A DNA stretch of 64,000 bases from Sporomusa termitida (GTDB taxonomy: Bacteria; Bacillota; Negativicutes; Sporomusales; Sporomusaceae), in contig NZ_CP036259.1 of the NCBI RefSeq assembly GCF_007641255.1, positions 2,790,001-2,854,000 of the forward strand, given 5' to 3'. Of the stretch, positions 1 through 64,000 are shown one piece after another. The notes under the pieces were generated by a model. The model worked only from the letters and a program-made list of their open reading frames with translations, made no database searches and had not been told where the DNA came from. The translations under genes were made by a program, and so were the position numbers. How positions within the stretch are numbered: the stretch's first letter is position 1; each line of letters begins with the position of its first letter.

Positions 1-1050
1 ATGATGGGCGATTCTCACTTCGCCGTCATAAGCCTCAAATTTGTCACCGGAAATTCGCACTCTGACTTCACGTCCGCTATACTGCCAAGGTACGCCGTAT
101 TTAGCTCCATCAAAGCTGACAAAACCATCGCGCGTCACTTTTCGCAGTTCCCAGCGATAGTTATCGCGAACCGCTTTATCCGGTAGAGGCAGGAGCGGCT
201 CCTTCTGTAAAGCATGAAGTGGTATTTCGCCCGTAGTACCATGTGGTTTGCTATCCACTTTACGGCACCACTCCAGTGCCTGAAGATTCAGGTCGTCAAC
301 ATCCAGAAACTGTCTGCCTGGAAGGAAGTTGTTTTTTACATAGTCCACAAGCCGTTCTACCTTACCTTTAGTCTGAGGCCTTCTCGGCCGACAAACTTTT
401 GGTAGGAAGCCCATATCGGCGGCAAAATCCTCAAAGCGCTTATTCCAGAGCGGCTTGCCGGCCTCGCTGCCATCAATGACTGTCTTCATCCTGTCAGTGA
501 GAACAACCTGGGGAACACCGCCGAAATATTCGAAGGCGTTTACCATGCAGCGAAGCAGGCTGTAGAAATCGCAGCGTTTCGTGAACTCCACATACTTACT
601 TCTTGAGCTACCCATGATCATCACGAATACCGGCGTTTTATGAACGATGCCATGCTCATCCAGGTAGTGAGTGATGCCCCAGTCCATCTGAGCCTGTTTA
701 CCGGGAGGGGTTTCATATCGCCTTACCGCCGGTGAATTCCTTGCTGGACGCATGTCCTTCACATAGTCCTTAAGGATGGTAATGCCGCCTGTATAACCAA
801 GGTTTTGTAGGTGTTCATAGATTACTACACAGTTGAATATGCCGTTTTGTACCATTTCGTCGATTATGGACTTAAATGGATCGAGTTTAGAAGGCCTTGT
901 CCGACCTTTCAGCCGGTGCTGTCCTGTATCACCGGCAGCATATTTCTTTGCCGTATTTTTCGATATACCTAATTCTTTGCCAATTGTATACGGGGATTGA
1001 CCCGCCAAAGCTTTTTGCCGTATCATAAGTATTAGCCCACTCCTTAACAT
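1..1050 (-). CDS. istA: IS21-family transposase IstA, C-terminus cut by window edge
   Basis: DDE/RNase H-fold transposase; 350 codons are visible and the frame is open to the window edge. An N-terminal helix-turn-helix (about residues 15-40, with ELGISKNTAKKY) is followed by the rve integrase core. The catalytic triad is visible as D123 (in QMDWG), D186 (in LTDRMKT) and E232 (in KGKVERLV). The ATG at 1050 is preceded by AGGAGGTAGCAA, an ideal ribosome site. In this family IstA carries out cut-and-paste or replicative transposition with the AAA+ partner IstB, which would follow outside the window. No internal stop or frameshift is visible, so the element may be active. Confidence 0.92.
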   Translation of the reverse strand, partial: MLRSGLILMIRQKALAGQSPYTIGKELGISKNTAKKYAAGDTGQHRLKGRTRPSKLDPFKSIIDEMVQNGIFNCVVIYEHLQNLGYTGGITILKDYVKDMRPARNSPAVRRYETPPGKQAQMDWGITHYLDEHGIVHKTPVFVMIMGSSRSKYVEFTKRCDFYSLLRCMVNAFEYFGGVPQVVLTDRMKTVIDGSEAGKPLWNKRFEDFAADMGFLPKVCRPRRPQTKGKVERLVDYVKNNFLPGRQFLDVDDLNLQALEWCRKVDSKPHGTTGEIPLHALQKEPLLPLPDKAVRDNYRWELRKVTRDGFVSFDGAKYGVPWQYSGREVRVRISGDKFEAYDGEVRIAHH

Positions 1051-1134
1051 TTGCTACCTCCTGGTGATCTTGTCAATCCCCATGGTAGCTTATGATTTTG
1101 GTGTGGGTCAATTTCTTTTCGGCTCTATGGGTCA
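1..1134 (-). mobile_element. IS21-family insertion sequence, partial (istA end)
   Basis: The left part of the window is one end of an IS21-family element: the istA transposase gene runs off the window edge, and the istB helper gene would lie outside. Two copies of TGGGTCAATT, 24 bp apart at 1104-1113 and 1128-1137, lie between the istA start and the interrupted host gene. Such short tandem terminal repeats are usual at IS21 ends. Taking a TG...CA type terminus, the element would end near 1134. The exact boundary and target duplication cannot be checked because the other end is not visible. Confidence 0.8.
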
Positions 1135-1928
1135 ATTATATCCCGGCGGTGACAAAAAGGATTGTCGTCATGTCCTGGGTCACAACAGGCTTTATCACGG
1201 CCGGCATTATCGGCCAGATTTTTTCTTCAGCCGTGAATGATTATTGGGGCTGGCGGGGGATTTTCGCACTGCTGGCGTTCGCTTATTTGATATTGGCGCT
1301 GCTGAATAATTTTTTGTTGGCGCATTCGTCGCCAAGTGAGGCCAAGCAAGAAAACCTCTTTCCCGCAGTCAAAAAATTCATGAGCCATCCTGATTTGCCC
1401 AAAGCCTATTTCGCGGCATTTACGCTATTGTTGTCATTTGTTGCATTGTATTCGTCACTGGACAGGTACTTGTTCTCGAAATTCCAGCTGAATTCCCAGG
1501 AGGCTTTTTATATTCGCACCATGGGCATTGCGGGAATTGCCGGCTCCTTATTCGTGCCTAAACTGGCACAAAAACTCTCCTTTCAGCAACTGGCGGCATT
1601 GGGAATCGCGTTGATGCTGAGTGGTTTGCTTTTATGCGTCTGGTCGGGCTCAGTGGCAGGGGTGCAAATGGCTCTGATTATCTTTATTGCAGGGTTGCTG
1701 ATCACGATTCCCAGCATCATTACCCTGATCGGGCAATTAGCCGGCAAGATGCGGAACATGGCTGTCACCTGGTATACTTTTATCTTATTTGTCGGTGCAA
1801 GCGTCGGGCCCCTTATCGCCAGTGCAGGTGATTTTTCGCTTGTTATTGGTATCTTAGCTTTCATGTTAAGCATAGCCTTTTTTTCGGTCCTGCGAATTGC
1901 GTCCGGTAAAGGGGGGGGGAGCGGTTAA
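1135..1928 (+). pseudogene. MFS transporter, 5' part removed by IS21 insertion
   Basis: The open frame starts inside the IS end, but recognisable protein begins at about 1137 (YIPAVTKR...), a typical sequence of the middle of a 12-helix major facilitator. About 260 residues remain, with roughly eight hydrophobic segments, corresponding to the C-terminal two thirds. The N-terminal helices and the original start and promoter are missing, so the gene is presumably dead. The substrate cannot be told. The frame ends in a run of nine G (1911-1919) encoding a Gly-rich tail just before the stop. Such a homopolymer is prone to slippage but lies at the extreme C-terminus. Confidence 0.8.
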
Positions 1929-2045
1929 CGTAAAATGCCACTCAAGAGGAGATGATTATATAAGTCAATATCGAAACTTCGCGTGGTTTAATTTCAAGTT
2001 AGCTGTTACTATATCTAAACTAAGATTGGCTTTTGGGAGAATGGC

Positions 2046-3167
2046 ATGAAAGGGCGGTTACGAAAAATGCTGTTAGCTCCCTTCATAATCCTTGTTATCA
2101 TAGCTCTGGGTATAGGTCTATATCTACAGCATCCTAAATTTGGAGCCTTGCCGGAAGGTCCACGCCTTGAACGCATCAGGAGTTCACCGCATTACGCTGA
2201 CGGGCAATTTCAGAATTTAGTTCCCATTCCCCCGCGTGTTGAGGGAACCAGTTCCCTTTCGTTATGGTTGGCGTATCTTTTTATTCCCAAAGAACGGCTG
2301 GCACCGGCAGAGCCTATTCCTGCCGTAAAGACAGACCTGATGGCCTTGGACAGAGATAAGGATATCGTGATTTGGCTGGGACATTCTTCGTACTATATGC
2401 AGCTCGGTGGAAAACGGATTCTGATTGATCCGGTATTTAGCGCTTATGCAGCCCCTGTCCCTTTTGTCAACCGGGCCTTTAATGGGACCAATCCGTACAC
2501 GGCGGAAGCTATGCCGGAAATCGATTATTTGCTGATTACCCACGATCATTGGGACCATCTGGATTATCCCACGCTTAGTGCCCTGAAGCCCAAAGTCAAA
2601 CAGGTGATCTGCGGTTTAGGCGTAGGCGCGTATTTCGAGCAATGGGGCTTTGCGGCGGACCTCATCCATGAAGCTGACTGGTTTACCGCAGTGGCGCTGG
2701 AAGATGATTTCACTGTGCATGTGCTGCCGGCCCGTCATTTTTCCGGGCGTATGCTGACCAGAAATAAGACGCTGTGGGCAAGCTTGGCCCTGGTAACCCC
2801 TGAACGCCGGATATTTTTCAGCGGTGACAGTGGCTATGGGCCGCATTTTAAGCAAATTGGCGAAAGCTTAAACGGCTTCGATCTTGTTGTTTTGGATAAC
2901 GGTCAGTACGACAAAAATTGGCCCCATGTACACATGACACCGGAAGAAGCGGTACAGGCTGCCGAAGACCTGAAGGCCAAAGCCTTGATGCCGGCGCATG
3001 TAGGAAAATTCGCCATTGCCAACCATCCCTGGGACGAACCGTTTCAGCGAATCACCGCTGCCAGTCAGAATAAGAACTATAGGCTGCTTACGCCAATGAT
3101 CGGAGAGCCGCTAGAGCTTGCAAATCAGCAACCAGTCTTTTCTCCCTGGTGGGAAGGAATGAATTGA
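2046..3167 (+). CDS. Metallo-beta-lactamase-fold hydrolase with N-terminal membrane anchor
   Basis: A 373-aa protein with one N-terminal hydrophobic segment (residues 8-27), so probably membrane-anchored with the catalytic domain outside. The zinc-binding signature HDHWDH (H166, H168, D170, H171) is intact. It is followed by an ARHFSGR histidine, an SGDSGYG aspartate and a PAHVGKF histidine, so a complete dinuclear metal site is present. Length and order fit the NAPE-PLD/RomA-like branch of the superfamily (phosphodiesterase or lactone hydrolase). The natural substrate is unknown. It stands alone, 118 bp after the MFS remnant. The ATG at 2046 is preceded by TTTTGGGAGAATGGC. Confidence 0.85.
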   Translation: MKGRLRKMLLAPFIILVIIALGIGLYLQHPKFGALPEGPRLERIRSSPHYADGQFQNLVPIPPRVEGTSSLSLWLAYLFIPKERLAPAEPIPAVKTDLMALDRDKDIVIWLGHSSYYMQLGGKRILIDPVFSAYAAPVPFVNRAFNGTNPYTAEAMPEIDYLLITHDHWDHLDYPTLSALKPKVKQVICGLGVGAYFEQWGFAADLIHEADWFTAVALEDDFTVHVLPARHFSGRMLTRNKTLWASLALVTPERRIFFSGDSGYGPHFKQIGESLNGFDLVVLDNGQYDKNWPHVHMTPEEAVQAAEDLKAKALMPAHVGKFAIANHPWDEPFQRITAASQNKNYRLLTPMIGEPLELANQQPVFSPWWEGMN

Positions 3168-3296
3168 GAGGCTGATAAATCCGGGAGGGCGTACATCGCG
3201 AATTTTAAGGTAGCGCCGAAAATTTTGTGTATTCTCCGCGAGCCGGATAATAGCGAAAAGAATAATTTTTTATGATGATTTTAGGAGGTAAGGCAA

Positions 3297-4070
3297 ATGA
3301 ATTTATTAAGAAACAAAACCGCGCTTATAACGGGAGGAAGCGATGGAATTGGATTTGCAATTGCCGCAGCTTTTGCCGAACAGGGAGCAAATCTGGTCCT
3401 TATTGGACGAGACAAAGAAAAACTGAGTCATAGGGAAAAATCACTTAACCAATATGGCTCAGCTATTCACTCTATTGCAACAGATCTGAATGATAAAGAT
3501 TCTATTTCCCAAATAGTCGAACAGGTTAGTATAAGAAACATAAAAGTCAACATTCTTGTAAATAATGCAGGCTTTGGGAGGTTTATACCTTTTTCAAAAA
3601 CGGATATCATCGCATTGGATTATCATCTGAATTTAAATGTGAAAGTGCCTTATTTACTGACACAAGCCTTCCTTGAGGATCTCATTGGGTCTCGCGGTAA
3701 TGTAATTAATATCTCCTCTTACTTTGCCAAGAGAATGCTGCCGGATAGACCCTCAACAGCTTATTCCCTGACAAAAGGGGCTTTAAACTCGTTCACCAAG
3801 GCCCTTGCATTTGAAGTAGGACCACATGGCGTTCGAGTTAATGCTATTGCACCCGGTTCTGTCGCCACACCTCAATTTTTGACAAACACCAAGCTGCTCG
3901 ATCATGAAGCACAAGCCCGTTTCAGTACAATGGTTAAATCAATTTATCCGTTACAAACAATCGGGGAACCAAAAGATATAGCCAATATGGCTGTTTTTCT
4001 GGCATCAGATCAGGCAAGCTGGATTACGGGAGGGATTTTTCCTGTGGACGGAGGTCTTACAACGAACTAA
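3297..4070 (+). CDS. Short-chain dehydrogenase/reductase (SDR)
   Basis: A 257-aa classical SDR, the usual family length. The nucleotide-binding TGGSDGIG lies at residues 12-19, NNAG at 89-92, and the catalytic Ser (about 140), Tyr156 and Lys160 (YSLTK) are in place. The C-terminus ends with the SDR pattern ITGGIFPVDGG. It should be an NAD(P)H-dependent cytoplasmic oxidoreductase; the GRDK stretch after beta-2 would favour NADPH. The substrate cannot be inferred. TTAGGAGGTAAGGCAA precedes the ATG. It has no operon partner in view. Confidence 0.9.
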   Translation: MNLLRNKTALITGGSDGIGFAIAAAFAEQGANLVLIGRDKEKLSHREKSLNQYGSAIHSIATDLNDKDSISQIVEQVSIRNIKVNILVNNAGFGRFIPFSKTDIIALDYHLNLNVKVPYLLTQAFLEDLIGSRGNVINISSYFAKRMLPDRPSTAYSLTKGALNSFTKALAFEVGPHGVRVNAIAPGSVATPQFLTNTKLLDHEAQARFSTMVKSIYPLQTIGEPKDIANMAVFLASDQASWITGGIFPVDGGLTTN

Positions 4071-4256
4071 GAAGTTGTTTCCGCTATCATAGCCTTGAAT
4101 TTGTTTTTGAGAATTGTTATAGACGGAAAAATAGGGAAAGAAGTGTTAAATTAAATGCTGACAAGTGCTTGCTTTCGCGCAAAGTTGCTTTCTGCAAACA
4201 GGCAGATGATTGGCGAACAAATTTTAGGCTTTTATTAAGAAATGGGGGTGGTCTCT

Positions 4257-4970
4257 TTGAAGTATTTATTTCTGGTCTGTGTTACTGGATTTCTTTTATC
4301 AGGTTGTACAACTATTGTAGAAGACCCCCTTAATCCATATGCGCACAAAATAGAAAACGATATCAGCAGTACACAGGACGAAAGGAGCAAATTAAATGTG
4401 ACACTGAATAAGCAGCAACAAACTGCCTTGGATTATGCCCTTGATTTTATAAAAGTACCGGAAAATTATGCATTAGCGCAAGTGTATGAGGGGGTACAAG
4501 CTGGAGATGATGTGTTTGTTTTCCGCTTTACAAAAGGCGAGAATGCGCAGATAGGTGGAGAACATTTTTCCTTCGTTGTTACAGCAAACGAGAATTTACT
4601 GCTCGGCGTAATGTGGATGGATAAGCAATTCGAAAAAGGAGTAGAGCTTCCATCCGAAGAAGAAACCGCAGAGATTGCCAGGGAATATATTACAAACGTA
4701 GATCCAGATTTGTTTAGCAAACTCCAGGTCCAATGGATTGCCCCACATGATGAAACTATTTCAGTAGATGGCAAGGAAGTTACCGTAACGGGAATGAAAT
4801 ATAAGTGCTATATACCAGCGGAAAAGACTTATGTATGGGTCGTAGTTGGAACGGGCGGCGAAATTATTACGTTTGAACGGGGACTAGTTTGGGACAGTGG
4901 ACTTGGCAGGCGTGGTACGGAAAGTTGGATATATGATGCATGGCTTGCTGAAAGATCATGGATGAAATGA
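4257..4970 (+). CDS. Lipoprotein of unknown function (possible YcdB/PepSY-like fold)
   Basis: About 237 aa. A signal peptide with lipobox LLSGC places the lipidated Cys at residue 17 when translation starts at the TTG at 4257, which sits a few bases after GGGGGTGGTC. An upstream ATG at 4242 is also in frame but gives an unusual N-terminus. The mature part alternates short beta-like segments with charged stretches. The sequence GGEHFSFVVTANENLLLG recalls YcdB/YcdC or PepSY-type secreted proteins, but I do not recognise it with certainty. It is probably a surface-anchored protein. The gene is monocistronic. Confidence 0.7.
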   Translation: MKYLFLVCVTGFLLSGCTTIVEDPLNPYAHKIENDISSTQDERSKLNVTLNKQQQTALDYALDFIKVPENYALAQVYEGVQAGDDVFVFRFTKGENAQIGGEHFSFVVTANENLLLGVMWMDKQFEKGVELPSEEETAEIAREYITNVDPDLFSKLQVQWIAPHDETISVDGKEVTVTGMKYKCYIPAEKTYVWVVVGTGGEIITFERGLVWDSGLGRRGTESWIYDAWLAERSWMK

Positions 4971-5224
4971 TTTTCATTTGCCTCCCAAGTCATTGCTTAG
5001 CCGGGTAGGATTTGATACTACATTGGTACGAATCGCATTTCTTTAACTGTACTTACCTATCGGCATCCATAAAGTCCAGTTTATGTAACCCAGCCTCAAA
5101 GGACGAAGAAGTTGCTGTAATGCTGCTTGCTGTTGTTATTGCTACAAAATAAGTGTTTACTTGATTGTTTAATGAAAACCTATCTGCCTATCTGGAGTTA
5201 GCTTATTCTGCACCTTACATACAG

Positions 5225-5260
5225 TAGAAAACATCAAGCCCGAAATCCTGATGTTTTCTA
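5225..5260. repeat. 12-bp perfect inverted repeat
   Basis: TAGAAAACATCA at 5225-5236 pairs perfectly with TGATGTTTTCTA at 5249-5260 around a 12-nt loop. No T-run follows on either strand, so it is not an ordinary terminator. It may be a protein-binding palindrome or a transcript hairpin. Confidence 0.6.
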
Positions 5261-5296
5261 ACTACGTCGTCAAGGGAAACATATTCCACATTTCCC

Positions 5297-5350
5297 CACA
5301 GCCCTTAAACCCAGGCACCGCCTGGCTTCACGGGCTGTGTTTTCTTTTCA
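5297..5350 (+). terminator. Rho-independent terminator after the lipoprotein gene
   Basis: CACAGCCC (5297-5304) pairs with GGGCTGTG (5332-5339), with an inner CCAGG/CCTGG stem, followed by TTTTCTTTTC. This gives a plus-strand terminator, some 330 bp after the lipoprotein stop. Confidence 0.65.
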
Positions 5351-5407
5351 GCCAAACTGTACACTCCACGTGCATTGAGATTACATAACGTATGAAAAGA
5401 AAACACA
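5336..5407. repeat. 15-bp perfect inverted repeat overlapping the terminator arm
   Basis: TGTGTTTTCTTTTCA (5336-5350) is the exact inverse complement of TGAAAAGAAAACACA (5393-5407), with a 42-nt spacer. The left arm shares bases 5336-5339 with the neighbouring terminator, so the two hairpins exclude each other. It lies just beyond the 3' end of the HNH gene and may end minus-strand transcripts or mark an element edge. Confidence 0.6.
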
Positions 5408-5457
5408 TCTTAGGAGAATAATGCTATTTTACGTGATGTACACATCCAACTCCTACG

Positions 5458-6165
5458 CTACCTCTTCTCTACAGTTGCATAAATCTTAAACTTATCCCAA
5501 ATTGAAATAGCCCACATAGCACTCTTAGAATCGTCGGCTGCAACAGCACGTTTAACTATCAATCCGGGACCTTGATTATAAGTTATCCCATGCTTGTCTA
5601 TTAACTGCACACTTTCATTTGCTGCCTCATCTTGAACAAAAAACACGTCTATTACATAATCTTCTTCGATATATTCTCCGTCGATTATATAGGTAAAACC
5701 TCGAACCAATTTCTTGGAGAATCTCTCCACGTATTCGGCTGGGATTAAAACAGCGATTGGCTCTTCAGAACTTTCATACGGTCCAAAATTCGGTAAAACT
5801 CCCGAGGCTATTTTGTCCTGAAACTTCATCATATGTCTAAAGACTTTTTGTCTGGCTTTGGCACGATGGGCCTTGTCCCTTTCTCCTTTTCCAAGTTCGG
5901 GCTTAAGGGATCTGAGCGCCTTGTCAGCAATGCCTTGAGCTTCAGTTCTATCAGGAGCTATACATAACCCCATTTTGATAAGAAGTTCCTTTTCAATTTT
6001 GCTTAACTCTTGATTGCAGGTATAACAGCATGGAACCTTCCACTTTTCCATCATTTCCGGGGTTGTATCTGGATACCATGATTCTGGCGGAATGTGATCC
6101 CACGTAAGAGTTCCAAACACACCAAGACAATGGACACAACGTTGATTACAAGGACTTTTACTCAT
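5458..6165 (-). CDS. HNH endonuclease partner of the TPR-CHAT protein
   Basis: About 235 aa. The N-terminus shows a zinc-supported HNH-like site: CVHC, then TWDHIPP (Asp-His core), then VPCCYTCNQE, where the second Cys pair and Asn complete the motif. The rest, about 150 residues, is mixed and unrecognised. I chose the ATG at 6165 because GAAGAGGTATTTTCTA precedes it; the frame is open to an ATG at 6234 that has no ribosome site nearby. It lies directly downstream of the CHAT gene on the same strand, with about 130 bp between, so they are probably one operon. Inference: it is the DNA-cutting effector, or the protease target, of a two-gene defence system. Its specificity is unknown. Confidence 0.75.
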   Translation of the reverse strand: MSKSPCNQRCVHCLGVFGTLTWDHIPPESWYPDTTPEMMEKWKVPCCYTCNQELSKIEKELLIKMGLCIAPDRTEAQGIADKALRSLKPELGKGERDKAHRAKARQKVFRHMMKFQDKIASGVLPNFGPYESSEEPIAVLIPAEYVERFSKKLVRGFTYIIDGEYIEEDYVIDVFFVQDEAANESVQLIDKHGITYNQGPGLIVKRAVAADDSKSAMWAISIWDKFKIYATVEKR

Positions 6166-6292
6166 TAGAAAATACCTCTTCTCCTCTTTTGTGTCTATCA
6201 TAACTCTGTTATATGTTCTATGTTCTATTTTCATAGCAATAAAATATTATATTCCTCTTCCATCTGCTCGGAAGTATTAATTATAACTCGTA

Positions 6293-9200
6293 CTAATTCA
6301 TCCAACATTCCAAAGCTGCCCAATAAAAAGGGTGCTTCCATTTGTTTACTTTAAGTGTCTCGCGTTGCCCACATATAAGCCCCTCTGAAAGTTGCACCTT
6401 TTGAGATTTAAAAAGATTACCAATTATATTTATCGACGATCTAACATCAACATCCCATCTACACAAAACAGTTCCTTCTAAACCTACTCGCATCATACCA
6501 TTCCAAACCCCGGCCCCACTTTCCATCTTGCCCTGTTGCGGTGTACCACTGCTGCAAGTGAGAAGGATTATATTAGAAGTGCACTGTTTTATATCCATAA
6601 GATCCTCTGTCCAAATGGCCCCACTATTAGTTTCTATATACATGGCTCCACTTAAGCTACTGCCTAATGGATCAGAAACTCCATGTCCTATTATAACTAT
6701 TGTAGATGGTCTCATTTGTTCAGCAATAATTTTAATATCCGTAAAATTTTTATTTAAATCATCTACATGAGCGAACTGTAATGTTTCTTTATTCTGTTCT
6801 GCCCAGATACGAGCTGTTCTAAGTTGATTGTCATTTTCGCCAAGTGTGATAACCAAAGAATTTTTTAAACAATTATCTTTTAAATCATCTCGTTTTACTA
6901 ATCTGCTAAATCCAAGAATGTTTACAATTGAATCCACTTGCTCAACAAGCCAACCTGAATCACTTCTCACTAAGTTTGAGGAAAATAGCGGAATAGACAT
7001 ATCAGGACAAATGTATAACTTATTAATTTTACAACTTTTTATTTTTGCTATAAGTGGCTGGTGAATTGCCTTCGATAGTTCATAATAGATATCTTCAATA
7101 TCATTTACGTTACTGTGCTCTCCAAAACTTTGAAGAAGGTGTGCTAAAGTTTTCAGAGCTTTATTAATCCTGCCGACTTCGGCTAAGACAAATCCTGTAT
7201 CCCACTCTTTGTTATCTGCAATAAAGTAAGCGAAGCCAAAACGAGTTTGTACGTATTGGTAAGCAACTTCCCCCTCGTTAAGGCTTCCAACTATCTCTTT
7301 CGGAGAAATAGTGTCAATAAAAGGGAGTGCTTTGTATCCTGGATGTCTCTTTTTCAAAACAGCTAGTAATTCCATGCATTTCTTTGCCTTTTCTTCGATA
7401 TCCGCAATGCCGTGTGAAATCGCTGCTCTATTAATCTCGTTCGCAATCACCCTATATTGCTTTGCAATTTCCTCTAGTTCCTTTCTCTCGACTTCTGAAT
7501 ACTCTACTTCACTATCATCAGAACTTTCAATTATGGAACGAAGTGCTAAAGCGTTTAAAGCCTGAAAGTTTTTAATCTTTGCCTCTCTTTGCTCCTCATT
7601 ACTGAAATCTTTTGTTAGTAAAATTAATCCTTGTACATCAAGATAAGTCTTATATATTTTCCGTGATATATCTGCCAAACTAGCTCGCTCTGCCCTAAAA
7701 GCTATCTGGTTACGCCTGTTTTCTACACTTTGAATGGCTACATCAAGAAGAAACTCTGCCATCCTAATGTCATCCGCCGTAGCCCCATCAATAAAAACTT
7801 GTGCCCAAGAATCCAGTAGTAAAGCTTTTATATCCTCTCTATACTCAAGCAATGGTAAGGCTTCGTCAAGTTCTCGCCGAATTACCGCTCTGGCTTCAGG
7901 TAATTTATCAGTTTGAATACAAATAGCTATATAATTTGCTAAATGGGTTACCCATGTAACATCTTTTCGTTTTTTCGCAACAATTTCATCTCTCAGCCGC
8001 AGATACGCTTCTTCCTGGTTCTCTCCCAAAGTTTTTGCCATTACTTCAAGTATTCTAATTTCCGGATATTTAATATGAAGACTATGATAGAATTGTTGAC
8101 AAGTAGTTCTAGTTTCGTCGGGGATTTTTGAATTTGTTGAGATCCATGAGAATATAACGTTCAACGCCTCTTCTATGAAAATAGATACTCCGGTCTTTCT
8201 TTCGAAAGACTGTAAAGAATGCAGAATACAAATTATACCTTCTATCTTGTTACCTATCCTAAATTGCGAATGGCCCCACGCTAAAAAACCTAAAGCGCGC
8301 CCCAAGTCCCTGTTAGCAGATTGCGGAAGACTATCGGCATATTGCCATAACATCAACGATGCGTTAATCGCATCCTGACCTCTACCCAACAGCGAATATA
8401 ATATCGATACTTCATACCAATACCACAATTTCTGCCGAACAGTACTCTCTTCGTAAAATACGCAGTAATAAGCGCCGCTTATTACTGCATCTATATCTTC
8501 CTTTGGAACAACTCCCAATGCTTTAGTCGCTCTGAATAAATGTACAGCTTCAGCAGCCCTTGAGCTGTCCTGTTCGTCTCCATAATCAGATGAAACAGGT
8601 AAGTGTAGCATCGAATTAAGATCTCTGGATCCTAACCAACGAGTAAGTTCCTGTATTACTACGCTCTGCCAAACCTCTTCTGATTGCGATTTTTCAATAA
8701 ATTCCTGCCATCTTCCACACCCATGTTCGTTCGTAGATAGTGCATCCAGGCTGCGGTATAATTCCTGCAGTTTTAATTTGGCAAGAAGTTCCGGTCTTTT
8801 TTTCACCCGTTCCGCAGTAACAGGGTCTTGTAATATATCCATTCGAATTGTTGCAGCTTTATATGAATTCGAATCGTATTCATCTATCACACCAGAAAGT
8901 AGGCGATACCCCATAAATGGACTCTTATAAATCTCAAAAGCAATTCGTCCATTCCTATAATTAGCTTCACTCTTCAATGCCGGATTTTCATTCACCACTT
9001 CCATAATATAAGATATTGCATCTGAAATTTTAGCTGGCGGGTTTGCTTCAATATCACATACCCTAGCTAATATCTCATAGTAAGCATTATTGCTGCGCGC
9101 AAAAATAATACGCCAATGCTTGGCCGCTTCAGAAAATTCACCTTTACGCACATAATAATTGGCTGTTTCACTAATTACTTTTTCATTCTGAAAATCAAAC

Positions 9201-10153
9201 TTTAAAGCATATTGAATATATTCATCGAATTTAGTGCTTTTTGCGTTACGTGCTGCCCTTAAAATAGACGGCCACAGATCGTGAATAAAATAATCCCGTT
9301 TTAATATTTTTTCAAAAATTTTTAAAGCATCTTCGCTACGTCCGGAAGAATCTAGTAAATCAGCAAACATCTTTTTTTGTTCCAGTTGCAAATGATGATA
9401 TTGAGATTCTAGTAGCCTGATTGCTTCTGCTCTATCGTGATAGCCAATATAAACTTGTGCCTTTAATATTTCCTTTTGTGATAAAGGCAAAGATGTATTT
9501 TGCTCGATACGCTTAATCAGCTCTTCTTTTTTCACTTTTCCAATACTATTAACAACATCAATTTGAAAATTATAAACTGCTCTACCCTCATCTGTTTCTT
9601 CAATTTCAGACGTTAAAATATCCCAATCTCCAGCCTCAATAGCTTTTAATAATGCATCTTTGCATGCAACTTCACAATTAATTAAAACAACAATATTCGA
9701 ACTAATTGATCTAAGCAATTCTAGCGAGGCGTCTATGCCTGTCCAATCTATATCTGCTTTAGTAAATGCTCTAATTTTCAAACCACCATATTCAACCATT
9801 TTTTGAGATTTAACCTTCAACTCAGAAATAAACCTCTCAAAACCAGCTACTATTAATGTATCATTTACTGATAAGTCTGCTCCCAAGTTGATAATTTCTT
9901 TAATTGATTTCTCCTCTGGCACCTTAAATTGCACCCTAGTTTCAACAGCCCAACCAAGCTCCGCTCCCCTATCAGCTTCTTCAAGATATTTAATGATCCC
10001 AGTCGTATTTAATGGGACACCCTCTATCACCAAACACTTACCACTATTTTTCCTCAAAAAGTTCATTAGTATATTAGCTATAACTCTACTGTATAGCGTA
10101 GTAGTATTTATCATTATAAGAAAATCATTTTCCTCGTCTGCATGATTAGTCAT
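6293..10153 (-). CDS. Large TPR-repeat protein with C-terminal CHAT (caspase-like) protease domain
   Basis: A 1286-aa protein. The C-terminal 130 residues are a CHAT domain: catalytic His1157 in VIIGHGVSD, Cys1200 in LLTCSSGT, and the closing motif HPFYWAALECW typical of the family. Both catalytic residues are intact. Residues from about 200 to 950 are helical with TPR-like spacing (for example SEAAKHWRIIF, EDALKIFEKIL, GQDAINASLML). The first 190 residues are an alpha/beta domain I do not recognise; it resembles a nucleotide-binding fold without a Walker A motif. CHAT-TPR proteins are known as caspase-like effectors in prokaryotic immunity (the type III-E CRISPR partner, gasdermin-linked proteases). 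Here the co-directional HNH nuclease next door is the likely partner. The ATG at 10153 follows GGAGAGTGAATC. Confidence 0.85.
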   Translation of the reverse strand: MTNHADEENDFLIMINTTTLYSRVIANILMNFLRKNSGKCLVIEGVPLNTTGIIKYLEEADRGAELGWAVETRVQFKVPEEKSIKEIINLGADLSVNDTLIVAGFERFISELKVKSQKMVEYGGLKIRAFTKADIDWTGIDASLELLRSISSNIVVLINCEVACKDALLKAIEAGDWDILTSEIEETDEGRAVYNFQIDVVNSIGKVKKEELIKRIEQNTSLPLSQKEILKAQVYIGYHDRAEAIRLLESQYHHLQLEQKKMFADLLDSSGRSEDALKIFEKILKRDYFIHDLWPSILRAARNAKSTKFDEYIQYALKFDFQNEKVISETANYYVRKGEFSEAAKHWRIIFARSNNAYYEILARVCDIEANPPAKISDAISYIMEVVNENPALKSEANYRNGRIAFEIYKSPFMGYRLLSGVIDEYDSNSYKAATIRMDILQDPVTAERVKKRPELLAKLKLQELYRSLDALSTNEHGCGRWQEFIEKSQSEEVWQSVVIQELTRWLGSRDLNSMLHLPVSSDYGDEQDSSRAAEAVHLFRATKALGVVPKEDIDAVISGAYYCVFYEESTVRQKLWYWYEVSILYSLLGRGQDAINASLMLWQYADSLPQSANRDLGRALGFLAWGHSQFRIGNKIEGIICILHSLQSFERKTGVSIFIEEALNVIFSWISTNSKIPDETRTTCQQFYHSLHIKYPEIRILEVMAKTLGENQEEAYLRLRDEIVAKKRKDVTWVTHLANYIAICIQTDKLPEARAVIRRELDEALPLLEYREDIKALLLDSWAQVFIDGATADDIRMAEFLLDVAIQSVENRRNQIAFRAERASLADISRKIYKTYLDVQGLILLTKDFSNEEQREAKIKNFQALNALALRSIIESSDDSEVEYSEVERKELEEIAKQYRVIANEINRAAISHGIADIEEKAKKCMELLAVLKKRHPGYKALPFIDTISPKEIVGSLNEGEVAYQYVQTRFGFAYFIADNKEWDTGFVLAEVGRINKALKTLAHLLQSFGEHSNVNDIEDIYYELSKAIHQPLIAKIKSCKINKLYICPDMSIPLFSSNLVRSDSGWLVEQVDSIVNILGFSRLVKRDDLKDNCLKNSLVITLGENDNQLRTARIWAEQNKETLQFAHVDDLNKNFTDIKIIAEQMRPSTIVIIGHGVSDPLGSSLSGAMYIETNSGAIWTEDLMDIKQCTSNIILLTCSSGTPQQGKMESGAGVWNGMMRVGLEGTVLCRWDVDVRSSINIIGNLFKSQKVQLSEGLICGQRETLKVNKWKHPFYWAALECWMN

Positions 10154-10295
10154 GATTCACTCTCCAAATAAAAATTAGTCGTTGGCTTTGAAGGCCTTCT
10201 GGCTTTCTTTTAACGTTTATGTAGTTATACATAAATAAAATCGTATAAACCGCTCGCTCCACTTACAAACATACAAAAATGAGCGTTCTCTATTC

Positions 10296-11612
10296 TTAAG
10301 GCAACTCTGCCTTTACGCTTATTGCTTTGATCTCCTGGACGATTTCGGCAATCGGATCGCTTTTTTCCGCCTTTCTTCTGACCAATTGAATATATCTGTC
10401 CAGTGCTTCTTTTTCCTCAGGGTTCACAACCTGTTTTGCATATGTCTCAATCTCATCGGCATATTGACGGAGTTTCTGCGCTTTAAACCAGCCGGTCATC
10501 TGCGGCTCGACATTTTCGACCAACTGCTTCTGGCGTTTTTCCATAGCCAGGATTGCCTGCAACTTCTTCTGTCTTTCTTCTTCAATTGTGCGCTGGCGTT
10601 CCCGTTCCCTTTCCCTTAATTCCTCTTCCCTGTTCTGTATGACCCAGGCAATTTTTGCCTCCTGGGCGGTTTTGACCATCCACTTGAATGCCTCGCCCAA
10701 TTGCTCTTCTAAAGACGCCTCAGCAGAATCAGCAAGGGCTATGACCCGTTCCGCATTGTTCTTTTCCCAGTACTCAGGGGTTCTCTTGAATTCGATTTCC
10801 AGCTTGCCGGTAAATATTTTTTCACACATGGGCTTGAATTCATGAGCCCTGTCTTCAGGCAGCGTACTAGCAATGACCACTCGCCGTTTTGCCATCATTT
10901 CTTTCATCTGAAAGGAAAAGGAGTTCTTAAATAAGGAGATAATGGCATTGTCTGCTGCTTCTCTCTGAGGGTAATGTGATTCAACCTTAACTTTGCCTCC
11001 TAATTCTTCTACCGCTTTTATCAGCGTATCGACAATCCGGCAGGCCCGGTTGTGCTGCCTATCAGACACATGAATCGGCAAAACCAATTGATCCGGACGG
11101 TATTTCACTTTTGGATAAAACGCGACATCTCTGAACTGAAACATATCTCGGAACCGGTGCTCTTTGTCGCGCACCTTCCGGTATTCAATTTCCTTTTGAT
11201 ATTCAATGATCAGGGGATGAAACGGGTCGACTTTTTTCGGAACATGAATTTTCTCGCACCATCTCGCAAATGCCTCCCGGGAGCGTGGTGTAAATACGCC
11301 AAGCCCGTCCAGCTTTTTCAATTCTTCAATTGGTTGGGCACTGATATCGATGAATTCCATTTCATGCTCGTGTTTCATATTCTTTAAAACAATGGTCTCC
11401 TCCTTAACCTTCAATACCGGCAATTCAGGCTTCGGCACCTTGGCGCCGGCCCTCACTTTAGCCCAATAGCCGAGCGGCGGCAGAGGAATCTGAAGGTTAA
11501 TGCAGCGTTTGCGCAAACCGTTGTCGGAAATCCCGTAACGCTTTGCCACGATAGTCACCGGCTCGCTCCAAACTTCGTTATATAGCTTTGTTCTCTCGTC
11601 TTCAGTACTCAT
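10296..11612 (-). CDS. Unknown protein with N-terminal HTH-like 'GYWAK' module and coiled coil
   Basis: 438 aa from the ATG at 11612, which overlaps the upstream stop as ATGA, so translation is coupled to the 552-aa gene. An in-frame codon at 11633 is also open but lacks this logic. The first 60 residues (EVWSEPVTIVAKRYGIS...GYWAKVRAGAKVPKPELP) form a helix-turn-helix-like module that I have seen at the start of many bacterial hypothetical proteins. The middle is alpha/beta. Residues from about 325 to 385 are a strongly charged coiled coil (REEELRERERERQR). No catalytic motif is evident. It is the second gene of a two-gene unit inside the defence island; a sensing or DNA-binding role is only a guess. 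Confidence 0.7.
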   Translation of the reverse strand: MSTEDERTKLYNEVWSEPVTIVAKRYGISDNGLRKRCINLQIPLPPLGYWAKVRAGAKVPKPELPVLKVKEETIVLKNMKHEHEMEFIDISAQPIEELKKLDGLGVFTPRSREAFARWCEKIHVPKKVDPFHPLIIEYQKEIEYRKVRDKEHRFRDMFQFRDVAFYPKVKYRPDQLVLPIHVSDRQHNRACRIVDTLIKAVEELGGKVKVESHYPQREAADNAIISLFKNSFSFQMKEMMAKRRVVIASTLPEDRAHEFKPMCEKIFTGKLEIEFKRTPEYWEKNNAERVIALADSAEASLEEQLGEAFKWMVKTAQEAKIAWVIQNREEELRERERERQRTIEEERQKKLQAILAMEKRQKQLVENVEPQMTGWFKAQKLRQYADEIETYAKQVVNPEEKEALDRYIQLVRRKAEKSDPIAEIVQEIKAISVKAELP

Positions 11613-13267
11613 AGCTGCTGCTCGTCCTTCCATTCGTCAAAGGAAAAGCCGGCTCTCAGCAGGTTGTCTGCCAGTTCCTCAAGCTCTTCCGGGCCTTTTA
11701 CTTCTTCCGGCACGAAATAGCGGCGTCTGTTGTCATTGAAAAGTGCGGAGATGGACCCAAGGAAATTCGACAATCGAGGATATTCATACTGATTCAGATA
11801 CACCTTGTCTGCCTTATAAAGTCTGTCCAGGAAACCACTGCCAGAAAACGTGTTGGCCAGGTGCACCCCAATGATCGAATGGCGAATCTCGCTTAACTGA
11901 TCGAAGTCATGCTCAAATTGGCTGTGATTGTTCTTATTTGTTATAAGCTTTGAGATATCTAGCGATATCTTAAGCCGGAGCTTCAGTTCTTTGGCCAGCG
12001 TCCTTATCTTGATAACGTCCTCGGTAGTTTGCATTAGGTAGCTCGATTTTGCCTTATGTCTTTGCGGCCCGTTAACCAGGGCAATGGTCATATCAGTATA
12101 CTTCTTCAGCTTTTTCTCCAGTTGACTGTACCGGGCAAAAAACTCTTTTTCGTTGTATGTCGGGGCTCGAAGAGGCGAGTGCAGTTCCAAGGCGTATGGC
12201 GGACCGTATGCTGCGAAAGTTTCCTGCAAATTGGCTATTATACGGGTCATCTGCTCATCGTCTTTCCAGATAAAATCGTTTTCCTTGTCATAGGTAAGAC
12301 GTAAGATATATGGTCCGCTGGGGTCAATCTTCAAGGCCCCGGTTGTGGTTTCCACAAACACGATAGAACTCTTGATGTCCTCCGGATAGTCAACACCCTT
12401 ATTTATTACGGGAAGCAAAATGTTCATGTTGCGGACGATGTTAACCCGCCCAGTGTTGACACAAAGGTTCACGTATTCTGGCCAGTATTCGGCATCCTCA
12501 ACCCAGCTATGCACCCACTCATACATGATCAGCATTTCCAGTTCGCCCTTGCGGCCTTCAATGAACGGCCTATGGCAATTGTCTTTGTATATTTCGTCAA
12601 TCCCGAAAGGGTTGTTATTATAACGGTGATTGTACCGGTTAATATGGTAATGCTGCTCTGCACTCCTATCGTAGATGTTTTCTACATATTTTTTGTAATA
12701 CTCATAAGCGGTTTCGCCGGCAAAGCCAACCAGGTTCACCTTGTATTCTGCATATGTATCCTTTATCCAAGAAAACAAGGATTCGCCCAAATACTTGTAT
12801 CCGGTGCGGGAAGGCTTCTCTGTTTCACGTTCCTTTAGCTCTTGCGCTAAACTAATAAGCTCTTCCTTGTATTCGGCTAACCCCATATCCTGCATTTTGC
12901 GGTCTTCACAAAACTCGTTAACTATATCTTCAAAATCATCCCGGCTAAAAAATAGTTCCATATATTCATAGCTTTTTAAATGGGATTTTAACGTCCTGTC
13001 GATTCGCGACTTATATTTTTTATAGTAATCGATAATAAAATTTTTACTGCGGGGTAAGGTGTCAGCAATTTCTTTTTCGACCTTTGCTGCCGACTGCTCG
13101 AGCTTTATCGCCTCGTAATCATATTCCTCCGGGTTTAGGTACGTGTTGAAGTATTCCACTACACATTTCATCACAGCGGCCATGTTTTCCGCATGCTTCT
13201 TAAAGTCAAACTCATCAATTTTCTCTTTTTTCTTCATTTGAAAAATATACTGTTCAACTGTTAGCAT
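11609..13267 (-). CDS. Unknown 552-aa protein, C-terminal part resembling a TIM-barrel isomerase/AP-endonuclease fold
   Basis: 552 aa. The N-terminal half is helical and charged, with many Tyr residues. From about residue 320 it alternates beta strands and helices, with phrases such as LELHSP, LKISLDISKL and SIIGVHLANTFSG, that recall xylose-isomerase-like or endonuclease IV-like barrels. Metal ligands cannot be assigned with confidence. The ATG at 13267 is preceded by AGAGGGGTGAAGTG. It is the first gene of an ATGA-coupled pair. Position among nuclease-based defence genes suggests an immune function, but no known system matches this pair in my memory. Confidence 0.65.
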   Translation of the reverse strand: MLTVEQYIFQMKKKEKIDEFDFKKHAENMAAVMKCVVEYFNTYLNPEEYDYEAIKLEQSAAKVEKEIADTLPRSKNFIIDYYKKYKSRIDRTLKSHLKSYEYMELFFSRDDFEDIVNEFCEDRKMQDMGLAEYKEELISLAQELKERETEKPSRTGYKYLGESLFSWIKDTYAEYKVNLVGFAGETAYEYYKKYVENIYDRSAEQHYHINRYNHRYNNNPFGIDEIYKDNCHRPFIEGRKGELEMLIMYEWVHSWVEDAEYWPEYVNLCVNTGRVNIVRNMNILLPVINKGVDYPEDIKSSIVFVETTTGALKIDPSGPYILRLTYDKENDFIWKDDEQMTRIIANLQETFAAYGPPYALELHSPLRAPTYNEKEFFARYSQLEKKLKKYTDMTIALVNGPQRHKAKSSYLMQTTEDVIKIRTLAKELKLRLKISLDISKLITNKNNHSQFEHDFDQLSEIRHSIIGVHLANTFSGSGFLDRLYKADKVYLNQYEYPRLSNFLGSISALFNDNRRRYFVPEEVKGPEELEELADNLLRAGFSFDEWKDEQQL

Positions 13268-13378
13268 GTTTTCACTTCACCCCTCTAGAATTGCTTTTCT
13301 GGAACTGTATCAACTTAAATCCGGCATATTTTTACAATATATCCCAATTTTAGAATAACACATCTGCGTCAAAGGTGC

Positions 13379-13417
13379 AAAAAGCCGGCAAAGGTTATTG
13401 CTTTCCTTTTACCGGCT
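13379..13417 (-). terminator. Terminator after the 244-aa gene
   Basis: Minus-strand hairpin: AGCCGG (13383-13388) pairs with CCGGCT (13412-13417) and AAAGG with CCTTT inside, followed by T5 (13379-13383). It separates the 244-aa gene from the 552/438-aa pair, which therefore needs its own promoter. Confidence 0.75.
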
Positions 13418-13425
13418 ATCCGATT

Positions 13426-14160
13426 TTATGTTTTGCCATCCGAAATCAATTCACTTGAACAAGTTTTTTCTTCAATCTCTCTATACTTTTCAAGAACACT
13501 TAAAGTTTTTTCCTTAAGACGGTCTACCAGTTCCTCATGCCTTTTGTCGGTTGGCAGCCAAAGTTCCCCGTATTGCTTGGCAAAAGCCTTAAACAGTACG
13601 TCTTCATTGTTAGTTTCTTCAATCCCCAATATTTCCGACATAATTTTTTCGCTTCGTATCGCCGACATGAAATCATAAAATATCTTGCTTATTCTTTCAC
13701 TTGCGAACTTTGTAGCAAGTCCCGAGGTATATGGTACACTTGGAACGATGCAGCTTACTTTCATTCTCTTTTTCTTCTTGCCTCTTCCCATAAAGCTTGG
13801 TTCAGAAGTATCTTCGAGAAGCTTGAGCTTTATGATATCTTCTGCATCGAGGTTATCCCCCTGTATCGTAGTCGAGTATGCCTCAATGCCATTATCGCCG
13901 AGTACTCGTTCAAGTCTTTTCAGTTGGAAGCTTAACACATCATAAATTTTATCTTTCTTCTCCGCCTTTCTTTCAAATTGGGGAGCAGGAAGGTCAAATT
14001 GGTAGAATCTCTCGTCCTGTAACAGATTGATATGGAAGCTCACGGTGAATACATAGGGGGTTCCTTTAATAAAGTCTTTTTGATTATTAATGATAAGCGC
14101 ACTGAACTTATCATTAATTTTTTCATCAAAAATATCTGTATTGTGCAGAATATATTCCAT
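13426..14160 (-). CDS. Unknown 244-aa protein in defence island
   Basis: 244 aa, not recognised. The N-terminal 140 residues are beta-rich with a basic loop (GRGKKKKRMK). The C-terminal 90 residues are helical and acidic (VDRLKEKTLSVLEKYREIEEK). There is no signal peptide or membrane segment. AGGAGGACTAGTTT precedes the ATG at 14160. A terminator follows, so it is a single-gene unit between the 552/438-aa pair and the ATPase-HNH pair. It could be a third component of the former, or an independent gene. Confidence 0.6.
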   Translation of the reverse strand: MEYILHNTDIFDEKINDKFSALIINNQKDFIKGTPYVFTVSFHINLLQDERFYQFDLPAPQFERKAEKKDKIYDVLSFQLKRLERVLGDNGIEAYSTTIQGDNLDAEDIIKLKLLEDTSEPSFMGRGKKKKRMKVSCIVPSVPYTSGLATKFASERISKIFYDFMSAIRSEKIMSEILGIEETNNEDVLFKAFAKQYGELWLPTDKRHEELVDRLKEKTLSVLEKYREIEEKTCSSELISDGKT

Positions 14161-14432
14161 AAACTAGTCCTCCTTAGAGTGAATTGCAACAATTATTCCC
14201 AGTTGGGAGCAATCATTTTTGTCAATTCGTGAAACTTATCCGTATCTTATTACACCTTCAAATACTACTATAATATTTACCAATTATAATGTCCTCGGCC
14301 GATAATAGAGCATATGGAAAAATCAAATAAAATTGATGCTGAAGCTTCCTGACCTATCTTCCTCAAGCATACTACTATTGGCAAGATACGGCTAAATTCT
14401 GGCATAATATTCATATTATTTTACTTAAAAGC

Positions 14433-15287
14433 TTATTTATTATTTATTTCTATAATACATTGATTTATAAAATCATCACATGTAGCTAACCCTTCAATAA
14501 ACGCTGCCTCCCAATAATTTTCCCCAAATTCTTGCCTTTTCGAATTTGCTTCCTCGATTAACCATTGACTAATATCGTGCCCAGATATCGGCGGATGATT
14601 ATGTGCTACGATAGAGCGTTTGATTTCCGAAGCTACACTGGCGGTTTGTACTTTATATCTATTCTTTAGCTTGAGTATCTCAAAATGTGATAAAACAATT
14701 GTAAATAATGTACTATTTATAGTTCCTGGATTAAAAATATTAAAATTCGCTACGGGAACATCGTCAGAATAAACTACTATTGTGCTTAAATACCTATCAG
14801 TAGGTAAATTTTCATAATATAAATTTATAGTGCCGCGGTGATTACTTGATGTAAGCCAGTTATCATTCCGAATGTTATTACATTCAAAACAACAAGGAAT
14901 TAAATTTATAGGCATTACGCTGTACTCCGGAAAGGTATCCTTAGGCATATAATGATCAAATGTTGTTGGTGCATTAATACCGCAATACTGGCACTTTCCA
15001 CGTAGAGTAGGATTTTGAGCTTCTAAAATTTTTGTTTTAAGTGCTGCTAAAGGTTTTGTTGTACTTTCATAACAATTAAGTAAGGCACTTTTATCAGTTT
15101 GATTATAAACTACCGAATTTACAACTGAAAGGTCCATTTTATTTTGTATATAATCTTGATAGCGATTCTGTATGTCCGGTGCCAATACAAGTAATGCAGA
15201 CTTAACTTCTGGTTTTCTCTTTGCCTGCATTATATCCGAAAAGTAATTATAACAGCAATTATCTGCCAGCGGGCTTAGATTTTTCAT
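14433..15287 (-). CDS. HNH endonuclease, PtuB-like partner of the ATPase
   Basis: 284 aa from the ATG at 15287, preceded by GTGAGGATAATAATA; the frame is open to 15302. The HNH core is at about residues 95-145: CQYCG, then TFDHYMPKD, then LIPCCFECN with the final Asn in NNIRND. It therefore contains two zinc Cys pairs around the Asp-His core. The remaining C-terminal half is helical. It overlaps the end of the upstream ATPase gene by about 29 bp, which implies translational coupling. This gene order (ATPase, then HNH nuclease) and the motif are those of Septu (PtuA-PtuB), where the ATPase gates the nuclease. Assignment to a Septu subtype is not certain. Confidence 0.8.
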   Translation of the reverse strand: MKNLSPLADNCCYNYFSDIMQAKRKPEVKSALLVLAPDIQNRYQDYIQNKMDLSVVNSVVYNQTDKSALLNCYESTTKPLAALKTKILEAQNPTLRGKCQYCGINAPTTFDHYMPKDTFPEYSVMPINLIPCCFECNNIRNDNWLTSSNHRGTINLYYENLPTDRYLSTIVVYSDDVPVANFNIFNPGTINSTLFTIVLSHFEILKLKNRYKVQTASVASEIKRSIVAHNHPPISGHDISQWLIEEANSKRQEFGENYWEAAFIEGLATCDDFINQCIIEINNK

Positions 15288-17157
15288 TATTATTATCCTC
15301 ACTAATTAATGCCTTAACTATCATTTTTGCATTAAAGCTTAGTCTTTTTTCAAATAATGACAATATGTCCTCGTAACTCAGCTGTTTAGCTAATTGAATA
15401 AAATAGTCTTTGTGAATACTTGGAACTGCGCCTACATAAAAAATATCATTTGTAATAGTTGTAAGATTTTCTCCAAAGCACTCTATTCCAGGAACGCGAA
15501 CAGATGGAACGTTGCCAATTCGTTCAATTATATGAATATACTTTGAAGGAACTTCTTGGGCAATAACTGGCGAATGAGATGCAATTATTGCATACGATTC
15601 AAACGTATTCAACAGTTTATACAGTGCTCTAACGACTTTGGCTATCGCGTTAGGGTGCAAATGGGTTTCTGGTTCATCAAAAAGCAAAAGAGAATCTTTC
15701 TCAATATATGCAATAACTTGGGTCATAGTAGCAAACACCATGTTCTGACCGGAACTATATTTAGCAAGATCACTAACTGTCAAGTTTGATTCAAGGGAAA
15801 AAAGCTCCTCATCTTCCATAATGTCACAAAGAATATCTTTCCAGAAATTAACACGCTTATGCCTTATAATAGTAGCTTTTGCCTTGTTTAGCTCAGTAAC
15901 TACTGCCTGCAAATCCAAATATCCTTGCCTATTACGAACTCCACAATATTTATAACTTCCATAATTTTGATGTTTTTTTTCAGGTTTAGAGAATTCATCA
16001 AATATACTATATGAAATAGCAATAATCTTACTAAAGCTTGGTCGGTCAGGGAAAAAATTATCTTTATGTTGGACATTCCCGCTAATTATTTGAGCAAGAC
16101 TTGCAAGTAATTGTGTTTTACCGGTTCCATTTTTTCCAATAAGGAGGTTTATTCTATATGGCAAATAATCATTTTCATTAAAGTTGAACTTAATTATATG
16201 AAGTTCTTCAGCTTTTGAAAGTTTATAAGAGAACGTAAAATCAAAATTCTTATCTATTTCATTTCCCTGAATATTTATATAGTTTTTTCCTTCTTTGAAA
16301 GCTTTTTCTGCTTCACTATATCGTAAAAGCGATTGTGAAAAGGCTTCCTCTGATTTGAATTCAGAAGCTAATGCTTCGTTGATAGCGATATCGTTTAAGG
16401 CATCTAAAACCTGAAATCTTAAATCTAAGCATATAGCAGATATTTCTTTATAGTAATCAACAGATTGACCAAGGGAACAATATGATGGATTCAATCGATA
16501 GAAGTGATCTGGTAGATCTGTTGTATCTCTACCTTTTTCTAATATTTTCACATCGCCTAAAGTGTATTTTTTACTACGAGATATAAAATAGCTAGCATGA
16601 AATAAAGTTTGATATCCATAGTCATTCCAAGAATCCCCCATAAGTTGAATACAGGGAAACCTTGCCTCCTGAGGAAGCTTCCCTTTCCACTCTACAGTGT
16701 AGAAAGGAATGCCTACAGTGTCGCTTACTTCTTCTATTTTTATTATCCTATACACTGGTGTACCCACAATAAAACCAGCCATATCGACAGTATAACCACT
16801 GTACTCCAAGTATTCACTATAACAATAAAGACGCTCATTTAATGTATCAATATTTAATTGCACGTCTGGATGAATGGTTAGCTCTAAAAAATCTATAAAT
16901 ATTTGGTCATCACAATCGGATAACTTTAGATAGTTCCATAACAATTCTTTTTCTGACCAATCGTAGTTAGATATCATGTGTTGTACGATATCTTCCTCCG
17001 CATTTCTAAAACGAGGGTCGGTTGATGGCATAGTCTTTAGATCCCAAATTCGAGTTAAAAAATCAATTAACTCACTTTCGCCATAAAATGGAACTGACTG
17101 CTTGGTTAATATATCTATTATATTTTGTCGTATGCTTGGTATGATCATATGTTTCAC
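15259..17157 (-). CDS. AAA (OLD/ABC-type) ATPase, PtuA-like, with AbiJ-NTD3-like N-terminus
   Basis: 632 aa. Walker A is GKNGTGKT (341-348), Walker B LLLFDEPETHLHP (about 495-507) and the H-loop is ASHSP. Together these are the AAA_15/AAA_21 signature of ATPases in Septu, retron and OLD-like defence. Residues 1-100 (FLTRIWDLKTMPSTDPRF...DIVQH...HPDV) resemble AbiJ-NTD3, a domain found at the front of abortive-infection ATPases. Residues 130-300 are unassigned. I keep the GTG at 17157 because AAAGGAAA sits at the right distance; an ATG at 17148 is possible. Co-transcribed with the HNH gene, it is probably the phage sensor and regulator of the nuclease. Confidence 0.82.
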   Translation of the reverse strand: MKHMIIPSIRQNIIDILTKQSVPFYGESELIDFLTRIWDLKTMPSTDPRFRNAEEDIVQHMISNYDWSEKELLWNYLKLSDCDDQIFIDFLELTIHPDVQLNIDTLNERLYCYSEYLEYSGYTVDMAGFIVGTPVYRIIKIEEVSDTVGIPFYTVEWKGKLPQEARFPCIQLMGDSWNDYGYQTLFHASYFISRSKKYTLGDVKILEKGRDTTDLPDHFYRLNPSYCSLGQSVDYYKEISAICLDLRFQVLDALNDIAINEALASEFKSEEAFSQSLLRYSEAEKAFKEGKNYINIQGNEIDKNFDFTFSYKLSKAEELHIIKFNFNENDYLPYRINLLIGKNGTGKTQLLASLAQIISGNVQHKDNFFPDRPSFSKIIAISYSIFDEFSKPEKKHQNYGSYKYCGVRNRQGYLDLQAVVTELNKAKATIIRHKRVNFWKDILCDIMEDEELFSLESNLTVSDLAKYSSGQNMVFATMTQVIAYIEKDSLLLFDEPETHLHPNAIAKVVRALYKLLNTFESYAIIASHSPVIAQEVPSKYIHIIERIGNVPSVRVPGIECFGENLTTITNDIFYVGAVPSIHKDYFIQLAKQLSYEDILSLFEKRLSFNAKMIVKALISEDNNNEKSKPAGR

Positions 17158-17471
17158 TCATTTCCTTTCAAGATTCTTCAAATTAGTAATTAAAGAAAGA
17201 TACAACACTCTATTACTCTATTACCCTATTATCTTTCATCTAAATCTTGTTTACGTCTTTATGATCGGTAACAATTCTAATAAGGACCAACTTAATCTCA
17301 TATATCCCATTGCCCAACCACAATACCCTTGTATTACCCCACATTAAGATTTCATTGTTGACACGCTTCGCACGCTCTTATATTATTAACAGAAGAGGAG
17401 TTCACATAGAATTTTCTCTTTAATGCGCGGTATGTAATTAAAAATAAATCACTTTCATACCGCTAAAAATT
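17158..17471. other. Divergent intergenic region between ATPase and glycosylase genes
   Basis: 314 bp, AT-rich, between the minus-strand ATPase and the plus-strand glycosylase. It must contain both promoters. Several TATTAT/TATAAT-like hexamers are present, but none has a clear -35 partner, so I do not assign a promoter. Confidence 0.5.
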
Positions 17472-18125
17472 ATGATATTGAAAAATTTTTTTATTGACTG
17501 GTACACAACTAATGGTCGTTACTTCCCCTGGCGTGCAGTAGACGAAACTGCATATAAAATCTTAGTTACAGAGATTTTCTTAAAACAAACCCCGGCTTCT
17601 TCTGTAGCTAGAATTTGGAATGATTTTTTTTATTTCTACCCGGATCTATATACTTTGGCAATTGCTGATAAAGACAGCCTGTATTCACTAATTAAACCTC
17701 TTGGATTTGCAAATCAACGAGCAGAGTCTTTAAAAGCAACGGCTTCCTGGCTGATTGAAAACTACCAGGGGATTATTCCAAGCAATATAGATAGCTTGCT
17801 GCAAATCCCAAGCGTAGGTATATACACAGCCAAAGCGGTCTCCTGCTTTGCTTTTGGCAAGCATGTTGAAATTGTAGATACAAATGTACTACGTTTTTTT
17901 TCAAGATATTTTGCAATTAAAGTAGCACCAGACATAAGAAGAAATAAAACCGCATGGGATCTAGCAAAAGATATACTTCCACTCGGTCATGATGGAGACG
18001 GAATCGCAAGAAAACACAATTACGGCATTCTTGATTTTACAGCTCAAGTGTGTAAAACTCGGAAACCGTCGTGTTCGAATTGTCTACTAGCTTCTTCCTG
18101 TCTAAGTATTCAATCTATTAATTAG
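17472..18125 (+). CDS. G/T-mismatch-type DNA glycosylase (Mig/MutY-like, HhH-GPD, 4Fe-4S)
   Basis: 217 aa. The helix-hairpin-helix is LLQIPSVGIYTAKAV and the catalytic Asp lies in IVDTNVLRFF. The 4Fe-4S loop is complete (C-x6-C-x2-C-x5-C at the C-terminus). At the position where endonuclease III has its Schiff-base Lys there is Tyr (GIYTAK), as in the thymine glycosylase Mig.MthI. FPWR, TEIFLKQT and NQRAESLK also match that enzyme closely. Mig removes T from T/G mismatches made by deamination of 5-methylcytosine and is encoded beside an m5C methyltransferase. The same arrangement is seen here, with 14 bp to the methyltransferase TTG. It therefore probably protects the methylated sites of this restriction-modification system. 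It is too short for full-length MutY (about 350 aa). Confidence 0.85.
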   Translation: MILKNFFIDWYTTNGRYFPWRAVDETAYKILVTEIFLKQTPASSVARIWNDFFYFYPDLYTLAIADKDSLYSLIKPLGFANQRAESLKATASWLIENYQGIIPSNIDSLLQIPSVGIYTAKAVSCFAFGKHVEIVDTNVLRFFSRYFAIKVAPDIRRNKTAWDLAKDILPLGHDGDGIARKHNYGILDFTAQVCKTRKPSCSNCLLASSCLSIQSIN

Positions 18126-18139
18126 GGAGAGAAATCTAC

Positions 18140-19474
18140 TTGGATAAAAAACCACTTATTTCCATTGATCTATTTGCAGGAGCTGGAGGATTAACACAAG
18201 GCTTCAAAAGCGAAGGTTTTAAAAGTCTATATGCAAATGATTTTGATAAAGCAGCACTAGAAACTTTTTCTCTTAATCATCCCGATACCATTACTTCATC
18301 GACTCCTATAGAAGAAATTAAACCATCCGATATAAGAAAGCAGTTGGGTCTTGCCAAAGGAGATTTGGATGTATTACTGGGTGGTCCACCCTGTCAAGGA
18401 TTTTCAACTTATGGCAAACGAGATCCTAGCGATCTCCGGAATAAATTACCCCAGTATTTTCTGGACTTTCTTGAAGAATTTGAACCAAAAACATTTGTTA
18501 TCGAAAATGTAACTGGTATTCTAACTATGGGAAAAGGAAAAGTCATTGAGAATATTGTAAAACGGGCCGAACAGATAGGGTACGGAGTTACTGTTGAAGT
18601 TTTAGATGCTGCTGAGTTTGGCGTTCCTCAATACAGAAAACGCGTGTTTATTCTAGGCGCTTGGAATAATAAAATAATATCTACGCCCGTACCCACACAT
18701 AAAATACAAGGTCAAAACGGCTTTAAGAGAAAACAGTTACTGGAACAACCTACTACTATCGAAAAAGAAATACAAACCGTCAAACCTACAATAACCGTAC
18801 GGGATGCTATTTCGGATTTACCTGTAGAAGTCCTGCAGCCTAAAAATACTCACATATCAATCTCCTATTCACAAAACCCAGTTAGCAATTATCAACTAGA
18901 AATGCGTGATGGTTCTTCAATGCTTACCCATCACTCAGCGAAACAAATGTTAGGGATTCGGCGCCTCCGCCTGGCCTTGTTGCGCCCTGGCGATTACGGT
19001 ACAAAAATAAAGGCAAGAATTTTTGAAGATGGTTTACCAGAAGAGTTGGTTGACGAATTATTAGGTGGAAAGGGATTACGGAGTTTAGATCACTGCAGAA
19101 CCGAAGATCGGGTAAAGGAACTGGAATTAAGAAGAATATTACTCCAAGGTCATGTCGATATTGAGGAAGTACTTAAGTCTTTAGATTCCGGAGGATTTGC
19201 CAATAAATACCGGCGTCTAGATTGGAATACTCCTTCGCATACTCTGGTAGCACATATGGCCAGGGATTGTTCTGATTTCGTCCATCCAGAAATAGACCGC
19301 TTCATCTCTGTACGCGAAGCGGCTAGATTACAATCCTTTCCAGATAAGTATTATTTCCATGGCTCGCAATTTAGCCAGTTTAAACAAATTGGCAACGCGG
19401 TCCCGCCAAAGCTGGGGGCAGGCGTTGCAAAGGCTATTAAATCATTTCTTAGAGCTCTGCACAATATTGAATAA
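18140..19474 (+). CDS. DNA (cytosine-5-)methyltransferase of a type II R-M system
   Basis: 444 aa with the ordered m5C motifs: I FAGAGG (12-17), IV GGPPCQGFS with catalytic Cys85, VI IENV (121-124), VIII QYRKRVF, IX near REAARLQSFP, and X QIGNAVPP. The start is a TTG preceded by AGGGAGAGAAATC. The region between VIII and IX (about 180-360) is the target recognition domain. It forms an operon with the upstream glycosylase. Its 3' end overlaps the convergent endonuclease gene by 26 bp, which ties their expression. The target site cannot be read from the sequence, although the endonuclease type suggests a CCGG-containing site. Confidence 0.93.
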   Translation: MDKKPLISIDLFAGAGGLTQGFKSEGFKSLYANDFDKAALETFSLNHPDTITSSTPIEEIKPSDIRKQLGLAKGDLDVLLGGPPCQGFSTYGKRDPSDLRNKLPQYFLDFLEEFEPKTFVIENVTGILTMGKGKVIENIVKRAEQIGYGVTVEVLDAAEFGVPQYRKRVFILGAWNNKIISTPVPTHKIQGQNGFKRKQLLEQPTTIEKEIQTVKPTITVRDAISDLPVEVLQPKNTHISISYSQNPVSNYQLEMRDGSSMLTHHSAKQMLGIRRLRLALLRPGDYGTKIKARIFEDGLPEELVDELLGGKGLRSLDHCRTEDRVKELELRRILLQGHVDIEEVLKSLDSGGFANKYRRLDWNTPSHTLVAHMARDCSDFVHPEIDRFISVREAARLQSFPDKYYFHGSQFSQFKQIGNAVPPKLGAGVAKAIKSFLRALHNIE

Positions 19475-20252
19475 ATGCATCGGGTGATTCTAACATATTC
19501 ACAGTATGAATACGCCTGCCACTTTTAGTTGTCTTGGGTGACGGAACTGTCCGGCTATTGTAACTGAAACATACATTAAAATCACCTCGTTCCTCAATTA
19601 AATCCCTTTTATGCGTTGGTTTTTCTGGCACTCCAAATTCTCCACGGTTGGTAAAATCTCTAGGTGGGTTTGATTTAACATCTAGCGTCCAAAGAATACT
19701 TGTATACCCAGCCTGCATCATTATCCTACTGGCGGGAACATCATCAGATATTCTCTCCGCGAGACTAGCCTTAACGTGTAGTCCTCCCAAAATACCGTAC
19801 CCATTCAGGAGGCCCTTTCTTTCACCTTGCTTCTCAATTAAAACATCTAACTTGCTTTTACTCACAACAACCGACAAACCCATTCTATCCATAGCTTGAG
19901 CTTTATTCTTCAATAAGGGGACTAGTCTAATCCCCATCTCGCTTAACGCTGGATTATATGCCTGCGCTATAAACATTTCCAGAGCATCTCCACTCGCTCT
20001 TACCCAGCTTTGGAACTGATTTCCTCCATTATCAACCGAAATATAAGTACGATAAATAACATGGTGCCATAAATCTGATATATTTTCACTCGGGCAACGT
20101 TGGATTGCATAAATTAGAGTATCAGCTATTGCTTCTCTTTTCTTTGGTGAATCATTCAGCTTTTGAATAAAATAGTTTCTAATTGCTTGGTAATCCTGTT
20201 CCGACATGTTAACCAGTTCAACCGTATCTTTCTTAGAAACTTGAAGTATCAT
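19449..20252 (-). CDS. Type II restriction endonuclease, BsaWI-like
   Basis: 267 aa from the ATG at 20252, preceded by AAAGGTGAAATT; a GTG at 20270 is also in frame. The stretch KSKLDVLIE...GGLHVKASLAERISDD looks like the PD-(D/E)XK-type core of BsaWI-related enzymes (the CCGG-cutting group), where the Asp in KLDV and HVK would bind the metal. Length fits a typical orthodox type II enzyme. It is convergent with the methyltransferase, with overlapping 3' ends. The BsaWI assignment rests on remembered motif likeness; the restriction-endonuclease role is firmer because of the neighbour. Confidence 0.75.
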   Translation of the reverse strand: MILQVSKKDTVELVNMSEQDYQAIRNYFIQKLNDSPKKREAIADTLIYAIQRCPSENISDLWHHVIYRTYISVDNGGNQFQSWVRASGDALEMFIAQAYNPALSEMGIRLVPLLKNKAQAMDRMGLSVVVSKSKLDVLIEKQGERKGLLNGYGILGGLHVKASLAERISDDVPASRIMMQAGYTSILWTLDVKSNPPRDFTNRGEFGVPEKPTHKRDLIEERGDFNVCFSYNSRTVPSPKTTKSGRRIHTVNMLESPDAFIQYCAEL

Positions 20253-20351
20253 AATAATTTCACCTTTCACCTTTATAATCGAGGATATGTATAATTCTAT
20301 AAATATTGTTTATAATTCTTCCAATTTCGCGAAATCCCTGCCCTTTCTAAC

Positions 20352-20381
20352 AAAAAACACACTAGACTGTTTAGTCTAGTG
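20352..20381 (-). terminator. Terminator facing out of the recombinase genes
   Basis: CACTAGACT (20360-20368) pairs with AGTCTAGTG (20373-20381) around GTTT. On the minus strand it is followed by T6 (complement of A 20352-20357). It lies 100 bp beyond the last recombinase gene. Confidence 0.7.
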
Positions 20382-20410
20382 CGTTCTCGAATAGTTCAAG
20401 AAATTATGCA

Positions 20411-20467
20411 TCTCAAACAAAGCCCTTAAAGCTTTATTTCACAAAGCTTTAAGGGCTTTGTTTGAGA
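20411..20467. repeat. 25-bp perfect inverted repeat at prophage left end
   Basis: The arms at 20411-20435 and 20443-20467 are exact inverse complements separated by seven bases (ATTTCAC). It sits between the restriction gene and the 3' end of the last serine recombinase, the usual place for attL. It may be a strong transcript hairpin or an attachment-site or recombinase-binding structure. Confidence 0.7.
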
Positions 20468-20484
20468 TTACAAGAATTAATTGA

Positions 20485-22083
20485 TCACAGTATTTCCATA
20501 ATTCCAACCCCCGATTGCAGCACAAACTCTACTTGCACCAGATTGATTACCTTGATCCGCTCTACCAGCATGCCGAATAGCTCTTCGTCAAATTCCCCTA
20601 TCGTATCCATGGACCGCAATACCTCAGTTATCTCCTTCATTCTGCCAAAAGTATCCTGGCGCGCGATTTCCGCCACTGTAACACTCGCCCTCTTGTTTTT
20701 CAGTTCCTCAATCCTGGCACCAATCCGGCAATATTCCTCACTGTAAATGGTATCATCAATCCCTGTTCTTAAATTCAATTTGACCAGTGCGGCCAGCTCC
20801 GCGTGCAGTTCTTTTAGTTCCGAGTCAATCAGCGCCAAATCCACCATACTGGTCTGTTCACGAAAGGCTATCTCAATATTCTCCAGCATGCCTGAAATGA
20901 GTGTGTCTTTATCCACTAAAAGTTGGTTCACAACCCGCACGAACGCCTCCTGCAGTTTTTCCTCGTCAAGAGTCGTCATATCGCAGGCTTTTTTGCCATC
21001 CTGCATTCGCGTCCGGCATATCCAGATCGGTTTCTTGTATTTACCAGTACCCCAGTATTTTCTGGTAAACTTCCAACCGCATGCGCTGCAAACGATTTTC
21101 CCGGAAAAAGGATACTGGCTCGTATAACGGCTGCGGTTTTTATCCCCACCCGCTAACTTACTGCGTCGTTCCATTTCCATCTGCACCGCTTGAAAGGTTT
21201 CCTTCGAAATAATGGCTGGGTGGCTGTTCTCAACAAAGTACTGCGGGACCTGGCCCTCGTTTTTTACCCGCTTATGGGTAAGAAAATCCACGGTAATCGT
21301 CTTTTGCAACAAGGCATCCCCGGCGAGCTTTTCGTTTTGCAACATTTGTCTAATAACCGACTCATGCCAAACAGCGCCGCCGGTCGCGGTAAGAATTCCG
21401 TCAGCCTCAAGCCCTTTTTTAATTTTCCTAAGACCCTTGCCCTCCACCAAATACTCCTTAACTATCCGCCGCAGATGAGCGGCCGCCTGCTCGTCAATAA
21501 TGAGTTCACCGTTTTCGTCCTTGTCAAAGCCCATGAATTTCTTGTGATTGACGCGTACCTTGCCCTGCTGAAACCGCCGCGTAATGCCCCACCGACTGTT
21601 TTCACTAATCGAGCGGGACTCATCCTGAGCGAGTGAACTCAAGATCGTCAACAAGACCTCACCCTTAGCATCCAGCGTGTCGATATTTTCCTTCTCAAAA
21701 TATACTCCTATGCCTTTATCTTTGAGCATTCTTACATACTGCAGACAATCTAATGTGTTGCGGGCAAACCGGGAAATGGATTTGGTGATGATCATGTCAA
21801 TTTTACCTAATAGGCAGTCGTCGATCATCCGGTGAAAGTCCGTACGTTTTTTGGTATTGGTGCCGGTAATGCCTTCATCGGCGTAAATGCCGGCAAATTC
21901 CCATTCCGGGCGCTTTTTAATATGTTCTTCGTAATAACTGACCTGCGTTTCGTAGCTACTGAGCTGTTCTTCCGTATCAGTACTGACTCGGCAGTACGCA
22001 CATACCCTTTTCTTTGCCGCTATATCCAGTCCCCGGATTACCTGCATCGGTTTAGCCGGGATTACAGAAACCACTCTACTCAT
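20485..22083 (-). CDS. Large serine recombinase (phage integrase), copy 1
   Basis: 532 aa. The N-terminal resolvase domain has catalytic Ser34 in CAYCRVSTD, with the conserved ITKSISRFARN arginine stretch. The recombinase domain follows, from about residue 190. A zinc-ribbon comes next (CSACGWKF...CRTRMQDGKKAC), and a coiled coil at about 420-470 (LKELHAELAALVK) corresponds to the motif that controls integration versus excision. All elements are intact. GAGGAGAATGT precedes the ATG. The gene is 14 bp after recombinase copy 2. It is expected to catalyse attP x attB integration of the prophage, alone or with the second recombinase. Confidence 0.92.
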   Translation of the reverse strand: MSRVVSVIPAKPMQVIRGLDIAAKKRVCAYCRVSTDTEEQLSSYETQVSYYEEHIKKRPEWEFAGIYADEGITGTNTKKRTDFHRMIDDCLLGKIDMIITKSISRFARNTLDCLQYVRMLKDKGIGVYFEKENIDTLDAKGEVLLTILSSLAQDESRSISENSRWGITRRFQQGKVRVNHKKFMGFDKDENGELIIDEQAAAHLRRIVKEYLVEGKGLRKIKKGLEADGILTATGGAVWHESVIRQMLQNEKLAGDALLQKTITVDFLTHKRVKNEGQVPQYFVENSHPAIISKETFQAVQMEMERRSKLAGGDKNRSRYTSQYPFSGKIVCSACGWKFTRKYWGTGKYKKPIWICRTRMQDGKKACDMTTLDEEKLQEAFVRVVNQLLVDKDTLISGMLENIEIAFREQTSMVDLALIDSELKELHAELAALVKLNLRTGIDDTIYSEEYCRIGARIEELKNKRASVTVAEIARQDTFGRMKEITEVLRSMDTIGEFDEELFGMLVERIKVINLVQVEFVLQSGVGIMEIL

Positions 22084-22097
22084 ACATTCTCCTCTTT

Positions 22098-23729
22098 CTA
22101 TTGCAACCCATGAATACCCCGTTCTTTTACGAACTGTTGCTCTATAGCCAGTCCATTTTTCAGTTCAAAAACTAAGTGCGTTGGCGTGAGCACTTGTACC
22201 CGCTCCACCAACGCACTGCATATTTCTTCATCAAACTCTTCCATAATATAAACTTGACCTTCCAGAACCGCCACAATTTCCTGCGTCCTGGCCTTAACCT
22301 CAGTCAGCTTGCTGTCATCGCCGCTCAACTCATTCTTCTGATTACGTAATTTCTCCAATTGCTGTTTCAGCCTTTCATATTCCGCCTGAAAATCCAGAGT
22401 CTCACCGCTGTCCTTGATTTGCTTGCGAATTAGGACTTTCATTTCCTCGACGACCTTGTCTATTGCCAGTTCAAGCTTACGATCTTGCCCGCCTATGCTC
22501 TCGACCCGCAGCCCTTTCTCTACATTGTCCAGGAAGCGTTTCAGCAAAAAATCCTTATTTTTATAGAGCTTGTTGAACGCCCGCACAAATACTGCCTTGA
22601 GCGTAATATCATCGACACCTTTCATAGAGCAAGCCTCTTTCCCTTCCTTAAAATAAGTGCGGCACTGCCAAACAATCTGCTTGGTTGGCCCATTACTGTT
22701 CCAAGACCGACGTGTGAAAGTCGCCCCGCAATGACCGCAAACCAGCTTGCCGCTGAAAGCATACCTATTGAGATATTTCACCCTGTCGCCCGGCAGGTTC
22801 CCATATTGTATGGCACGTTCCGCCATCAGCCGCTGCACCAGGTCAAACTCCTCCCTGGTGATAATGGCTTCATGGTTGTTTTGCACCCGGTACAGGGGCA
22901 ATTCGCCTCTGTTCTTTCTCTTCCGGTGTGTCAGGTGATCTTCCGTGAAGGTCTTTTGCTGGACTAAGTCGCCGCAGTATTTTTCGTTGGTAAGAATTCC
23001 TCGTACCACAGACGCCTGCCATTTCGCTGATCCCGTTACCGTTCGGATATTCATTGCGGTCAGTAGGTCAGCTATCATCTCGGTGCCTTTGCCGGCAATG
23101 TACTCACGAAATATCAACTTTACAATCCGGGCCTCTGCCGGGTTCACCTGTAATTGACCGTTTTCGTCCAGGTCATAGCCAAGAAACCGGCTGGAAATAA
23201 CAACAACCTTGCCCTTCTCGAACTTCTTCCGGTAGGCCCACTTTATATTTTCGGATGTGCTTCGGCTCTCTTCCTGGGCGATAGAGGCCAACACGGTCAT
23301 TAGCAGTTCACTCTCGATGCTTAATGTATTGATGTTTTCGCGTTCAAAGAACACCGCCACACCTAGCTCCTTTAGATAACGGACGGTCTCCAGGCAGTCT
23401 GCTGTATTGCGGACAAACCGGGAAATGGATTTGGTGATGATCAGATTGATCCGCCCGGTCTGAGCGTCTCTAATCATCCGGTTAAATTCGGTTCGCTTTT
23501 CTTTTTTCGTGCCAGTAATGCCGCCGTCCGCATAAATACCTGCAAAATCCCACTCAATTTTCTGCTGAATGTACCCGGTATAGTACGCGACCTGGTTCTC
23601 ATAGGAATCCATCTGATCAGAAGACGCCGAGCTAACCCGACAGTAGGCGCATACCTTGAGTCTGGTCTCTAGCGGCGCCTCGGACATTCCCGCCTTTGCT
23701 TTGGGTAAAATGGTCAGAACCTTCTTCAT
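22098..23729 (-). CDS. Large serine recombinase, copy 2
   Basis: 543 aa from the ATG at 23729 (AAAGGGGGGAGAGCG before it; the frame is open further upstream but across a terminator). Catalytic Ser33 is in CAYCRVSSAS, and ITKSISRFVRN is conserved. The recombinase domain, a zinc-ribbon (CGHCGATF...CRTYFKEGKEAC) and a coiled coil (FQAEYERLKQQLEKLRNQ) follow. It is clearly homologous to copy 1 but well diverged, so the pair is not a recent duplication. Such tandems recall ccrA/ccrB of SCCmec, where both proteins are needed. It is co-transcribed with copy 1. Confidence 0.92.
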   Translation of the reverse strand: MKKVLTILPKAKAGMSEAPLETRLKVCAYCRVSSASSDQMDSYENQVAYYTGYIQQKIEWDFAGIYADGGITGTKKEKRTEFNRMIRDAQTGRINLIITKSISRFVRNTADCLETVRYLKELGVAVFFERENINTLSIESELLMTVLASIAQEESRSTSENIKWAYRKKFEKGKVVVISSRFLGYDLDENGQLQVNPAEARIVKLIFREYIAGKGTEMIADLLTAMNIRTVTGSAKWQASVVRGILTNEKYCGDLVQQKTFTEDHLTHRKRKNRGELPLYRVQNNHEAIITREEFDLVQRLMAERAIQYGNLPGDRVKYLNRYAFSGKLVCGHCGATFTRRSWNSNGPTKQIVWQCRTYFKEGKEACSMKGVDDITLKAVFVRAFNKLYKNKDFLLKRFLDNVEKGLRVESIGGQDRKLELAIDKVVEEMKVLIRKQIKDSGETLDFQAEYERLKQQLEKLRNQKNELSGDDSKLTEVKARTQEIVAVLEGQVYIMEEFDEEICSALVERVQVLTPTHLVFELKNGLAIEQQFVKERGIHGLQ

Positions 23730-23756
23730 CGCTCTCCCCCCTTTCTTCCGGTATAG

Positions 23757-23777
23757 AAAAAACCGCCCACAGGCGGT
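23757..23777 (-). terminator. Terminator between the small recombinase-like gene and the recombinases
   Basis: Minus-strand stem ACCGCC/GGCGGT (23762-23777) with a four-base loop, followed by T6 (23757-23762). It lies after the stop at 23786 and before the ribosome site of recombinase 2, so transcripts from the small gene's promoter must read through it to express the recombinases. Confidence 0.75.
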
Positions 23778-23785
23778 CACTTGAT

Positions 23786-24079
23786 TTATCGCCAGCAAAA
23801 CATGAGCTGGCCGTTGTTGTGCTCGATAATGTCTGCTATTTCCTCAACCGTCATCGAAGCGATCTTTCTTTCGGTGACCCCTTCAACGAAGATGGCAGCT
23901 TCCGGCTGTCCGCCGCGCTTCACATCTTCGGCTAGTTCATACCATTCGTTCCTCTCGCTCATTAGTTCGGTGGGGGCCGAATTGACCCGACAGTAGATGC
24001 ATACCTTTGAGTTAGCCTTTAACGGCACACTGTTTATTGCAGGCTTGTCCTGAGATGAAATGGTTAGCGTCCGTTTCAT
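23786..24079 (-). CDS. Small recombinase-N-terminus-like protein lacking the catalytic serine
   Basis: 97 aa. The first 50 residues align without gaps to the start of recombinase 2 (for example KVCIYCRVNSA against KVCAYCRVSSA), but the catalytic Ser33 is Asn. The rest (VKRGGQPEAAIFVEG...IADIIEHNNGQLMFCWR) does not continue the resolvase fold and is unrecognised. It cannot cut DNA by the serine mechanism. It could be a decaying gene fragment or a recombination regulator that pairs with the recombinases. GGGAGGTGATC precedes the ATG, and a family promoter lies at 24108-24136. Confidence 0.7.
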   Translation of the reverse strand: MKRTLTISSQDKPAINSVPLKANSKVCIYCRVNSAPTELMSERNEWYELAEDVKRGGQPEAAIFVEGVTERKIASMTVEEIADIIEHNNGQLMFCWR

Positions 24080-24107
24080 TTTTTGATCACCTCCCTTCGT
24101 CAGTGTG

Positions 24108-24136
24108 ATGCTAGCTCTGTTGTCACCACAAAGCAA
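24108..24136 (-). promoter_or_regulatory. Prophage family promoter P1
   Basis: Minus strand TTGCTT, 17 bp, TAGCAT, with GAGC before the -10. The transcript would start about 25 bases before the 97-aa gene. It is one of six related sites in the prophage and the only one whose -10 is TAGCAT. Confidence 0.65.
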
Positions 24137-24218
24137 GTCAATTGTGATGAGGAAACATATGGATTCTGATAAAAAATAGGGCTTGGAATAATTACCAAGC
24201 CGTCGTCATTACTGCTCC

Positions 24219-24398
24219 TTAAATATTTTCTTTCTGTACCAAGCGGATGACCAACTCCCCTTCTCCTTCTTCCACTGCAACATGGTTTCCGGTTTTAAAC
24301 CCCAGCCCTTGCAGCCACTTTCCTTGCAGTATGATACAAGGCACATTCAGTTTGGAATACGCCGCCGATGAATAAATCTTTAAAATGCGTTTGCCCAC
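24219..24398 (-). CDS. SymE-like small protein (AbrB-fold toxin family)
   Basis: 59 aa, GTG start at 24398 preceded by AGGGGGACTG. The sequence around VPCIILQGKWLQGLGFKTG followed by a GELVIRL strand matches the SymE toxin family (PF08845 type), which has a SpoVT/AbrB-like fold. In E. coli SymE is an SOS-induced, nucleic-acid-compacting toxin held down by an antisense RNA. Here it has its own family promoter (24423-24451) and sits next to the recombinases. No antisense RNA can be proved from sequence. It may be a lysogeny accessory gene. Confidence 0.7.
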   Translation of the reverse strand: MGKRILKIYSSAAYSKLNVPCIILQGKWLQGLGFKTGNHVAVEEGEGELVIRLVQKENI

Positions 24399-24422
24399 CG
24401 CCAGTCCCCCTCGCTGTCTGAC

Positions 24423-24451
24423 ATGTTAGCTCTGGTTGTGCTGCATTGCAA
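24423..24451 (-). promoter_or_regulatory. Prophage family promoter P2
   Basis: Minus strand TTGCAA, 17 bp ending in AGAGC, TAACAT. It lies 25 bases before the GTG of the SymE-like gene, after allowing for the ribosome site. Confidence 0.65.
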
Positions 24452-24462
24452 GTTAAAGCTGG

Positions 24463-24603
24463 TTACTGGGCAAAACTTTTCCTATTCTCGGCATCAATAC
24501 GCTGGAATTCTGCCGGCGTGATCAACCCTTTGTTCAACAGTTGCTTTAACAGATACTTGCTAATTAAATACTCCATGTTTGTTTTTTCAGGAGTTACCAT
24601 CAT
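24463..24603 (-). CDS. Short helical protein (SHOCT-like) often beside recombinases
   Basis: 46 aa from the double ATG at 24603/24600, with GGAGGGGCG before it. The sequence YLISKYLLKQLLNKGLITPAEFQRID is a SHOCT-like short helical hairpin. Similar small genes occur next to large serine recombinases in Firmicutes mobile elements; its role is unknown. Confidence 0.6.
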   Translation of the reverse strand: MMVTPEKTNMEYLISKYLLKQLLNKGLITPAEFQRIDAENRKSFAQ

Positions 24604-24627
24604 CGCCCCTCCATTTCTTGTAAAAGC

Positions 24628-24715
24628 GGCTGTCGCAGCAAGGGAAAATCCCACTATATTATTGTTGCTTTTACATCAAACACTATATGGCAGAAAAATT
24701 CTTAGTGCGACAGCC
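24628..24715. repeat. Hairpin element with 10-bp inverted ends
   Basis: GGCTGTCGCA (24628-24637) is inverse-complementary to TGCGACAGCC (24706-24715). GTAAAAGC (24620-24627) and GCTTTTAC near 24667 add a further repeat. It follows the 218-aa gene on the minus strand, so it may be a large terminator; a MITE-like origin is possible. Confidence 0.5.
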
Positions 24716-24723
24716 CTCTTTTC

Positions 24724-25380
24724 TTAATGCGGTATCGTCAGTATGATTCCAATTCTGGAATGCTCCGGGCGGTCCAGGTTTGCATGCCCGTAAACGCCTA
24801 AGTACCCGATATTACCGTGTGGGGCAATAATAGGCACTTTGGGGACACTAACCTTCCAGCTATAGGCCGCGAACACTTCCTGATAACTGCCGCCAATCTG
24901 GAACAACCGTTCGGGGTAGGCTTTGATGTTATATTGGTTCAAGATAACCGGCGCTGCGGGCGCAATGGGTTCAGCCTTCGCCGGAGCCGCACTGGCCGAT
25001 GGCAAAACCGGAACACTGGCCGGATGCTTAGGATCGGTAACTACCGCAAACTGGCCGCCGGATTTTTTCAGTTCAGCCTGGATGGTCTCCTCCAGTTTCG
25101 TCCCGGTAGTCTGTACCACGGCATCCGGCACTTTATCTTTCTCTTCTTTTATCTTTTGCGCTATTGCTGCTACTTGCGTTGGTGAAAGGGGAACTTGAGC
25201 GGCGTTTGCTGCTCTCTCAACTCCCGTCGGTGTCGCTGCCTGCTCCTGTGATTCGAGCGTGATCGGCACTGGTGGATGTGCCCTGTCCCAGATTAATATT
25301 CCGGTCAGCAGAATGATGACGGCCAAAGCAATGCCAAGAAGTGCCCTTGCATGGTTATCGATCCAGGCAAGGATGTACAA
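24724..25380 (-). CDS. Phage membrane-anchored protein of unknown function
   Basis: 218 aa, TTG start at 25380 immediately after the previous stop. One N-terminal transmembrane segment (about residues 12-31, LLGIALAVIILLTGILIW), then a long Ala/Pro/Lys-rich region (60-145), then a compact C-terminal domain with many aromatic residues. This layout (TM anchor, extended stalk, terminal domain) suits a cell-envelope protein in the lysis cassette, perhaps spanin-like or an exclusion protein, but I do not recognise it. Confidence 0.6.
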   Translation of the reverse strand: MYILAWIDNHARALLGIALAVIILLTGILIWDRAHPPVPITLESQEQAATPTGVERAANAAQVPLSPTQVAAIAQKIKEEKDKVPDAVVQTTGTKLEETIQAELKKSGGQFAVVTDPKHPASVPVLPSASAAPAKAEPIAPAAPVILNQYNIKAYPERLFQIGGSYQEVFAAYSWKVSVPKVPIIAPHGNIGYLGVYGHANLDRPEHSRIGIILTIPH

Positions 25381-25620
25381 TCAAAGCACCCCCAGGAGCT
25401 TCCCGAGGATGGCGGCCAGCAGGACAATGGCCAGAACGCCGGCTTTGCCATATTTTTGCACATAGGGCCGTACAAGTGTCTTTAATTTGTTTAGAATTGA
25501 CACTTTCTTCGTAAGGGTGATGGCGCTCTGAACCGGAATAAACGGCGCTGGCTCCTTGGTTTGTCTGGCCTCTTTGCGTCCGGCAGCAGTCGCGGTTTTA
25601 ACGGTTTTATCAGGTTGCAT
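25381..25620 (-). CDS. Small tail-anchored membrane protein, lysis region
   Basis: 79 aa. The N-terminal 55 residues are basic and hydrophilic, and the C-terminus ends in one hydrophobic helix (GVLAIVLLAAILGKLLGVL). A strong AGGAGGTCACCAAT precedes the ATG. It lies between the endolysin and the 218-aa protein. It may assist lysis; no family is recognised. Confidence 0.6.
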   Translation of the reverse strand: MQPDKTVKTATAAGRKEARQTKEPAPFIPVQSAITLTKKVSILNKLKTLVRPYVQKYGKAGVLAIVLLAAILGKLLGVL

Positions 25621-25654
25621 ATTGGTGACCTCCTACTATAAAACAAACGCCTTT

Positions 25655-26098
25655 TTAGGCGTCAAAGCGGGTTAATTTGTTGGCACGAATTGTCGCTAAC
25701 ACTTTATTCGCATAATCTGGATCGGTGGCATACTTGGCGCCCATCAGCCTCACAAATTGCACCAGATTCGGCAGGGCGGCAACGGCGGGAGCGTAGCACG
25801 GCTCCTGGGTCATCAAAATGCACCAGTCATCGCATGCATGTAGTAAACTGGGATAATCCTGGAACTTGGCCCGGATCGTCACATAGCGGCTACCCTCGTA
25901 TTCCTGCGTTGGCAGTTCAATGTACGGGCCGACACCATTCCACTTGCGGCCAAACAGGTTATACTTGCCGATAACCGATTTGCCCCAACCGCTCTCAATC
26001 GCCCCTTGGGCAATCAGTACGCTCGCGGGCAGGTTATAGCACCCTGTCTGCGCTCGTGCCGCTGGCGCCAGCCACTCAATAAATTCATTTGCGGTCAT
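25655..26098 (-). CDS. Endolysin: GH73-type glucosaminidase
   Basis: 147 aa, one glucosaminidase (FlgJ/GH73) domain covering the whole protein: ASVLIAQGAIESGWGKS carries the catalytic Glu, followed by YNLFGRKW and later YATDPDYANKV. It cuts the glycan strands of peptidoglycan at lysis. It has no signal peptide and no cell-wall-binding domain, so it relies on a holin. Its ATG overlaps the stop of the upstream holin-like gene as ATGA. Confidence 0.88.
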   Translation of the reverse strand: MTANEFIEWLAPAARAQTGCYNLPASVLIAQGAIESGWGKSVIGKYNLFGRKWNGVGPYIELPTQEYEGSRYVTIRAKFQDYPSLLHACDDWCILMTQEPCYAPAVAALPNLVQFVRLMGAKYATDPDYANKVLATIRANKLTRFDA

Positions 26099-26373
26099 TC
26101 CTTCAGCTCCTCTTCTTCTGGGTCAGGCATTACTCCCTGCCGTGTGTTCCATTTGCTGTCCACCACCCACTTGCCCCAGCCGACGGCGGCGGCCGTGGCG
26201 ATTGCGCCAACACCGGCCCAGCAACTGGCAAGGTCATAGTTGGCGCCACCCTCGCCGTTGCGGAAGAACGCGTACAGGTAGACAAAAAACAGGATGAGCG
26301 TCATCGTCAGGATAACGCCCACCCAATTGCTATACAAAAAGCAAAACCAATGTTTGATGATTTGCTTAATCAT
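26095..26373 (-). CDS. Holin-like membrane protein
   Basis: 92 aa with one clear N-terminal transmembrane segment (about 13-35), a second weaker hydrophobic stretch (about 50-68), and a charged tail (DPEEEELKE). Small size, position immediately before the endolysin and ATGA overlaps on both sides indicate a holin. No specific family is recognised. Confidence 0.65.
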   Translation of the reverse strand: MIKQIIKHWFCFLYSNWVGVILTMTLILFFVYLYAFFRNGEGGANYDLASCWAGVGAIATAAAVGWGKWVVDSKWNTRQGVMPDPEEEELKE

Positions 26374-26561
26374 TTGAGCAACACCTTCTGAATAACAACC
26401 ATCACAATGCCTGTGATAACGCCGGTTGCCCCGGCCGCTTTCCAGACTGCCATTTCCAGAGCGTGAAGCCGTTTAAATATTTCCTCATCATTTCTTTCTA
26501 AAGTTGTAATCGCTTTGCACTGGCCGCTGTGCTGCATGCAGACCCATTCGGGCTGTCCCAT
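26370..26561 (-). CDS. XhlA/hemolysin-like holin accessory protein
   Basis: 63 aa. A short helical segment (EEIFKRLHALEMAVWK) is followed by one C-terminal transmembrane helix (VITGIVMVVIQKVLL). This is the layout of XhlA-type proteins that work with a holin and endolysin in phage lysis. ATGA overlap with the next gene. The CMQHSGQC motif at the N-terminus is unusual for this family. Confidence 0.65.
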   Translation of the reverse strand: MGQPEWVCMQHSGQCKAITTLERNDEEIFKRLHALEMAVWKAAGATGVITGIVMVVIQKVLLK

Positions 26562-26609
26562 TCCCTCACCGCTTTCTTAAAAAATTTGACGCTGGCTTTT
26601 GCCCCTATT

Positions 26610-26699
26610 TTACTTTTGATATTTGCAATCTATATTTGTGCATTTACCTTGCTCATCTAACTTATGTCCACAAATAGGGCAACGGATTGCTTTAGCCAT
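26610..26699 (-). CDS. 29-aa zinc-ribbon microprotein
   Basis: The frame starts at the ATG at 26699, inside the end of the preceding gene, and encodes 29 aa with two Cys pairs, CPICG and CTNIDC, joined by a short basic linker. This forms one complete zinc knuckle. Such tiny proteins are common after tail-fibre assembly genes in phages. The role is unknown. Confidence 0.6.
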   Translation of the reverse strand: MAKAIRCPICGHKLDEQGKCTNIDCKYQK

Positions 26700-27072
26700 T
26701 CAAAATTTCCTCCATTTTTGTGTCATAAACTGCCTTCAGTATGTTTCTTTCATTGTTTAACTCATCCATAAGAGCAGAATCAATATTACGGAGGGCGATG
26801 ATGTACGCTAGATCATTGGCATTAAGTAAAGGCTCAAATTCAGCGTTGAGTAAATTTATTTTTTCTTCTTTTGTCAATGGCTTGGGAGTAGAGGGGTCGG
26901 TAAAATTTGTACCATCATAATCCCAACCCTCCATCACTTCCGGCCTATTCGTTACATCAACAAACAGTAATGAGTGATGAAAGCGATGAGAATACATTTC
27001 TTCTAAAGTCTCATCACTCTCAAATATCCAATGAGCTTTATTATAAAGAATTTGTGCATATCGCATCATCAA
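26692..27072 (-). CDS. Tail-fibre assembly-like protein
   Basis: 126 aa, soluble. The pattern of a folded N-terminal domain (AHWIFESDETLEEMY...) followed by DGTNFTDPSTPKPLTKEEKINLLNAE resembles the small proteins downstream of tail-fibre genes (XkdW or tail-fibre assembly type). It is immediately downstream of the Gly-rich fibre gene, which supports a chaperone role for that fibre. The start is the first of three consecutive Met codons; which one is used is not certain. Confidence 0.6.
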   Translation of the reverse strand: MMMRYAQILYNKAHWIFESDETLEEMYSHRFHHSLLFVDVTNRPEVMEGWDYDGTNFTDPSTPKPLTKEEKINLLNAEFEPLLNANDLAYIIALRNIDSALMDELNNERNILKAVYDTKMEEILNG

Positions 27073-27097
27073 CTGCTCCCCTTTTTATCTTTTCCTA

Positions 27098-28159
27098 TTA
27101 CCATTGAATCAGGACAAAACCCCGTGAACCCTTGCTGCCAGCAGCACCGTTCGAACCGCCGCCAGCCCCGCCAGCGCCAAAGCCGCCTGCATCAACCGTT
27201 GGTTTCCCAGACCCCTGGCCGAAAATGCAGCCTCCGCCAGTACCAACAGAACCTGAAGCTTCGCCGGTAGTCCCGGGGCTACCGCCTGGGCCACCAGCAT
27301 TCCCGCCATCCGAAGTACCTGTCGCACCGCCACCACCGGCACAAGAAACATACGGCCCGAAAGAGGATGTCCCGCCAGCACTAGCGGCATTCCCTCCTGC
27401 ACCGACGGTAATCGTAATGACGTCCCCAGGAGTAACGGTCGTATTCTGCGCCAAAATCGCATGGGCGCCGCCACCTCCGCCGCCGCTATGACTAGTACCT
27501 TCATTAACATAGTGACCTTGTTTTCCACCACCGCCGCCACCACACATGCTAAGCCACACTTCTTCAACACCTTCCGGAACAGTAAACGTTCCGGAATATA
27601 AAAACATCCTATAACCGTGAGAGGGAATAGCGGGAACGTCGGCGCTAAGAATGCCGCTACCATTAATGGAAAGACCTGAACCGGCGATAATCCCCCCTAC
27701 GGTTGTCCTTGTGGCAAAGGGCGGGATAAAAGTTGCAGGTTTCCCGGCAATACCGCTCCAAGCTACAGCCAAAGCGGTTGTGGCAGTTGTGGCGGTTGCT
27801 GCATTGCCTGTGATACTGGCGGGCAATTGACCGTTCGCGTCTAATTTAAGGATCTTATTCGCTGTAGGAGCAGTGGCGATATCAGATAACGAAACTTTGG
27901 TCGCTACTTGGGCGTCAACATATTCTTTATTGGTATAGGTTTTATTCAGGTCGGCAATCAGCACCCAGGCAGGCGCCAAGCTCCTCAATTCAAAGATCTG
28001 GTTTAAATCCGTCCGAAAACAAAACATCCCGATCTCAAGGTGCGTGGTCGGGAAGGAAGTACCACTATTACAAGACATGATGGTGCGGTCGTTGTTGAGG
28101 ATTTCCGCTCGGCTTTCGGTTAACGTTTGCGTGCTGGCAATGGGAATAAATTGTTGCAT
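27098..28159 (-). CDS. Tail fibre with glycine-rich receptor-binding tip
   Basis: 353 aa. The N-terminal 150 residues resemble a prophage tail-fibre shaft or attachment region (LKLDANGQLPASITGNAATAT). Residues from about 205 onward are a glycine-rich domain with many GGGG and GAGG runs, ending VLIQW. The same architecture occurs in phage adhesins whose tip is a polyglycine-helix sandwich, in which loops between Gly runs set receptor specificity. It is probably the host-recognition protein and may vary quickly. The following 126-aa gene is the likely chaperone. Confidence 0.75.
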   Translation of the reverse strand: MQQFIPIASTQTLTESRAEILNNDRTIMSCNSGTSFPTTHLEIGMFCFRTDLNQIFELRSLAPAWVLIADLNKTYTNKEYVDAQVATKVSLSDIATAPTANKILKLDANGQLPASITGNAATATTATTALAVAWSGIAGKPATFIPPFATRTTVGGIIAGSGLSINGSGILSADVPAIPSHGYRMFLYSGTFTVPEGVEEVWLSMCGGGGGGKQGHYVNEGTSHSGGGGGGAHAILAQNTTVTPGDVITITVGAGGNAASAGGTSSFGPYVSCAGGGGATGTSDGGNAGGPGGSPGTTGEASGSVGTGGGCIFGQGSGKPTVDAGGFGAGGAGGGSNGAAGSKGSRGFVLIQW

Positions 28160-28171
28160 ACCTATCCCTCC

Positions 28172-29515
28172 TTAGTATCCATCAGCAGACCAAATAATGT
28201 CGCCAGCAATGGGACTGCCGTTCGTATCGTTAATTTGAAAGTAAAAGCCAGCCTCTGTGATTTGCGTGATATCCGGCGTCCCGCCGCTGCCGCCCCGAAG
28301 CTGGACCATGACCTGCGGCGGCGCATAAAACCGGCGAGTAAACGGGATGAAGGTGTTCGCTGCCGGGATGGAAGAGGTTCCGCTATCTGCCTGATCCGGC
28401 ACGTCCACCGTAAGCTGCCAGTCGGTAACCCGTGGCCTGCCAGCGGTAAGCGGCCCCTTAAGAATAAGAGCAATCAGCGCTTTCCTGTATTCCAGCTCAC
28501 CGGGGACAAACGATGTAAAAGACGAATACCCCACCGGTGAATTAAGCTTTAAAAAATCAGCCAGCGATAAATCGCCTGTACCAAAGGCAAGGTCGCTGAC
28601 GACGGCGTTGGCGCTCCGCAGGTAAGTTTCCACTACCTGTATTGCTTCGAAGAACGCTGTAATTTGGTCTTTGCTGATTGCATCCGCCGTAGCAAAAGAC
28701 TCCGTCAGCACCCGCTCGAATGCGTTCCGGGTTGCTGCGGAGCCTTGTGTTTGCCAGACTTCCCATATATTTTTTATGGTTTCCACCGCCCAGCCATCAG
28801 AAGATGTGAAGGTTTCACATAGAGACTTTGCTACGCTTTTGGCCAGGCTTTCGCCAAGCAGGAAGCTCTCTAACGCCTTATAATAAAAATCGACAGTTTT
28901 CTGATCGACTTCTTCCGTATTCAAAGCCTCTGTTATGGCTCTAAATATATTCCATCTGGGTGGGCTATCCGCCGTTTGCAAGAACTCTTGGCTGCGTTTT
29001 CCCATCCACCGGCAAGCAAGTTCACTCGTCATCCAGCCCTCTTGTTCCAGCTTTGTGGCGATTTTCGTCAGAACTTCTGCCATTGCCCAGCCTTCCAGGC
29101 ATCTTTTTATAGTACTTTGCGATATCTTTTCAGCCACCGTCCAGCCTTCTGCCTTGGGTATGAATGTGGTTTTTTTCAAGGTCTCGGCCACTGTCCATTG
29201 TTCTGAAATCTTCACCAGCGCCAGCCAGACATCACTCCACTGTTCGTCTACCCGCCAGGCTTCACTCATCAGGCAGGCAAATGCTTGCAACCAAACCACT
29301 GCCATCTGCCAGCCTTCCTGCGGCTTTACCTGGTACTGCTGCCGCCAAGCCTCCCCCGCGCTCCAGCCCTCACCCACACGCAAGGTGTACACCATGGGCC
29401 TGGCATCATCCCATGTTTTTCCGCCGTCGGGAGAGTTCCATGCAAAACGGGCAGTTTCCCAGGTGTAGGCATTCCCCGGTGAGGAAGATATGTCAATCGT
29501 AGTCGTGTATGCCAT
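28172..29515 (-). CDS. Tail-tip/fibre protein with repeated Trp motifs
   Basis: 447 aa. The first 270 residues carry about eight copies of a short motif such as EGWTVAEKI, EGWAMAEVL, SEQWTVAETL and EGWSAGEAW, spaced roughly 18-25 residues apart. This suggests a helical repeat with buried Trp. The C-terminal 90 residues (FIPFTRRFYAPPQVMVQL) look like a beta-sandwich, H-type-lectin-like, tip domain. It lies between the J-like tip genes and the Gly-rich fibre. Probably structural and involved in adsorption; I do not know the family. Confidence 0.6.
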   Translation of the reverse strand: MAYTTTIDISSSPGNAYTWETARFAWNSPDGGKTWDDARPMVYTLRVGEGWSAGEAWRQQYQVKPQEGWQMAVVWLQAFACLMSEAWRVDEQWSDVWLALVKISEQWTVAETLKKTTFIPKAEGWTVAEKISQSTIKRCLEGWAMAEVLTKIATKLEQEGWMTSELACRWMGKRSQEFLQTADSPPRWNIFRAITEALNTEEVDQKTVDFYYKALESFLLGESLAKSVAKSLCETFTSSDGWAVETIKNIWEVWQTQGSAATRNAFERVLTESFATADAISKDQITAFFEAIQVVETYLRSANAVVSDLAFGTGDLSLADFLKLNSPVGYSSFTSFVPGELEYRKALIALILKGPLTAGRPRVTDWQLTVDVPDQADSGTSSIPAANTFIPFTRRFYAPPQVMVQLRGGSGGTPDITQITEAGFYFQINDTNGSPIAGDIIWSADGY

Positions 29516-29539
29516 GTGTCCTTCCTCTCCGTGTCAAAT

Positions 29540-29986
29540 TCAACTCAGTGTAAACTGAAATTGTGCCGTCAAGGTGTCGTTTTCACCTTTATTGATGACA
29601 TTGAAAAGTACCCTGTCCAGCATCGTGCCCGCGCTTGCCCCATTAAATACACCCGCTTCCGAAATTGCCCCGGTCGCGGCCCCAGGTTCAAAAGTGGAAC
29701 TAAACGTCATAACCTGCGTCCCGGCTACATGCGCATATGTGGCGGCCTGGCGGGCAATTTCGCTTACCAGTGCCGATTGGCTAAGCGCCGGAGCAGCCGT
29801 GCCGGTTCCCAGGGCGATATAGCCAAATGCGGCCGGACGGCCGCTCGTCTTTCCCAGGCTGTCGCAAATAGCGTCAAAGCCGGTACTCACGATAATATTG
29901 TCTTTACGGCGAACCTCCACCGCGCCATCCGCTTTGCGAAGGGTCAACTTCAAGCTGCCGGTTACTTTTACCTCGTTAACTTCCAT
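29540..29986 (-). CDS. Phage tail protein, beta-rich
   Basis: 148 aa. The sequence GYIALGTGTAAPALSQSALVSEIAR and TFEPGAATGAISEAGVF is a pattern common in small tail or baseplate-associated proteins of Firmicutes phages. No catalytic motif. It follows the J-like gene and probably contributes to the distal tail. Confidence 0.6.
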   Translation of the reverse strand: MEVNEVKVTGSLKLTLRKADGAVEVRRKDNIIVSTGFDAICDSLGKTSGRPAAFGYIALGTGTAAPALSQSALVSEIARQAATYAHVAGTQVMTFSSTFEPGAATGAISEAGVFNGASAGTMLDRVLFNVINKGENDTLTAQFQFTLS

Positions 29987-30002
29987 AAGGACCTCCTGAA
30001 TG

Positions 30003-33000
30003 TTAATTGCATTTGGGGTACAAAAAGGCGGCCGTGAAGCTCCCTACAGGCCCGTAAACCTCCTCGGAACTTCTTGCCGCATTCGCGCTGAACGAATACA
30101 CATACAATTTTCTTGTTGTCTGAGTTTGCACAAGGCCAAAGGTCAGCCAGTCAATATCCTTGTACTCCACCGCCGTTTCATTTCGTTGTCCTAGCTGATC
30201 CTCCAGATAAAACACGTCTTTATTCCTATCATAGCCTGCCATCAGGCGGCCCTCCGGCCCCGCCAGCGTCAGGTACACCGCGTTATCCACTATCGGCTCC
30301 GCCACGCTAACGTAAAAGACTACATTATATATAGAAGGAATGTTAATATCCCAAGAGAGCTGCGTAGCGTCCTGAATAAAGGCTCCCCGCCGGAACCGGC
30401 CGCTGCCGTAGGTCACGTTTGCAGCTTCCCGTGCCGGTGTACCCAGGTCGCCGCTTACCGTGCCGTCAAGTGGGATGGACTCAATAATGCCCGGCGGTAT
30501 GCCCTTATACAGCGAAATCTGATGATCCAGCGTGATGCCGGTAATGTCTCCGTCTGTTTCCCAGGGCGTCAGCGCCTCCATGTCATCCCAGGTGAAACTG
30601 GCGCTTTCCCAGGTGATGCCGGAATAGGTTACGCCGACCATATTAGCTAGAATTGTGTTGCGCGCAGTGAATGATTTGGGCAGGCTGACCTCGACAATGT
30701 GCTGGCCCCGGACGGCTCCGTCGGCAAGCTGCAGGCCACCGTCACGCACGTAAGTGTTCAGCGACGCCCCAATCCAGCCATTGGCCACTTGGTTAACGGT
30801 GATCACGGCATTCCGGTTTCCTGCGTCCACAATGATCACTTGGGCATTCACGGCGTTTACACTGTAATTGCCGTAACCATCGATGGCCTTAAGCCAAAAA
30901 TGATGATCACCCGGCGTCGGAAACAGGCAGTTGTAGTAGGGGCTGGTGGTCTTGCCGATGCGCTGTCCCACATTCCAGTTGGCCCCCCGCCGGATTTCGT
31001 AGGTGTATGTCGTCCCGGCTCCGGCAATGGCTTGCCACAAAAAATCCAGATGATCCCCGACCCGCACAACGTCAAAGCCAGTTACATCGGGCGGTACGGC
31101 AAACGAGGCCAGGAGGGTGGCCGGTGTGGCCGACGCATTGCCGCTGCTGTCAAAAGCCACGATATGAAATGAATATAATCCCGCCTGGGCAATAGGCACA
31201 AACAGGCTGGTGCCCATGATCCGTTCGGCAATCAGGACACTGGAATCCATCGTGGCGTTGTTGGCGCCTTGAAAAATGTTATAGCCATCCAAGTCAATCT
31301 CGGTATTCGCCTGCCATGAAAGTAAAAACCCACCGCTCACTTCCCGGTATATGAACCCTGCTACATTAGCCGGCGGCGTAATTTTGCCGGTAATATAGAG
31401 GGGTTCGCTAATCACTCCGGGCGACACCATGCCGATGTCATTCAGCGTCGATACTTTTACTATATAGGTGACCAGCGCTTTCACGCCCGTAATCGTGGTG
31501 CCGGCCGAGCGGATGCCGGACTCCCACAGCAGCCAGGTACTGCCGCCGTCGCTACTGTACCAGACGGAATAGCCCTGTACATAGCCGCTCGGAACCGGCC
31601 AGGAAACATGGAGAACGGAAACAGTGGTCCCGTCCGGCTGAAGATAGGTTTCCTGATTAGTACTTACCGTAGCGACTTCCACCAGGGAACGTTCATGGTC
31701 GCTGTATTGTAAGACCGGAGCGTCGATAGTTTCCTCATAAACTGCCTCAATGTACTCAATGCCGGTGATCTTCACCTTCTGGTCGCCGTTCTTGGCGATG
31801 TTCACGATTTTAAACGGCTTGGTGACGATATTCGAACGGCCAAACGCATAAACGTCATATTTCTTGGGCACAACGGGAAAAGGTTCAGTCACCGTTAAGG
31901 TGCTTGTGGTGGTGTCCTGTGCGTAACTCCGCACAGATACTTGGATAATCTGGTCGGTATACAGCCGAATTTTGATGGCATAGGAATACCGGGCCAGCAG
32001 TGTGACCTTCTTGTCCAGCGTGACAGTGGTTTCGGTGGCGCTCACAATCCGGCCGCCGGCATCCCCCCACTTGGGAATATCGTGCTGCACATCGACCACA
32101 TCGCCCAGCGTACAGGCCATGGCGTCAATATCGGCTTCCAGATGCTCCGTGCGAATTAAATATTGGTTGCACCGGGACAAGTAAGCCGCCTCGGTGTAGG
32201 CGTGCCGGTAGTCGGTAATGCCGTAATAGGTGGTTTGCACCGGATTGGCCGCCATGGCGGTTAATTCATAGTTCGGTCCGTAATAAATCGCCTGATCGGT
32301 TGAATAGTCCTTCTGTTTGTTATAAAAAGTGACTTCCACACTGGTGGCCCGGTCCTTCGTCGATTGGAATTCGCCCTTAAATGATTTTGCTGTAATATTG
32401 CCCACCGTGAACAATTGCACCGGCTCACTCGGCCGGTCGCAGATGCACGAATACAGCGTGCCTTTGGGAATAATCACACCCCGGCCCACGATGGAAAATC
32501 GCGCCAGGGCATCCCAGAAGCTCAGGTTCTCCGATAAATAAATATTGAGGCTGAAACGGTAATCGCCGTTTTCCAGTAGCTGGTCAGCATAGGCGGCAGC
32601 GGCGGCAAAGGCGCTATAGTCGATCCGGCCGGCCGGATTGCCGTCGATGAAGTACTCATACTGGCCGGTGTTGATGTTCATGAGATACTTGCACTGATGA
32701 ATGAGATCGTAAGAAGCCCAATAGGGATTTGAAGCTCGCTCTGTCTGGTACTCATTGATATTGGGGTTCCAGACATAAACGGTCGAGCGCGTCTGCTCCC
32801 AGGTCACAACGGGATCGGAGTTACTGAGTTGATTGGTAGCCAATGCCCTGATGCCGACCAGGACGCGGTTGGGGTAAGCAAAATCATCATAGAGAATGGT
32901 CGACAGCATCGTCCAAAAAACGCGGGTGATATCGCGAGTTGATGTGCCGGATTTTTTGGCGCAGCGTACTCGCACCACATACTGCCCCGGCCTTACATTG

Positions 33001-33974
33001 TCCAGCCGATAGGTTGTCCAAATTGATGTATTTTTGGCATCAGACGTCGTGCCGCCATTGGTTAGCGTCCACTCCTGCCAGGTGCTGTCTCCCACCAAGC
33101 GGTACTGAGCCGCCACGGTCACCGTGGCTGTTCCCAGGCCGCCATCGTCTTTGACGCGGGCCAGGCCGTAAGGAAACTGCACGGTAATCTGTAAGCCCTG
33201 TACGGCGGTCCCGACCGTTTGCTCGGTGGCCCAGTCGCCTTCGGTATTTAGTTCATAACCAAGCTGAAAATCGGTGATGGTATCATTGAAATTGGCAATC
33301 GGCGTTTGGTCGTTTGTGCCCAGCCGGGTATCATAGGTGACGTTGACATAGTTCCCGATAGGATTGCCATCAATAAAAATGTTGTCTATCGAATCGACCG
33401 GTCCCTCGCCGCCCGAGTATAAGAGGTTCAAATATTGGTTGCTTCCATCCGACGTGACATACCGGGCCAGGAGCACCGGCGCAATTCGCACCGTGCCATA
33501 GGTTTTCGCCACTGGCGTTCCCGGTTTGGCGGTCGGGCGCGGCCCGCTCCAGCCATAGGTGCTCGACTGCTGCTGCTCTTCCTGTTTCGGCGGCGGCAGG
33601 ATGGCGCTCGCGATACGGCCGCCGACGTATTGGCCGACGGCGGTAAAGACCGATTTCCAAAAAGGATTGCCACCGAGTTTTCCAAACACGCCGCCAACAT
33701 AACTCATGAGGGCCACGCTGACAATCGCCCGGAAGAAGTTTGAAATCCCCTTGGCCAGCACCGGGTGGACCACAACGCTGTCGTCGTCGCCAGGAACCAG
33801 GGTGTCCCATTCCTCTATTTCCAGTAAGTGTCCATTGACGCTGACGGAAAAGACCGTGTCCGGCCACTCCCGCAGGATAGGGGCAATATGCTCGGCGACA
33901 GTCGCCTTCGCCTCTAGCTGCCGTATGTCCCGCTTGTCCGGCGCAATCGGGTTGCGGACAAAAATCAGCTTCAT
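30003..33974 (-). CDS. Central tail-tip protein (lambda gpJ-like) with fibronectin type III domains
   Basis: 1323 aa from the ATG at 33974, which overlaps the NlpC-like stop as ATGA. The N-terminal part (about 1-150) with a hydrophobic SNFFRAIVSVALMSYVGG segment, and the region GWSGPRPTAKPGTPVAKTYG (about 145-165), are typical of gpJ/TipJ host-specificity proteins. Tail-tip barrel domains follow. Three fibronectin-type III-like modules lie at about 770-1070 (VSWPVPSGYVQGYSVWY; LLSWQANTEIDLDGYNIF; FLWQAIAGAGTTYTYEI). The last 250 residues are a distal domain. It forms the tip under the tail and binds the receptor or anchors fibres. Confidence 0.88.
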   Translation of the reverse strand: MKLIFVRNPIAPDKRDIRQLEAKATVAEHIAPILREWPDTVFSVSVNGHLLEIEEWDTLVPGDDDSVVVHPVLAKGISNFFRAIVSVALMSYVGGVFGKLGGNPFWKSVFTAVGQYVGGRIASAILPPPKQEEQQQSSTYGWSGPRPTAKPGTPVAKTYGTVRIAPVLLARYVTSDGSNQYLNLLYSGGEGPVDSIDNIFIDGNPIGNYVNVTYDTRLGTNDQTPIANFNDTITDFQLGYELNTEGDWATEQTVGTAVQGLQITVQFPYGLARVKDDGGLGTATVTVAAQYRLVGDSTWQEWTLTNGGTTSDAKNTSIWTTYRLDNVRPGQYVVRVRCAKKSGTSTRDITRVFWTMLSTILYDDFAYPNRVLVGIRALATNQLSNSDPVVTWEQTRSTVYVWNPNINEYQTERASNPYWASYDLIHQCKYLMNINTGQYEYFIDGNPAGRIDYSAFAAAAAYADQLLENGDYRFSLNIYLSENLSFWDALARFSIVGRGVIIPKGTLYSCICDRPSEPVQLFTVGNITAKSFKGEFQSTKDRATSVEVTFYNKQKDYSTDQAIYYGPNYELTAMAANPVQTTYYGITDYRHAYTEAAYLSRCNQYLIRTEHLEADIDAMACTLGDVVDVQHDIPKWGDAGGRIVSATETTVTLDKKVTLLARYSYAIKIRLYTDQIIQVSVRSYAQDTTTSTLTVTEPFPVVPKKYDVYAFGRSNIVTKPFKIVNIAKNGDQKVKITGIEYIEAVYEETIDAPVLQYSDHERSLVEVATVSTNQETYLQPDGTTVSVLHVSWPVPSGYVQGYSVWYSSDGGSTWLLWESGIRSAGTTITGVKALVTYIVKVSTLNDIGMVSPGVISEPLYITGKITPPANVAGFIYREVSGGFLLSWQANTEIDLDGYNIFQGANNATMDSSVLIAERIMGTSLFVPIAQAGLYSFHIVAFDSSGNASATPATLLASFAVPPDVTGFDVVRVGDHLDFLWQAIAGAGTTYTYEIRRGANWNVGQRIGKTTSPYYNCLFPTPGDHHFWLKAIDGYGNYSVNAVNAQVIIVDAGNRNAVITVNQVANGWIGASLNTYVRDGGLQLADGAVRGQHIVEVSLPKSFTARNTILANMVGVTYSGITWESASFTWDDMEALTPWETDGDITGITLDHQISLYKGIPPGIIESIPLDGTVSGDLGTPAREAANVTYGSGRFRRGAFIQDATQLSWDINIPSIYNVVFYVSVAEPIVDNAVYLTLAGPEGRLMAGYDRNKDVFYLEDQLGQRNETAVEYKDIDWLTFGLVQTQTTRKLYVYSFSANAARSSEEVYGPVGSFTAAFLYPKCN

Positions 33975-34351
33975 GGCAACCACCCCGGCCGGTAATAGCC
34001 TTCAATCCGCTTCTTCCAGAAGATGTGATTGGTCGGAACAACGGTCACTCCGCCCATTTCGTGGGCGTGAATGAATTTCTCGCTGCCAAGGTAAACGCCA
34101 ACATGATCACAGATCCCGGCAGTGGTAAAAAGCATGAGTGCGGGCACCGGCATCTCGCCACCGCACCGCACCCACTCCCCGCCCTTTTCCGCAATCCCGC
34201 TGGCGACTGAAGCGCAAGCGGCGCGATAGTCCGGCAGGCAAACGCCAAACCGGCGAAAGACCTCCACGGCCAGTCCCCAGCAGCAGTAGGAATCCGGCCC
34301 CATGGCATCGTCAAGGAAGGGCTTACCCACTAGATCAGATATTGCTGGCAT
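33971..34351 (-). CDS. NlpC/P60-type tail assembly peptidase (gpK-like)
   Basis: 126 aa from the ATG at 34351 (GGGGGGATTCT before it). Cys in DSYCCWGLA and His in CDHVGVYLG fit the NlpC/P60 cysteine peptidase dyad, with a further FIHAHE histidine. In lambda-like phages this enzyme is part of the tail tip and helps local cell-wall opening during DNA injection. It overlaps the L-like gene upstream by 17 bp and the J-like gene downstream by 4 bp. Confidence 0.85.
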   Translation of the reverse strand: MPAISDLVGKPFLDDAMGPDSYCCWGLAVEVFRRFGVCLPDYRAACASVASGIAEKGGEWVRCGGEMPVPALMLFTTAGICDHVGVYLGSEKFIHAHEMGGVTVVPTNHIFWKKRIEGYYRPGWLP

Positions 34352-34958
34352 AGAATCCCCCCATTCCCGGACAGCCGCCAAACCGCAGGGAGTTGCCGCG
34401 CAGCTTGCAGTCGGCCAGGGTGTGGCGGCAGGCCGGATACTTGGCCAGCGTCGCCGCTGTCACGCCGCATTTGATGCTGCCATACTTCCAGCAGCAAAAA
34501 TCCGGCAGGTAGCGGTCGGCGAGCGCCCGGAAGTACATCCAAAAGTCCGAGCCGAGGGTAAAGGTGACCCACTCTTCGTCATAGGCCGTTTTTTGGACGG
34601 AAAACTGTTCTTCAATTTCCGGTGCCGGAGCAGACAGATGTGCCGCATGAACCAGGCGAATGATGACGGTGCAATCGGTCAGGCCGTTGTATTCCTCCAG
34701 GTAGGCTTGCACGGCTCCGGAAACATTGGAGACCTGAATGGTAAAAGTCGACATGGCCTTCATGTCCTGGGTAGTGTCCGAGAACAGCATGGGAATGGGT
34801 TCCCAGGCAATGCCGTTCCAGGTCACAACCTCGTTGTTTTTCGCCATGCAAGCCTTCTCACCGTTTGGTAACTGAAGCTCTACCAGCACAATCCACGGCA
34901 GGTCAGTGGACAGCTTGTTTTTTTCAATAAGTCCAGCACTCGAAAATGCTAACGGCAT
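34335..34958 (-). CDS. Minor tail protein, lambda gpL-like with cysteine cluster
   Basis: 207 aa. GGAGGCGTGAGAAT precedes the ATG. The C-terminal 50 residues contain CCWKYGSIKCG, then CRHTLADC, then GGCPGMGG, the cysteine pattern of gpL-like tail proteins, in which four Cys hold a 4Fe-4S cluster. The N-terminal domain (LVELQLPNGEKACMAKN) is the usual tail-ring module. It acts in tail-tip assembly between the M-like and K-like proteins. Confidence 0.78.
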   Translation of the reverse strand: MPLAFSSAGLIEKNKLSTDLPWIVLVELQLPNGEKACMAKNNEVVTWNGIAWEPIPMLFSDTTQDMKAMSTFTIQVSNVSGAVQAYLEEYNGLTDCTVIIRLVHAAHLSAPAPEIEEQFSVQKTAYDEEWVTFTLGSDFWMYFRALADRYLPDFCCWKYGSIKCGVTAATLAKYPACRHTLADCKLRGNSLRFGGCPGMGGFYASNI

Positions 34959-34962
34959 ATTC

Positions 34963-35301
34963 TCACGCCTCCATAATCGCTATTTCCACATGCCAATAGC
35001 CCGGCGACACCATACTGGCCTTGGGCACAGCGGTAAACTGCATGTTCGTTTGCCGGCCGGTTATCGGGTCGGTCCAGACAAAAATATGGGCGTAATTGGC
35101 CTGGACGAACGCCTTAAATTGCAGATAGTTCGCATGCGGCATGGCCGGCCAGGTATAGGCGCCGCCCATTTGCGTCCGGGTATAACGAGGACGGGAGATG
35201 GTGTATCCCCCGTCCGTTGGCGAAGCGATTTTATTGTCCGGGTAAATATCATCAGCGGGGTAAGCCGGTGGACAGATAGTGGGAAACGTTGGATAGCTCA
35301 T
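34963..35301 (-). CDS. Minor tail protein, gpM-like
   Basis: 112 aa, soluble. The sequence YTRTQMGGAYTWPAMPHANYLQFKAFVQAN fits the small distal-tail ring proteins that come right after the tape measure in lambda-like phages. Its ATG directly follows the tape-measure stop. Confidence 0.65.
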   Translation of the reverse strand: MSYPTFPTICPPAYPADDIYPDNKIASPTDGGYTISRPRYTRTQMGGAYTWPAMPHANYLQFKAFVQANYAHIFVWTDPITGRQTNMQFTAVPKASMVSPGYWHVEIAIMEA

Positions 35302-38037
35302 CTAACCCCTCCCGAAAAAGAAGTCCCGCGAACCGGCCACGTTGTTCTGGACGCCGTCAATCACCATCTGCACCAGCGTTGACTGGGTCGCCGGGTCATA
35401 TGACGCCTGCTGGGAAACCTGTACTTGCTGGCCGGTCTTGTTGATGACCGTGACGTTGACTTTGGGAATAACCGGGGCAGCCGCGCTCTGGTTCAAGAGG
35501 GCCTGGGTTTGATTAGCGGTGTAAATATGGGCCGGGTTGCCGAAATAGGCAAGCTCCGGGCCTTCCTCCCCGACAAGGGACCAGCCGCCGGGATTATAAC
35601 CCCCTGCGGCGAATGTCTGGATCGGGCTGACTTCTGCACTGCTTGGGATAGAACTTAACTGTTTTGTTGAACCTGCTGCAGAAGCCGAAGGCGTACCTGC
35701 CGTTGGCACTCCCAATATCTGTCCAAATAACTGCTGCAGCGGCCCCATGATATATTTATCCGCCCACATTTTCAGGAACATATTTTCAATGCTCTCAACC
35801 ATATCTTTAAAGAAATTTTCCAGCGCTTTAGTTGCGCTTTGCCCTTCCAAGGCCATTTTGCTCAGATTGTCCTGGGCGCTGGCATAGACTTGGTCCCAGC
35901 TCTGTTCGACGGTCTGGGCGTAATTGATCTGCCGGTTTTGGATATTGCGAAAGGCAGCGGAAAACGCCGTGTCGTAGTTCATGGCGTCTAATTCATACTG
36001 CTGATTCATGGCATCGTTCAGGCTTTTTTGCAGGGCCAGCCGCTGTTCGGCATTCAGGCTTGTTTCCTTCAGTTTTTGCTGCAGATAGGCGATTTCAGCA
36101 GCCAAATCCTTCTGCCGGAGGGCATCGACCTCTTGCCGGGTTTTTCCTTCCAGATTAATCAGCAAGGTATTATAGGTAAGTGCGTCTCGATATTCCTTTA
36201 GCTTCGCGTCAATTTGGTTGGTATCGCGTTTCTGAGCCGCGAAGTTCTGCTGCCCCTTGGCCCACTCATCCACCGCCGTCTTGGCTCCCTGGTCGTTGTT
36301 ATCAACCGCGATAGCCTTCAGACGTGTCTCTTTTTCCTTGGCGATTTTGTCCAGTTCGATTTGATACTCAATATCGGCCTGAGCCGCTCTATCATCTATG
36401 AGTTGGGCACCAATCAGGGCAGTCTGATTCTTAATGTCGGTCCATGCCTGCTGCCACGTCTCACGGACCTTGTCGGCAGCCACCTGCTGGTACTGGGCGA
36501 TTTTATCCGCCAAACCCGAGGTGTCGCCGCCGGCATTGCCGATCTGGGTGACCTGATTTTGCATTTTGGTGACTTCAGCCGTAATCTTGGCCATGCCGCT
36601 CTCATAGACGCTGCCGCTGGTGTCCGTGATCCGGCGTTCAAGGTCGGCGATAAGAAGCCTGGCCTGGGCATTCGCGCGTTCGAGCTTTTCGGCTTCTCGT
36701 TCGGCGGTTCTGGCTGCGGCGCTGGTGTCAATATAGGGGGGAGCCAAGATTGTCGAAGGCTCTTTTAACTTTTCCAGGTCATCCAGGAGTTTCTGCGTAC
36801 TGTATTTAGCCGGATCAAGCTCGAATTTTTTCTGTTCTTCGAGTTCGGCGTCCGAGAGCGGTTGCAAGCGCGTCCCCTTAAAGGTCATGCCTAAAAGGTT
36901 GGGAGGCGTTTCCGATTCGACTTCCTTGTAATAGTGTCCTTTAATCTTTCGCACAACCGCTTTGGGGTCATAGCTCGCCACTTTGTTCTGCAGGCTAAAA
37001 TAATCCATGGCTGCTTTAATTGCAAGGCCAATGGCCGCAATCGCAACGCCCCACGGCCCCAATAAGGACGCGCCGAACGCGGGAGCAAACGCGGCGATGG
37101 CTTTGGCCCCGATTAGATACGCGCCAAATTCGCCGGTGGCAATCAGCGTGAGGCCAATCGCTCTTTGTATTTCTGGCGACAAGGTACGATAGCCATCGCC
37201 AATGGCCTTTAAGGTACTTACCTTGTCCCGCAAAACCGGCAACATGGAATTGCCGATTTGAACGGCAAGACCTGTGCCAATACTCATGGCGTGTTTCATT
37301 TCCAGGGTAAGCTTGTGCCATCCTTCCGCTGTCTCGTCATTTAGGATAAAGCCGCTCTCCCTGGCCGCTTCCGTAACGGCCTCCAATTGTTCTTTGGACA
37401 AGTTAAGCATTTCGGCAAGCCGGGAACTCGACCCGCCAAATAGTTGCATAGCGACGCGGTTCTTATCGGCTCCGTCAGCCATATTCCGCATTTTATCGGC
37501 GACCAGTGTGAAGACGTCACCCACATTTTTGTTGTTTATCTGGTCAAATGATAGCCCGATACGCGAAAACATGTCATTGGATCGCTTGCCTTCAGCAGCG
37601 GCTTTTTGCATTTCGTCCCTGGAGGCCGATATCGCTTTGCCGAATTTAGCAAAATACCCGGCTGCCTCTTCCGTCCCCACACCGGCGTATTTACCAATAG
37701 CCAACAGTTTACTGGCATCTTCCGCCGTGCCGCCGATGGCTCTGCGGAGGTTGTACACTGCTTCTGACCAGCTTTGGGCGGCTGCCACAATAGACGATCC
37801 AATACCGATCATGCCTAAATTGGCAATTAAGCCTTTGATGCTGCCGATGGAACTGATCAGGTTGTCCTTAAGACCAATCACCGCCGTCTGGGCTTTGGCA
37901 ATGTCTTTGGTCGACTTATCCATGGCGGCGCTGACGCTGTCGCCCATCCGCCCTGAGTTGTCGCCGATGGTTTTAAACACATTGGAGGCGGAATCCATTG
38001 CCTGGATTATGATTTGTACAATGTTGCTTGCTGCCAT
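35302..38037 (-). CDS. Tail tape measure protein
   Basis: 911 aa. It is largely alpha-helical, with hydrophobic membrane-like segments (about 285-345, AIGLTLIATGEFGAYLIGAKAIAAF and LGPWGVAIAAIGLAIKAAM) and long coiled-coil stretches (450-680). The N-terminal MAASNIVQIIIQAMDSASN is typical of tape measures. Length would predict a tail of about 130-140 nm if the usual 0.15 nm per residue holds. Its start overlaps the end of the frameshifted chaperone extension within a few bases. Confidence 0.9.
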   Translation of the reverse strand: MAASNIVQIIIQAMDSASNVFKTIGDNSGRMGDSVSAAMDKSTKDIAKAQTAVIGLKDNLISSIGSIKGLIANLGMIGIGSSIVAAAQSWSEAVYNLRRAIGGTAEDASKLLAIGKYAGVGTEEAAGYFAKFGKAISASRDEMQKAAAEGKRSNDMFSRIGLSFDQINNKNVGDVFTLVADKMRNMADGADKNRVAMQLFGGSSSRLAEMLNLSKEQLEAVTEAARESGFILNDETAEGWHKLTLEMKHAMSIGTGLAVQIGNSMLPVLRDKVSTLKAIGDGYRTLSPEIQRAIGLTLIATGEFGAYLIGAKAIAAFAPAFGASLLGPWGVAIAAIGLAIKAAMDYFSLQNKVASYDPKAVVRKIKGHYYKEVESETPPNLLGMTFKGTRLQPLSDAELEEQKKFELDPAKYSTQKLLDDLEKLKEPSTILAPPYIDTSAAARTAEREAEKLERANAQARLLIADLERRITDTSGSVYESGMAKITAEVTKMQNQVTQIGNAGGDTSGLADKIAQYQQVAADKVRETWQQAWTDIKNQTALIGAQLIDDRAAQADIEYQIELDKIAKEKETRLKAIAVDNNDQGAKTAVDEWAKGQQNFAAQKRDTNQIDAKLKEYRDALTYNTLLINLEGKTRQEVDALRQKDLAAEIAYLQQKLKETSLNAEQRLALQKSLNDAMNQQYELDAMNYDTAFSAAFRNIQNRQINYAQTVEQSWDQVYASAQDNLSKMALEGQSATKALENFFKDMVESIENMFLKMWADKYIMGPLQQLFGQILGVPTAGTPSASAAGSTKQLSSIPSSAEVSPIQTFAAGGYNPGGWSLVGEEGPELAYFGNPAHIYTANQTQALLNQSAAAPVIPKVNVTVINKTGQQVQVSQQASYDPATQSTLVQMVIDGVQNNVAGSRDFFFGRG

Positions 38038-38038
38038 G

Positions 38039-38637
38039 TTACCGCCCCTTTCCGCCGGAAGTTTCCAAAGCCTTTTTTATGACCAAGATTTCCAGCGCCC
38101 GGAGCTTGGTCATCACTCCCGGCGTCAAGTTGATTTCATATAACCGAGCCAGTTGCTGAACCGCCCCATAGTCCAGTCCCACGGGACCGCTCATTCCCAT
38201 CCGCCACTGGGTAGACACCAGACTCCAGAGGGTCCAGGACGGCCGGTTGACTTCGCATACCGCCGGCTGCCGTCCCTCGCAGGTATCGCAATCGGTGTTT
38301 TTCTTTAATAATGCGCAGTCCTTGCAGTAATCAGCGCGTCCGTCAGCATGCCACTGCCAGACGCTTACGAGTTTTTTACATCGTCAGTCAGGGCATAGGT
38401 CAACCGGTAGGTTTTATCTGCCAGGGCAATGAAGTCGGCATAGGGTACATCGTCATATTCCGGGCCGTCAATGCGGTATACTTCCTTGCTGATAAACTCG
38501 ACGATCCGGTCATTCAGTTCGGCAATGGTCGCGCCATCCGGGCGAAACTGCGGGTCGGCCCCGGCGGCTTTCAGTGCTTTTCTTTCCCGGCGGTTTAAGC
38601 TGCGCGCCGCAGGCAAAGTAATTTTAGACATAAACAT
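38039..38637 (-). CDS. Tail assembly chaperone G-T type fusion made by -1 frameshift
   Basis: Reading the 90-aa chaperone frame to AAAAAAC at 38371-38377 and slipping back one base gives an uninterrupted 110-codon extension to the TAA at 38039-38041, making a 199-aa protein. The extension has no ribosome site or start of its own. It contains a zinc-like cysteine set (YCKDC...CDTC...VC) and the sequence TQWRMGMSGPVGLDYGAV typical of DUF1799, the T domain of lambda-like phages. As in lambda gpG/gpGT, the short and long forms would coat the tape measure and recruit tube subunits. Confidence 0.85.
38365..38637 (-). CDS. Tail assembly chaperone (gpG-like), short form
   Basis: 90 aa, acidic and helical, lying between tail-tube and tape-measure genes: the standard place of the gpG chaperone. 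It ends at a TAA two codons after the slippery AAAAAAC, so normal decoding gives this short form and frameshifting the long form. The GNRREKA-like basic stretch LNRRERKALKAAG lies near the N-terminus. Confidence 0.82.
   Translation of the reverse strand: MFMSKITLPAARSLNRRERKALKAAGADPQFRPDGATIAELNDRIVEFISKEVYRIDGPEYDDVPYADFIALADKTYRLTYALTDDVKNS
38371..38377 (-). promoter_or_regulatory. Programmed -1 frameshift slippery heptamer A AAA AAC
   Basis: On the minus strand the heptamer reads A AAA AAC in the zero frame (codons AAA AAC), the canonical X XXY YYZ pattern for -1 slippage. It is followed at once by TCG TAA in the zero frame and by the DUF1799-like frame in -1. Confidence 0.85.
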
Positions 38638-38642
38638 CCTCC

Positions 38643-39599
38643 TTAATAGGTTGGTTCTGCATTTACCAACGTGGCAACAATAGACACGCCGTTTGCGTTG
38701 GTGTTGTAGAACGCCCGGAACGGCAGGGAAATGGACACACCCTTGGGGCCGTCGATGCCGGGCGAAGTCCGTTCGTAGATGATCTCCGGCAGCAAAATGT
38801 TCAGGCTGCTCCCGCTCAGGGGATTGCTGAGATTGAGTTCAATGGACGAGGTCGCCCCGGCAATCGCTTTGTTCAGGAGCGCCATCGAATCAAAAATGGC
38901 CGATACCGTGCCGGTGACGGCCAGCATGCCCTCAGGCAGCGAGCCGCGAAAACCGCCGCCGCCCAGTGTATAGATACTGCCGTCAAGGCCGGTATCAACG
39001 GTTAGTTCCACTTTGGTCACATTGGCTAGTAGTTGTCCGTCGTCTAAGATTGTCGCCATGAACGCTCCAAATTTGGTCATCGGCCTCACGGCGGGTTCTA
39101 CTAAAAAAGACGTCGTTGCCAGCGTCTCTTTGCCTCCCATAATATCAATTGTCGCCTGCAGGTCCTGGTTGCTGACCTCAAAGGCCATACTGAACTTGGA
39201 CACTTTGCAGCCGTTATAGAGAAAATACTGCCCGAGATCAGGGAACTGCTGTTCCAGAGACATGCTTGGCTGTGTAAAGCCCGGCGTAAAGGTGTGCGTG
39301 TAAGGCACAGTACTACTGTCAGTTGTATCCGGGCTGCCAAATAACCCTTTCAGCCAGTACCCAACGTTGATTTCATCAATGGGAACCACGACCGGCCCCT
39401 GGACGTCGATATTGCCGAGGCCGGGCGGAGCCACGTCGCGGATGCCGCGAATGGTATTATCCTCAATCAGTGTTTGTTTGGCCACGATTTTGGAACTGGT
39501 GATCGGCAGGATAAAGCCGCTGGGGCTGACCGGCGTAACGCCATAGGCCGTTTCATAGGCCAAAGCCAGCCGCCCTCGATAGCCTTGGGCCTGAACCAT
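38643..39599 (-). CDS. Major tail tube protein
   Basis: 318 aa. The sequence is beta-rich with the tube-protein pattern ALAYETAYGVTPVSPSGFILPI at the N-terminus, then an immunoglobulin-like or insertion region. Position before the chaperone/tape-measure pair identifies the tail tube subunit. It polymerises around the tape measure to form the non-contractile tube; no sheath gene is present, so the phage is a siphovirus. Confidence 0.85.
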   Translation of the reverse strand: MVQAQGYRGRLALAYETAYGVTPVSPSGFILPITSSKIVAKQTLIEDNTIRGIRDVAPPGLGNIDVQGPVVVPIDEINVGYWLKGLFGSPDTTDSSTVPYTHTFTPGFTQPSMSLEQQFPDLGQYFLYNGCKVSKFSMAFEVSNQDLQATIDIMGGKETLATTSFLVEPAVRPMTKFGAFMATILDDGQLLANVTKVELTVDTGLDGSIYTLGGGGFRGSLPEGMLAVTGTVSAIFDSMALLNKAIAGATSSIELNLSNPLSGSSLNILLPEIIYERTSPGIDGPKGVSISLPFRAFYNTNANGVSIVATLVNAEPTY

Positions 39600-39615
39600 A
39601 TTTCATCACCCCTCT

Positions 39616-40092
39616 CTAATAGCTGATTTGTGTCCCCATCCGTACCGGAACCTGGATGGTAATGTCCATCCGGCCAGGGAACTGGGGGAAAAAGTCGTTT
39701 GATTCAAAGGAATACTCCACATGCGACACCGGGTAGGACGGGTTAATTTCGGCGATGGTCGCTAGAAGGAGCTGCCCCAGCTCGTCAGCCTCATACAAGC
39801 CGGTATTTTCGATGATCCCGTCCTGTTTGGCGACATGGGACTGGATAATGGACCAGCCGATGCTGCCGGTATAGCGGCATTCCGTCTCACCCCCGCCCTC
39901 CACTTTGCCTCCTGGAAATACAATCACCAGCGGGCAATTCGTATCCGCAGGCGGCTTTTTGCCGTCAATCCCGATATATAAAGACAGCGGTTTACTATAC
40001 TTCTGCATGCAAAAAGCGGAAATGGCGGCGCTACCAGCGATAGCGTCACGCCATTTCCGAATAAAAACGGTAATGGGTATTGTCGAAAACAT
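39616..40092 (-). CDS. Tail terminator/completion protein (gpU-like)
   Basis: 158 aa. The sequence begins with a helix (TVFIRKWRDAIAGSAAI), then alternating strands (CPLVIVFPGG, GSIGWSIIQSHV, MDITIQVPV), which is the layout of gpU-type terminators that cap the tail and limit its length. Assignment rests mainly on position between the gp10/Z-like protein and the tube protein. Confidence 0.65.
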   Translation of the reverse strand: MFSTIPITVFIRKWRDAIAGSAAISAFCMQKYSKPLSLYIGIDGKKPPADTNCPLVIVFPGGKVEGGGETECRYTGSIGWSIIQSHVAKQDGIIENTGLYEADELGQLLLATIAEINPSYPVSHVEYSFESNDFFPQFPGRMDITIQVPVRMGTQISY

Positions 40093-40094
40093 GG

Positions 40095-40685
40095 TTATCT
40101 CACCCGGTATTTCTTTGTTTTCTTGCGTGCCGGCGGCGATCCGGCTTTAGCATACTCCAGGATTTTATCCTCGATATACGCCGCTGCCTTGGGGGCCAAA
40201 ATGGCCTGCATCGGCCCGAAGGTGCGCCGCGCGGCAACATTGATCTCTGACTTGCCTGAAAGCGATATGCCGGCGGCCCAGAAATAGCGGCGCATCTTAT
40301 CGGTGACCGCCTTCGAATACCCTTGCTCAATTTTTTCTCCGAGCCTTACAGCAGAACCCGACAGCCAGCCGACACGAACAATCTCTTTGCATGCATCGTA
40401 CTCATACTCATAGGCCACCGCATTAACGAGTTTTCCCAGTGGGCCGTAACGTTTGTTGGGACGGTTCCCGAACACGGCTTCCAGCCTGGCCCGCATATCC
40501 GGCGGCATAAATTCGGCGTACTCCCGGCCGCCGGGCGCACCTTTTCTGATCCCAGCCTTAATCTGCTGTTGTGAATACCAGCCAAAGGATTTTAAGGCTT
40601 TTCTCATCCAATCGGGCTTGGTCGTTGCCATATATTCCAGCCACGGGGTCGCCCCGTCGATCAGCAGCAAATCGACATTCATCAT
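40095..40685 (-). CDS. Minor tail/head-tail connector protein (HK97 gp10 or gpZ-like)
   Basis: 196 aa from the ATG at 40685, which overlaps the previous stop as ATGA. Basic and helical: ALKSFGWYSQQQIKAGIRKGAPGGREY at the N-terminus and KAGSPPARKKTKKYRVR at the C-terminus. These features fit the gp10/Z class that joins the tail to the head. Confidence 0.65.
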   Translation of the reverse strand: MMNVDLLLIDGATPWLEYMATTKPDWMRKALKSFGWYSQQQIKAGIRKGAPGGREYAEFMPPDMRARLEAVFGNRPNKRYGPLGKLVNAVAYEYEYDACKEIVRVGWLSGSAVRLGEKIEQGYSKAVTDKMRRYFWAAGISLSGKSEINVAARRTFGPMQAILAPKAAAYIEDKILEYAKAGSPPARKKTKKYRVR

Positions 40686-41002
40686 GACCAAGGGCTCGCA
40701 TTACAAATCATTTGCAACAGGTGCATGGCACCGTCGGATTCCAGGACATGTGTAACTTCCCAGGTAGCCGAATGATAGACAACCTGATCGCCGGTTTCGG
40801 GACCGGACACATCACTGGCCGCGATTTGGAGCGTCGCCACAGCGGAACGTCCCTTCTGCTCAAAGGTGTTGCCGCGCATGGCTGAGTCGCCCAGGGCGAC
40901 AACCGCCGGAATTTGCCTGCCGTTATAGAGGATGAGTTCTGCAAAAGCGTCCAAATCCAAAAAGATGGCGTTGTCCCTGGCGATTTGTTCTTTAATCGAC
41001 AT
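40682..41002 (-). CDS. Head-tail joining protein
   Basis: 106 aa with the pattern GDQVVYHSATWEVTHVLESDGAMHLLQM of gpFII-like head completion proteins. TAATG overlap with the preceding gene. It bridges the portal vertex and tail terminator. Confidence 0.65.
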   Translation of the reverse strand: MSIKEQIARDNAIFLDLDAFAELILYNGRQIPAVVALGDSAMRGNTFEQKGRSAVATLQIAASDVSGPETGDQVVYHSATWEVTHVLESDGAMHLLQMICNASPWS

Positions 41003-41289
41003 TACCCCACCCTCACTTTGTAGCCGGAGCCGACTGTGCCGCTCAGGATCACATGGTCAAATTCCGGGAATTCATCGTCAATCGCTTCACCGGCCTCCAA
41101 GGTGTCGGTCAGGTCCGGGTTGCCGTCGATGATGAAGGTTAAGGCTTCGGTGCCGGTATTGTAGGCCACGAACCGCGTCATGGCCTGTGAGAAAACCAGC
41201 GTATCCTCTAGCGTGCCGGTGATGGCTGCCTTGATCAGCTTCTTTAGCGGTGTCCGGCTGGCCAGCACACTGGCTTCATAAACCGCCAT
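41002..41289 (-). CDS. Small phage head protein
   Basis: 95 aa, TAAGGAGGCAATT before the ATG. The sequence TGTEALTFIIDGNPDLTDTLEAGEAIDDEFPEF is beta-rich and acidic. It lies between the decoration protein and the head-tail joiner, separated from the former by the plus-strand methyltransferase cassette. No family is recognised with certainty. Confidence 0.55.
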   Translation of the reverse strand: MAVYEASVLASRTPLKKLIKAAITGTLEDTLVFSQAMTRFVAYNTGTEALTFIIDGNPDLTDTLEAGEAIDDEFPEFDHVILSGTVGSGYKVRVG

Positions 41290-41311
41290 AATTGCCTCCT
41301 TATAAAAGAGT

Positions 41312-41332
41312 AAAGGGCCAGTGCGGCCCTTT
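41312..41332. terminator. Hairpin on the left side of the methyltransferase cassette
   Basis: AAAGGGCC (41312-41319) pairs with GGCCCTTT (41325-41332). The same stem with CAGAG at its side recurs inverted at 42374-42394. A weak T-tract exists only on the minus strand (TTTACTCTTTT). Confidence 0.5.
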
Positions 41333-41337
41333 CAGAG

Positions 41338-41367
41338 TGTCAAAAAAGTCAGAGTGAATGATATAAT
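41338..41367 (+). promoter_or_regulatory. Promoter of the methyltransferase moron
   Basis: A perfect -10 TATAAT (41362-41367) lies 70 bp before the ATG. The -35 candidate TGTCAA (41338-41343) at 18 bp is weak. It reads opposite to the late operon, so it allows expression in the lysogen. Confidence 0.6.
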
Positions 41368-41436
41368 ATAAACAGTTACGGTTCGCATCGGATAATGCGC
41401 AAGTACGGGAATTTTATATTGGGGGAGGGTGCCGGC

Positions 41437-42183
41437 ATGGACAAGAATTCTGTTTATAAAACGAACAGCTTCTATTGGGATACAAAAGGAAATGATTTTT
41501 TAGAAGCAATCGTACTTCCTTTATACGGAACATTTGTCTCAGAGGAAAAATGCCAACTTTTTGGTGATGTCTCAGGAAAAAAGATGTTAGAAATAGGCTG
41601 TGGAAACGGTCAATCCTTGCAATATCAGGGGGATCGCAAAGCATTTGAACTATGGGGTATGGATATATCAGAAAAACAAATCGAAAAAGCAAAGCAACAT
41701 TTGACAGCGTGCGGTCTTTCAGCAAAATTGATCTGTTCTCCCATGGAAGAAGAATGCGACATACCCACGGATTATTTTGACTTTGTATATTCAATTTACG
41801 CCATAGGCTGGACAACCGACCTTGATGGTACTTTTTGCCGGATCGCTTCTTACCTAAAAAAAGACGGCATATTTATTTTCAGTTGGTCTCATCCCATACA
41901 CAAATGTGTTGTTGTAGAAAATAATATGCTTGCTTTTAATAAATGTTATTTCGATGAATCTTGGTATTCGCTATCTCTTGATCTTTGTCAAGGTACGTTA
42001 ATATTATCGGACCGTAAACTATCAACCTATGTGAATGCGTTGGCAAAAGCGGGATTTGTCATTGAGCAAATGATTGAGCAATCTGATGATGAAATTATGC
42101 AATCTTGGGACGCTAACAGCAATTTTGCCCAAAAAGCAAAGATGCTTCCTGTAACTTTTGTAATCAAAGCAAGAAAACTATAA
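41437..42183 (+). CDS. Class I SAM-dependent methyltransferase (moron)
   Basis: 248 aa from the ATG at 41437 (GGGGGAGGGTGCCGGC before it); an ATG at 41395 is in frame but has no ribosome site. Motif I is MLEIGCGNGQS, then WGMDIS at the end of beta-2, and FDFVYSIYAIGW for the post-I/II region, all typical of methyltransf_11/25 enzymes acting on small molecules. It stands on the plus strand inside the minus-strand head operon, with its own promoter and hairpins at both ends. AT-richer codons than its neighbours suggest recent arrival. The substrate is unknown. Confidence 0.85.
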   Translation: MDKNSVYKTNSFYWDTKGNDFLEAIVLPLYGTFVSEEKCQLFGDVSGKKMLEIGCGNGQSLQYQGDRKAFELWGMDISEKQIEKAKQHLTACGLSAKLICSPMEEECDIPTDYFDFVYSIYAIGWTTDLDGTFCRIASYLKKDGIFIFSWSHPIHKCVVVENNMLAFNKCYFDESWYSLSLDLCQGTLILSDRKLSTYVNALAKAGFVIEQMIEQSDDEIMQSWDANSNFAQKAKMLPVTFVIKARKL

Positions 42184-42265
42184 GAGTACAGTATAAGCAT
42201 TTTCCACGCATTATACCTCCCGAAAAGCAGCAATCATCAAAAAATGGTGACAAAGCATTTATGGG

Positions 42266-42309
42266 AGCCACACATTGACGCTGCCGAGGATTTTCGGCAT
42301 AGTGTGGCT
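42266..42309. repeat. Two-stage hairpin after the methyltransferase
   Basis: AGCCACAC (42266-42273) pairs with GTGTGGCT (42302-42309), enclosing TGCCGA/TCGGCA. It lies between the methyltransferase stop and its terminator in an otherwise empty stretch of about 200 bp. Confidence 0.55.
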
Positions 42310-42373
42310 GGCCCACTGTACGCGAATAAAAGTCGGCTTTTCACGAATGAAAACCCGGTTTTTTTGATCTCTG

Positions 42374-42396
42374 AAAGGGCCTGTCCGGCCCTTTTT
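42374..42396 (+). terminator. Terminator of the methyltransferase cassette
   Basis: AAAGGGCC (42374-42381) pairs with GGCCCTTT (42387-42394) and runs into T5 on the plus strand. It ends four bases before the decoration gene stop on the other strand. Confidence 0.7.
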
Positions 42397-42399
42397 ATG

Positions 42400-42741
42400 T
42401 TAGAAATGGAGCTTTACATACCCGTTGCCGGTGCCGGCACTTTTGGCCTGAACGGCATAACCGGCGTAGACGGTGTCGGTCGCGTTATTGGTGAGCCTTT
42501 GATTGGCCGGGTCCCAGTATAACTTATCGCCTTGTCCATATGCGACAGCCGGGTCGGCCGGTCCCAGGAAAACGCCGCGCACGACAACCGGGCCGGTCGC
42601 GCCCGGCGCAATTCCGTCGCCGGTGGCAACGCCGAATGCCCCCGCCAGGGGCACCGGATCGCCGGGACGGATGGGGTTTGCGGTGGTGTTGGTGAAATCA
42701 ATAATATCGCCTTGCTGGGTAAAAACAAATTGCGGAGTCAT
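42400..42741 (-). CDS. DUF2190 capsid decoration/cement-like protein
   Basis: 113 aa. The sequence ANPIRPGDPVPLAGAFGVATGDGIAPGATGPVVVRGVF and GQGDKLYWDPANQRLT is diagnostic of DUF2190. These small beta proteins are encoded beside the capsid gene and are likely head-stabilising decoration proteins. AGGTAATGCGTAC precedes the ATG. Confidence 0.82.
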   Translation of the reverse strand: MTPQFVFTQQGDIIDFTNTTANPIRPGDPVPLAGAFGVATGDGIAPGATGPVVVRGVFLGPADPAVAYGQGDKLYWDPANQRLTNNATDTVYAGYAVQAKSAGTGNGYVKLHF

Positions 42742-42766
42742 GTACGCATTACCTCACTTTTTCTAT

Positions 42767-45064
42767 TTATTTGCCGGGATTCAGGTAAAGTCCGCGCCAA
42801 TCTAAGGCTTTGACGCCGTACTCGATGCGGATTTTAAAGGTAATACCGTCCACGTTGAAACCGTTCTGCTGCTCGATATACGGCGTATCCTGCCCGTTCA
42901 GGAAGGCTACCTCAATGGTGTCGGTAACCGCCGGATCGGCAGCCAGATACCAGGCCGAGTTATTGGCCACATCGAGGAGCGGGTCGGTAACCAGGGTCAC
43001 AATGTCCTGCAGCACGTTGACCGCCCCGGCATTCGGCGCTGTGGGATCGGCGGCGGATTGCACCAGTTGCTTGGCGCCGAACATCAAGGCCACCGGCGTT
43101 AAGAGGAATTTGGGACGGATGTTTAAGGGAGTGGCCGTTTTCAAACCGGTCTGCAGCATCATTCCCTGAATAGCGGCTTGCAGTGAATCTTTAGAAGGTG
43201 CCTTTTTCATAGTTGTTGCCACATTGTTGTGAACCGGGTCAAAAATGGGTGTATTGTCGTATCCCATTTTGGGGTTGGCCGTCAGCGTCTGATACACATC
43301 CTGATTGATAGTCATCCGGGCAGCGCCGGCCCAGCGGGCCGGAAAATCCACCAGGGCGTGCATGTCGTCGTTTAAAATATCCTCGCGGGTAATCGAAAAC
43401 AGGTTACCGCGCTTGGAGAGTTGAATCCATTCACCCGCGTCCGTCAAGGTGATGAGTTTGTATTCCGCCCCTTTGCTGACATTATCGAGCAGGGGAACTT
43501 CGGATAATTGCGCCCGCAGCGCCGGTTTGTAATCATTGAGTACGCCATGCTTGGTCCAGGCCGGATAGGTGACCGCCGCCATCTGGTAGGCGTTCTGCAT
43601 GGCCTTATCGGCTACGTTTTGCAGAATGTAGGAAAACGCCGAGGACTGCACCATTTCCCGGACCAGTAAATCACGGTCGAAGGAATTAAAGCGCTTGCCG
43701 CTGGTCCGTTCATAAACAATCCGTCCCAGATCCACCATATTCACACTACGGAGCGCTTCAAACCCCCGCACCGGTTTAGCAAGCTTCAGGCCCGACCGCC
43801 ACGCCAAGGCATCCACTGCCGCTGCCCGGAATTTATCTTCATCATCTGCGACAAACTGAATTTCAGGTGTCTGAACCACAGGCGCGGCTTTGCGTTTGGA
43901 AATGTCCGCCATGATGGCCTTGCGCGCTTTTTCCACGCTTACCCCCTTATCAATAAAAGCATCTTCTTTTAAACCGGTTTGGCTCCGGAACGAACGGAAC
44001 ATGGCGCGGATTTCCATGACCCGCGCCCGTTCCGCCTTGGCGGCTTTCTTGCGCACTATATTCAAAGCGGCGGGGGAGCGGCCGGCGTTGTTTGTTTTCA
44101 TACTTCTTATTACCTCCATTTTCGGTTTGCACGCGTCTTCACACGTTTCTTGTTCGGCGCAATTTAGGCAGCAAGTAAAGCTGCCATCCACCGGGCATTC
44201 CCCTCGGCCACACACACCATCTTCCAAGTAATCGCACTCCGGGTACAGGTCATCCGTATCGTCTGGAGTTTCATCGGCATCCTCTTCATCCAAGTCACTA
44301 TCGTCGTCCAGGTTCTCATCTTCCTCCCGGTCCTCGTCCTCGTCTCGCTCATCTTCACTATCTTCGTCTTCCTCTTCAGCCCGGTCCCCATCTTCGTCCT
44401 GGTACTCGTCTTCATCCCAGTCCTCGTCGGGCCGAGCTAACCCCAGCGCTTTTTTTCGCTTTTTCAGGGCAGCGGCAACTGCCTGTTGAATCAGGTGCTG
44501 AATATCGTCCATACTACGCCCAACCCCCACACTAGAATCTGCTGGTACACTCACTATGCTGATCTCAAACGGCTCCCAGTTACGAGCGATTTCGCAGGGG
44601 CCTTCATACAGGCCGTCCGCCGAAGTCTCGCCCTCCTTCACCGTCTCCCAGTCTGTCACGCGGTAGCCTACGGAAACGCCTTTCAAGGTGCCGTTTAAGA
44701 CTTTTTGATAAATCACATCACTGGCCTTATCCGTATCAAACCGGATCGCCGCCGTGCCCTTCATGGCTTTGCTGTCAATTACCGGGTTTAACACTTTTCC
44801 GATGGGCTGCGCGGGGTCATGATTAAATAAAGCAACGCCGATGTCTCGCAAACGAGTTAAATCAGCGTGGTCTTTGGCATGCCCCAGTATTTCGTTGTAA
44901 TCCTCCCCGTCCCACCAGTAACGCTGTACCGGCTGGGAGCTGGAGAAGGATACCGGCACAATCCGGTTCTTGGTGTCGATACTGGCCGGTTCAATCGCCG
45001 CCGTCTCGCGGTAAAACGTCTTGCCCAGCCTGCTCCGTTTCTTATTCCCTGTCCTGTTCGCCAT
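42767..45064 (-). CDS. Prohead protease fused to major capsid protein
   Basis: 765 aa in one frame. Residues 25-185 are an HK97-type prohead protease, with His82 in FNHDP, Ser131 in KGVSVGYR and the EPFEISIVSVPAD motif. Residues 212-273 are almost wholly Asp/Glu. Residues 277-312 hold eight cysteines (277, 285, 290, 298, 299, 302, 308, 312). From about 330 a scaffold-like helix leads to a gpT/HK97-fold major capsid domain ending EYGVKALDWRGLYLNPGK. Auto-cleavage would presumably release the capsid subunit. GGAGGAAGACA precedes the ATG; it overlaps the portal gene by 23 bp. Confidence 0.88.
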   Translation of the reverse strand: MANRTGNKKRSRLGKTFYRETAAIEPASIDTKNRIVPVSFSSSQPVQRYWWDGEDYNEILGHAKDHADLTRLRDIGVALFNHDPAQPIGKVLNPVIDSKAMKGTAAIRFDTDKASDVIYQKVLNGTLKGVSVGYRVTDWETVKEGETSADGLYEGPCEIARNWEPFEISIVSVPADSSVGVGRSMDDIQHLIQQAVAAALKKRKKALGLARPDEDWDEDEYQDEDGDRAEEEDEDSEDERDEDEDREEDENLDDDSDLDEEDADETPDDTDDLYPECDYLEDGVCGRGECPVDGSFTCCLNCAEQETCEDACKPKMEVIRSMKTNNAGRSPAALNIVRKKAAKAERARVMEIRAMFRSFRSQTGLKEDAFIDKGVSVEKARKAIMADISKRKAAPVVQTPEIQFVADDEDKFRAAAVDALAWRSGLKLAKPVRGFEALRSVNMVDLGRIVYERTSGKRFNSFDRDLLVREMVQSSAFSYILQNVADKAMQNAYQMAAVTYPAWTKHGVLNDYKPALRAQLSEVPLLDNVSKGAEYKLITLTDAGEWIQLSKRGNLFSITREDILNDDMHALVDFPARWAGAARMTINQDVYQTLTANPKMGYDNTPIFDPVHNNVATTMKKAPSKDSLQAAIQGMMLQTGLKTATPLNIRPKFLLTPVALMFGAKQLVQSAADPTAPNAGAVNVLQDIVTLVTDPLLDVANNSAWYLAADPAVTDTIEVAFLNGQDTPYIEQQNGFNVDGITFKIRIEYGVKALDWRGLYLNPGK

Positions 45065-46574
45065 TGTCTTCCTCCTTCTCGGTCTTTTCAGTGACCTTCA
45101 CTACGCCGGTGGCGGCGTCGATGTTAATCCCCTTTTCTTTGAGCAGTATCCGCTCCCGCGCCTGCTGCTCGATAATATCCTTGTAGTCCTTACCCTGTTC
45201 GGCACAGAGCTGTTCCAGCGTCGTCAGCCCCATGGCATACTCTAATTTACTGGCCTGCACATCTTTCAAGGGATCGACCCAATCCCAGCCCGGTGGCAGC
45301 CATTTATGTTTCAGGTACTTTCGCTGGTTCGTAAAGAAGTCCGGGATCTTTAGGCGGCCGCACAGTACCGCCGCTGTAATGACTTCTTTGTAGACATCTC
45401 GGTTAAAATGATTGATCAGCCACTGCTGCACCGGCTGGTACGTCCGGCGATCCTCCAGGGCGCTGTGCCGGGCGGACGAATAGTTCACCTGCGACACGTC
45501 CCGGCTGGTCGCCTCATAGGAAAGGCCCTGGCCGGCCGACGAAATGCGGTAATTCGTTTGAACGAAGTCGCGGGTGTTGCTGTTGATCCCGGACGGGCTG
45601 GCCACGTCCATTTTTTCGCCGGGAAGCAGGTACTCAATGATGCCGGGCTCAAGGTAATTTCGACGGTGCTTTTGGTGATCCTGTGGCATCTGGCCAAGCC
45701 GGCCGGCAACGCCTTGGGGGGTAGTTTCGACATACGCAGCAAAACAGGCGGATATCCGCGCCTTGACCCGCTCGGCTTCCAGGTAATCGCCGATGTCCTG
45801 AATGGCCTCAATGCTGGATGCCAACAGCGACATGCCGCGCACCTGGGTAACTCGCTGTTTGGTAAACAGGTGCAGCACCTGATCAGCCGGAATTCTAAGC
45901 GACTGGAGGTTGTAAGAATAATGGTCCAACGTCGACTGCTGGAACCAGTAGGCCACCGGGCGCAGCATGGCATCCACCTCCACGCCCGAATAAATTCGGT
46001 TGCCGGTTTCGCTGTTTTCAAATAAGGTCGTGTCAAAGACATCCGCCTCGATCAGTTGCAGTCGAAACGGGATGAAGGGGGCGTTCGGGTCATAGATTTT
46101 GACCACGGCGATATCCCCGTCGACGGTAATGCGCCTGAGATTCATCCTTTGCATTTCCGTAAAGGTGAGTTGGCCTGTTACATCACAATTTTCCTGTTCA
46201 CACCATTCGTCCCACACCTCTTCCAGTTGTTGATTTAAGGCGTCATCGCTAGTTTTAGCCTGGACGTTAATGCCAAGGCCGATAACGTTTCGCTCAAACG
46301 GATTGATGATGGATTTGGCAATATCGTTGTTGCGCTCCAAATCACGAGCAATCAAAAGAATCCGCTGGCGATAGGGCTTGTCTACTAACTCGGCACTGCC
46401 CCAGGCCGCATTGGCCCGGTTGGTGAAGCGGCCCAGCATGCCGACGTCGTAGTTCCGGCGCATATCCTGCTGCTTCTGCTTAATTTCCAGAGCCTCACGA
46501 TACGCTTGCCGCTCAAATGCGGCTTTCGGGGAAATCCAGCCTACGAGCCGGTCAATTGATTGTCCTAACCCCAA
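45042..46574 (-). CDS. Portal protein, lambda gpB family
   Basis: 510 aa. RDLERNNDIAKSIINPFERNVIGLGI near residue 80-105 and HLFTKQRVTQVRGMSLLASSIEAIQDI at about 235-265 are hallmark stretches of lambda-type portals. It forms the dodecameric ring at the head vertex through which DNA is packed. Gene order terminase-W-portal-protease/capsid is that of lambda. The C-terminus is lysine/glutamate-rich. Confidence 0.92.
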   Translation of the reverse strand: MGLGQSIDRLVGWISPKAAFERQAYREALEIKQKQQDMRRNYDVGMLGRFTNRANAAWGSAELVDKPYRQRILLIARDLERNNDIAKSIINPFERNVIGLGINVQAKTSDDALNQQLEEVWDEWCEQENCDVTGQLTFTEMQRMNLRRITVDGDIAVVKIYDPNAPFIPFRLQLIEADVFDTTLFENSETGNRIYSGVEVDAMLRPVAYWFQQSTLDHYSYNLQSLRIPADQVLHLFTKQRVTQVRGMSLLASSIEAIQDIGDYLEAERVKARISACFAAYVETTPQGVAGRLGQMPQDHQKHRRNYLEPGIIEYLLPGEKMDVASPSGINSNTRDFVQTNYRISSAGQGLSYEATSRDVSQVNYSSARHSALEDRRTYQPVQQWLINHFNRDVYKEVITAAVLCGRLKIPDFFTNQRKYLKHKWLPPGWDWVDPLKDVQASKLEYAMGLTTLEQLCAEQGKDYKDIIEQQARERILLKEKGINIDAATGVVKVTEKTEKEEDNGEQDRE

Positions 46575-46804
46575 GGAGGAATCCCCCCTTTGCGTAGTGG
46601 CCAGGCTGCATAGGCGCGAGTTGTCCCGCCAGCCGACAGCCCTTCGTAGAAAACCTCTTCCTGCAGACTTTTACGCATAACCCGGAGTTTTTCTAAATCC
46701 GTTTTGCGGTATTTTCGGCCATTAATTTGCATTTCCTCAGCGCCGGTGATCAAGGCCGTGATCGCCGCTTCCACCTGTTTCAAAAGCTCCTGGACAATGC
46801 TCAT
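46565..46804 (-). CDS. gpW-like head-tail joining protein
   Basis: 79 aa with GGGAGGTGAGCAAAC before the ATG. An N-terminal helix, a short beta turn (INGRKYRKTDLEKLRVMRKSL) and a second helix resemble lambda gpW. Position between the terminase large subunit and portal is the same as in lambda. It overlaps the portal gene by 10 bp. Confidence 0.78.
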   Translation of the reverse strand: MSIVQELLKQVEAAITALITGAEEMQINGRKYRKTDLEKLRVMRKSLQEEVFYEGLSAGGTTRAYAAWPLRKGGIPPWG

Positions 46805-46854
46805 TGTTTGCTCACCTCCCTCTAATGAATAAAGGCAACCGCATGGCCGCCCGC

Positions 46855-48693
46855 TTACCGTTTAATCCAATTGCTCGTATTTCCCAGCCACTTGTTGCCG
46901 TTTGCGGGTTGTGCCGGCAAGGGCTGGATCATCACCGGCTTTTTTTGCAAATACCTTGCTCCGCAAATCTCTGCCGCCAGAGCGCAGTTTACTTCCACGT
47001 CGAGAAGATGGTTCTGGGCATGGGTGCTGACCTTGGACCATTCGAAGGTGATGACGCCCGCTTTGCTTTTTTTCTCAATCCGTTGTTCGGACACGATGTG
47101 ATCGGCATACAGCCGGTCAATGTCCTCCGGCACCATCCAGGCACCGGGCATATTGACCTCATGGGCCAGCCGGCCGGCGATAAAATCCTTAAACTGGTTG
47201 GGGTCAAAGATGTACAGGATAAGGCCCAAGGCTATGTCCTTTTCAATCTTCGTCTGCACATACCGCGACCGGAGCGGCCGGGAGGACCCCTTGGTCGGCA
47301 CGCAAATATCCTGATTGTAAGCACAGAAGCGATACACCTCATCGGTGTTGTACCCCGAGTCAATACCAGCTTTGGCAATGTAGGCAACCTCTCCGGTTTC
47401 GTTTGTCGGATAGGGACGTCTAAGTATGGTTTCGATGTCTGCCCAGGTTTCGGTTCTCCCGTAGTCCACCAGCCACGAGGTCAGATCAGGCCCCCACGCC
47501 CTTACCCCCCACCAAAAATGGTTGAGTTGCACATCGACGCCGGCCACAAGAAGTTGGGCGTCTTGGTGGACTCTGCCTTTCGGATAGGCGGCGCGTTTTG
47601 CCAGGATCAGATCGGAGTTGTATCGTTTGGCTTCGGTTTTCCATGGTTCGGCCAACCAGGAATTGACGAAGTTTTGGAGAAGAAAAGGGAATGCTTTGGA
47701 TTTTAGAAACTCGGCGGCGATGTCACCAAAGGTGAGCCAGGGCGAATAGATGCTGGAAAGGTGGAAGGCCACCCGGCGGGAAACGCGCCCCGTGGTGTTG
47801 TCGGATATCCAGCGGCCGCCGCGCAGCATGTCCTGCTTGTGATGATCCCTGATGATTTCCTGGCAATGCTCGCACACGTACCACGCTTTTTCTCTGGCTT
47901 CCGCCGGGTCTTTTACCTCTTTCGGCCAGCGGACGTTGCTCATCTTCAAAATCTGATGTTTACCGCAATGCGGACAAGGCACATAAAAATAGCGCCGTTC
48001 GTCGGCGCTCTCGAAGGCTTGCCAGATGGCCCCCGTCTGAAAGGTCGGGGTGGAAATCAGGACAATGGTTTTGTTGTGGAAGGTCTTGGTTCGCTCCCGC
48101 GCCAGGCTAATCGGGTCGGCTTCCTTGCCGGCATTCGCCGGATATTTGTCCACCTCATCAAGGAGCAGGTATCGGATGGGCCTTGATGACAGCGACGCCG
48201 GCGAGTTGGCCCCGGACAGGGCCAGATACATGCCGTCAAACTGCAGTTCCAGTGTTTTGCTGTCTTTGCCACTATAGCACGCAGCTGTCTCCGGGATTAA
48301 AGTGACCATGGGCTGGATGCGGTTGCTGCTGGCGAACTCGGCCAAATCCAGCGTCGGATAGACCAGCAGCGTCGGGATGTTTAATAACGCTTCTGTACCA
48401 CCGATCTGGGAAGCCTTGCAAAAAATGATTTCTTCCACATCCGGGTTGGTGAAGGCATCCATGATTTCCCGCAGGTACGGCGTGCGGCTGGTCTGCCACT
48501 TGCCCGGCACGGCGGATGTTTTCTCGTCTAATATTCTGTATTTATCCGACCACTCGGTTACGGTTAGGAGGTCAGGCGGTTTCAGTATGGCAATGGCATC
48601 GTTCAGCCACGCCGGCCACTCAAGGGGAGTTCTTTTTCTTTGACCGGCGCGGCGGAGTGTAGACTCCGTCAATGCTGATTTGTTCGAGCCCAT
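46855..48693 (-). CDS. Terminase large subunit, gpA family
   Basis: 612 aa. The packaging ATPase motif is CKASQIGGTE (about 92-101) and Walker B is YLLLDEVDKYP. The C-terminal half (GVDVQLNHFWWGVRAW) holds the RNase H-like nuclease with Asp residues. It is of the GpA type, so packaging probably uses cos ends. It overlaps the small-subunit gene by 74 bp; the start at 48693 has only a weak ribosome site and a later start is possible. Confidence 0.92.
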   Translation of the reverse strand: MGSNKSALTESTLRRAGQRKRTPLEWPAWLNDAIAILKPPDLLTVTEWSDKYRILDEKTSAVPGKWQTSRTPYLREIMDAFTNPDVEEIIFCKASQIGGTEALLNIPTLLVYPTLDLAEFASSNRIQPMVTLIPETAACYSGKDSKTLELQFDGMYLALSGANSPASLSSRPIRYLLLDEVDKYPANAGKEADPISLARERTKTFHNKTIVLISTPTFQTGAIWQAFESADERRYFYVPCPHCGKHQILKMSNVRWPKEVKDPAEAREKAWYVCEHCQEIIRDHHKQDMLRGGRWISDNTTGRVSRRVAFHLSSIYSPWLTFGDIAAEFLKSKAFPFLLQNFVNSWLAEPWKTEAKRYNSDLILAKRAAYPKGRVHQDAQLLVAGVDVQLNHFWWGVRAWGPDLTSWLVDYGRTETWADIETILRRPYPTNETGEVAYIAKAGIDSGYNTDEVYRFCAYNQDICVPTKGSSRPLRSRYVQTKIEKDIALGLILYIFDPNQFKDFIAGRLAHEVNMPGAWMVPEDIDRLYADHIVSEQRIEKKSKAGVITFEWSKVSTHAQNHLLDVEVNCALAAEICGARYLQKKPVMIQPLPAQPANGNKWLGNTSNWIKR

Positions 48694-49165
48694 CGGTTAT
48701 TACCTCATTGACCAGCTTCTCTATCCGCCTCGCGGTTACCGCATCCACATGCGAGGCCACCTCCACCGATACCCGCCGGCCCAGCGTCAGGAGCGAGCGC
48801 TTCAGGACAACGAAAAACCGCTGCAGGGTATCGGTGATTTCTTCCGCACTGACATATTTGCCCTTTAGCTCCCCGAGCTTGATGGCGGCCGAGGCGGCGG
48901 CCAGTTTCTTTAAATCGGTGTCCGCTTTTAGTTTTTGCTCTTTAAGCGCAACGGCGTCCGCCTGCCCCTCGGTTCGGATGCCGCCGCCCACCAGCCCCCG
49001 CCAGCGAAGAATATCTCGGAGGCACCACCAGCCGTGCTCTTCTTTCGGACAGCCGTCCCGGACCCAATAGGTCAGGGTGGATTTGTCAACGCCCAGTAAT
49101 TCGCATACGTCTGAGGTGGAAATGCATTTTTTGCCGCCAATTACGCGGCCCCACTCGTCTGCCAT
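48620..49165 (-). CDS. Terminase small subunit (Nu1-like)
   Basis: 181 aa. The N-terminal winged helix-turn-helix (ISTSDVCELLGVDKSTLTYWVRDGCP) is the Nu1/MerR-like DNA-binding module. A helical dimerisation part follows, with LKEQKLKADTDLKKLAAASAAIKLGEL. It binds the packaging site and delivers DNA to the large subunit. A cos or pac site is expected just upstream, but I cannot place it. Confidence 0.85.
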   Translation of the reverse strand: MADEWGRVIGGKKCISTSDVCELLGVDKSTLTYWVRDGCPKEEHGWWCLRDILRWRGLVGGGIRTEGQADAVALKEQKLKADTDLKKLAAASAAIKLGELKGKYVSAEEITDTLQRFFVVLKRSLLTLGRRVSVEVASHVDAVTARRIEKLVNEVITDGLEQISIDGVYTPPRRSKKKNSP

Positions 49166-49193
49166 TTTGGTCGCTCCCCCCCTTTCCGCCCAT

Positions 49194-49220
49194 AAAAAAA
49201 GAAGCCTTTTATGGCTTCTT
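49194..49220 (-). terminator. Terminator of the 60-aa gene
   Basis: AAGAAGCC (49199-49206) pairs with GGCTTCTT (49213-49220), followed on the minus strand by T7. It isolates the terminase operon from the small accessory gene upstream. Confidence 0.8.
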
Positions 49221-49237
49221 CGCGTACCTTCCTTCTA

Positions 49238-49420
49238 TTATATAATTGCTATCCGGCCCGCTGCGATTTCTTCCTCGATCTCGCTTTCAGTATACATTAC
49301 AATCTCGGTATCCCGAGGGTCTTCGGAGGCCAGTACGCAAGCGTCATGCCATTTGCCAACCACCTTATAGTTCTCTTTCCAGCCTTTCAGTGTAAGAAGG
49401 GTTCCTTTAGCGTATTTCAT
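49238..49420 (-). CDS. Small acidic protein, paralogue A
   Basis: 60 aa from the ATG at 49420 (CAGGAGGTTAAAACG before it). KYAKGTLLTLKGWKENYKVV...ESEIEEEIAAGRIAII. It aligns with the 61-aa protein at 49858-50043 along its whole length (MKYxKGT...V...D...V..TE.EIEEx...G). A small beta-barrel-like, SH3-type fold is possible. It has its own family promoter and terminator. Function unknown. Confidence 0.65.
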   Translation of the reverse strand: MKYAKGTLLTLKGWKENYKVVGKWHDACVLASEDPRDTEIVMYTESEIEEEIAAGRIAII

Positions 49421-49451
49421 CGTTTTAACCTCCTGTTCTTTTCTTGTGTTC

Positions 49452-49480
49452 ATGTTACCTCAAAAAGCACAGTTAATCAA
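49452..49480 (-). promoter_or_regulatory. Prophage family promoter P3
   Basis: Minus strand TTGATT, 17 bp with TGTGCTTTTTGAGG, TAACAT, then GAACA. The transcript would carry the 60-aa gene only. Confidence 0.7.
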
Positions 49481-49558
49481 CTCATTTCTTCTATTTTCAT
49501 CGATTATCTCCTTTTTTCTCGCTATTACTTTTTTTATTTATTAGGAGGTCATCGTCCC

Positions 49559-49804
49559 ATGAAAGCAACAGTCTATAAAGGCACTTTCCTAAGCCACGCC
49601 CTTCCTATCATTGCTTTTGATCGCATCTCTATCGCCGCCTTTGAGGGGATACTTTCCGTAGCCAGTTTTGGCACTGCCGAGAATTTCCGCATTACGGCGT
49701 ATATTGTAGAACCCAGCCAAGCCTACCTTACTGCTGAGGAATGGCGTAATCTCGTTTTGAAAGTGCAAGCCTCCCCCGATAAGCTGGTGGACATTGTATT
49801 CTAG
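49559..49804 (+). CDS. Small plus-strand protein of unknown function
   Basis: 81 aa starting at 49559 after TTAGGAGGTCATCGTCCC, a very good ribosome site. It is one of only two plus-strand genes in the prophage. The sequence is soluble (FDRISIAAFEGILSVASF, then AYLTAEEWRNLVLKVQ) and not recognised. The frame is open far upstream, but the ribosome site sets this start. Confidence 0.6.
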   Translation: MKATVYKGTFLSHALPIIAFDRISIAAFEGILSVASFGTAENFRITAYIVEPSQAYLTAEEWRNLVLKVQASPDKLVDIVF

Positions 49805-49816
49805 TATCCGAACACG

Positions 49817-49843
49817 AAAAAAGGAAGCCGTGTTTGGCTTCCT
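49817..49843 (-). terminator. Terminator of the 61-aa gene
   Basis: AGGAAGCC (49822-49829) pairs with GGCTTCCT (49836-49843), followed on the minus strand by T6. It may also help end the plus-strand 81-aa gene. Confidence 0.75.
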
Positions 49844-49857
49844 GTAGTCTTTATTCG

Positions 49858-50043
49858 CTATTTTTTTATTGTAAGCCAGCCTTCTTCAAGCCCTTCCTCG
49901 ATCTCATCCTCTGTAAACAGAACCTCATCGTTTTCATCATCTTGATATGCCAGTACATAACTGCCGTTTACGATATTGAGCCTGTCGACTACCCTATACA
50001 ATTCACCGTTCGATTCGAAAATGGTTCCTTTGGGGTATTTCAT
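49858..50043 (-). CDS. Small acidic protein, paralogue B
   Basis: 61 aa, paralogue of the 60-aa protein 440 bp away: KYPKGTIFESNGELYRVVDRL...LFTEDEIEEGLEEGWLTIKK. The ATG comes one base after the previous stop (TAAGATG), so it is translated with the 52-aa gene. Function unknown. Confidence 0.65.
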   Translation of the reverse strand: MKYPKGTIFESNGELYRVVDRLNIVNGSYVLAYQDDENDEVLFTEDEIEEGLEEGWLTIKK

Positions 50044-50044
50044 C

Positions 50045-50203
50045 TTACACTCTCCAACTTTTATAAAAATTTTCCTGGAGGCGTTCCATGCGGATTCTTT
50101 GTATCAGGAGAACGTCTTTTTCTGTTACTTGCCTGGACGGCACAAATATATTTAATTTTTGAAGCTCTTTAGAAACCAGCTTGCGGGGGTATCCAAGAAG
50201 CAT
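50045..50203 (-). CDS. 52-aa basic protein
   Basis: ATG at 50203 preceded by GGGAGGAGAGACGGA; 52 aa, basic (LLGYPRKLVSKELQKLNIF and RIRMERLQENFYKSWRV). First gene behind promoter P4 and followed directly by paralogue B. Not recognised. Confidence 0.6.
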   Translation of the reverse strand: MLLGYPRKLVSKELQKLNIFVPSRQVTEKDVLLIQRIRMERLQENFYKSWRV

Positions 50204-50238
50204 GTTCCGTCTCTCCTCCCTGTTCTTTCGTTGTGTTC

Positions 50239-50267
50239 ATGTTAGCTCTGAAAGCGCAGGAAATCAA
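50239..50267 (-). promoter_or_regulatory. Prophage family promoter P4
   Basis: Minus strand TTGATT, 17 bp ending AGAGC, TAACAT, then GAACA. It drives the 52-aa and 61-aa genes. Confidence 0.7.
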
Positions 50268-50299
50268 GCGTTATCTTTCCTTTTTTAGACTTTATCTCA

Positions 50300-50548
50300 C
50301 TATTGCTCCATATTTCTCGCTATACCTGCCTCCATCAGACCTTCCAGCAATCGTCGACTTTTCTCTTCTATTGTCCGGGCGTTAATATCAATGCCGAAAC
50401 CGGCAAATTTGAACACGTTACCAGCCACATAGGCGATATATTCCTCGATGTAAGGCAATGTATCCCGGTGAAAGCACTCATTCCACATTTCAGCGACAAC
50501 CGTTTCCGGCGATCCACTATATACTTTGTTATCTATCATTACTTGCAT
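50300..50548 (-). CDS. 82-aa protein of unknown function
   Basis: ATG at 50548 after AGGTGGTGATAACA; 82 aa, with an acidic, helical C-terminus (RTIEEKSRRLLEGLMEAGIARNMEQ). Directly downstream of the cyclotransferase gene (5 bp gap), so part of the amidoligase operon. Not recognised. Confidence 0.6.
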   Translation of the reverse strand: MQVMIDNKVYSGSPETVVAEMWNECFHRDTLPYIEEYIAYVAGNVFKFAGFGIDINARTIEEKSRRLLEGLMEAGIARNMEQ

Positions 50549-50553
50549 TGTTA

Positions 50554-51030
50554 TCACCACCTAAAATTATAATTCGGCTTGTATCGCTCTTGTTCCGGGA
50601 AAGCCGATTCCTTGATTGCCCGATGGAGAATGCCGATATCAAAACCCGCTTCCTGGTAGCCTTTCCGAATAATGTAGTAATATCGGTTGCCTGGCGTACC
50701 AAGCGGAAACCCCTCGTTCATCACGTACACCATCGCCTTGACCCGCTCGCCCTTAAATGGTACTGTCACGATTTCCTTGCGATAGAGGCGTGGAAAGCCT
50801 TCATAGCGGTCCAGCGCCACCTCGTCGGCTGGCTCAATCCCCCAGAGCAGCACCGGCACTATACCGGCGGCGTCTGGTTCAATGTTCATCACTGCATTGC
50901 CTTCCATACCCCGAAAGCTTGCTCTGTATCCCCTGAGCTTCGCCGGTCCCAATACCTGCGCGGTTGGGCACCGCATCGCCATCTGTTCAATATTCAAATT
51001 GCTTCCGTAAGCCAAATAGATTTTTTTCAA
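50554..51030 (-). CDS. Gamma-glutamylcyclotransferase-like (AIG2 family) protein
   Basis: 158 aa from the TTG at 51030, which sits after GGAGGAATATAG and gives the family N-terminus KKIYLAYGSNLN. The catalytic Glu fits the ALDRYEGFPRLYRKE stretch. The fold removes gamma-glutamyl amine groups as 5-oxoproline. Genes of this family pair with amidoligases in phages and bacteria; one would make and the other break an amide linkage on a peptide or protein. That pairing is seen here, with the amidoligase directly upstream. Confidence 0.85.
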   Translation of the reverse strand: MKKIYLAYGSNLNIEQMAMRCPTAQVLGPAKLRGYRASFRGMEGNAVMNIEPDAAGIVPVLLWGIEPADEVALDRYEGFPRLYRKEIVTVPFKGERVKAMVYVMNEGFPLGTPGNRYYYIIRKGYQEAGFDIGILHRAIKESAFPEQERYKPNYNFRW

Positions 51031-51088
51031 ACTATATTCCTCCACTCTTTTATTGAGGCGGGCGGCAAAGCCGCCCTGCCTTATTTTC

Positions 51089-51979
51089 TTATGACGCCGC
51101 GTATCTCCAGGCGCTATTGCCTTCCAGCTTTTCTAAAAGGTGCTGTCTGGCCGTTTTGAACTCGTCGCCGATCAGGCCAAGGCGCAGGAGCCAGGTCCTG
51201 AAGGTGAACTTTTCGTTCGTAGTGGCCGTTTTTCTGGCTGACGCTCCCCTTTGTGCGATTGCCTGGTGGCTGATCGCCAGGCAAAGCTGGATGTATGCCT
51301 TTATTTTCCCGGCGTGAGTGGTGGAATTAAAAAGCCTGAATTCCACCGTCCCTTTCGTAAAGACTGAGTGGAAATTCAGGCCATGATATCTGCTTTTATG
51401 ATAATGAATGTTGGTTCCGCCACTATAGGGTTTATACCAAAGTTTTTTTAATGCTTCCATGGTCGCAGGCTTAGTGCGATTGATGTCTTCTACCAAGCTG
51501 CCATTCACCTTTTGGCAATATTTTCTCATCCGTTCAAGGTCAACATGGAGGGCTTTGTACAGCATGTCCTCCTTGCTTGCCATCAGGTTGAGCAGGTTGC
51601 GCAGCGTTTTGGCGTTATGGTTGGCGGCGTCGACATGGATGTGAATGCCGCAGGAGGAGTTCACAAAGGCCCCACCCTTCCGAAGTCTCCTGACCAATTC
51701 CTGGATGGTTTCGATATCCTCATATCGGCATTTCGGCGAAACCACCTCGACTTGACGTTCATCGTCGTTGGCGAACATCCGTACCCCGTTTACTTTTTTC
51801 TGGGCCGTAATACTACCGTCTCTAACCACCAGCCAGGTGCGGCCTTGGTTATCGGGAACCTTATATGTTCCATACGAGTTATTACTGCTTGTACCAAAAT
51901 AGGCGGCGATGGTTGTTGCTGCTTGGTATCTGGTAATTCCGGTAAGCTCAATTTCGATGCCAAAGTACTGGTTTTTCAT
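51089..51979 (-). CDS. Amidoligase-family enzyme (glutamine synthetase-like fold)
   Basis: 296 aa. The family signature residues are intact: E9 and E11 in FGIEIELTG, E79 in QVEVVSP, H113 and H115 in CGIHIHVDA, E213 and R215 in TVEFRLFNS. These enzymes (PF12224) are predicted ATP-dependent ligases that add amino or amine groups to carboxylates, with metal bound by the Glu/His set. AGGAGGTTAGCAGT precedes the ATG, behind family promoter P5. With the cyclotransferase it may modify a host or phage protein or cell wall. Confidence 0.88.
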   Translation of the reverse strand: MKNQYFGIEIELTGITRYQAATTIAAYFGTSSNNSYGTYKVPDNQGRTWLVVRDGSITAQKKVNGVRMFANDDERQVEVVSPKCRYEDIETIQELVRRLRKGGAFVNSSCGIHIHVDAANHNAKTLRNLLNLMASKEDMLYKALHVDLERMRKYCQKVNGSLVEDINRTKPATMEALKKLWYKPYSGGTNIHYHKSRYHGLNFHSVFTKGTVEFRLFNSTTHAGKIKAYIQLCLAISHQAIAQRGASARKTATTNEKFTFRTWLLRLGLIGDEFKTARQHLLEKLEGNSAWRYAAS

Positions 51980-52011
51980 ACTGCTAACCTCCTGTGCTTT
52001 TGGTCACTGTC

Positions 52012-52040
52012 ATGTTACCTCCAAAAGCACATGAAATCAA
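52012..52040 (-). promoter_or_regulatory. Prophage family promoter P5
   Basis: Minus strand TTGATT, 17 bp with TGTGCTTTTGGAGG, TAACAT. It lies 33 bp before the amidoligase ATG and is nearly identical to P3. Confidence 0.7.
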
Positions 52041-52165
52041 GCAAATTATTTGATTTTTTGCATATTATATCTTATTTCCTCATTGTTCCTCACGTTTACG
52101 TCTATTAACACGCTTTTTCTTTCAAATCCCATTTGAAACCCCGAACAATACGTATCTTACGTGTA

Positions 52166-52999
52166 TCAGACGGTGTCGGCAGGCGCATCGCTACCTGTGG
52201 ACAAACGCGCCTTTCGTCTTTTTATCGCCTCATGCACCTGTTTTTCCGTACGGAAAGAGCCGTTGCCATCCAACCGGCCAAGGAATAGCTTCCGGCTGGC
52301 ACTGTACTCCTGACCAATAAAACCGAGCCGGAGCAGCCAAACCCGGAATGTGTATTTCTCATTGTCTGTTTCCTTTTCATTTGGCGTAGCATGTCGCTGC
52401 ATCATAGCCATGGCATTTACTGCAAAGGCAAATTGAATATAGGCGGCGATGGCCTCTGGATTCAGCGTTGCAGCAAACCAGCGTAAGGTGATCGTATCCT
52501 GAGTAATCGCAAGACCCGGCGAGACTTCGCTACCTGCCACTTCCAAAAAATCCTCAATCGTTTTGAGACGAACGGCGTTAATTTTCTTCACTATCTCAGG
52601 GATCATAAAGGGTTGGCCAGTGCCCATCGCTTTAGCAATCAGCCGTTCCTTGGCTGATAGGATATTGACAAGGTTCTGCAGCGACCTCCCCCAGTGGCCA
52701 TCAATCGAGAGCGTTACTGCCGCTCTCCCTGCCGCTTCTATCCCATTCTCTTCAAGGACTTTCAAGACTGCGAACACTTCGGCCACATTGTCTAGTTTCA
52801 CTCCTTCGGTAACAACTGCGCCAGCCTTGTCAACAAGCCACTCGCGTCCGCTGCCGTTAGGCTCGGTGATTAGATACCCAAATCCCCGCGTGCCTTGGTA
52901 AACCGCCTGTGTGCCAAAATGGGCGGCAATCAGAGCGGCTACCTCCTTTCGCCCGCGACCAGTCACCTGCATATGAAACTTAAAATCGTGCTTTTCCAT
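52166..52999 (-). CDS. Amidoligase paralogue without active-site residues (pseudoenzyme)
   Basis: 277 aa. It aligns to the intact amidoligase next door from residue 1 to 30 with no gap (FKFHMQVTGRGRKEVAALIAAHFGT) and again at TLRWFAATLNPEAIAAYIQF and EKYTFRVWLLRLGFIGQEY. Yet E9 is His, E11 is Gln, the HIHVDA histidines are replaced (TLSIDG) and the EFR glutamate is Thr; only the Arg remains. The frame is intact with a good start (GGGAGGGCTTAT) and its own promoter, so it is likely kept for a non-catalytic function, perhaps as partner or regulator. Confidence 0.8.
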   Translation of the reverse strand: MEKHDFKFHMQVTGRGRKEVAALIAAHFGTQAVYQGTRGFGYLITEPNGSGREWLVDKAGAVVTEGVKLDNVAEVFAVLKVLEENGIEAAGRAAVTLSIDGHWGRSLQNLVNILSAKERLIAKAMGTGQPFMIPEIVKKINAVRLKTIEDFLEVAGSEVSPGLAITQDTITLRWFAATLNPEAIAAYIQFAFAVNAMAMMQRHATPNEKETDNEKYTFRVWLLRLGFIGQEYSASRKLFLGRLDGNGSFRTEKQVHEAIKRRKARLSTGSDAPADTV

Positions 53000-53032
53000 A
53001 TAAGCCCTCCCTTGTTCGTTTCGTCAGTGCAC

Positions 53033-53060
53033 ATGTTACCATGAACACGCGGGAAAGCAA
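53033..53060 (-). promoter_or_regulatory. Prophage family promoter P6
   Basis: Minus strand TTGCTT, 16 bp, TAACAT. It drives the pseudo-amidoligase; the -35 abuts the stop of the methyltransferase gene. Confidence 0.65.
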
Positions 53061-53061
53061 G

Positions 53062-54048
53062 TTAATTCTGCATCGAGGGAAGGGTTTTCGCCAGAGCATA
53101 GACCACATTAACCGTTACCGCGTTTCCGGCTTGCTTGCGAAGTTGGGCTTCCTGATTTACAGCCCTTGCTTTTTCGAACAGCTCATCCGAAAACCCCTGC
53201 AGTCGCCAGCACTCCTTGGGCGTAAGCCGCCTGATCCGAAAGGCAGGGTCCTTTATGGCTATGCCGTGCGTGTCCTGCCCGGTAAGGGTAAACATCGGCT
53301 CGCCCGGATTTTTAAACAGTCGCCCGTTTTGGCGCTTCCCCATCCGGTTAAGCCCGATAACCGGCCGAACCAAATACAGGCCGGTTCCTTTATCGAGGCC
53401 GCCGCTAGCATTGGTTACAGTCGCGCTGGCCCCGTTTGGGTCGTAAACCCGGTATCCTTGCATTCCGCCAACAATTTGTTTAAGAGCACGGCCGTTCGTT
53501 CCGGCGACAGGTAGTATTTCTCTTCGACCTCGACTTCTAAGATTTGCGATAATGAACACCCTTTCTCTTGATTGGGGGACTCCGAAGTCTTTAGAATTGA
53601 GAACCTGCCAGATTGCATCATACCCCGCCTCGTCCAGTTCAGCGAGAACCTCGGTAAAGTCCCATCCCTCATGGATATGAAGCAGGTTCTTAACGTTTTC
53701 AATGAGAAGGTATGTGGGTTTATCTTCTTCGTTTTTGCCTTTGACAAGGTTAATAATCGTGTAATAGATTCCACTTCGCTCGCCAGCGAGACCTTTTCGT
53801 CGCCCATTGGCGCAGCTAACGTCCTGGCAGGGGAAGCCAAAGCACCAGATGTCTGCTTGCGGGATATCTTCCGGTTTGAGTTTTGTAATGTCACCGCTAT
53901 ACCACTCTCCTTCGGTATTATACATCGCCTGGTAAGACCGCACAGCATACTTGTCGCACTCCGAGTAGCCGATGCATTTATGGCCGGCAAGTTCAAGCCC
54001 CAGACGGAAGCCGCCAATGCCAGAACAAAGATCAATAAAGGTCATCAT
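53062..54048 (-). CDS. Phage DNA (cytosine-5-)methyltransferase
   Basis: 328 aa. Motif I IDLCSGIGGF, IV GFPCQDVS with Cys74, VI LIENV (115-119), VIII PQSRERVF, X QAGNAVTVNV. The target-recognition part is short (about 175-270). ATGA overlap with the adenine/cytosine methyltransferase upstream, so both are made together. There is no endonuclease gene nearby; such orphan enzymes protect phage DNA from host restriction. It is unrelated in detail to the methyltransferase at 18140. Confidence 0.92.
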   Translation of the reverse strand: MMTFIDLCSGIGGFRLGLELAGHKCIGYSECDKYAVRSYQAMYNTEGEWYSGDITKLKPEDIPQADIWCFGFPCQDVSCANGRRKGLAGERSGIYYTIINLVKGKNEEDKPTYLLIENVKNLLHIHEGWDFTEVLAELDEAGYDAIWQVLNSKDFGVPQSRERVFIIANLRSRGRREILPVAGTNGRALKQIVGGMQGYRVYDPNGASATVTNASGGLDKGTGLYLVRPVIGLNRMGKRQNGRLFKNPGEPMFTLTGQDTHGIAIKDPAFRIRRLTPKECWRLQGFSDELFEKARAVNQEAQLRKQAGNAVTVNVVYALAKTLPSMQN

Positions 54049-55322
54049 GACGCCATCTCTCCGGCGACATCCATATATGCCTTTTTCTCCCCGTTCCTTA
54101 ACAGGAACACTCTTTTATAACTGTCAGTGAAGGCAATGTAGCGACTGACAATCACGTCAGCGTATACCGGGTCAATTTCCGAGGTATAGCAAACGCGCCC
54201 AGTCTGTTCGGCGGCAATAAGCGTAGAGCCGGAACCGCCAAAGAGGTCAAGGACGATATCCCCGGCCTTGCTGCTGTTTTGAATGGCATTGACCGGAATG
54301 GCCACCGGCTTCATCGTCGGATGGTCGGAGCTCCGGCTGGGCCGATCAAACGGCCAAACTGTAGTTTGCTTGCGGTCGCTGTTCCAAACATGGGCCGCGC
54401 CCGGCCGCCATCCATACAAAATGGGTTCGTGCTGCCAGTGATAGTCCTGGCGGCCAAGCACCATGCTGTTTTTTATCCAGACGAGGCACTGCTTCAAAAG
54501 CCAACCGGCGTCCACCATCGCCTTGCGAAAGTTCAAACCTTCGGTATCGGCGTGACAAACATAAATGGCACCTCCCGGTTCCACTGCTTCCAGCATGTTT
54601 TGATACGCTTTCAAGAGAAACTTGTAAAAATCGCCATCGGCCATGCTATCGTTTTGAATTTTAAGGCTGTCCGCCGTTTTGCCGACGTACGATACGTTAT
54701 ACGGCGGGTCGGTAAAGACCATGTTGCAGAGCTTGCCGTCTACGAGCCGCTGGACATCTTCCGCCTTGGTGGCATCACCACACAGCAGACGGTGCCGGCC
54801 AAGCAGCCAGATATCTCCCGGCTTGCTTACCGGATTTTTAATTTTCGCGGCTTCTTCCTCCGCGTCGAAGTCATCCTCGACAGCCTGTTTTTTCGGGGAG
54901 TTGGCCTCTTCGTCAGCCAAAGCCACGCGCATTAATTCTTCAATTTCCAAATCATCGTAGCCGGTAATCTCAATGTCCATACCAGTCTCCTGCAGTTCAG
55001 CGAGCAAGTCCTGCAGTTTCGGTATGTCCCAGCCGCCGCCGGTCTTGTTGAGCGCGATGTTAAGGGCTTTCTCTTGGTCACGTGGGAGGTCTACCAAGGA
55101 CACCTCGACAGTTTTGTTTCCTGTCGCCTGGAGTATCTTCAGGCGCTGGTGGCCGCCGACCACCACATAGCCGCGCTTGTTGACGATGATCGGATCAATA
55201 TAGCCAAAGGTGAGAATGGATTTTTTGAGTTTCTCATATTCCTTGTCGCCCGGTTTTAAGTCAATGCGCGGGTTATAGGGCGCGGCGTTTAATTTTTCGA
55301 TTGGCAGTTTTACAATCTCCAA
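54045..55322 (-). CDS. ParB-N domain plus N6-adenine/N4-cytosine DNA methyltransferase
   Basis: 425 aa from the TTG at 55322 (GGGAGGTAAAGAC before it). The N-terminal 100 residues are a ParB-like domain (YNPRIDL...GYIDPIIVNKRGYVVVGGHQRL). The amino-methyltransferase follows with DPPY in NMVFTDPPYNVSYVG and motif I later in VLDLFGGSGSTLIAAEQ, so the order is that of beta-class enzymes. An acidic linker (about 135-155) joins the parts. This fusion is common in phages and is thought to give DNA-modifying, anti-restriction activity. A terminator hairpin lies right before it. Confidence 0.9.
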   Translation of the reverse strand: MEIVKLPIEKLNAAPYNPRIDLKPGDKEYEKLKKSILTFGYIDPIIVNKRGYVVVGGHQRLKILQATGNKTVEVSLVDLPRDQEKALNIALNKTGGGWDIPKLQDLLAELQETGMDIEITGYDDLEIEELMRVALADEEANSPKKQAVEDDFDAEEEAAKIKNPVSKPGDIWLLGRHRLLCGDATKAEDVQRLVDGKLCNMVFTDPPYNVSYVGKTADSLKIQNDSMADGDFYKFLLKAYQNMLEAVEPGGAIYVCHADTEGLNFRKAMVDAGWLLKQCLVWIKNSMVLGRQDYHWQHEPILYGWRPGAAHVWNSDRKQTTVWPFDRPSRSSDHPTMKPVAIPVNAIQNSSKAGDIVLDLFGGSGSTLIAAEQTGRVCYTSEIDPVYADVIVSRYIAFTDSYKRVFLLRNGEKKAYMDVAGEMAS

Positions 55323-55338
55323 GTCTTTACCTCCCAAC

Positions 55339-55366
55339 AAAAAAACGCCCGCATAAACGGACGTTT
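55339..55366 (-). terminator. Terminator upstream of the ParB-methyltransferase gene
   Basis: Minus strand AAACGTCCG/CGGGCGTTT stem (55343-55366, one G-U pair) followed by about T7. It stops transcripts coming from the right just before the ribosome site of the methyltransferase, so antitermination or a nearby promoter is needed. Confidence 0.7.
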
Positions 55367-55590
55367 AAGAATTTCTGTATGTAATGTTAAATAAAAATAC
55401 CATATTTTTAACTGCCAAACTCTTACAAACCCTCAGTACCACTGAATTTGCGCGTTTGAAAAGTTGAAAAGTTGAACAATTTTTTTTAATTTTTCGCGGG
55501 AATTTATCGCGGCATAGCCGACCCCTGCGGCCCCCGCCCCCCTGGAAGGAACCGCCCAATTTATTTCCAGGAAATAGGTGAAAAAAACCA

Positions 55591-55785
55591 TCACCGGATC
55601 GGCCGGCCCTGCTTCGGGACAAATGCACCGTGTTTCCTCTCAATGGGCGGGGCGTTGGCTTTCATCGCCTGCCAGCTCGTGATATAGCCGCTGCACTGAC
55701 CTTGACGCCATTCCACTCGATTTGCCATGCAGACTTCCAAACCGTGGTTCAAGCAGTCTGTCCGGCTACACACTACCGTTGGCAT
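55591..55785 (-). CDS. Small cysteine-containing phage protein
   Basis: 64 aa from the ATG at 55785 (TGGAGGTAGCCTC before it). CSRTDCLNHGLEVC and a later CSG suggest a single zinc site; the C-terminus is basic. Not recognised. The 250 bp between its stop and the terminator at 55366 look non-coding. Confidence 0.55.
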   Translation of the reverse strand: MPTVVCSRTDCLNHGLEVCMANRVEWRQGQCSGYITSWQAMKANAPPIERKHGAFVPKQGRPIR

Positions 55786-55799
55786 GAGGCTACCTCCAT

Positions 55800-55827
55800 A
55801 AAAAGTAAGACCGCCCCAAATGGACGG
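55800..55827 (-). terminator. Weak terminator-like hairpin before the 64-aa gene
   Basis: Minus strand CCGTCC/GGGCGG stem with one G-U pair, followed after TCTTAC by T5. It lies between the RinA-like gene stop and the small gene. Confidence 0.45.
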
Positions 55828-55889
55828 CCTCACGTATTTCCATGATACAATTATAACCTGTCAAGCCCCCTCAAAAGTCTAATCTTTGT

Positions 55890-56303
55890 CTAATCTATCA
55901 ATCCCATTTCTTTCGCCAGCGCCAGTAATATCCCATCTGTCCAGTTATAGAGTGTGGCCCGGCTGCAATTTAACTGCATCGCCATTCCTATATCGGTTAA
56001 CGGCTGCGGGCGTGTCCAATATTTTAATTCGATCAACCGGAACTTCTCTTCCGGCAGGGCGCTAATGACTGTTTCTATAGCCCGGATGGTCTGCTCAGCC
56101 CGCTTGATCCGTTTATTCGTGATCAACTGCATGACCTTCGCTTCGGTCGGCCTGGATGTATCCGTTCCCCGGATACCGCTTTCATCAGCCACCGGCGACT
56201 GCAGGATTAAATTGTCTTTGGTTTCCAGGAGATCGGCTTTGGTCTGATGATAGTCCTTGAGTTCGGCTTCAATGTAGGCTTTTAGTTCACGTTTGAGCCG
56301 CAT
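55890..56303 (-). CDS. RinA/ArpU-like late transcription regulator
   Basis: 137 aa. The C-terminal 65 residues (FRLIELKYWTRPQPLTDIGMAMQLNCSRATLYNW) form a sigma-70 region 4-like helix-turn-helix, as in RinA-type phage activators that switch on packaging and structural genes. Its place just before the packaging side of the genome fits that role. The start follows the previous stop directly (TAAATG). Confidence 0.78.
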   Translation of the reverse strand: MRLKRELKAYIEAELKDYHQTKADLLETKDNLILQSPVADESGIRGTDTSRPTEAKVMQLITNKRIKRAEQTIRAIETVISALPEEKFRLIELKYWTRPQPLTDIGMAMQLNCSRATLYNWTDGILLALAKEMGLID

Positions 56304-56690
56304 TTAGTCTTCTTCCTGTCTCGGATTAATGATTTTACCATTTACCGCCTGCCGGAGCCATTTGCTGTACTGATAGGCTTTGTCGACTTCTTTCTTGGGC
56401 TCATCTTTATGCCCAACCCGGAGCAAGTATTTCAGCGCATTGCCGCGCAGATATCCTTGGAATTCCTCCGGGCTGAGATACATTTGCAAAACCTCGATGG
56501 GTTCAACCCGAGCGATTTGGTAATGCTTTTGATTAGACGCTAACCATTTACTCAAGGGCTGCATCCTTTTTTGCTGTGACAAATGCTTCCCCCAGCACTT
56601 CCGGTTGCAGAAATTGTTTTCTCTGATGTTGCATTGGTATCTTAGGAAGCCGGAGCCGCAATAATCGCATTTAACAAATTTCTTGCTCAT
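56304..56690 (-). CDS. Zinc-finger plus DUF3310 protein
   Basis: 128 aa. The N-terminal 40 residues hold two Cys pairs (CDYCG...CNIRENNFCNRKC), a zinc finger. The C-terminal half (IEVLQMYLSPEEFQGYLRGNALKYLLRVGHKDEPKKEVDKAYQY, in part) is DUF3310, a domain of phages often near nucleotide metabolism or replication genes. CAGGAGGACTAG precedes the ATG. Function unknown. Confidence 0.75.
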   Translation of the reverse strand: MSKKFVKCDYCGSGFLRYQCNIRENNFCNRKCWGKHLSQQKRMQPLSKWLASNQKHYQIARVEPIEVLQMYLSPEEFQGYLRGNALKYLLRVGHKDEPKKEVDKAYQYSKWLRQAVNGKIINPRQEED

Positions 56691-56710
56691 CTAGTCCTCC
56701 TGTACCGAAT

Positions 56711-56965
56711 TTATTTTTCAATCGTTTGCTTCTTGGCTTTCCCCTTGGCTTTACCGGCAGCTTTCTGCTCTCTTTTCTGCCTCTCGGCCCTTTTAATCCG
56801 CCGCTTCCATTCGGAACGAATCGGCAGCATATTCATGGCTTGTCCTCCCATATCTTCATTGGTCACAATTCGGTCACACAAAGGGCACACATCGGGCACG
56901 AATGTCACGGGAGGAAAAAGCGGAAAAACCCGCATAATTACTGGATTTTTGAGTACTTCGGTCAC
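56711..56965 (-). CDS. Small basic protein, uncertain start
   Basis: Up to 84 aa from a GTG at 56965; an ATG at 56935 is also possible. CPLC and a lysine/arginine-rich C-terminus (KRAERQKREQKAAGKAKGKAKK) suggest nucleic-acid contact. Two GGTCAC repeats lie inside its coding sequence and one at its start. No family recognised. Confidence 0.5.
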   Translation of the reverse strand: MTEVLKNPVIMRVFPLFPPVTFVPDVCPLCDRIVTNEDMGGQAMNMLPIRSEWKRRIKRAERQKREQKAAGKAKGKAKKQTIEK

Positions 56966-57120
56966 AAGTCTCTATATAAGATATATATACTTTATATATT
57001 TATATATTTTGATAATTCTTCTTTTATATATATATAAAATAGAGGTGACTACCGTGACCATTAGTGTTCGTAAGGGTTCCATCCGTTACCTATTGGTGAC
57101 TTTTCGTGCCTTTCGGTGAC
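56861..57120. repeat. AT-rich core flanked by GTGAC repeats (candidate origin)
   Basis: Seven copies of a GTGAC core surround an AT-rich tract at 56966-57042 made of TATATA runs. On the left are GGTCAC at 56861, 56872 and 56960. On the right are GGTGAC at 57044, GTGACC at 57054, and GGTGAC at 57095 and 57115. This lies just beyond the primase-helicase gene. Iterons beside an easily melted tract are typical of phage replication origins; this is inference. Confidence 0.45.
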
Positions 57121-57121
57121 T

Positions 57122-58993
57122 TTATGCCTCTTGAATCTTTGCGTAAATCCGAAAGGACTTGCCGTCAACTTTTTTAAAGACTGTTTTAAACAGGTTTTTG
57201 CTGCTCAGAATCCGGCCAAAGTTGATATTGCTCACCGGAGACAGCCCATTTTCCCGGCACCAGGAAGAGTATTGCAGATAAACATCCCGCGCAATCTGAT
57301 TTTCCACCTGATGACTTTCGACAAACAAGAGGACCGGATTGTTGATGCTCTCATACAGCTTCAGTTGCTCAGAAACCTGGGCACTGTTCGTAAACCGCTT
57401 ATTCTTAAGCAGCCGCTTAAGTCCGTCAACCGCCAGCTTAAGCAAATACTTCATGCCGGTTTCCGTGAGCAGCTTGTCTTTAATAAACGGGTCATAATCC
57501 GGATCAGTTACGCTGAATCTGGCGTTGAATGGAATGATAATTAGGCGGCGCATGAAACCGTGGCTCTGGTCGTTGATGCGGGGCATTTCATTCGTGCAAA
57601 ACACCAGCGTGGCATAGTTATCCAACATGAACGGCGTTTCGCCTTTGTTTTCCACCATGATGCTCTCGCCTGTCACCAATTTCTTAAAAATGCTGGAATT
57701 CTCCCGGTAGTTAGAACTGATGTCATCACCGATGTTAGCCAGCTTGCCGAATAGTTGCGCATTGACGAAGCGTTTTTCAAAGTCGGCGGGCTCCAGGGTG
57801 GCGATGTTTTCCCGGCCCAGCATGGTCTTGATCATGTCAAGAAAAGTGGATTTTCCGTTTTCGCCCCCAGCGGTCAGAAAGAAGGTTTTCCCGAAGGATT
57901 TTTTCCGGTACAGGCAATACCCGATCATTTCCTCAAGCAAGAGTCGCAGGTTCGCATCCTTACAGGTGATCTTGCCGAACACTAAATCGACGGTTCGGTC
58001 ATACGTGGCGGGGTCGTAATCGTAAGGAATTCTGTTTTTCAGGACAATCTTTGGGGTGTAATCCAGCAGACTGTCGGTTTCGATATCATAAATCTTGCTT
58101 TTCAGGCCGACGAAGCGCGCTTCGGCCAGGCTGGCATCGCTGTCGCAGGTCACCTGGATATACCGCAGCACCTCGTTGCGCTGGCTTGATGTTAAGGTCG
58201 GAATTTTGTCAAGCATTTTCCGCTCGAAAACTTCCCAGTTGTTCGTATACAGGCCATGCCGGTAAATATGCAGCAAGCCGTTAATCCTCACCACATGCTC
58301 GTTGTTCATAAACCAGCGGGCAAAGCCATCGTGCAGAAATTTACCACGCTCGCTGAAGAACGTTTCCGTTGGGAAAGCCTCGTCACGGGTGATGGTGTCT
58401 ATTTCCCGCTGGGCGAGCGGCGTTTTGAGGATGAATTTGTTAATCAGATTGATCGTCTCGACAATGGACTCTTTGGCCAGACCCGCCGACTGCAATTTCA
58501 CAATATAATTAAAGAGTTCCTGGTTCCGGCCGTCGCCCTCCCCAAGGCTAAACCAGTTCACCGGGGTGATTTTAACCGGGCGCAGCCAATCGGGCAGCTC
58601 GTCAGGCTCCTCGGTCTGGTTCAGCCATTCCCTGGCCGTACCGTTCACAACCAGAGGAACAAGACTGTTCTTTAGGCCCACGCCGACATCGATTTTAATG
58701 CCAACCGGGGTGTATGCCTTGACCGACCTGTTTTTCACGCCGCTCGCGGCGGGATTTTTGAAATAGAAATGCAGGCCCCTGGTTGTTTGCAGGACATTGC
58801 AGTTCAGTTCCAGGTAATTGACTATTGCATGGACAATCTCGGCCTGCGCCTTGTTGTCCACGTCGATCTGGATCATATCATCGGCCAACACACCGGCGTA
58901 ATCGCCCCGCTCCGGAGGAAATGGCCGCATCTCCTCCATTTTTTCCAACGGCACCTTGCCCTTGGTTTTTAGATAGCCTTTATACATATTCAC
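57122..58993 (-). CDS. Phage primase-helicase (prim-pol plus D5/SF3 helicase)
   Basis: 623 aa. The N-terminal 170 residues resemble bifunctional primase-polymerases (IQIDVDNKAQAEIV...TTRGLHFYFKNP). The D5_N region follows (about 260-380), then an SF3 helicase with Walker A GGENGKST and Walker B in LFGKLANIGDD, with the sensor-like VFCTNEMPR. It unwinds and primes phage DNA. GTG start overlapping the polymerase stop as GTGA. Confidence 0.9.
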   Translation of the reverse strand: MNMYKGYLKTKGKVPLEKMEEMRPFPPERGDYAGVLADDMIQIDVDNKAQAEIVHAIVNYLELNCNVLQTTRGLHFYFKNPAASGVKNRSVKAYTPVGIKIDVGVGLKNSLVPLVVNGTAREWLNQTEEPDELPDWLRPVKITPVNWFSLGEGDGRNQELFNYIVKLQSAGLAKESIVETINLINKFILKTPLAQREIDTITRDEAFPTETFFSERGKFLHDGFARWFMNNEHVVRINGLLHIYRHGLYTNNWEVFERKMLDKIPTLTSSQRNEVLRYIQVTCDSDASLAEARFVGLKSKIYDIETDSLLDYTPKIVLKNRIPYDYDPATYDRTVDLVFGKITCKDANLRLLLEEMIGYCLYRKKSFGKTFFLTAGGENGKSTFLDMIKTMLGRENIATLEPADFEKRFVNAQLFGKLANIGDDISSNYRENSSIFKKLVTGESIMVENKGETPFMLDNYATLVFCTNEMPRINDQSHGFMRRLIIIPFNARFSVTDPDYDPFIKDKLLTETGMKYLLKLAVDGLKRLLKNKRFTNSAQVSEQLKLYESINNPVLLFVESHQVENQIARDVYLQYSSWCRENGLSPVSNINFGRILSSKNLFKTVFKKVDGKSFRIYAKIQEA

Positions 58994-60678
58994 TTTGCAC
59001 CACCTGCTACAAAATCACGGAGACGTTTGCGGGCCACATCGATATACCAGGAAATATCCAGCTTCGGCGGCAAGGGCAGGTGATTGACATTGCCGTTTTC
59101 GATAAAGCAGCGCTCAGGAGTATTGGCGATTTTTTCGATGCGCTCCAGGGTTTTCTGTTTAAATACGCCCGCGTCACGCCGGCTGCGGGAGGCGAATACG
59201 CGCAAAACGCGCTCGCTGAGGAGTTTATCCCCGTGCATGGCGTACATATATTTGCGCGACACCTTAACGATTTTCTGGAATTCCATCAGGTTCTTACATC
59301 TTGTTATGGTCTCTTCCAACGGCGTCCCCTCGGTGAAATATTTGATTAACGCCTTGTTGACGATAGGCAAATCGTTGTCCAGCACGTCAAGCTTCTTGAC
59401 GTAGGCACCTTTGGACTTATAAGTTTTATCCGCATGGATGACGATGTAGTTGTTCACATCTTTCTGGAAGATGCGTTCAAATGTCTCGAATTCTAAAACC
59501 ATGCGGGTGCGCGCTTCCCATTCGCCGCAAACAGATTTGATAAAATCCACATCGCCGTTATCGAGTTTTACAATTACGCCGTCCGTGTTGGACTGGATGA
59601 TTTTACAATGCGGCTCCAATTTTTCAATCAGATCCAACAGTAAAAGCTGGCCGCCGACGCACACGTTATTTGCCTGAAGGGGGTCATACAGGGCGTTGTA
59701 TTTATCCTTCATTGCCCCATACGTGCTGTTAAGGACAATCTTGTACGGCTGCTGCATGGGGTTTTTTTCTTTTTTCAGCCGGATGCGCTCGTCCCGGATT
59801 TGGCGGTACTTATCGGGATCAACGACGTTCCGGCTGAGAAAGTTGTACTCAATCATCAGGGCGGGATAGTAGGAGTTGACATCGATGTTCAGAAACACCC
59901 CTTCCCCCTGGTAATTGTCAATGGCCCCATGAATGCCACCCCAGGCGAAAATATGGCGAACACCGGCGACGGGTACTTTCAAGGACTTGTTATAATCCCG
60001 GTTCGCCTGATCGCCATACCAGTCGGCGATGTGCCGGTATTTACTGAGGCGCAGGGTGTCCGGCAGGGTGATCTGAAACTCATCATGGTAACTTTGCCGG
60101 GTTGCTTCCAGGATGATTGCCGCAAGCTGGGCCTTGGTCTTGCTGATCTGGTTCAGCGGCAGCTTAAAGGCATTGAGGAGCGACAGTTGCGTCTCGAACT
60201 CATCGGTCCGGTTCAGAAACACTTCCATGGTTTGCTCCACGTCATGGCGGCAGTACTTTTCGACCTGCCGCAGCTCCGCCTCTGTCAATTTTCGGGCGGT
60301 TTTAAAGCTGACGTCGGTTTCCCTAATGTCATTGCCCATATAGCCTTCCAGCTGCTTAAGCCCGTGATAGCTGGTCATAATGTCAAACACATAGAACTGG
60401 ATTTTGTTAAACACTCCGGAGTATTCCCAGCCTTTGCGGTCTTCGGCGATAATGAACTTCGATACTTCATACGGGTCAAAATCCAGCAATATCCCCTTCA
60501 GGATATACTGGTCATAGCTGCGCGAGTTGTAGCCGATCCATATTTCATTTTTGTTCTTTTCGTAAAAGCGGCGAAGTTTATCAGGGTCGTTGATGATGGT
60601 ATGAAAGGTCTGGGTGTTGGCATCCGCCAACACCACTAACCAGTCATAACGAAAGACTTCGAAGTCAAAAAAAATCAT
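58990..60678 (-). CDS. Family-B-type phage DNA polymerase, compact
   Basis: 562 aa. The exonuclease part has FDFEVF (D5, E7), GYNSRSYD and YCRHDVEQT. Polymerase motif A is NIDVNSYYPALM, motif B is KIVLNSTYGAMKD and motif C is SNTDGVIV. The usual DTD of motif C is NTD, but the second, catalytic Asp is kept, so the enzyme should be active. It is short for family B (often 700+ aa), as in some Firmicutes phages. ATGA overlap with DUF669. Confidence 0.88.
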   Translation of the reverse strand: MIFFDFEVFRYDWLVVLADANTQTFHTIINDPDKLRRFYEKNKNEIWIGYNSRSYDQYILKGILLDFDPYEVSKFIIAEDRKGWEYSGVFNKIQFYVFDIMTSYHGLKQLEGYMGNDIRETDVSFKTARKLTEAELRQVEKYCRHDVEQTMEVFLNRTDEFETQLSLLNAFKLPLNQISKTKAQLAAIILEATRQSYHDEFQITLPDTLRLSKYRHIADWYGDQANRDYNKSLKVPVAGVRHIFAWGGIHGAIDNYQGEGVFLNIDVNSYYPALMIEYNFLSRNVVDPDKYRQIRDERIRLKKEKNPMQQPYKIVLNSTYGAMKDKYNALYDPLQANNVCVGGQLLLLDLIEKLEPHCKIIQSNTDGVIVKLDNGDVDFIKSVCGEWEARTRMVLEFETFERIFQKDVNNYIVIHADKTYKSKGAYVKKLDVLDNDLPIVNKALIKYFTEGTPLEETITRCKNLMEFQKIVKVSRKYMYAMHGDKLLSERVLRVFASRSRRDAGVFKQKTLERIEKIANTPERCFIENGNVNHLPLPPKLDISWYIDVARKRLRDFVAGGAK

Positions 60679-61133
60679 GAGTCGGAGAAAACGTCCTCAA
60701 TTTTGTAAGTCTTATATCCCTTGTCGTTTTCGCCGTAATCAAGAACATATTCCAATTTTTCCGTTTCAATGGCTTCCGCAACGTCCATCAGCATATCGTT
60801 GTACTGCTTAAAATTATCAAAGTCGATTTCCACGCCGGATTCCAGGCTGCGCAGGAAGTCGTTGGCCACATGAATGCCAAAGCCGGTGGTCAACATTTGA
60901 TAATAGAAAACATACTGGCCCTTGTATTCCCCGGCGATAATTTTCATCCAGCAGGCCAACATCGGTTCATCAGCTTTTTTACTGGCCTTCAGTTCCAGTT
61001 TGGTAATTTTGACCTCATATTTGCCTTTTGGCACATCTTTGAATTCCTGCTTGTTTTCCGCTGCCTTCTTTACGTCATCCTTTAAGCCGGCAGTATCAAT
61101 GTTCTTGTCCCATTTCTCCCAAATATTAGCCAT
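60675..61133 (-). CDS. DUF669 protein, single-stranded DNA-binding candidate
   Basis: 152 aa. The patterns VPKGKYEVKITKLELKASK and GQYVFYYQMLT belong to DUF669, beta-rich proteins found with phage recombination ATPases and thought to be SSB-like. The acidic C-terminus (KIEDVFSDS) also resembles an SSB tail. Between the polymerase and the nuclease-ATPase fusion in one operon. Confidence 0.8.
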   Translation of the reverse strand: MANIWEKWDKNIDTAGLKDDVKKAAENKQEFKDVPKGKYEVKITKLELKASKKADEPMLACWMKIIAGEYKGQYVFYYQMLTTGFGIHVANDFLRSLESGVEIDFDNFKQYNDMLMDVAEAIETEKLEYVLDYGENDKGYKTYKIEDVFSDS

Positions 61134-61158
61134 GCTAAGTTTTCTCCCTCACATTCAA

Positions 61159-62766
61159 TTACGCAGATTTTCTGGAACGTCTTTTAGGCTTGTCCCCACC
61201 GGCAGGAGCTGCTGCCTCGATTGGCACTTCAACCCCTGTTTTTTCGGGAGCTTCCCCCGCCGGCTCATCGGCAGCCGCCGCTTGAGGCGTTGGTCTAGGC
61301 TTAGTGTCTGCCTCCGGCTTGGCTGTCCGGTACAGTTCCATGAATTTGTTATAATCAAGCTCTACCCGGTCGGTGCCGAATTTCAGCCGGCCGCCACCAA
61401 ACTGGACGCTGTCGGTTTTGAACTTGATAAAGCGGCGGTCGTCTTCCTCGATAATGACCCGGCCGACAATATCGACCATGCCGGCGATTTTGTTTGCGTA
61501 TTTATCCTGCAGGTTAGGCTTAATCGTGGTGATTTTATCACCGTTGCGTTTCGTGATCTCTGCGACAATTTCATGGCTAAGTAATATGATTCCGTAGCCC
61601 GCATTGGTAAGGCGGCGGATATGGGGCAAAAACTCGGTCCGCACCATGTCGTAGCCCTTGCCGTAACCGGCGTCGGCTTCATGGGTAATTCCGAGCTTGT
61701 CGTACATGTAAATCCGGCAGTGTTCCAGGAGGTCTTCTACTAGATCAATAACGATGGTCTTAAAGTCGTGCTGGCCGATGCACAGCGTTTCCACGGCGTC
61801 CTTAAACATCTGCCAGGCAAACACCGTGTCCTTAATCCGGCCACTCACCTTGATTTCATCCCGGATGATGATCCGAGCACCGTCGACGTATTTGACATTG
61901 CCGTCGGTGTTCAAGTGCAGCACGTCCGGGGCCTGATTGGCAAAGGTGGTTTTGCCGCTGAACGGCACGCCGTACAGCCACAGCACTGGGGCAGTCTCCC
62001 TGTCCACCGGCACCCGTTCATTTTTGGGAAGTATCAACATATAATCAATTCCTCTCATGCAATATTCCTGGTAATCGCACCAGTCGCACAGCTTTGTGGG
62101 GTTCTTCGGATAGTCGGCGGCTTCATGAATGCGCTCAATGTTCTGAAAGAACTGATCTACTTTTTGCGGGTCATACTCAACCTCTGATACCGTTACCCGT
62201 AATCCATGCAGCGTCTCGACCAAGCGCCGCCGGAACTGGTATAAATCTTCAGTTATCTTTTGCCTGATCGACGTCTTGGGGATAAAGATATATCCCAGGC
62301 GGCTCACTTTTAGGCGATGGACTTTTTCCAGGTAGTACTTATACAGGTGAAGCTGTTCAGATTCCAGATATCGGTCCACGTTGTTCGAATACTTGAAGTC
62401 GAAGATATCGACCGTACCACCGCCATTTCTGACAATGAGATCGATATAGCCGACGAAGTCCTCTGTCTTGACTTCAAGCTCGAAGGTGGACGTGTCGTAG
62501 TCAATCAGCGCCCGCACTTTCGGCAGCAGGATTTCCAGCTTGATAATTTCGTGGATATGAAGGTCGGTAAGGATGCTAAACTGCTCGGCATACCATTGCA
62601 CTGCCTCCGGTATGCCCTCCTCAATTCCCATATGCATGGCCTTACCGATCACAAGGGCATTTTCCGCCGACGGGTCTTGGATGGTTTCCAGTCCGTCCAG
62701 ATAACGGAGCTTGAATTTGTACGGGCACTGGACAAAGCTGCTGACTCTGCTGTGGCTAAATCGCAC
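61159..62766 (-). CDS. Cas4/RecB-like nuclease fused to a Sak4-like ATPase
   Basis: About 535 aa from the GTG at 62766, overlapping the VRR-NUC stop; the frame is open to 62910. The N-terminal 250 residues are a PD-(D/E)XK nuclease: GKAMHMGIEEG, GYIDLIV and DIFDFKYSNN. The Fe-S cysteines are one in VQCPYKF and three in LCDWCDYQEYC, as in Cas4/AddB. The second half is an AAA_24/Sak4 RecA-like ATPase with Walker A YGVPFSGKTTF and Walker B TIVIDLVEDL. The last 60 residues are Ala/Pro/Lys-rich and disordered. It is probably a recombination enzyme with end-processing activity. Confidence 0.85.
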   Translation of the reverse strand: MRFSHSRVSSFVQCPYKFKLRYLDGLETIQDPSAENALVIGKAMHMGIEEGIPEAVQWYAEQFSILTDLHIHEIIKLEILLPKVRALIDYDTSTFELEVKTEDFVGYIDLIVRNGGGTVDIFDFKYSNNVDRYLESEQLHLYKYYLEKVHRLKVSRLGYIFIPKTSIRQKITEDLYQFRRRLVETLHGLRVTVSEVEYDPQKVDQFFQNIERIHEAADYPKNPTKLCDWCDYQEYCMRGIDYMLILPKNERVPVDRETAPVLWLYGVPFSGKTTFANQAPDVLHLNTDGNVKYVDGARIIIRDEIKVSGRIKDTVFAWQMFKDAVETLCIGQHDFKTIVIDLVEDLLEHCRIYMYDKLGITHEADAGYGKGYDMVRTEFLPHIRRLTNAGYGIILLSHEIVAEITKRNGDKITTIKPNLQDKYANKIAGMVDIVGRVIIEEDDRRFIKFKTDSVQFGGGRLKFGTDRVELDYNKFMELYRTAKPEADTKPRPTPQAAAADEPAGEAPEKTGVEVPIEAAAPAGGDKPKRRSRKSA

Positions 62767-63043
62767 CGGTAAGCACCTGCCTTTTGAACCCTTCAAATTC
62801 CGACGGGCGGAGTATACGGGCATGCCCTCCCGCCTCCTGGATTTTGAAGATGTTGTATTTTTGCAGAACAGTTGCCTTGCCTTTTTCGCTCTTGAGTTCC
62901 AGGGCGACAAACCGACCGTTTATGCAGCAGAGTATGTCGGGAATGCCGGCCGTCTGAAAGCCGCCGCCCCATACCTTCACGTGGTAGATTTTTCGGGAGC
63001 GTAAAAAAGCTATAACCTTGTCCTGAAACTGTTTTTCCGTCAA
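62756..63043 (-). CDS. VRR-NUC domain nuclease
   Basis: 95 aa, TTG start overlapping the helicase stop (TTGA), AAGGAGGAGGCCGG before it. GGGFQTAGIPDILCCINGRFVALELKSEKG shows the PD-(D/E)XK residues of the VRR-NUC family (Asp in IPDIL, Glu-x-Lys in ALELK). In phages it sits with SNF2-like helicases, and may resolve branched replication intermediates. Confidence 0.9.
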   Translation of the reverse strand: MTEKQFQDKVIAFLRSRKIYHVKVWGGGFQTAGIPDILCCINGRFVALELKSEKGKATVLQKYNIFKIQEAGGHARILRPSEFEGFKRQVLTGAI

Positions 63044-64000
63044 CCGGCCTCCTCCTTAAACAGCGCGTCGGTAAAGTCCCGGCGCTGCTTTAGCACTTTG
63101 AGTATTTTTTCTTCCACCGATTTCTCGGTTAAGGGATAGTAGTAAAAGCAGGTTCTATTCTGGCCGATCCGGTGAATCCGCTTTTTGGATTGCTCGAAAA
63201 GTTCGGAGCTTAGGGGCAGCGTGAAATAGATGATGATGTTGCTGCGTTGTAAATTGTGGCCCATTGCTCCGGCCGTGTACTGGACGCAGGTGATACTGTT
63301 CGAATAGGTCTCGTAATTTGCCAAATCCGTCCCGGCCCCGTTAATATAGCTGATCGGCCGGTCGGTCAGGGTTTTAATCAGGTCAAACTCGGCGGTAAAG
63401 TTGTAGAAGACAATGACCCGGTCATTGTTCGAGTCGAGCAGGTCGCGCATAGCCGACAGCTTGTTTTTATTAAACTGGCCGCAGAGTTGCCGCTGGTAAA
63501 GCAACTTCTTCAGCGGTGTATCGCCGACCAGTTCCGTGCTGTCCAGGGCCAGATACCGGTCCCGTTTAAACTGGCGATACTCCTTGGTCGCCTTGATCTT
63601 GGTCACGGTTTCCACTCGTTCCGGCAGGTCAAACACTTCTTCGGTCTTCATGAATACGGCTCCGTACTGGCGCAGCTTGGCTTTCAACCGGTCGACGTTT
63701 TTATATCCGACCACTTTAGTTAAAGGAAACCCGCAGACTTCAATTTTTTCGGTAATGATGTAATGCTCATAGAACAGCTTTTTCGATATATTCCAGCCAA
63801 GCAGACGGCACTGGCTCCACAGTTCTTCATATTTGCCGCCCGTAGGGGTCCCGGATAACAGGATGACATTGGCCGGCTTCAGATGAAGAACATATTTGGT
63901 GCGCTTGGCCGTTTCGTTTTTGATCAGGCTGGATTCGTCAAGGATCAGCGTAAAGTCCGCCCAGTTGAGATACTCGCTCCGCCGCCAAGCCAGATCGTAG
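63040..64000 (-). CDS. SNF2-type DEAD-like helicase, N-terminus beyond the window
   Basis: The frame is open to the right edge, about 319 codons visible. Motif II is LILDESSLIKN and motif III LLSGTPTGGK. Helicase domain 2 follows, with motif V-like QYTAGAMGHNLQ and motif VI in QSKKRIHRIGQNRTCFYY, a typical SNF2 ending. Walker A lies outside the window. With the VRR-NUC partner it forms the usual phage remodelling/branch-migration pair. Confidence 0.9.
   Translation of the reverse strand, partial: YDLAWRRSEYLNWADFTLILDESSLIKNETAKRTKYVLHLKPANVILLSGTPTGGKYEELWSQCRLLGWNISKKLFYEHYIITEKIEVCGFPLTKVVGYKNVDRLKAKLRQYGAVFMKTEEVFDLPERVETVTKIKATKEYRQFKRDRYLALDSTELVGDTPLKKLLYQRQLCGQFNKNKLSAMRDLLDSNNDRVIVFYNFTAEFDLIKTLTDRPISYINGAGTDLANYETYSNSITCVQYTAGAMGHNLQRSNIIIYFTLPLSSELFEQSKKRIHRIGQNRTCFYYYPLTEKSVEEKILKVLKQRRDFTDALFKEEAG

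Follow-up and report, generated by a model that had tools for sequence, protein, structure and literature searches.

A probable cargo gene on the front end of a large serine recombinase gene in a Sporomusa termitida prophage

The window analyzed here, a 64,000-nt stretch of Sporomusa termitida DNA (contig NZ_CP036259.1, positions 2790001–2854000), contains a prophage, read from its ORFs as one of the tailed-phage type. Next to two large serine recombinase genes, recB and recA, it carries a 97-aa ORF (23786–24079, minus strand) with Asn33 in place of the nucleophilic serine. This ORF is probably a cargo gene of the phage (a "moron"), lying between the promoter region of recB and the intact recB, on a recB front end. 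What the sequence itself shows is homology, gene order across relatives, and a terminator-like hairpin; the mechanism built on these is a proposal. The promoter-like box, the ribosome-binding region, and the first ~40 codons of the small gene would be a recB front end, and the last ~56 codons would be an independent small phage gene, ending in its own terminator. As a self-contained cassette (terminator-box-gene-terminator), the unit would have its transcription start at the box, with the front half serving mainly to start translation. recB and recA would be made from read-through, either from the box or from the late operon, and the insertion would lower recombinase expression unless termination is suppressed. 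The back half most likely has an accessory role unrelated to recombination. What looked like a puzzling "dead recombinase" would thus be a cargo gene that captured the front end of an integrase, and a single step could let an accessory gene alter integrase expression.

The genes concerned all lie on the minus strand of the prophage, in the order SHOCT-domain gene (24463–24654), SymE-like gene (24219–24398; 59 aa, PF08845), 97-aa ORF, terminator-like hairpin, recB, and recA. The first two were recognized by domain search, and the SHOCT-domain gene adjoins the cassette slot in most relatives examined. The initial annotation described two full, adjacent recombinases, and domain search and direct reading bear this out: recB (22098–23729, 543 aa) and recA (20485–22083, 532 aa) both match the Resolvase, Recombinase, and Zn-ribbon domains of Pfam and carry the catalytic residues Ser33 and Ser34, respectively, as expected of large serine recombinases. 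In the window, a gap of 14 nt separates them, with no further recombinase relative inside. Relatives of recB were found at E 1e-100 or better in 38 of 200 genomes of the class, and a count by eye gave 20 places where two recB-type matches start no more than 3 kb apart on the same contig. Beside recA, at 14433–20270, there are defence-like genes for an AbiJ-like ATPase, a cytosine methylase with a BsaWI-like endonuclease, and an HNH protein.

The 97-aa ORF joins two unlike parts. Its front half, residues 1–40 (23960–24079, minus strand), is a recB-like start, as judged by tblastn and the upstream alignment, and includes the Asn33 that had been reported and that the sequence confirms. By tblastn, 18 of these 40 residues (45%) are identical to the prophage's own recB; residues 41–50, read directly, have zero identities to it. 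The resemblance is above chance (E 3.4e-5 in a search of the whole own genome), so the likeness earlier claimed for the first 50 residues is real, and its extent is about 40 residues. The same 40 residues are 46–50% identical to the recBs of relatives and about 31% to the recAs of two relatives. As its own recB is not a nearer match than the others, the front half would be an old or a fast-changing fragment. A catalytically dead third recombinase, as the ORF had been called, is an overstatement that we reject: no Pfam recombinase domain was found in the ORF by domain search, the nucleophile is replaced, and only ~40 residues are recombinase-like, against a Resolvase model of 145 positions. Nor is the remainder new sequence. 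The back half, residues 42–97 (23786–23956, minus strand), belongs, according to homology searches, to an independent small phage protein family present elsewhere. A structure model of the small ORF was too poor for use (mean pLDDT 46.7).

The recB neighbourhood was compared in eight loci with recB identity of at least 63%: the window, L012 (genome G015), L003, L015 (genome G023), L016, L017, L174, and L175. The contig of L003 also appears as L139 and L173, and that of L175 as L053. The small gene lies at recB in the window, L012, and L003 and is missing from the recB-adjacent place in the other five, so it is not conserved beside the paired recombinases, the point on which the initial annotation had asked for a check. 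In those five loci, a block consisting of a terminator (partly masked by N in L017), ATATGTTTCCGCATCA, the box, and a ribosome-binding site directly precedes recB; the same block precedes the small gene in the other three. We compared 120 nt of upstream DNA by local alignment against a background of 300 shuffles. The DNA upstream of the window's small gene matches that upstream of recB at 81 of 100 positions in both L015 and L174 and at 79 of 100 in L016, with scores of 55.5–59.5 versus shuffle maxima of 13.5–18.5. Against the recB upstream of L015, the small-gene upstream DNA of L012 gives 89/109 and that of L003 84/108. The DNA now upstream of recB itself in the window, L012, and L003 scores 8.5–9, below the shuffle maxima of 12.5–16.5.

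Outside these eight loci, G011, from the host's family, keeps the order of SHOCT-domain gene (73%), SymE-like gene (72%), two boxes, and broken recB-type gene but lacks the small gene. In G046, G021, and G036, a box lies upstream of a recB relative, which is partial in G036, with a hairpin and T-tract, by reading, between box and recombinase; a SHOCT match was obtained for G046 and G036 but not for G021. As the gene order lacking the small gene has the wider distribution, its insertion looks derived. A scan of 49 loci (L173–L221) for short recombinase-front frames returned L192 and L193, which are the two open chimeras of the window and G015, together with L202 and L203, which we read as broken recombinases; the L003 chimera, in L173, was missed by the filter. 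The cassette slot before recB holds a GGDEF diguanylate cyclase gene in L016 (8464–9129); most of this gene is retained in L174, and remnants of its ends in L015, L017, and L175.

A hairpin scan places a terminator-like hairpin of 7 pairs with a T-tract (23755–23778, minus strand) between the small gene and recB, and it is also present in L012 and L003. A terminator separating the small gene from the recombinases, and the position of the latter downstream of it, had both been proposed and both hold. The 66-nt region around the hairpin is no more stable than its shuffles (z −0.46). A second terminator-like hairpin with a T-tract follows the SymE-like gene (24171–24201, minus strand; hairpin scan and locus comparison), and Rfam gave no match in the window. 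The small-gene stop is 56 nt from the recB start, terminator included, which leaves 25 nt before recB. This is too short for a promoter, so recB and recA would be expressed by read-through; we predict that, with the recombinases behind a terminator, read-through could set their level.

The box before the small gene (24108–24136), TTGCTT-N17-TAGCAT, is a conserved motif of the same kind as that preceding recB in relatives, and locus comparison reveals a conserved block, ATATGTTTCC(G/T)CATCA (24145–24160, minus strand), between it and the upstream terminator. It fits a −35/−10 promoter with 17-nt spacing, from which we infer a promoter role. The stock promoter scan flagged none on the minus strand here; for this cassette, therefore, the terminator-like hairpins are seen, and the candidate promoter is taken from the conserved box. 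Pattern searches located four more copies in the window, before the SymE-like gene (24423–24451), before a small ORF (49452–49480; 60 aa if started at the ATG at 49420, 71 aa with an earlier start), before a 52-aa ORF (50239–50267), and before an amidoligase gene (51089–51979) followed by a GGACT gene (50554–51045), where the box (52012–52040) has an 11-bp inverted repeat around its −10. A refined pattern, TTG[AC]..N13GAG[CG]TA[AG]CAT, matches the window five times, each time on the minus strand and 24–35 nt before the start codon of one of these four genes or of the small gene, and has 0 matches in 60 simulated windows, a comparison in which the pattern had been tuned on the window's own sites. 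An earlier pattern, allowing up to 3 mismatches, also gave five window matches, two of them exact, against an expectation of 1.47; five matches were also reached in 3 of 100 shuffles.

The refined pattern gave 20 matches in 11 of the genomes of 80 relatives, and a reversed control pattern gave 6. Matches in G042 and G055 look like chance. Five of six matches in the own genome lie inside this prophage, and the box occurs in 2 of the 120 viral loci fetched among listed matches to the ATATGTTTCC block, both being contigs of this phage group. Inverted repeats of at least 7 bp accompany 3 of 10 box sites (11 bp at the amidoligase, 12 and 7 bp in G015); no such dyad is present at the SymE, small-gene, or recB boxes, nor at the two other window copies. 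The boxes before the amidoligase (with GGACT) and the small ORFs, at 49452–52040, also occur in G015. A diverged amidoligase relative of 277 aa (52166–52999), just before the intact amidoligase, scores below threshold (E 0.0011; 19.3 bits versus 22) and has a 91% identical copy in G015. The presence of the box before the small gene, the SymE-like gene, and the amidoligase suggests that cargo cassettes may be under common control, making the phage-wide box a candidate cargo-gene regulon. It is tempting, though speculative, to extend this to an array of box-gene-terminator cassettes, lying before the recombinases and at other places in this phage group and all under one phage regulator acting at the box, in which a cassette placed behind the recombinase box turned the recombinases into read-through genes. 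If true, cargo capture would directly retune integration and excision.

The back-half family also occurs apart from recombinase fronts. In G023, it stands alone as a 55-aa ORF with its own ATG, 57% to residues ~42–97, between genes for a PF12224 amidoligase and a PF06094 gamma-glutamyl cyclotransferase. G048 has a weak relative in a 68-aa ORF (E 1.6e-6), with a PF00589 tyrosine integrase at a distance of about 2 kb. The back half was matched in 4 of 380 genomes of the class, in 1 viral contig, and in 4 of 398 genomes of a phylum sample; the last comprise the own genome and three weak matches (E about 5e-4), set aside because they fall inside a 443-aa frame of another kind. Searched whole at an E limit of 0.01, the 97-aa protein found zero matches among phage records; it was matched in 6 of 200 relatives, some of these to recombinase fronts only. 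Given the 20 close recB-type pairs versus this rarity of the back half, the small gene is not a fixed partner of recombinase pairs. A partnership with the amidoligase was likewise rejected. A survey found 33 amidoligase places, 30 with a locus examined and three without, and the small gene adjoins the amidoligase in 1 of the 30, that of G023; between the window's own amidoligase and GGACT there is no small gene. In the own genome (G000) and G015, the amidoligase is about 26–27 kb from the small gene, in the same prophage by position. L038 has a partial 18-residue match near an amidoligase (E 0.008).

Could the ORF be a decaying, functionless pseudogene? Only three chimeric copies are known (window, L012, and L003), giving three pairs for dN/dS. 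Over its 56 codons, the back half yields 0.14, 0.14, and 0.17, values indicating that it is under purifying selection, which counts in favour of the initial annotation. The front half yields 0.39, 0.39, and 0.31. Since the first 40 codons of recB give 0.14, 0.46, and 0.28 (whole-gene recB, about 0.08–0.10 versus L012 and L003), the looseness of the small gene's front is in part shared by recB itself; it is not clearly looser than the recB start and does not by itself show loss of function. In favour of decay, the L012 gene has an 8-residue in-frame gap, and that of L003 has a stop codon in its front half, with no in-frame ATG, GTG, or TTG left before the conserved part, so the L003 gene may not be expressed; a sequencing error is possible. 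Against it, the frame is open in the window and L012, and all gaps among the three copies are multiples of 3, as expected if the frame counts more than the letters. The initial annotation would have taken absence or frameshifting in related prophages as decay: the front-half gaps, the L003 stop, and the five loci without the gene partly fit that, and the kept back half and the gap lengths do not. We regard a pseudogene as quite improbable.

A different proposal makes the small protein a directionality factor or inhibitor for recA and recB, expressed just ahead of them. Its size suits such a role, GirX, the factor for a Bacillus serine recombinase, having 42 aa according to the available part of PMC5595907, and the gene adjoins recombinases in three loci with its back half under purifying selection. 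The stretch of G023 with the lone back half also retains, some 6 kb further along, a 43-residue remnant resembling recA, and that genome has a second prophage with recB and recA (L015), where the protein could act in trans. Such a factor should be kept with its recombinase, however, and the gene is present in three of the eight close loci; its back half is far rarer in the class than recB relatives, and the weak G048 relative is near a tyrosine integrase. This patchy occurrence, together with the gaps and the stop in the front half and the lone back half of G023, disfavours directionality control and tells against the dead recombinase with a directionality or silencing role that had been suggested; we hold the proposal to be decidedly improbable. 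Alternatively, a complete third recombinase may have lost its middle, so that its front became joined to a small gene downstream, and the ORF would be what is left. Here, one may point to G011, where a recB-like front is fused in frame to a recA-like middle, and to the more than two tandem recombinase-type genes in the sister loci G046, G021, and L176. Yet an additional full recombinase at the small-gene position is missing from all eight close loci and from G011, and we find this origin rather unlikely. The one point on which it departs from the cargo-gene reading is how the front end came to be duplicated.

Morons are phage accessory genes with their own promoter and terminator. The small gene is like them in having its own promoter-like box and terminator-like hairpin and in being an insertion between stretches that adjoin each other in relatives; it is unlike them in having displaced an integrase gene, whose promoter region, start, and first 40 codons it occupies. 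It would best be filed as a moron variant, with expression in the lysogen predicted. The box resembles the start-associated and extended start-associated sequences of Cluster K mycobacteriophages, as presented in the available part of PMC3203893: both are repeated elements, in part with inverted repeats, found close before the starts of some phage genes. The box has another sequence, it looks like a −35/−10 promoter, and a dyad of at least 7 bp accompanies 3 of the 10 copies tested; the 13-bp repeat GGGATAGGAGCCC given in that part is absent, by direct reading, from the box stretches. In GirX/GirC of the gin element of Bacillus cereus, a very small protein is also encoded with large serine recombinases, and GirX has been tested and controls excision (PMC5595907, available part); unlike the case described there, co-occurrence of the small gene with the recombinases is not kept here. 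The window pair matches the Ccr models, and CcrA, CcrB, and CcrC are likewise paired large serine recombinases, but every match is far below the NCBIfam cut-off (e.g., 114.8 and 117.1 bits versus 900), and the window pair lies in a prophage. Among open-licence PMC papers, we found no published account of this arrangement.

Other tandem loci do contain a real third relative without the catalytic domain. This is a protein of ~340–360 aa with Recombinase and Zn-ribbon domains and no Resolvase domain (L260:4234–5310, minus strand; L261:4864–5937; L176:4687–5703). In G046 and G021, its gene is flanked by the recB- and recA-type genes; in the viral contig L176, it follows a recB-type gene. The G046 protein matches 3 of 200 class genomes, namely G046 itself, G036 (74%), and G021 (73%). 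The in-frame fusion of G011 (L259:10818–11321, minus strand) joins residues 1–88 of a recB-like front to residues 213–308 of a recA-like middle, as if tandem recombinases had recombined.
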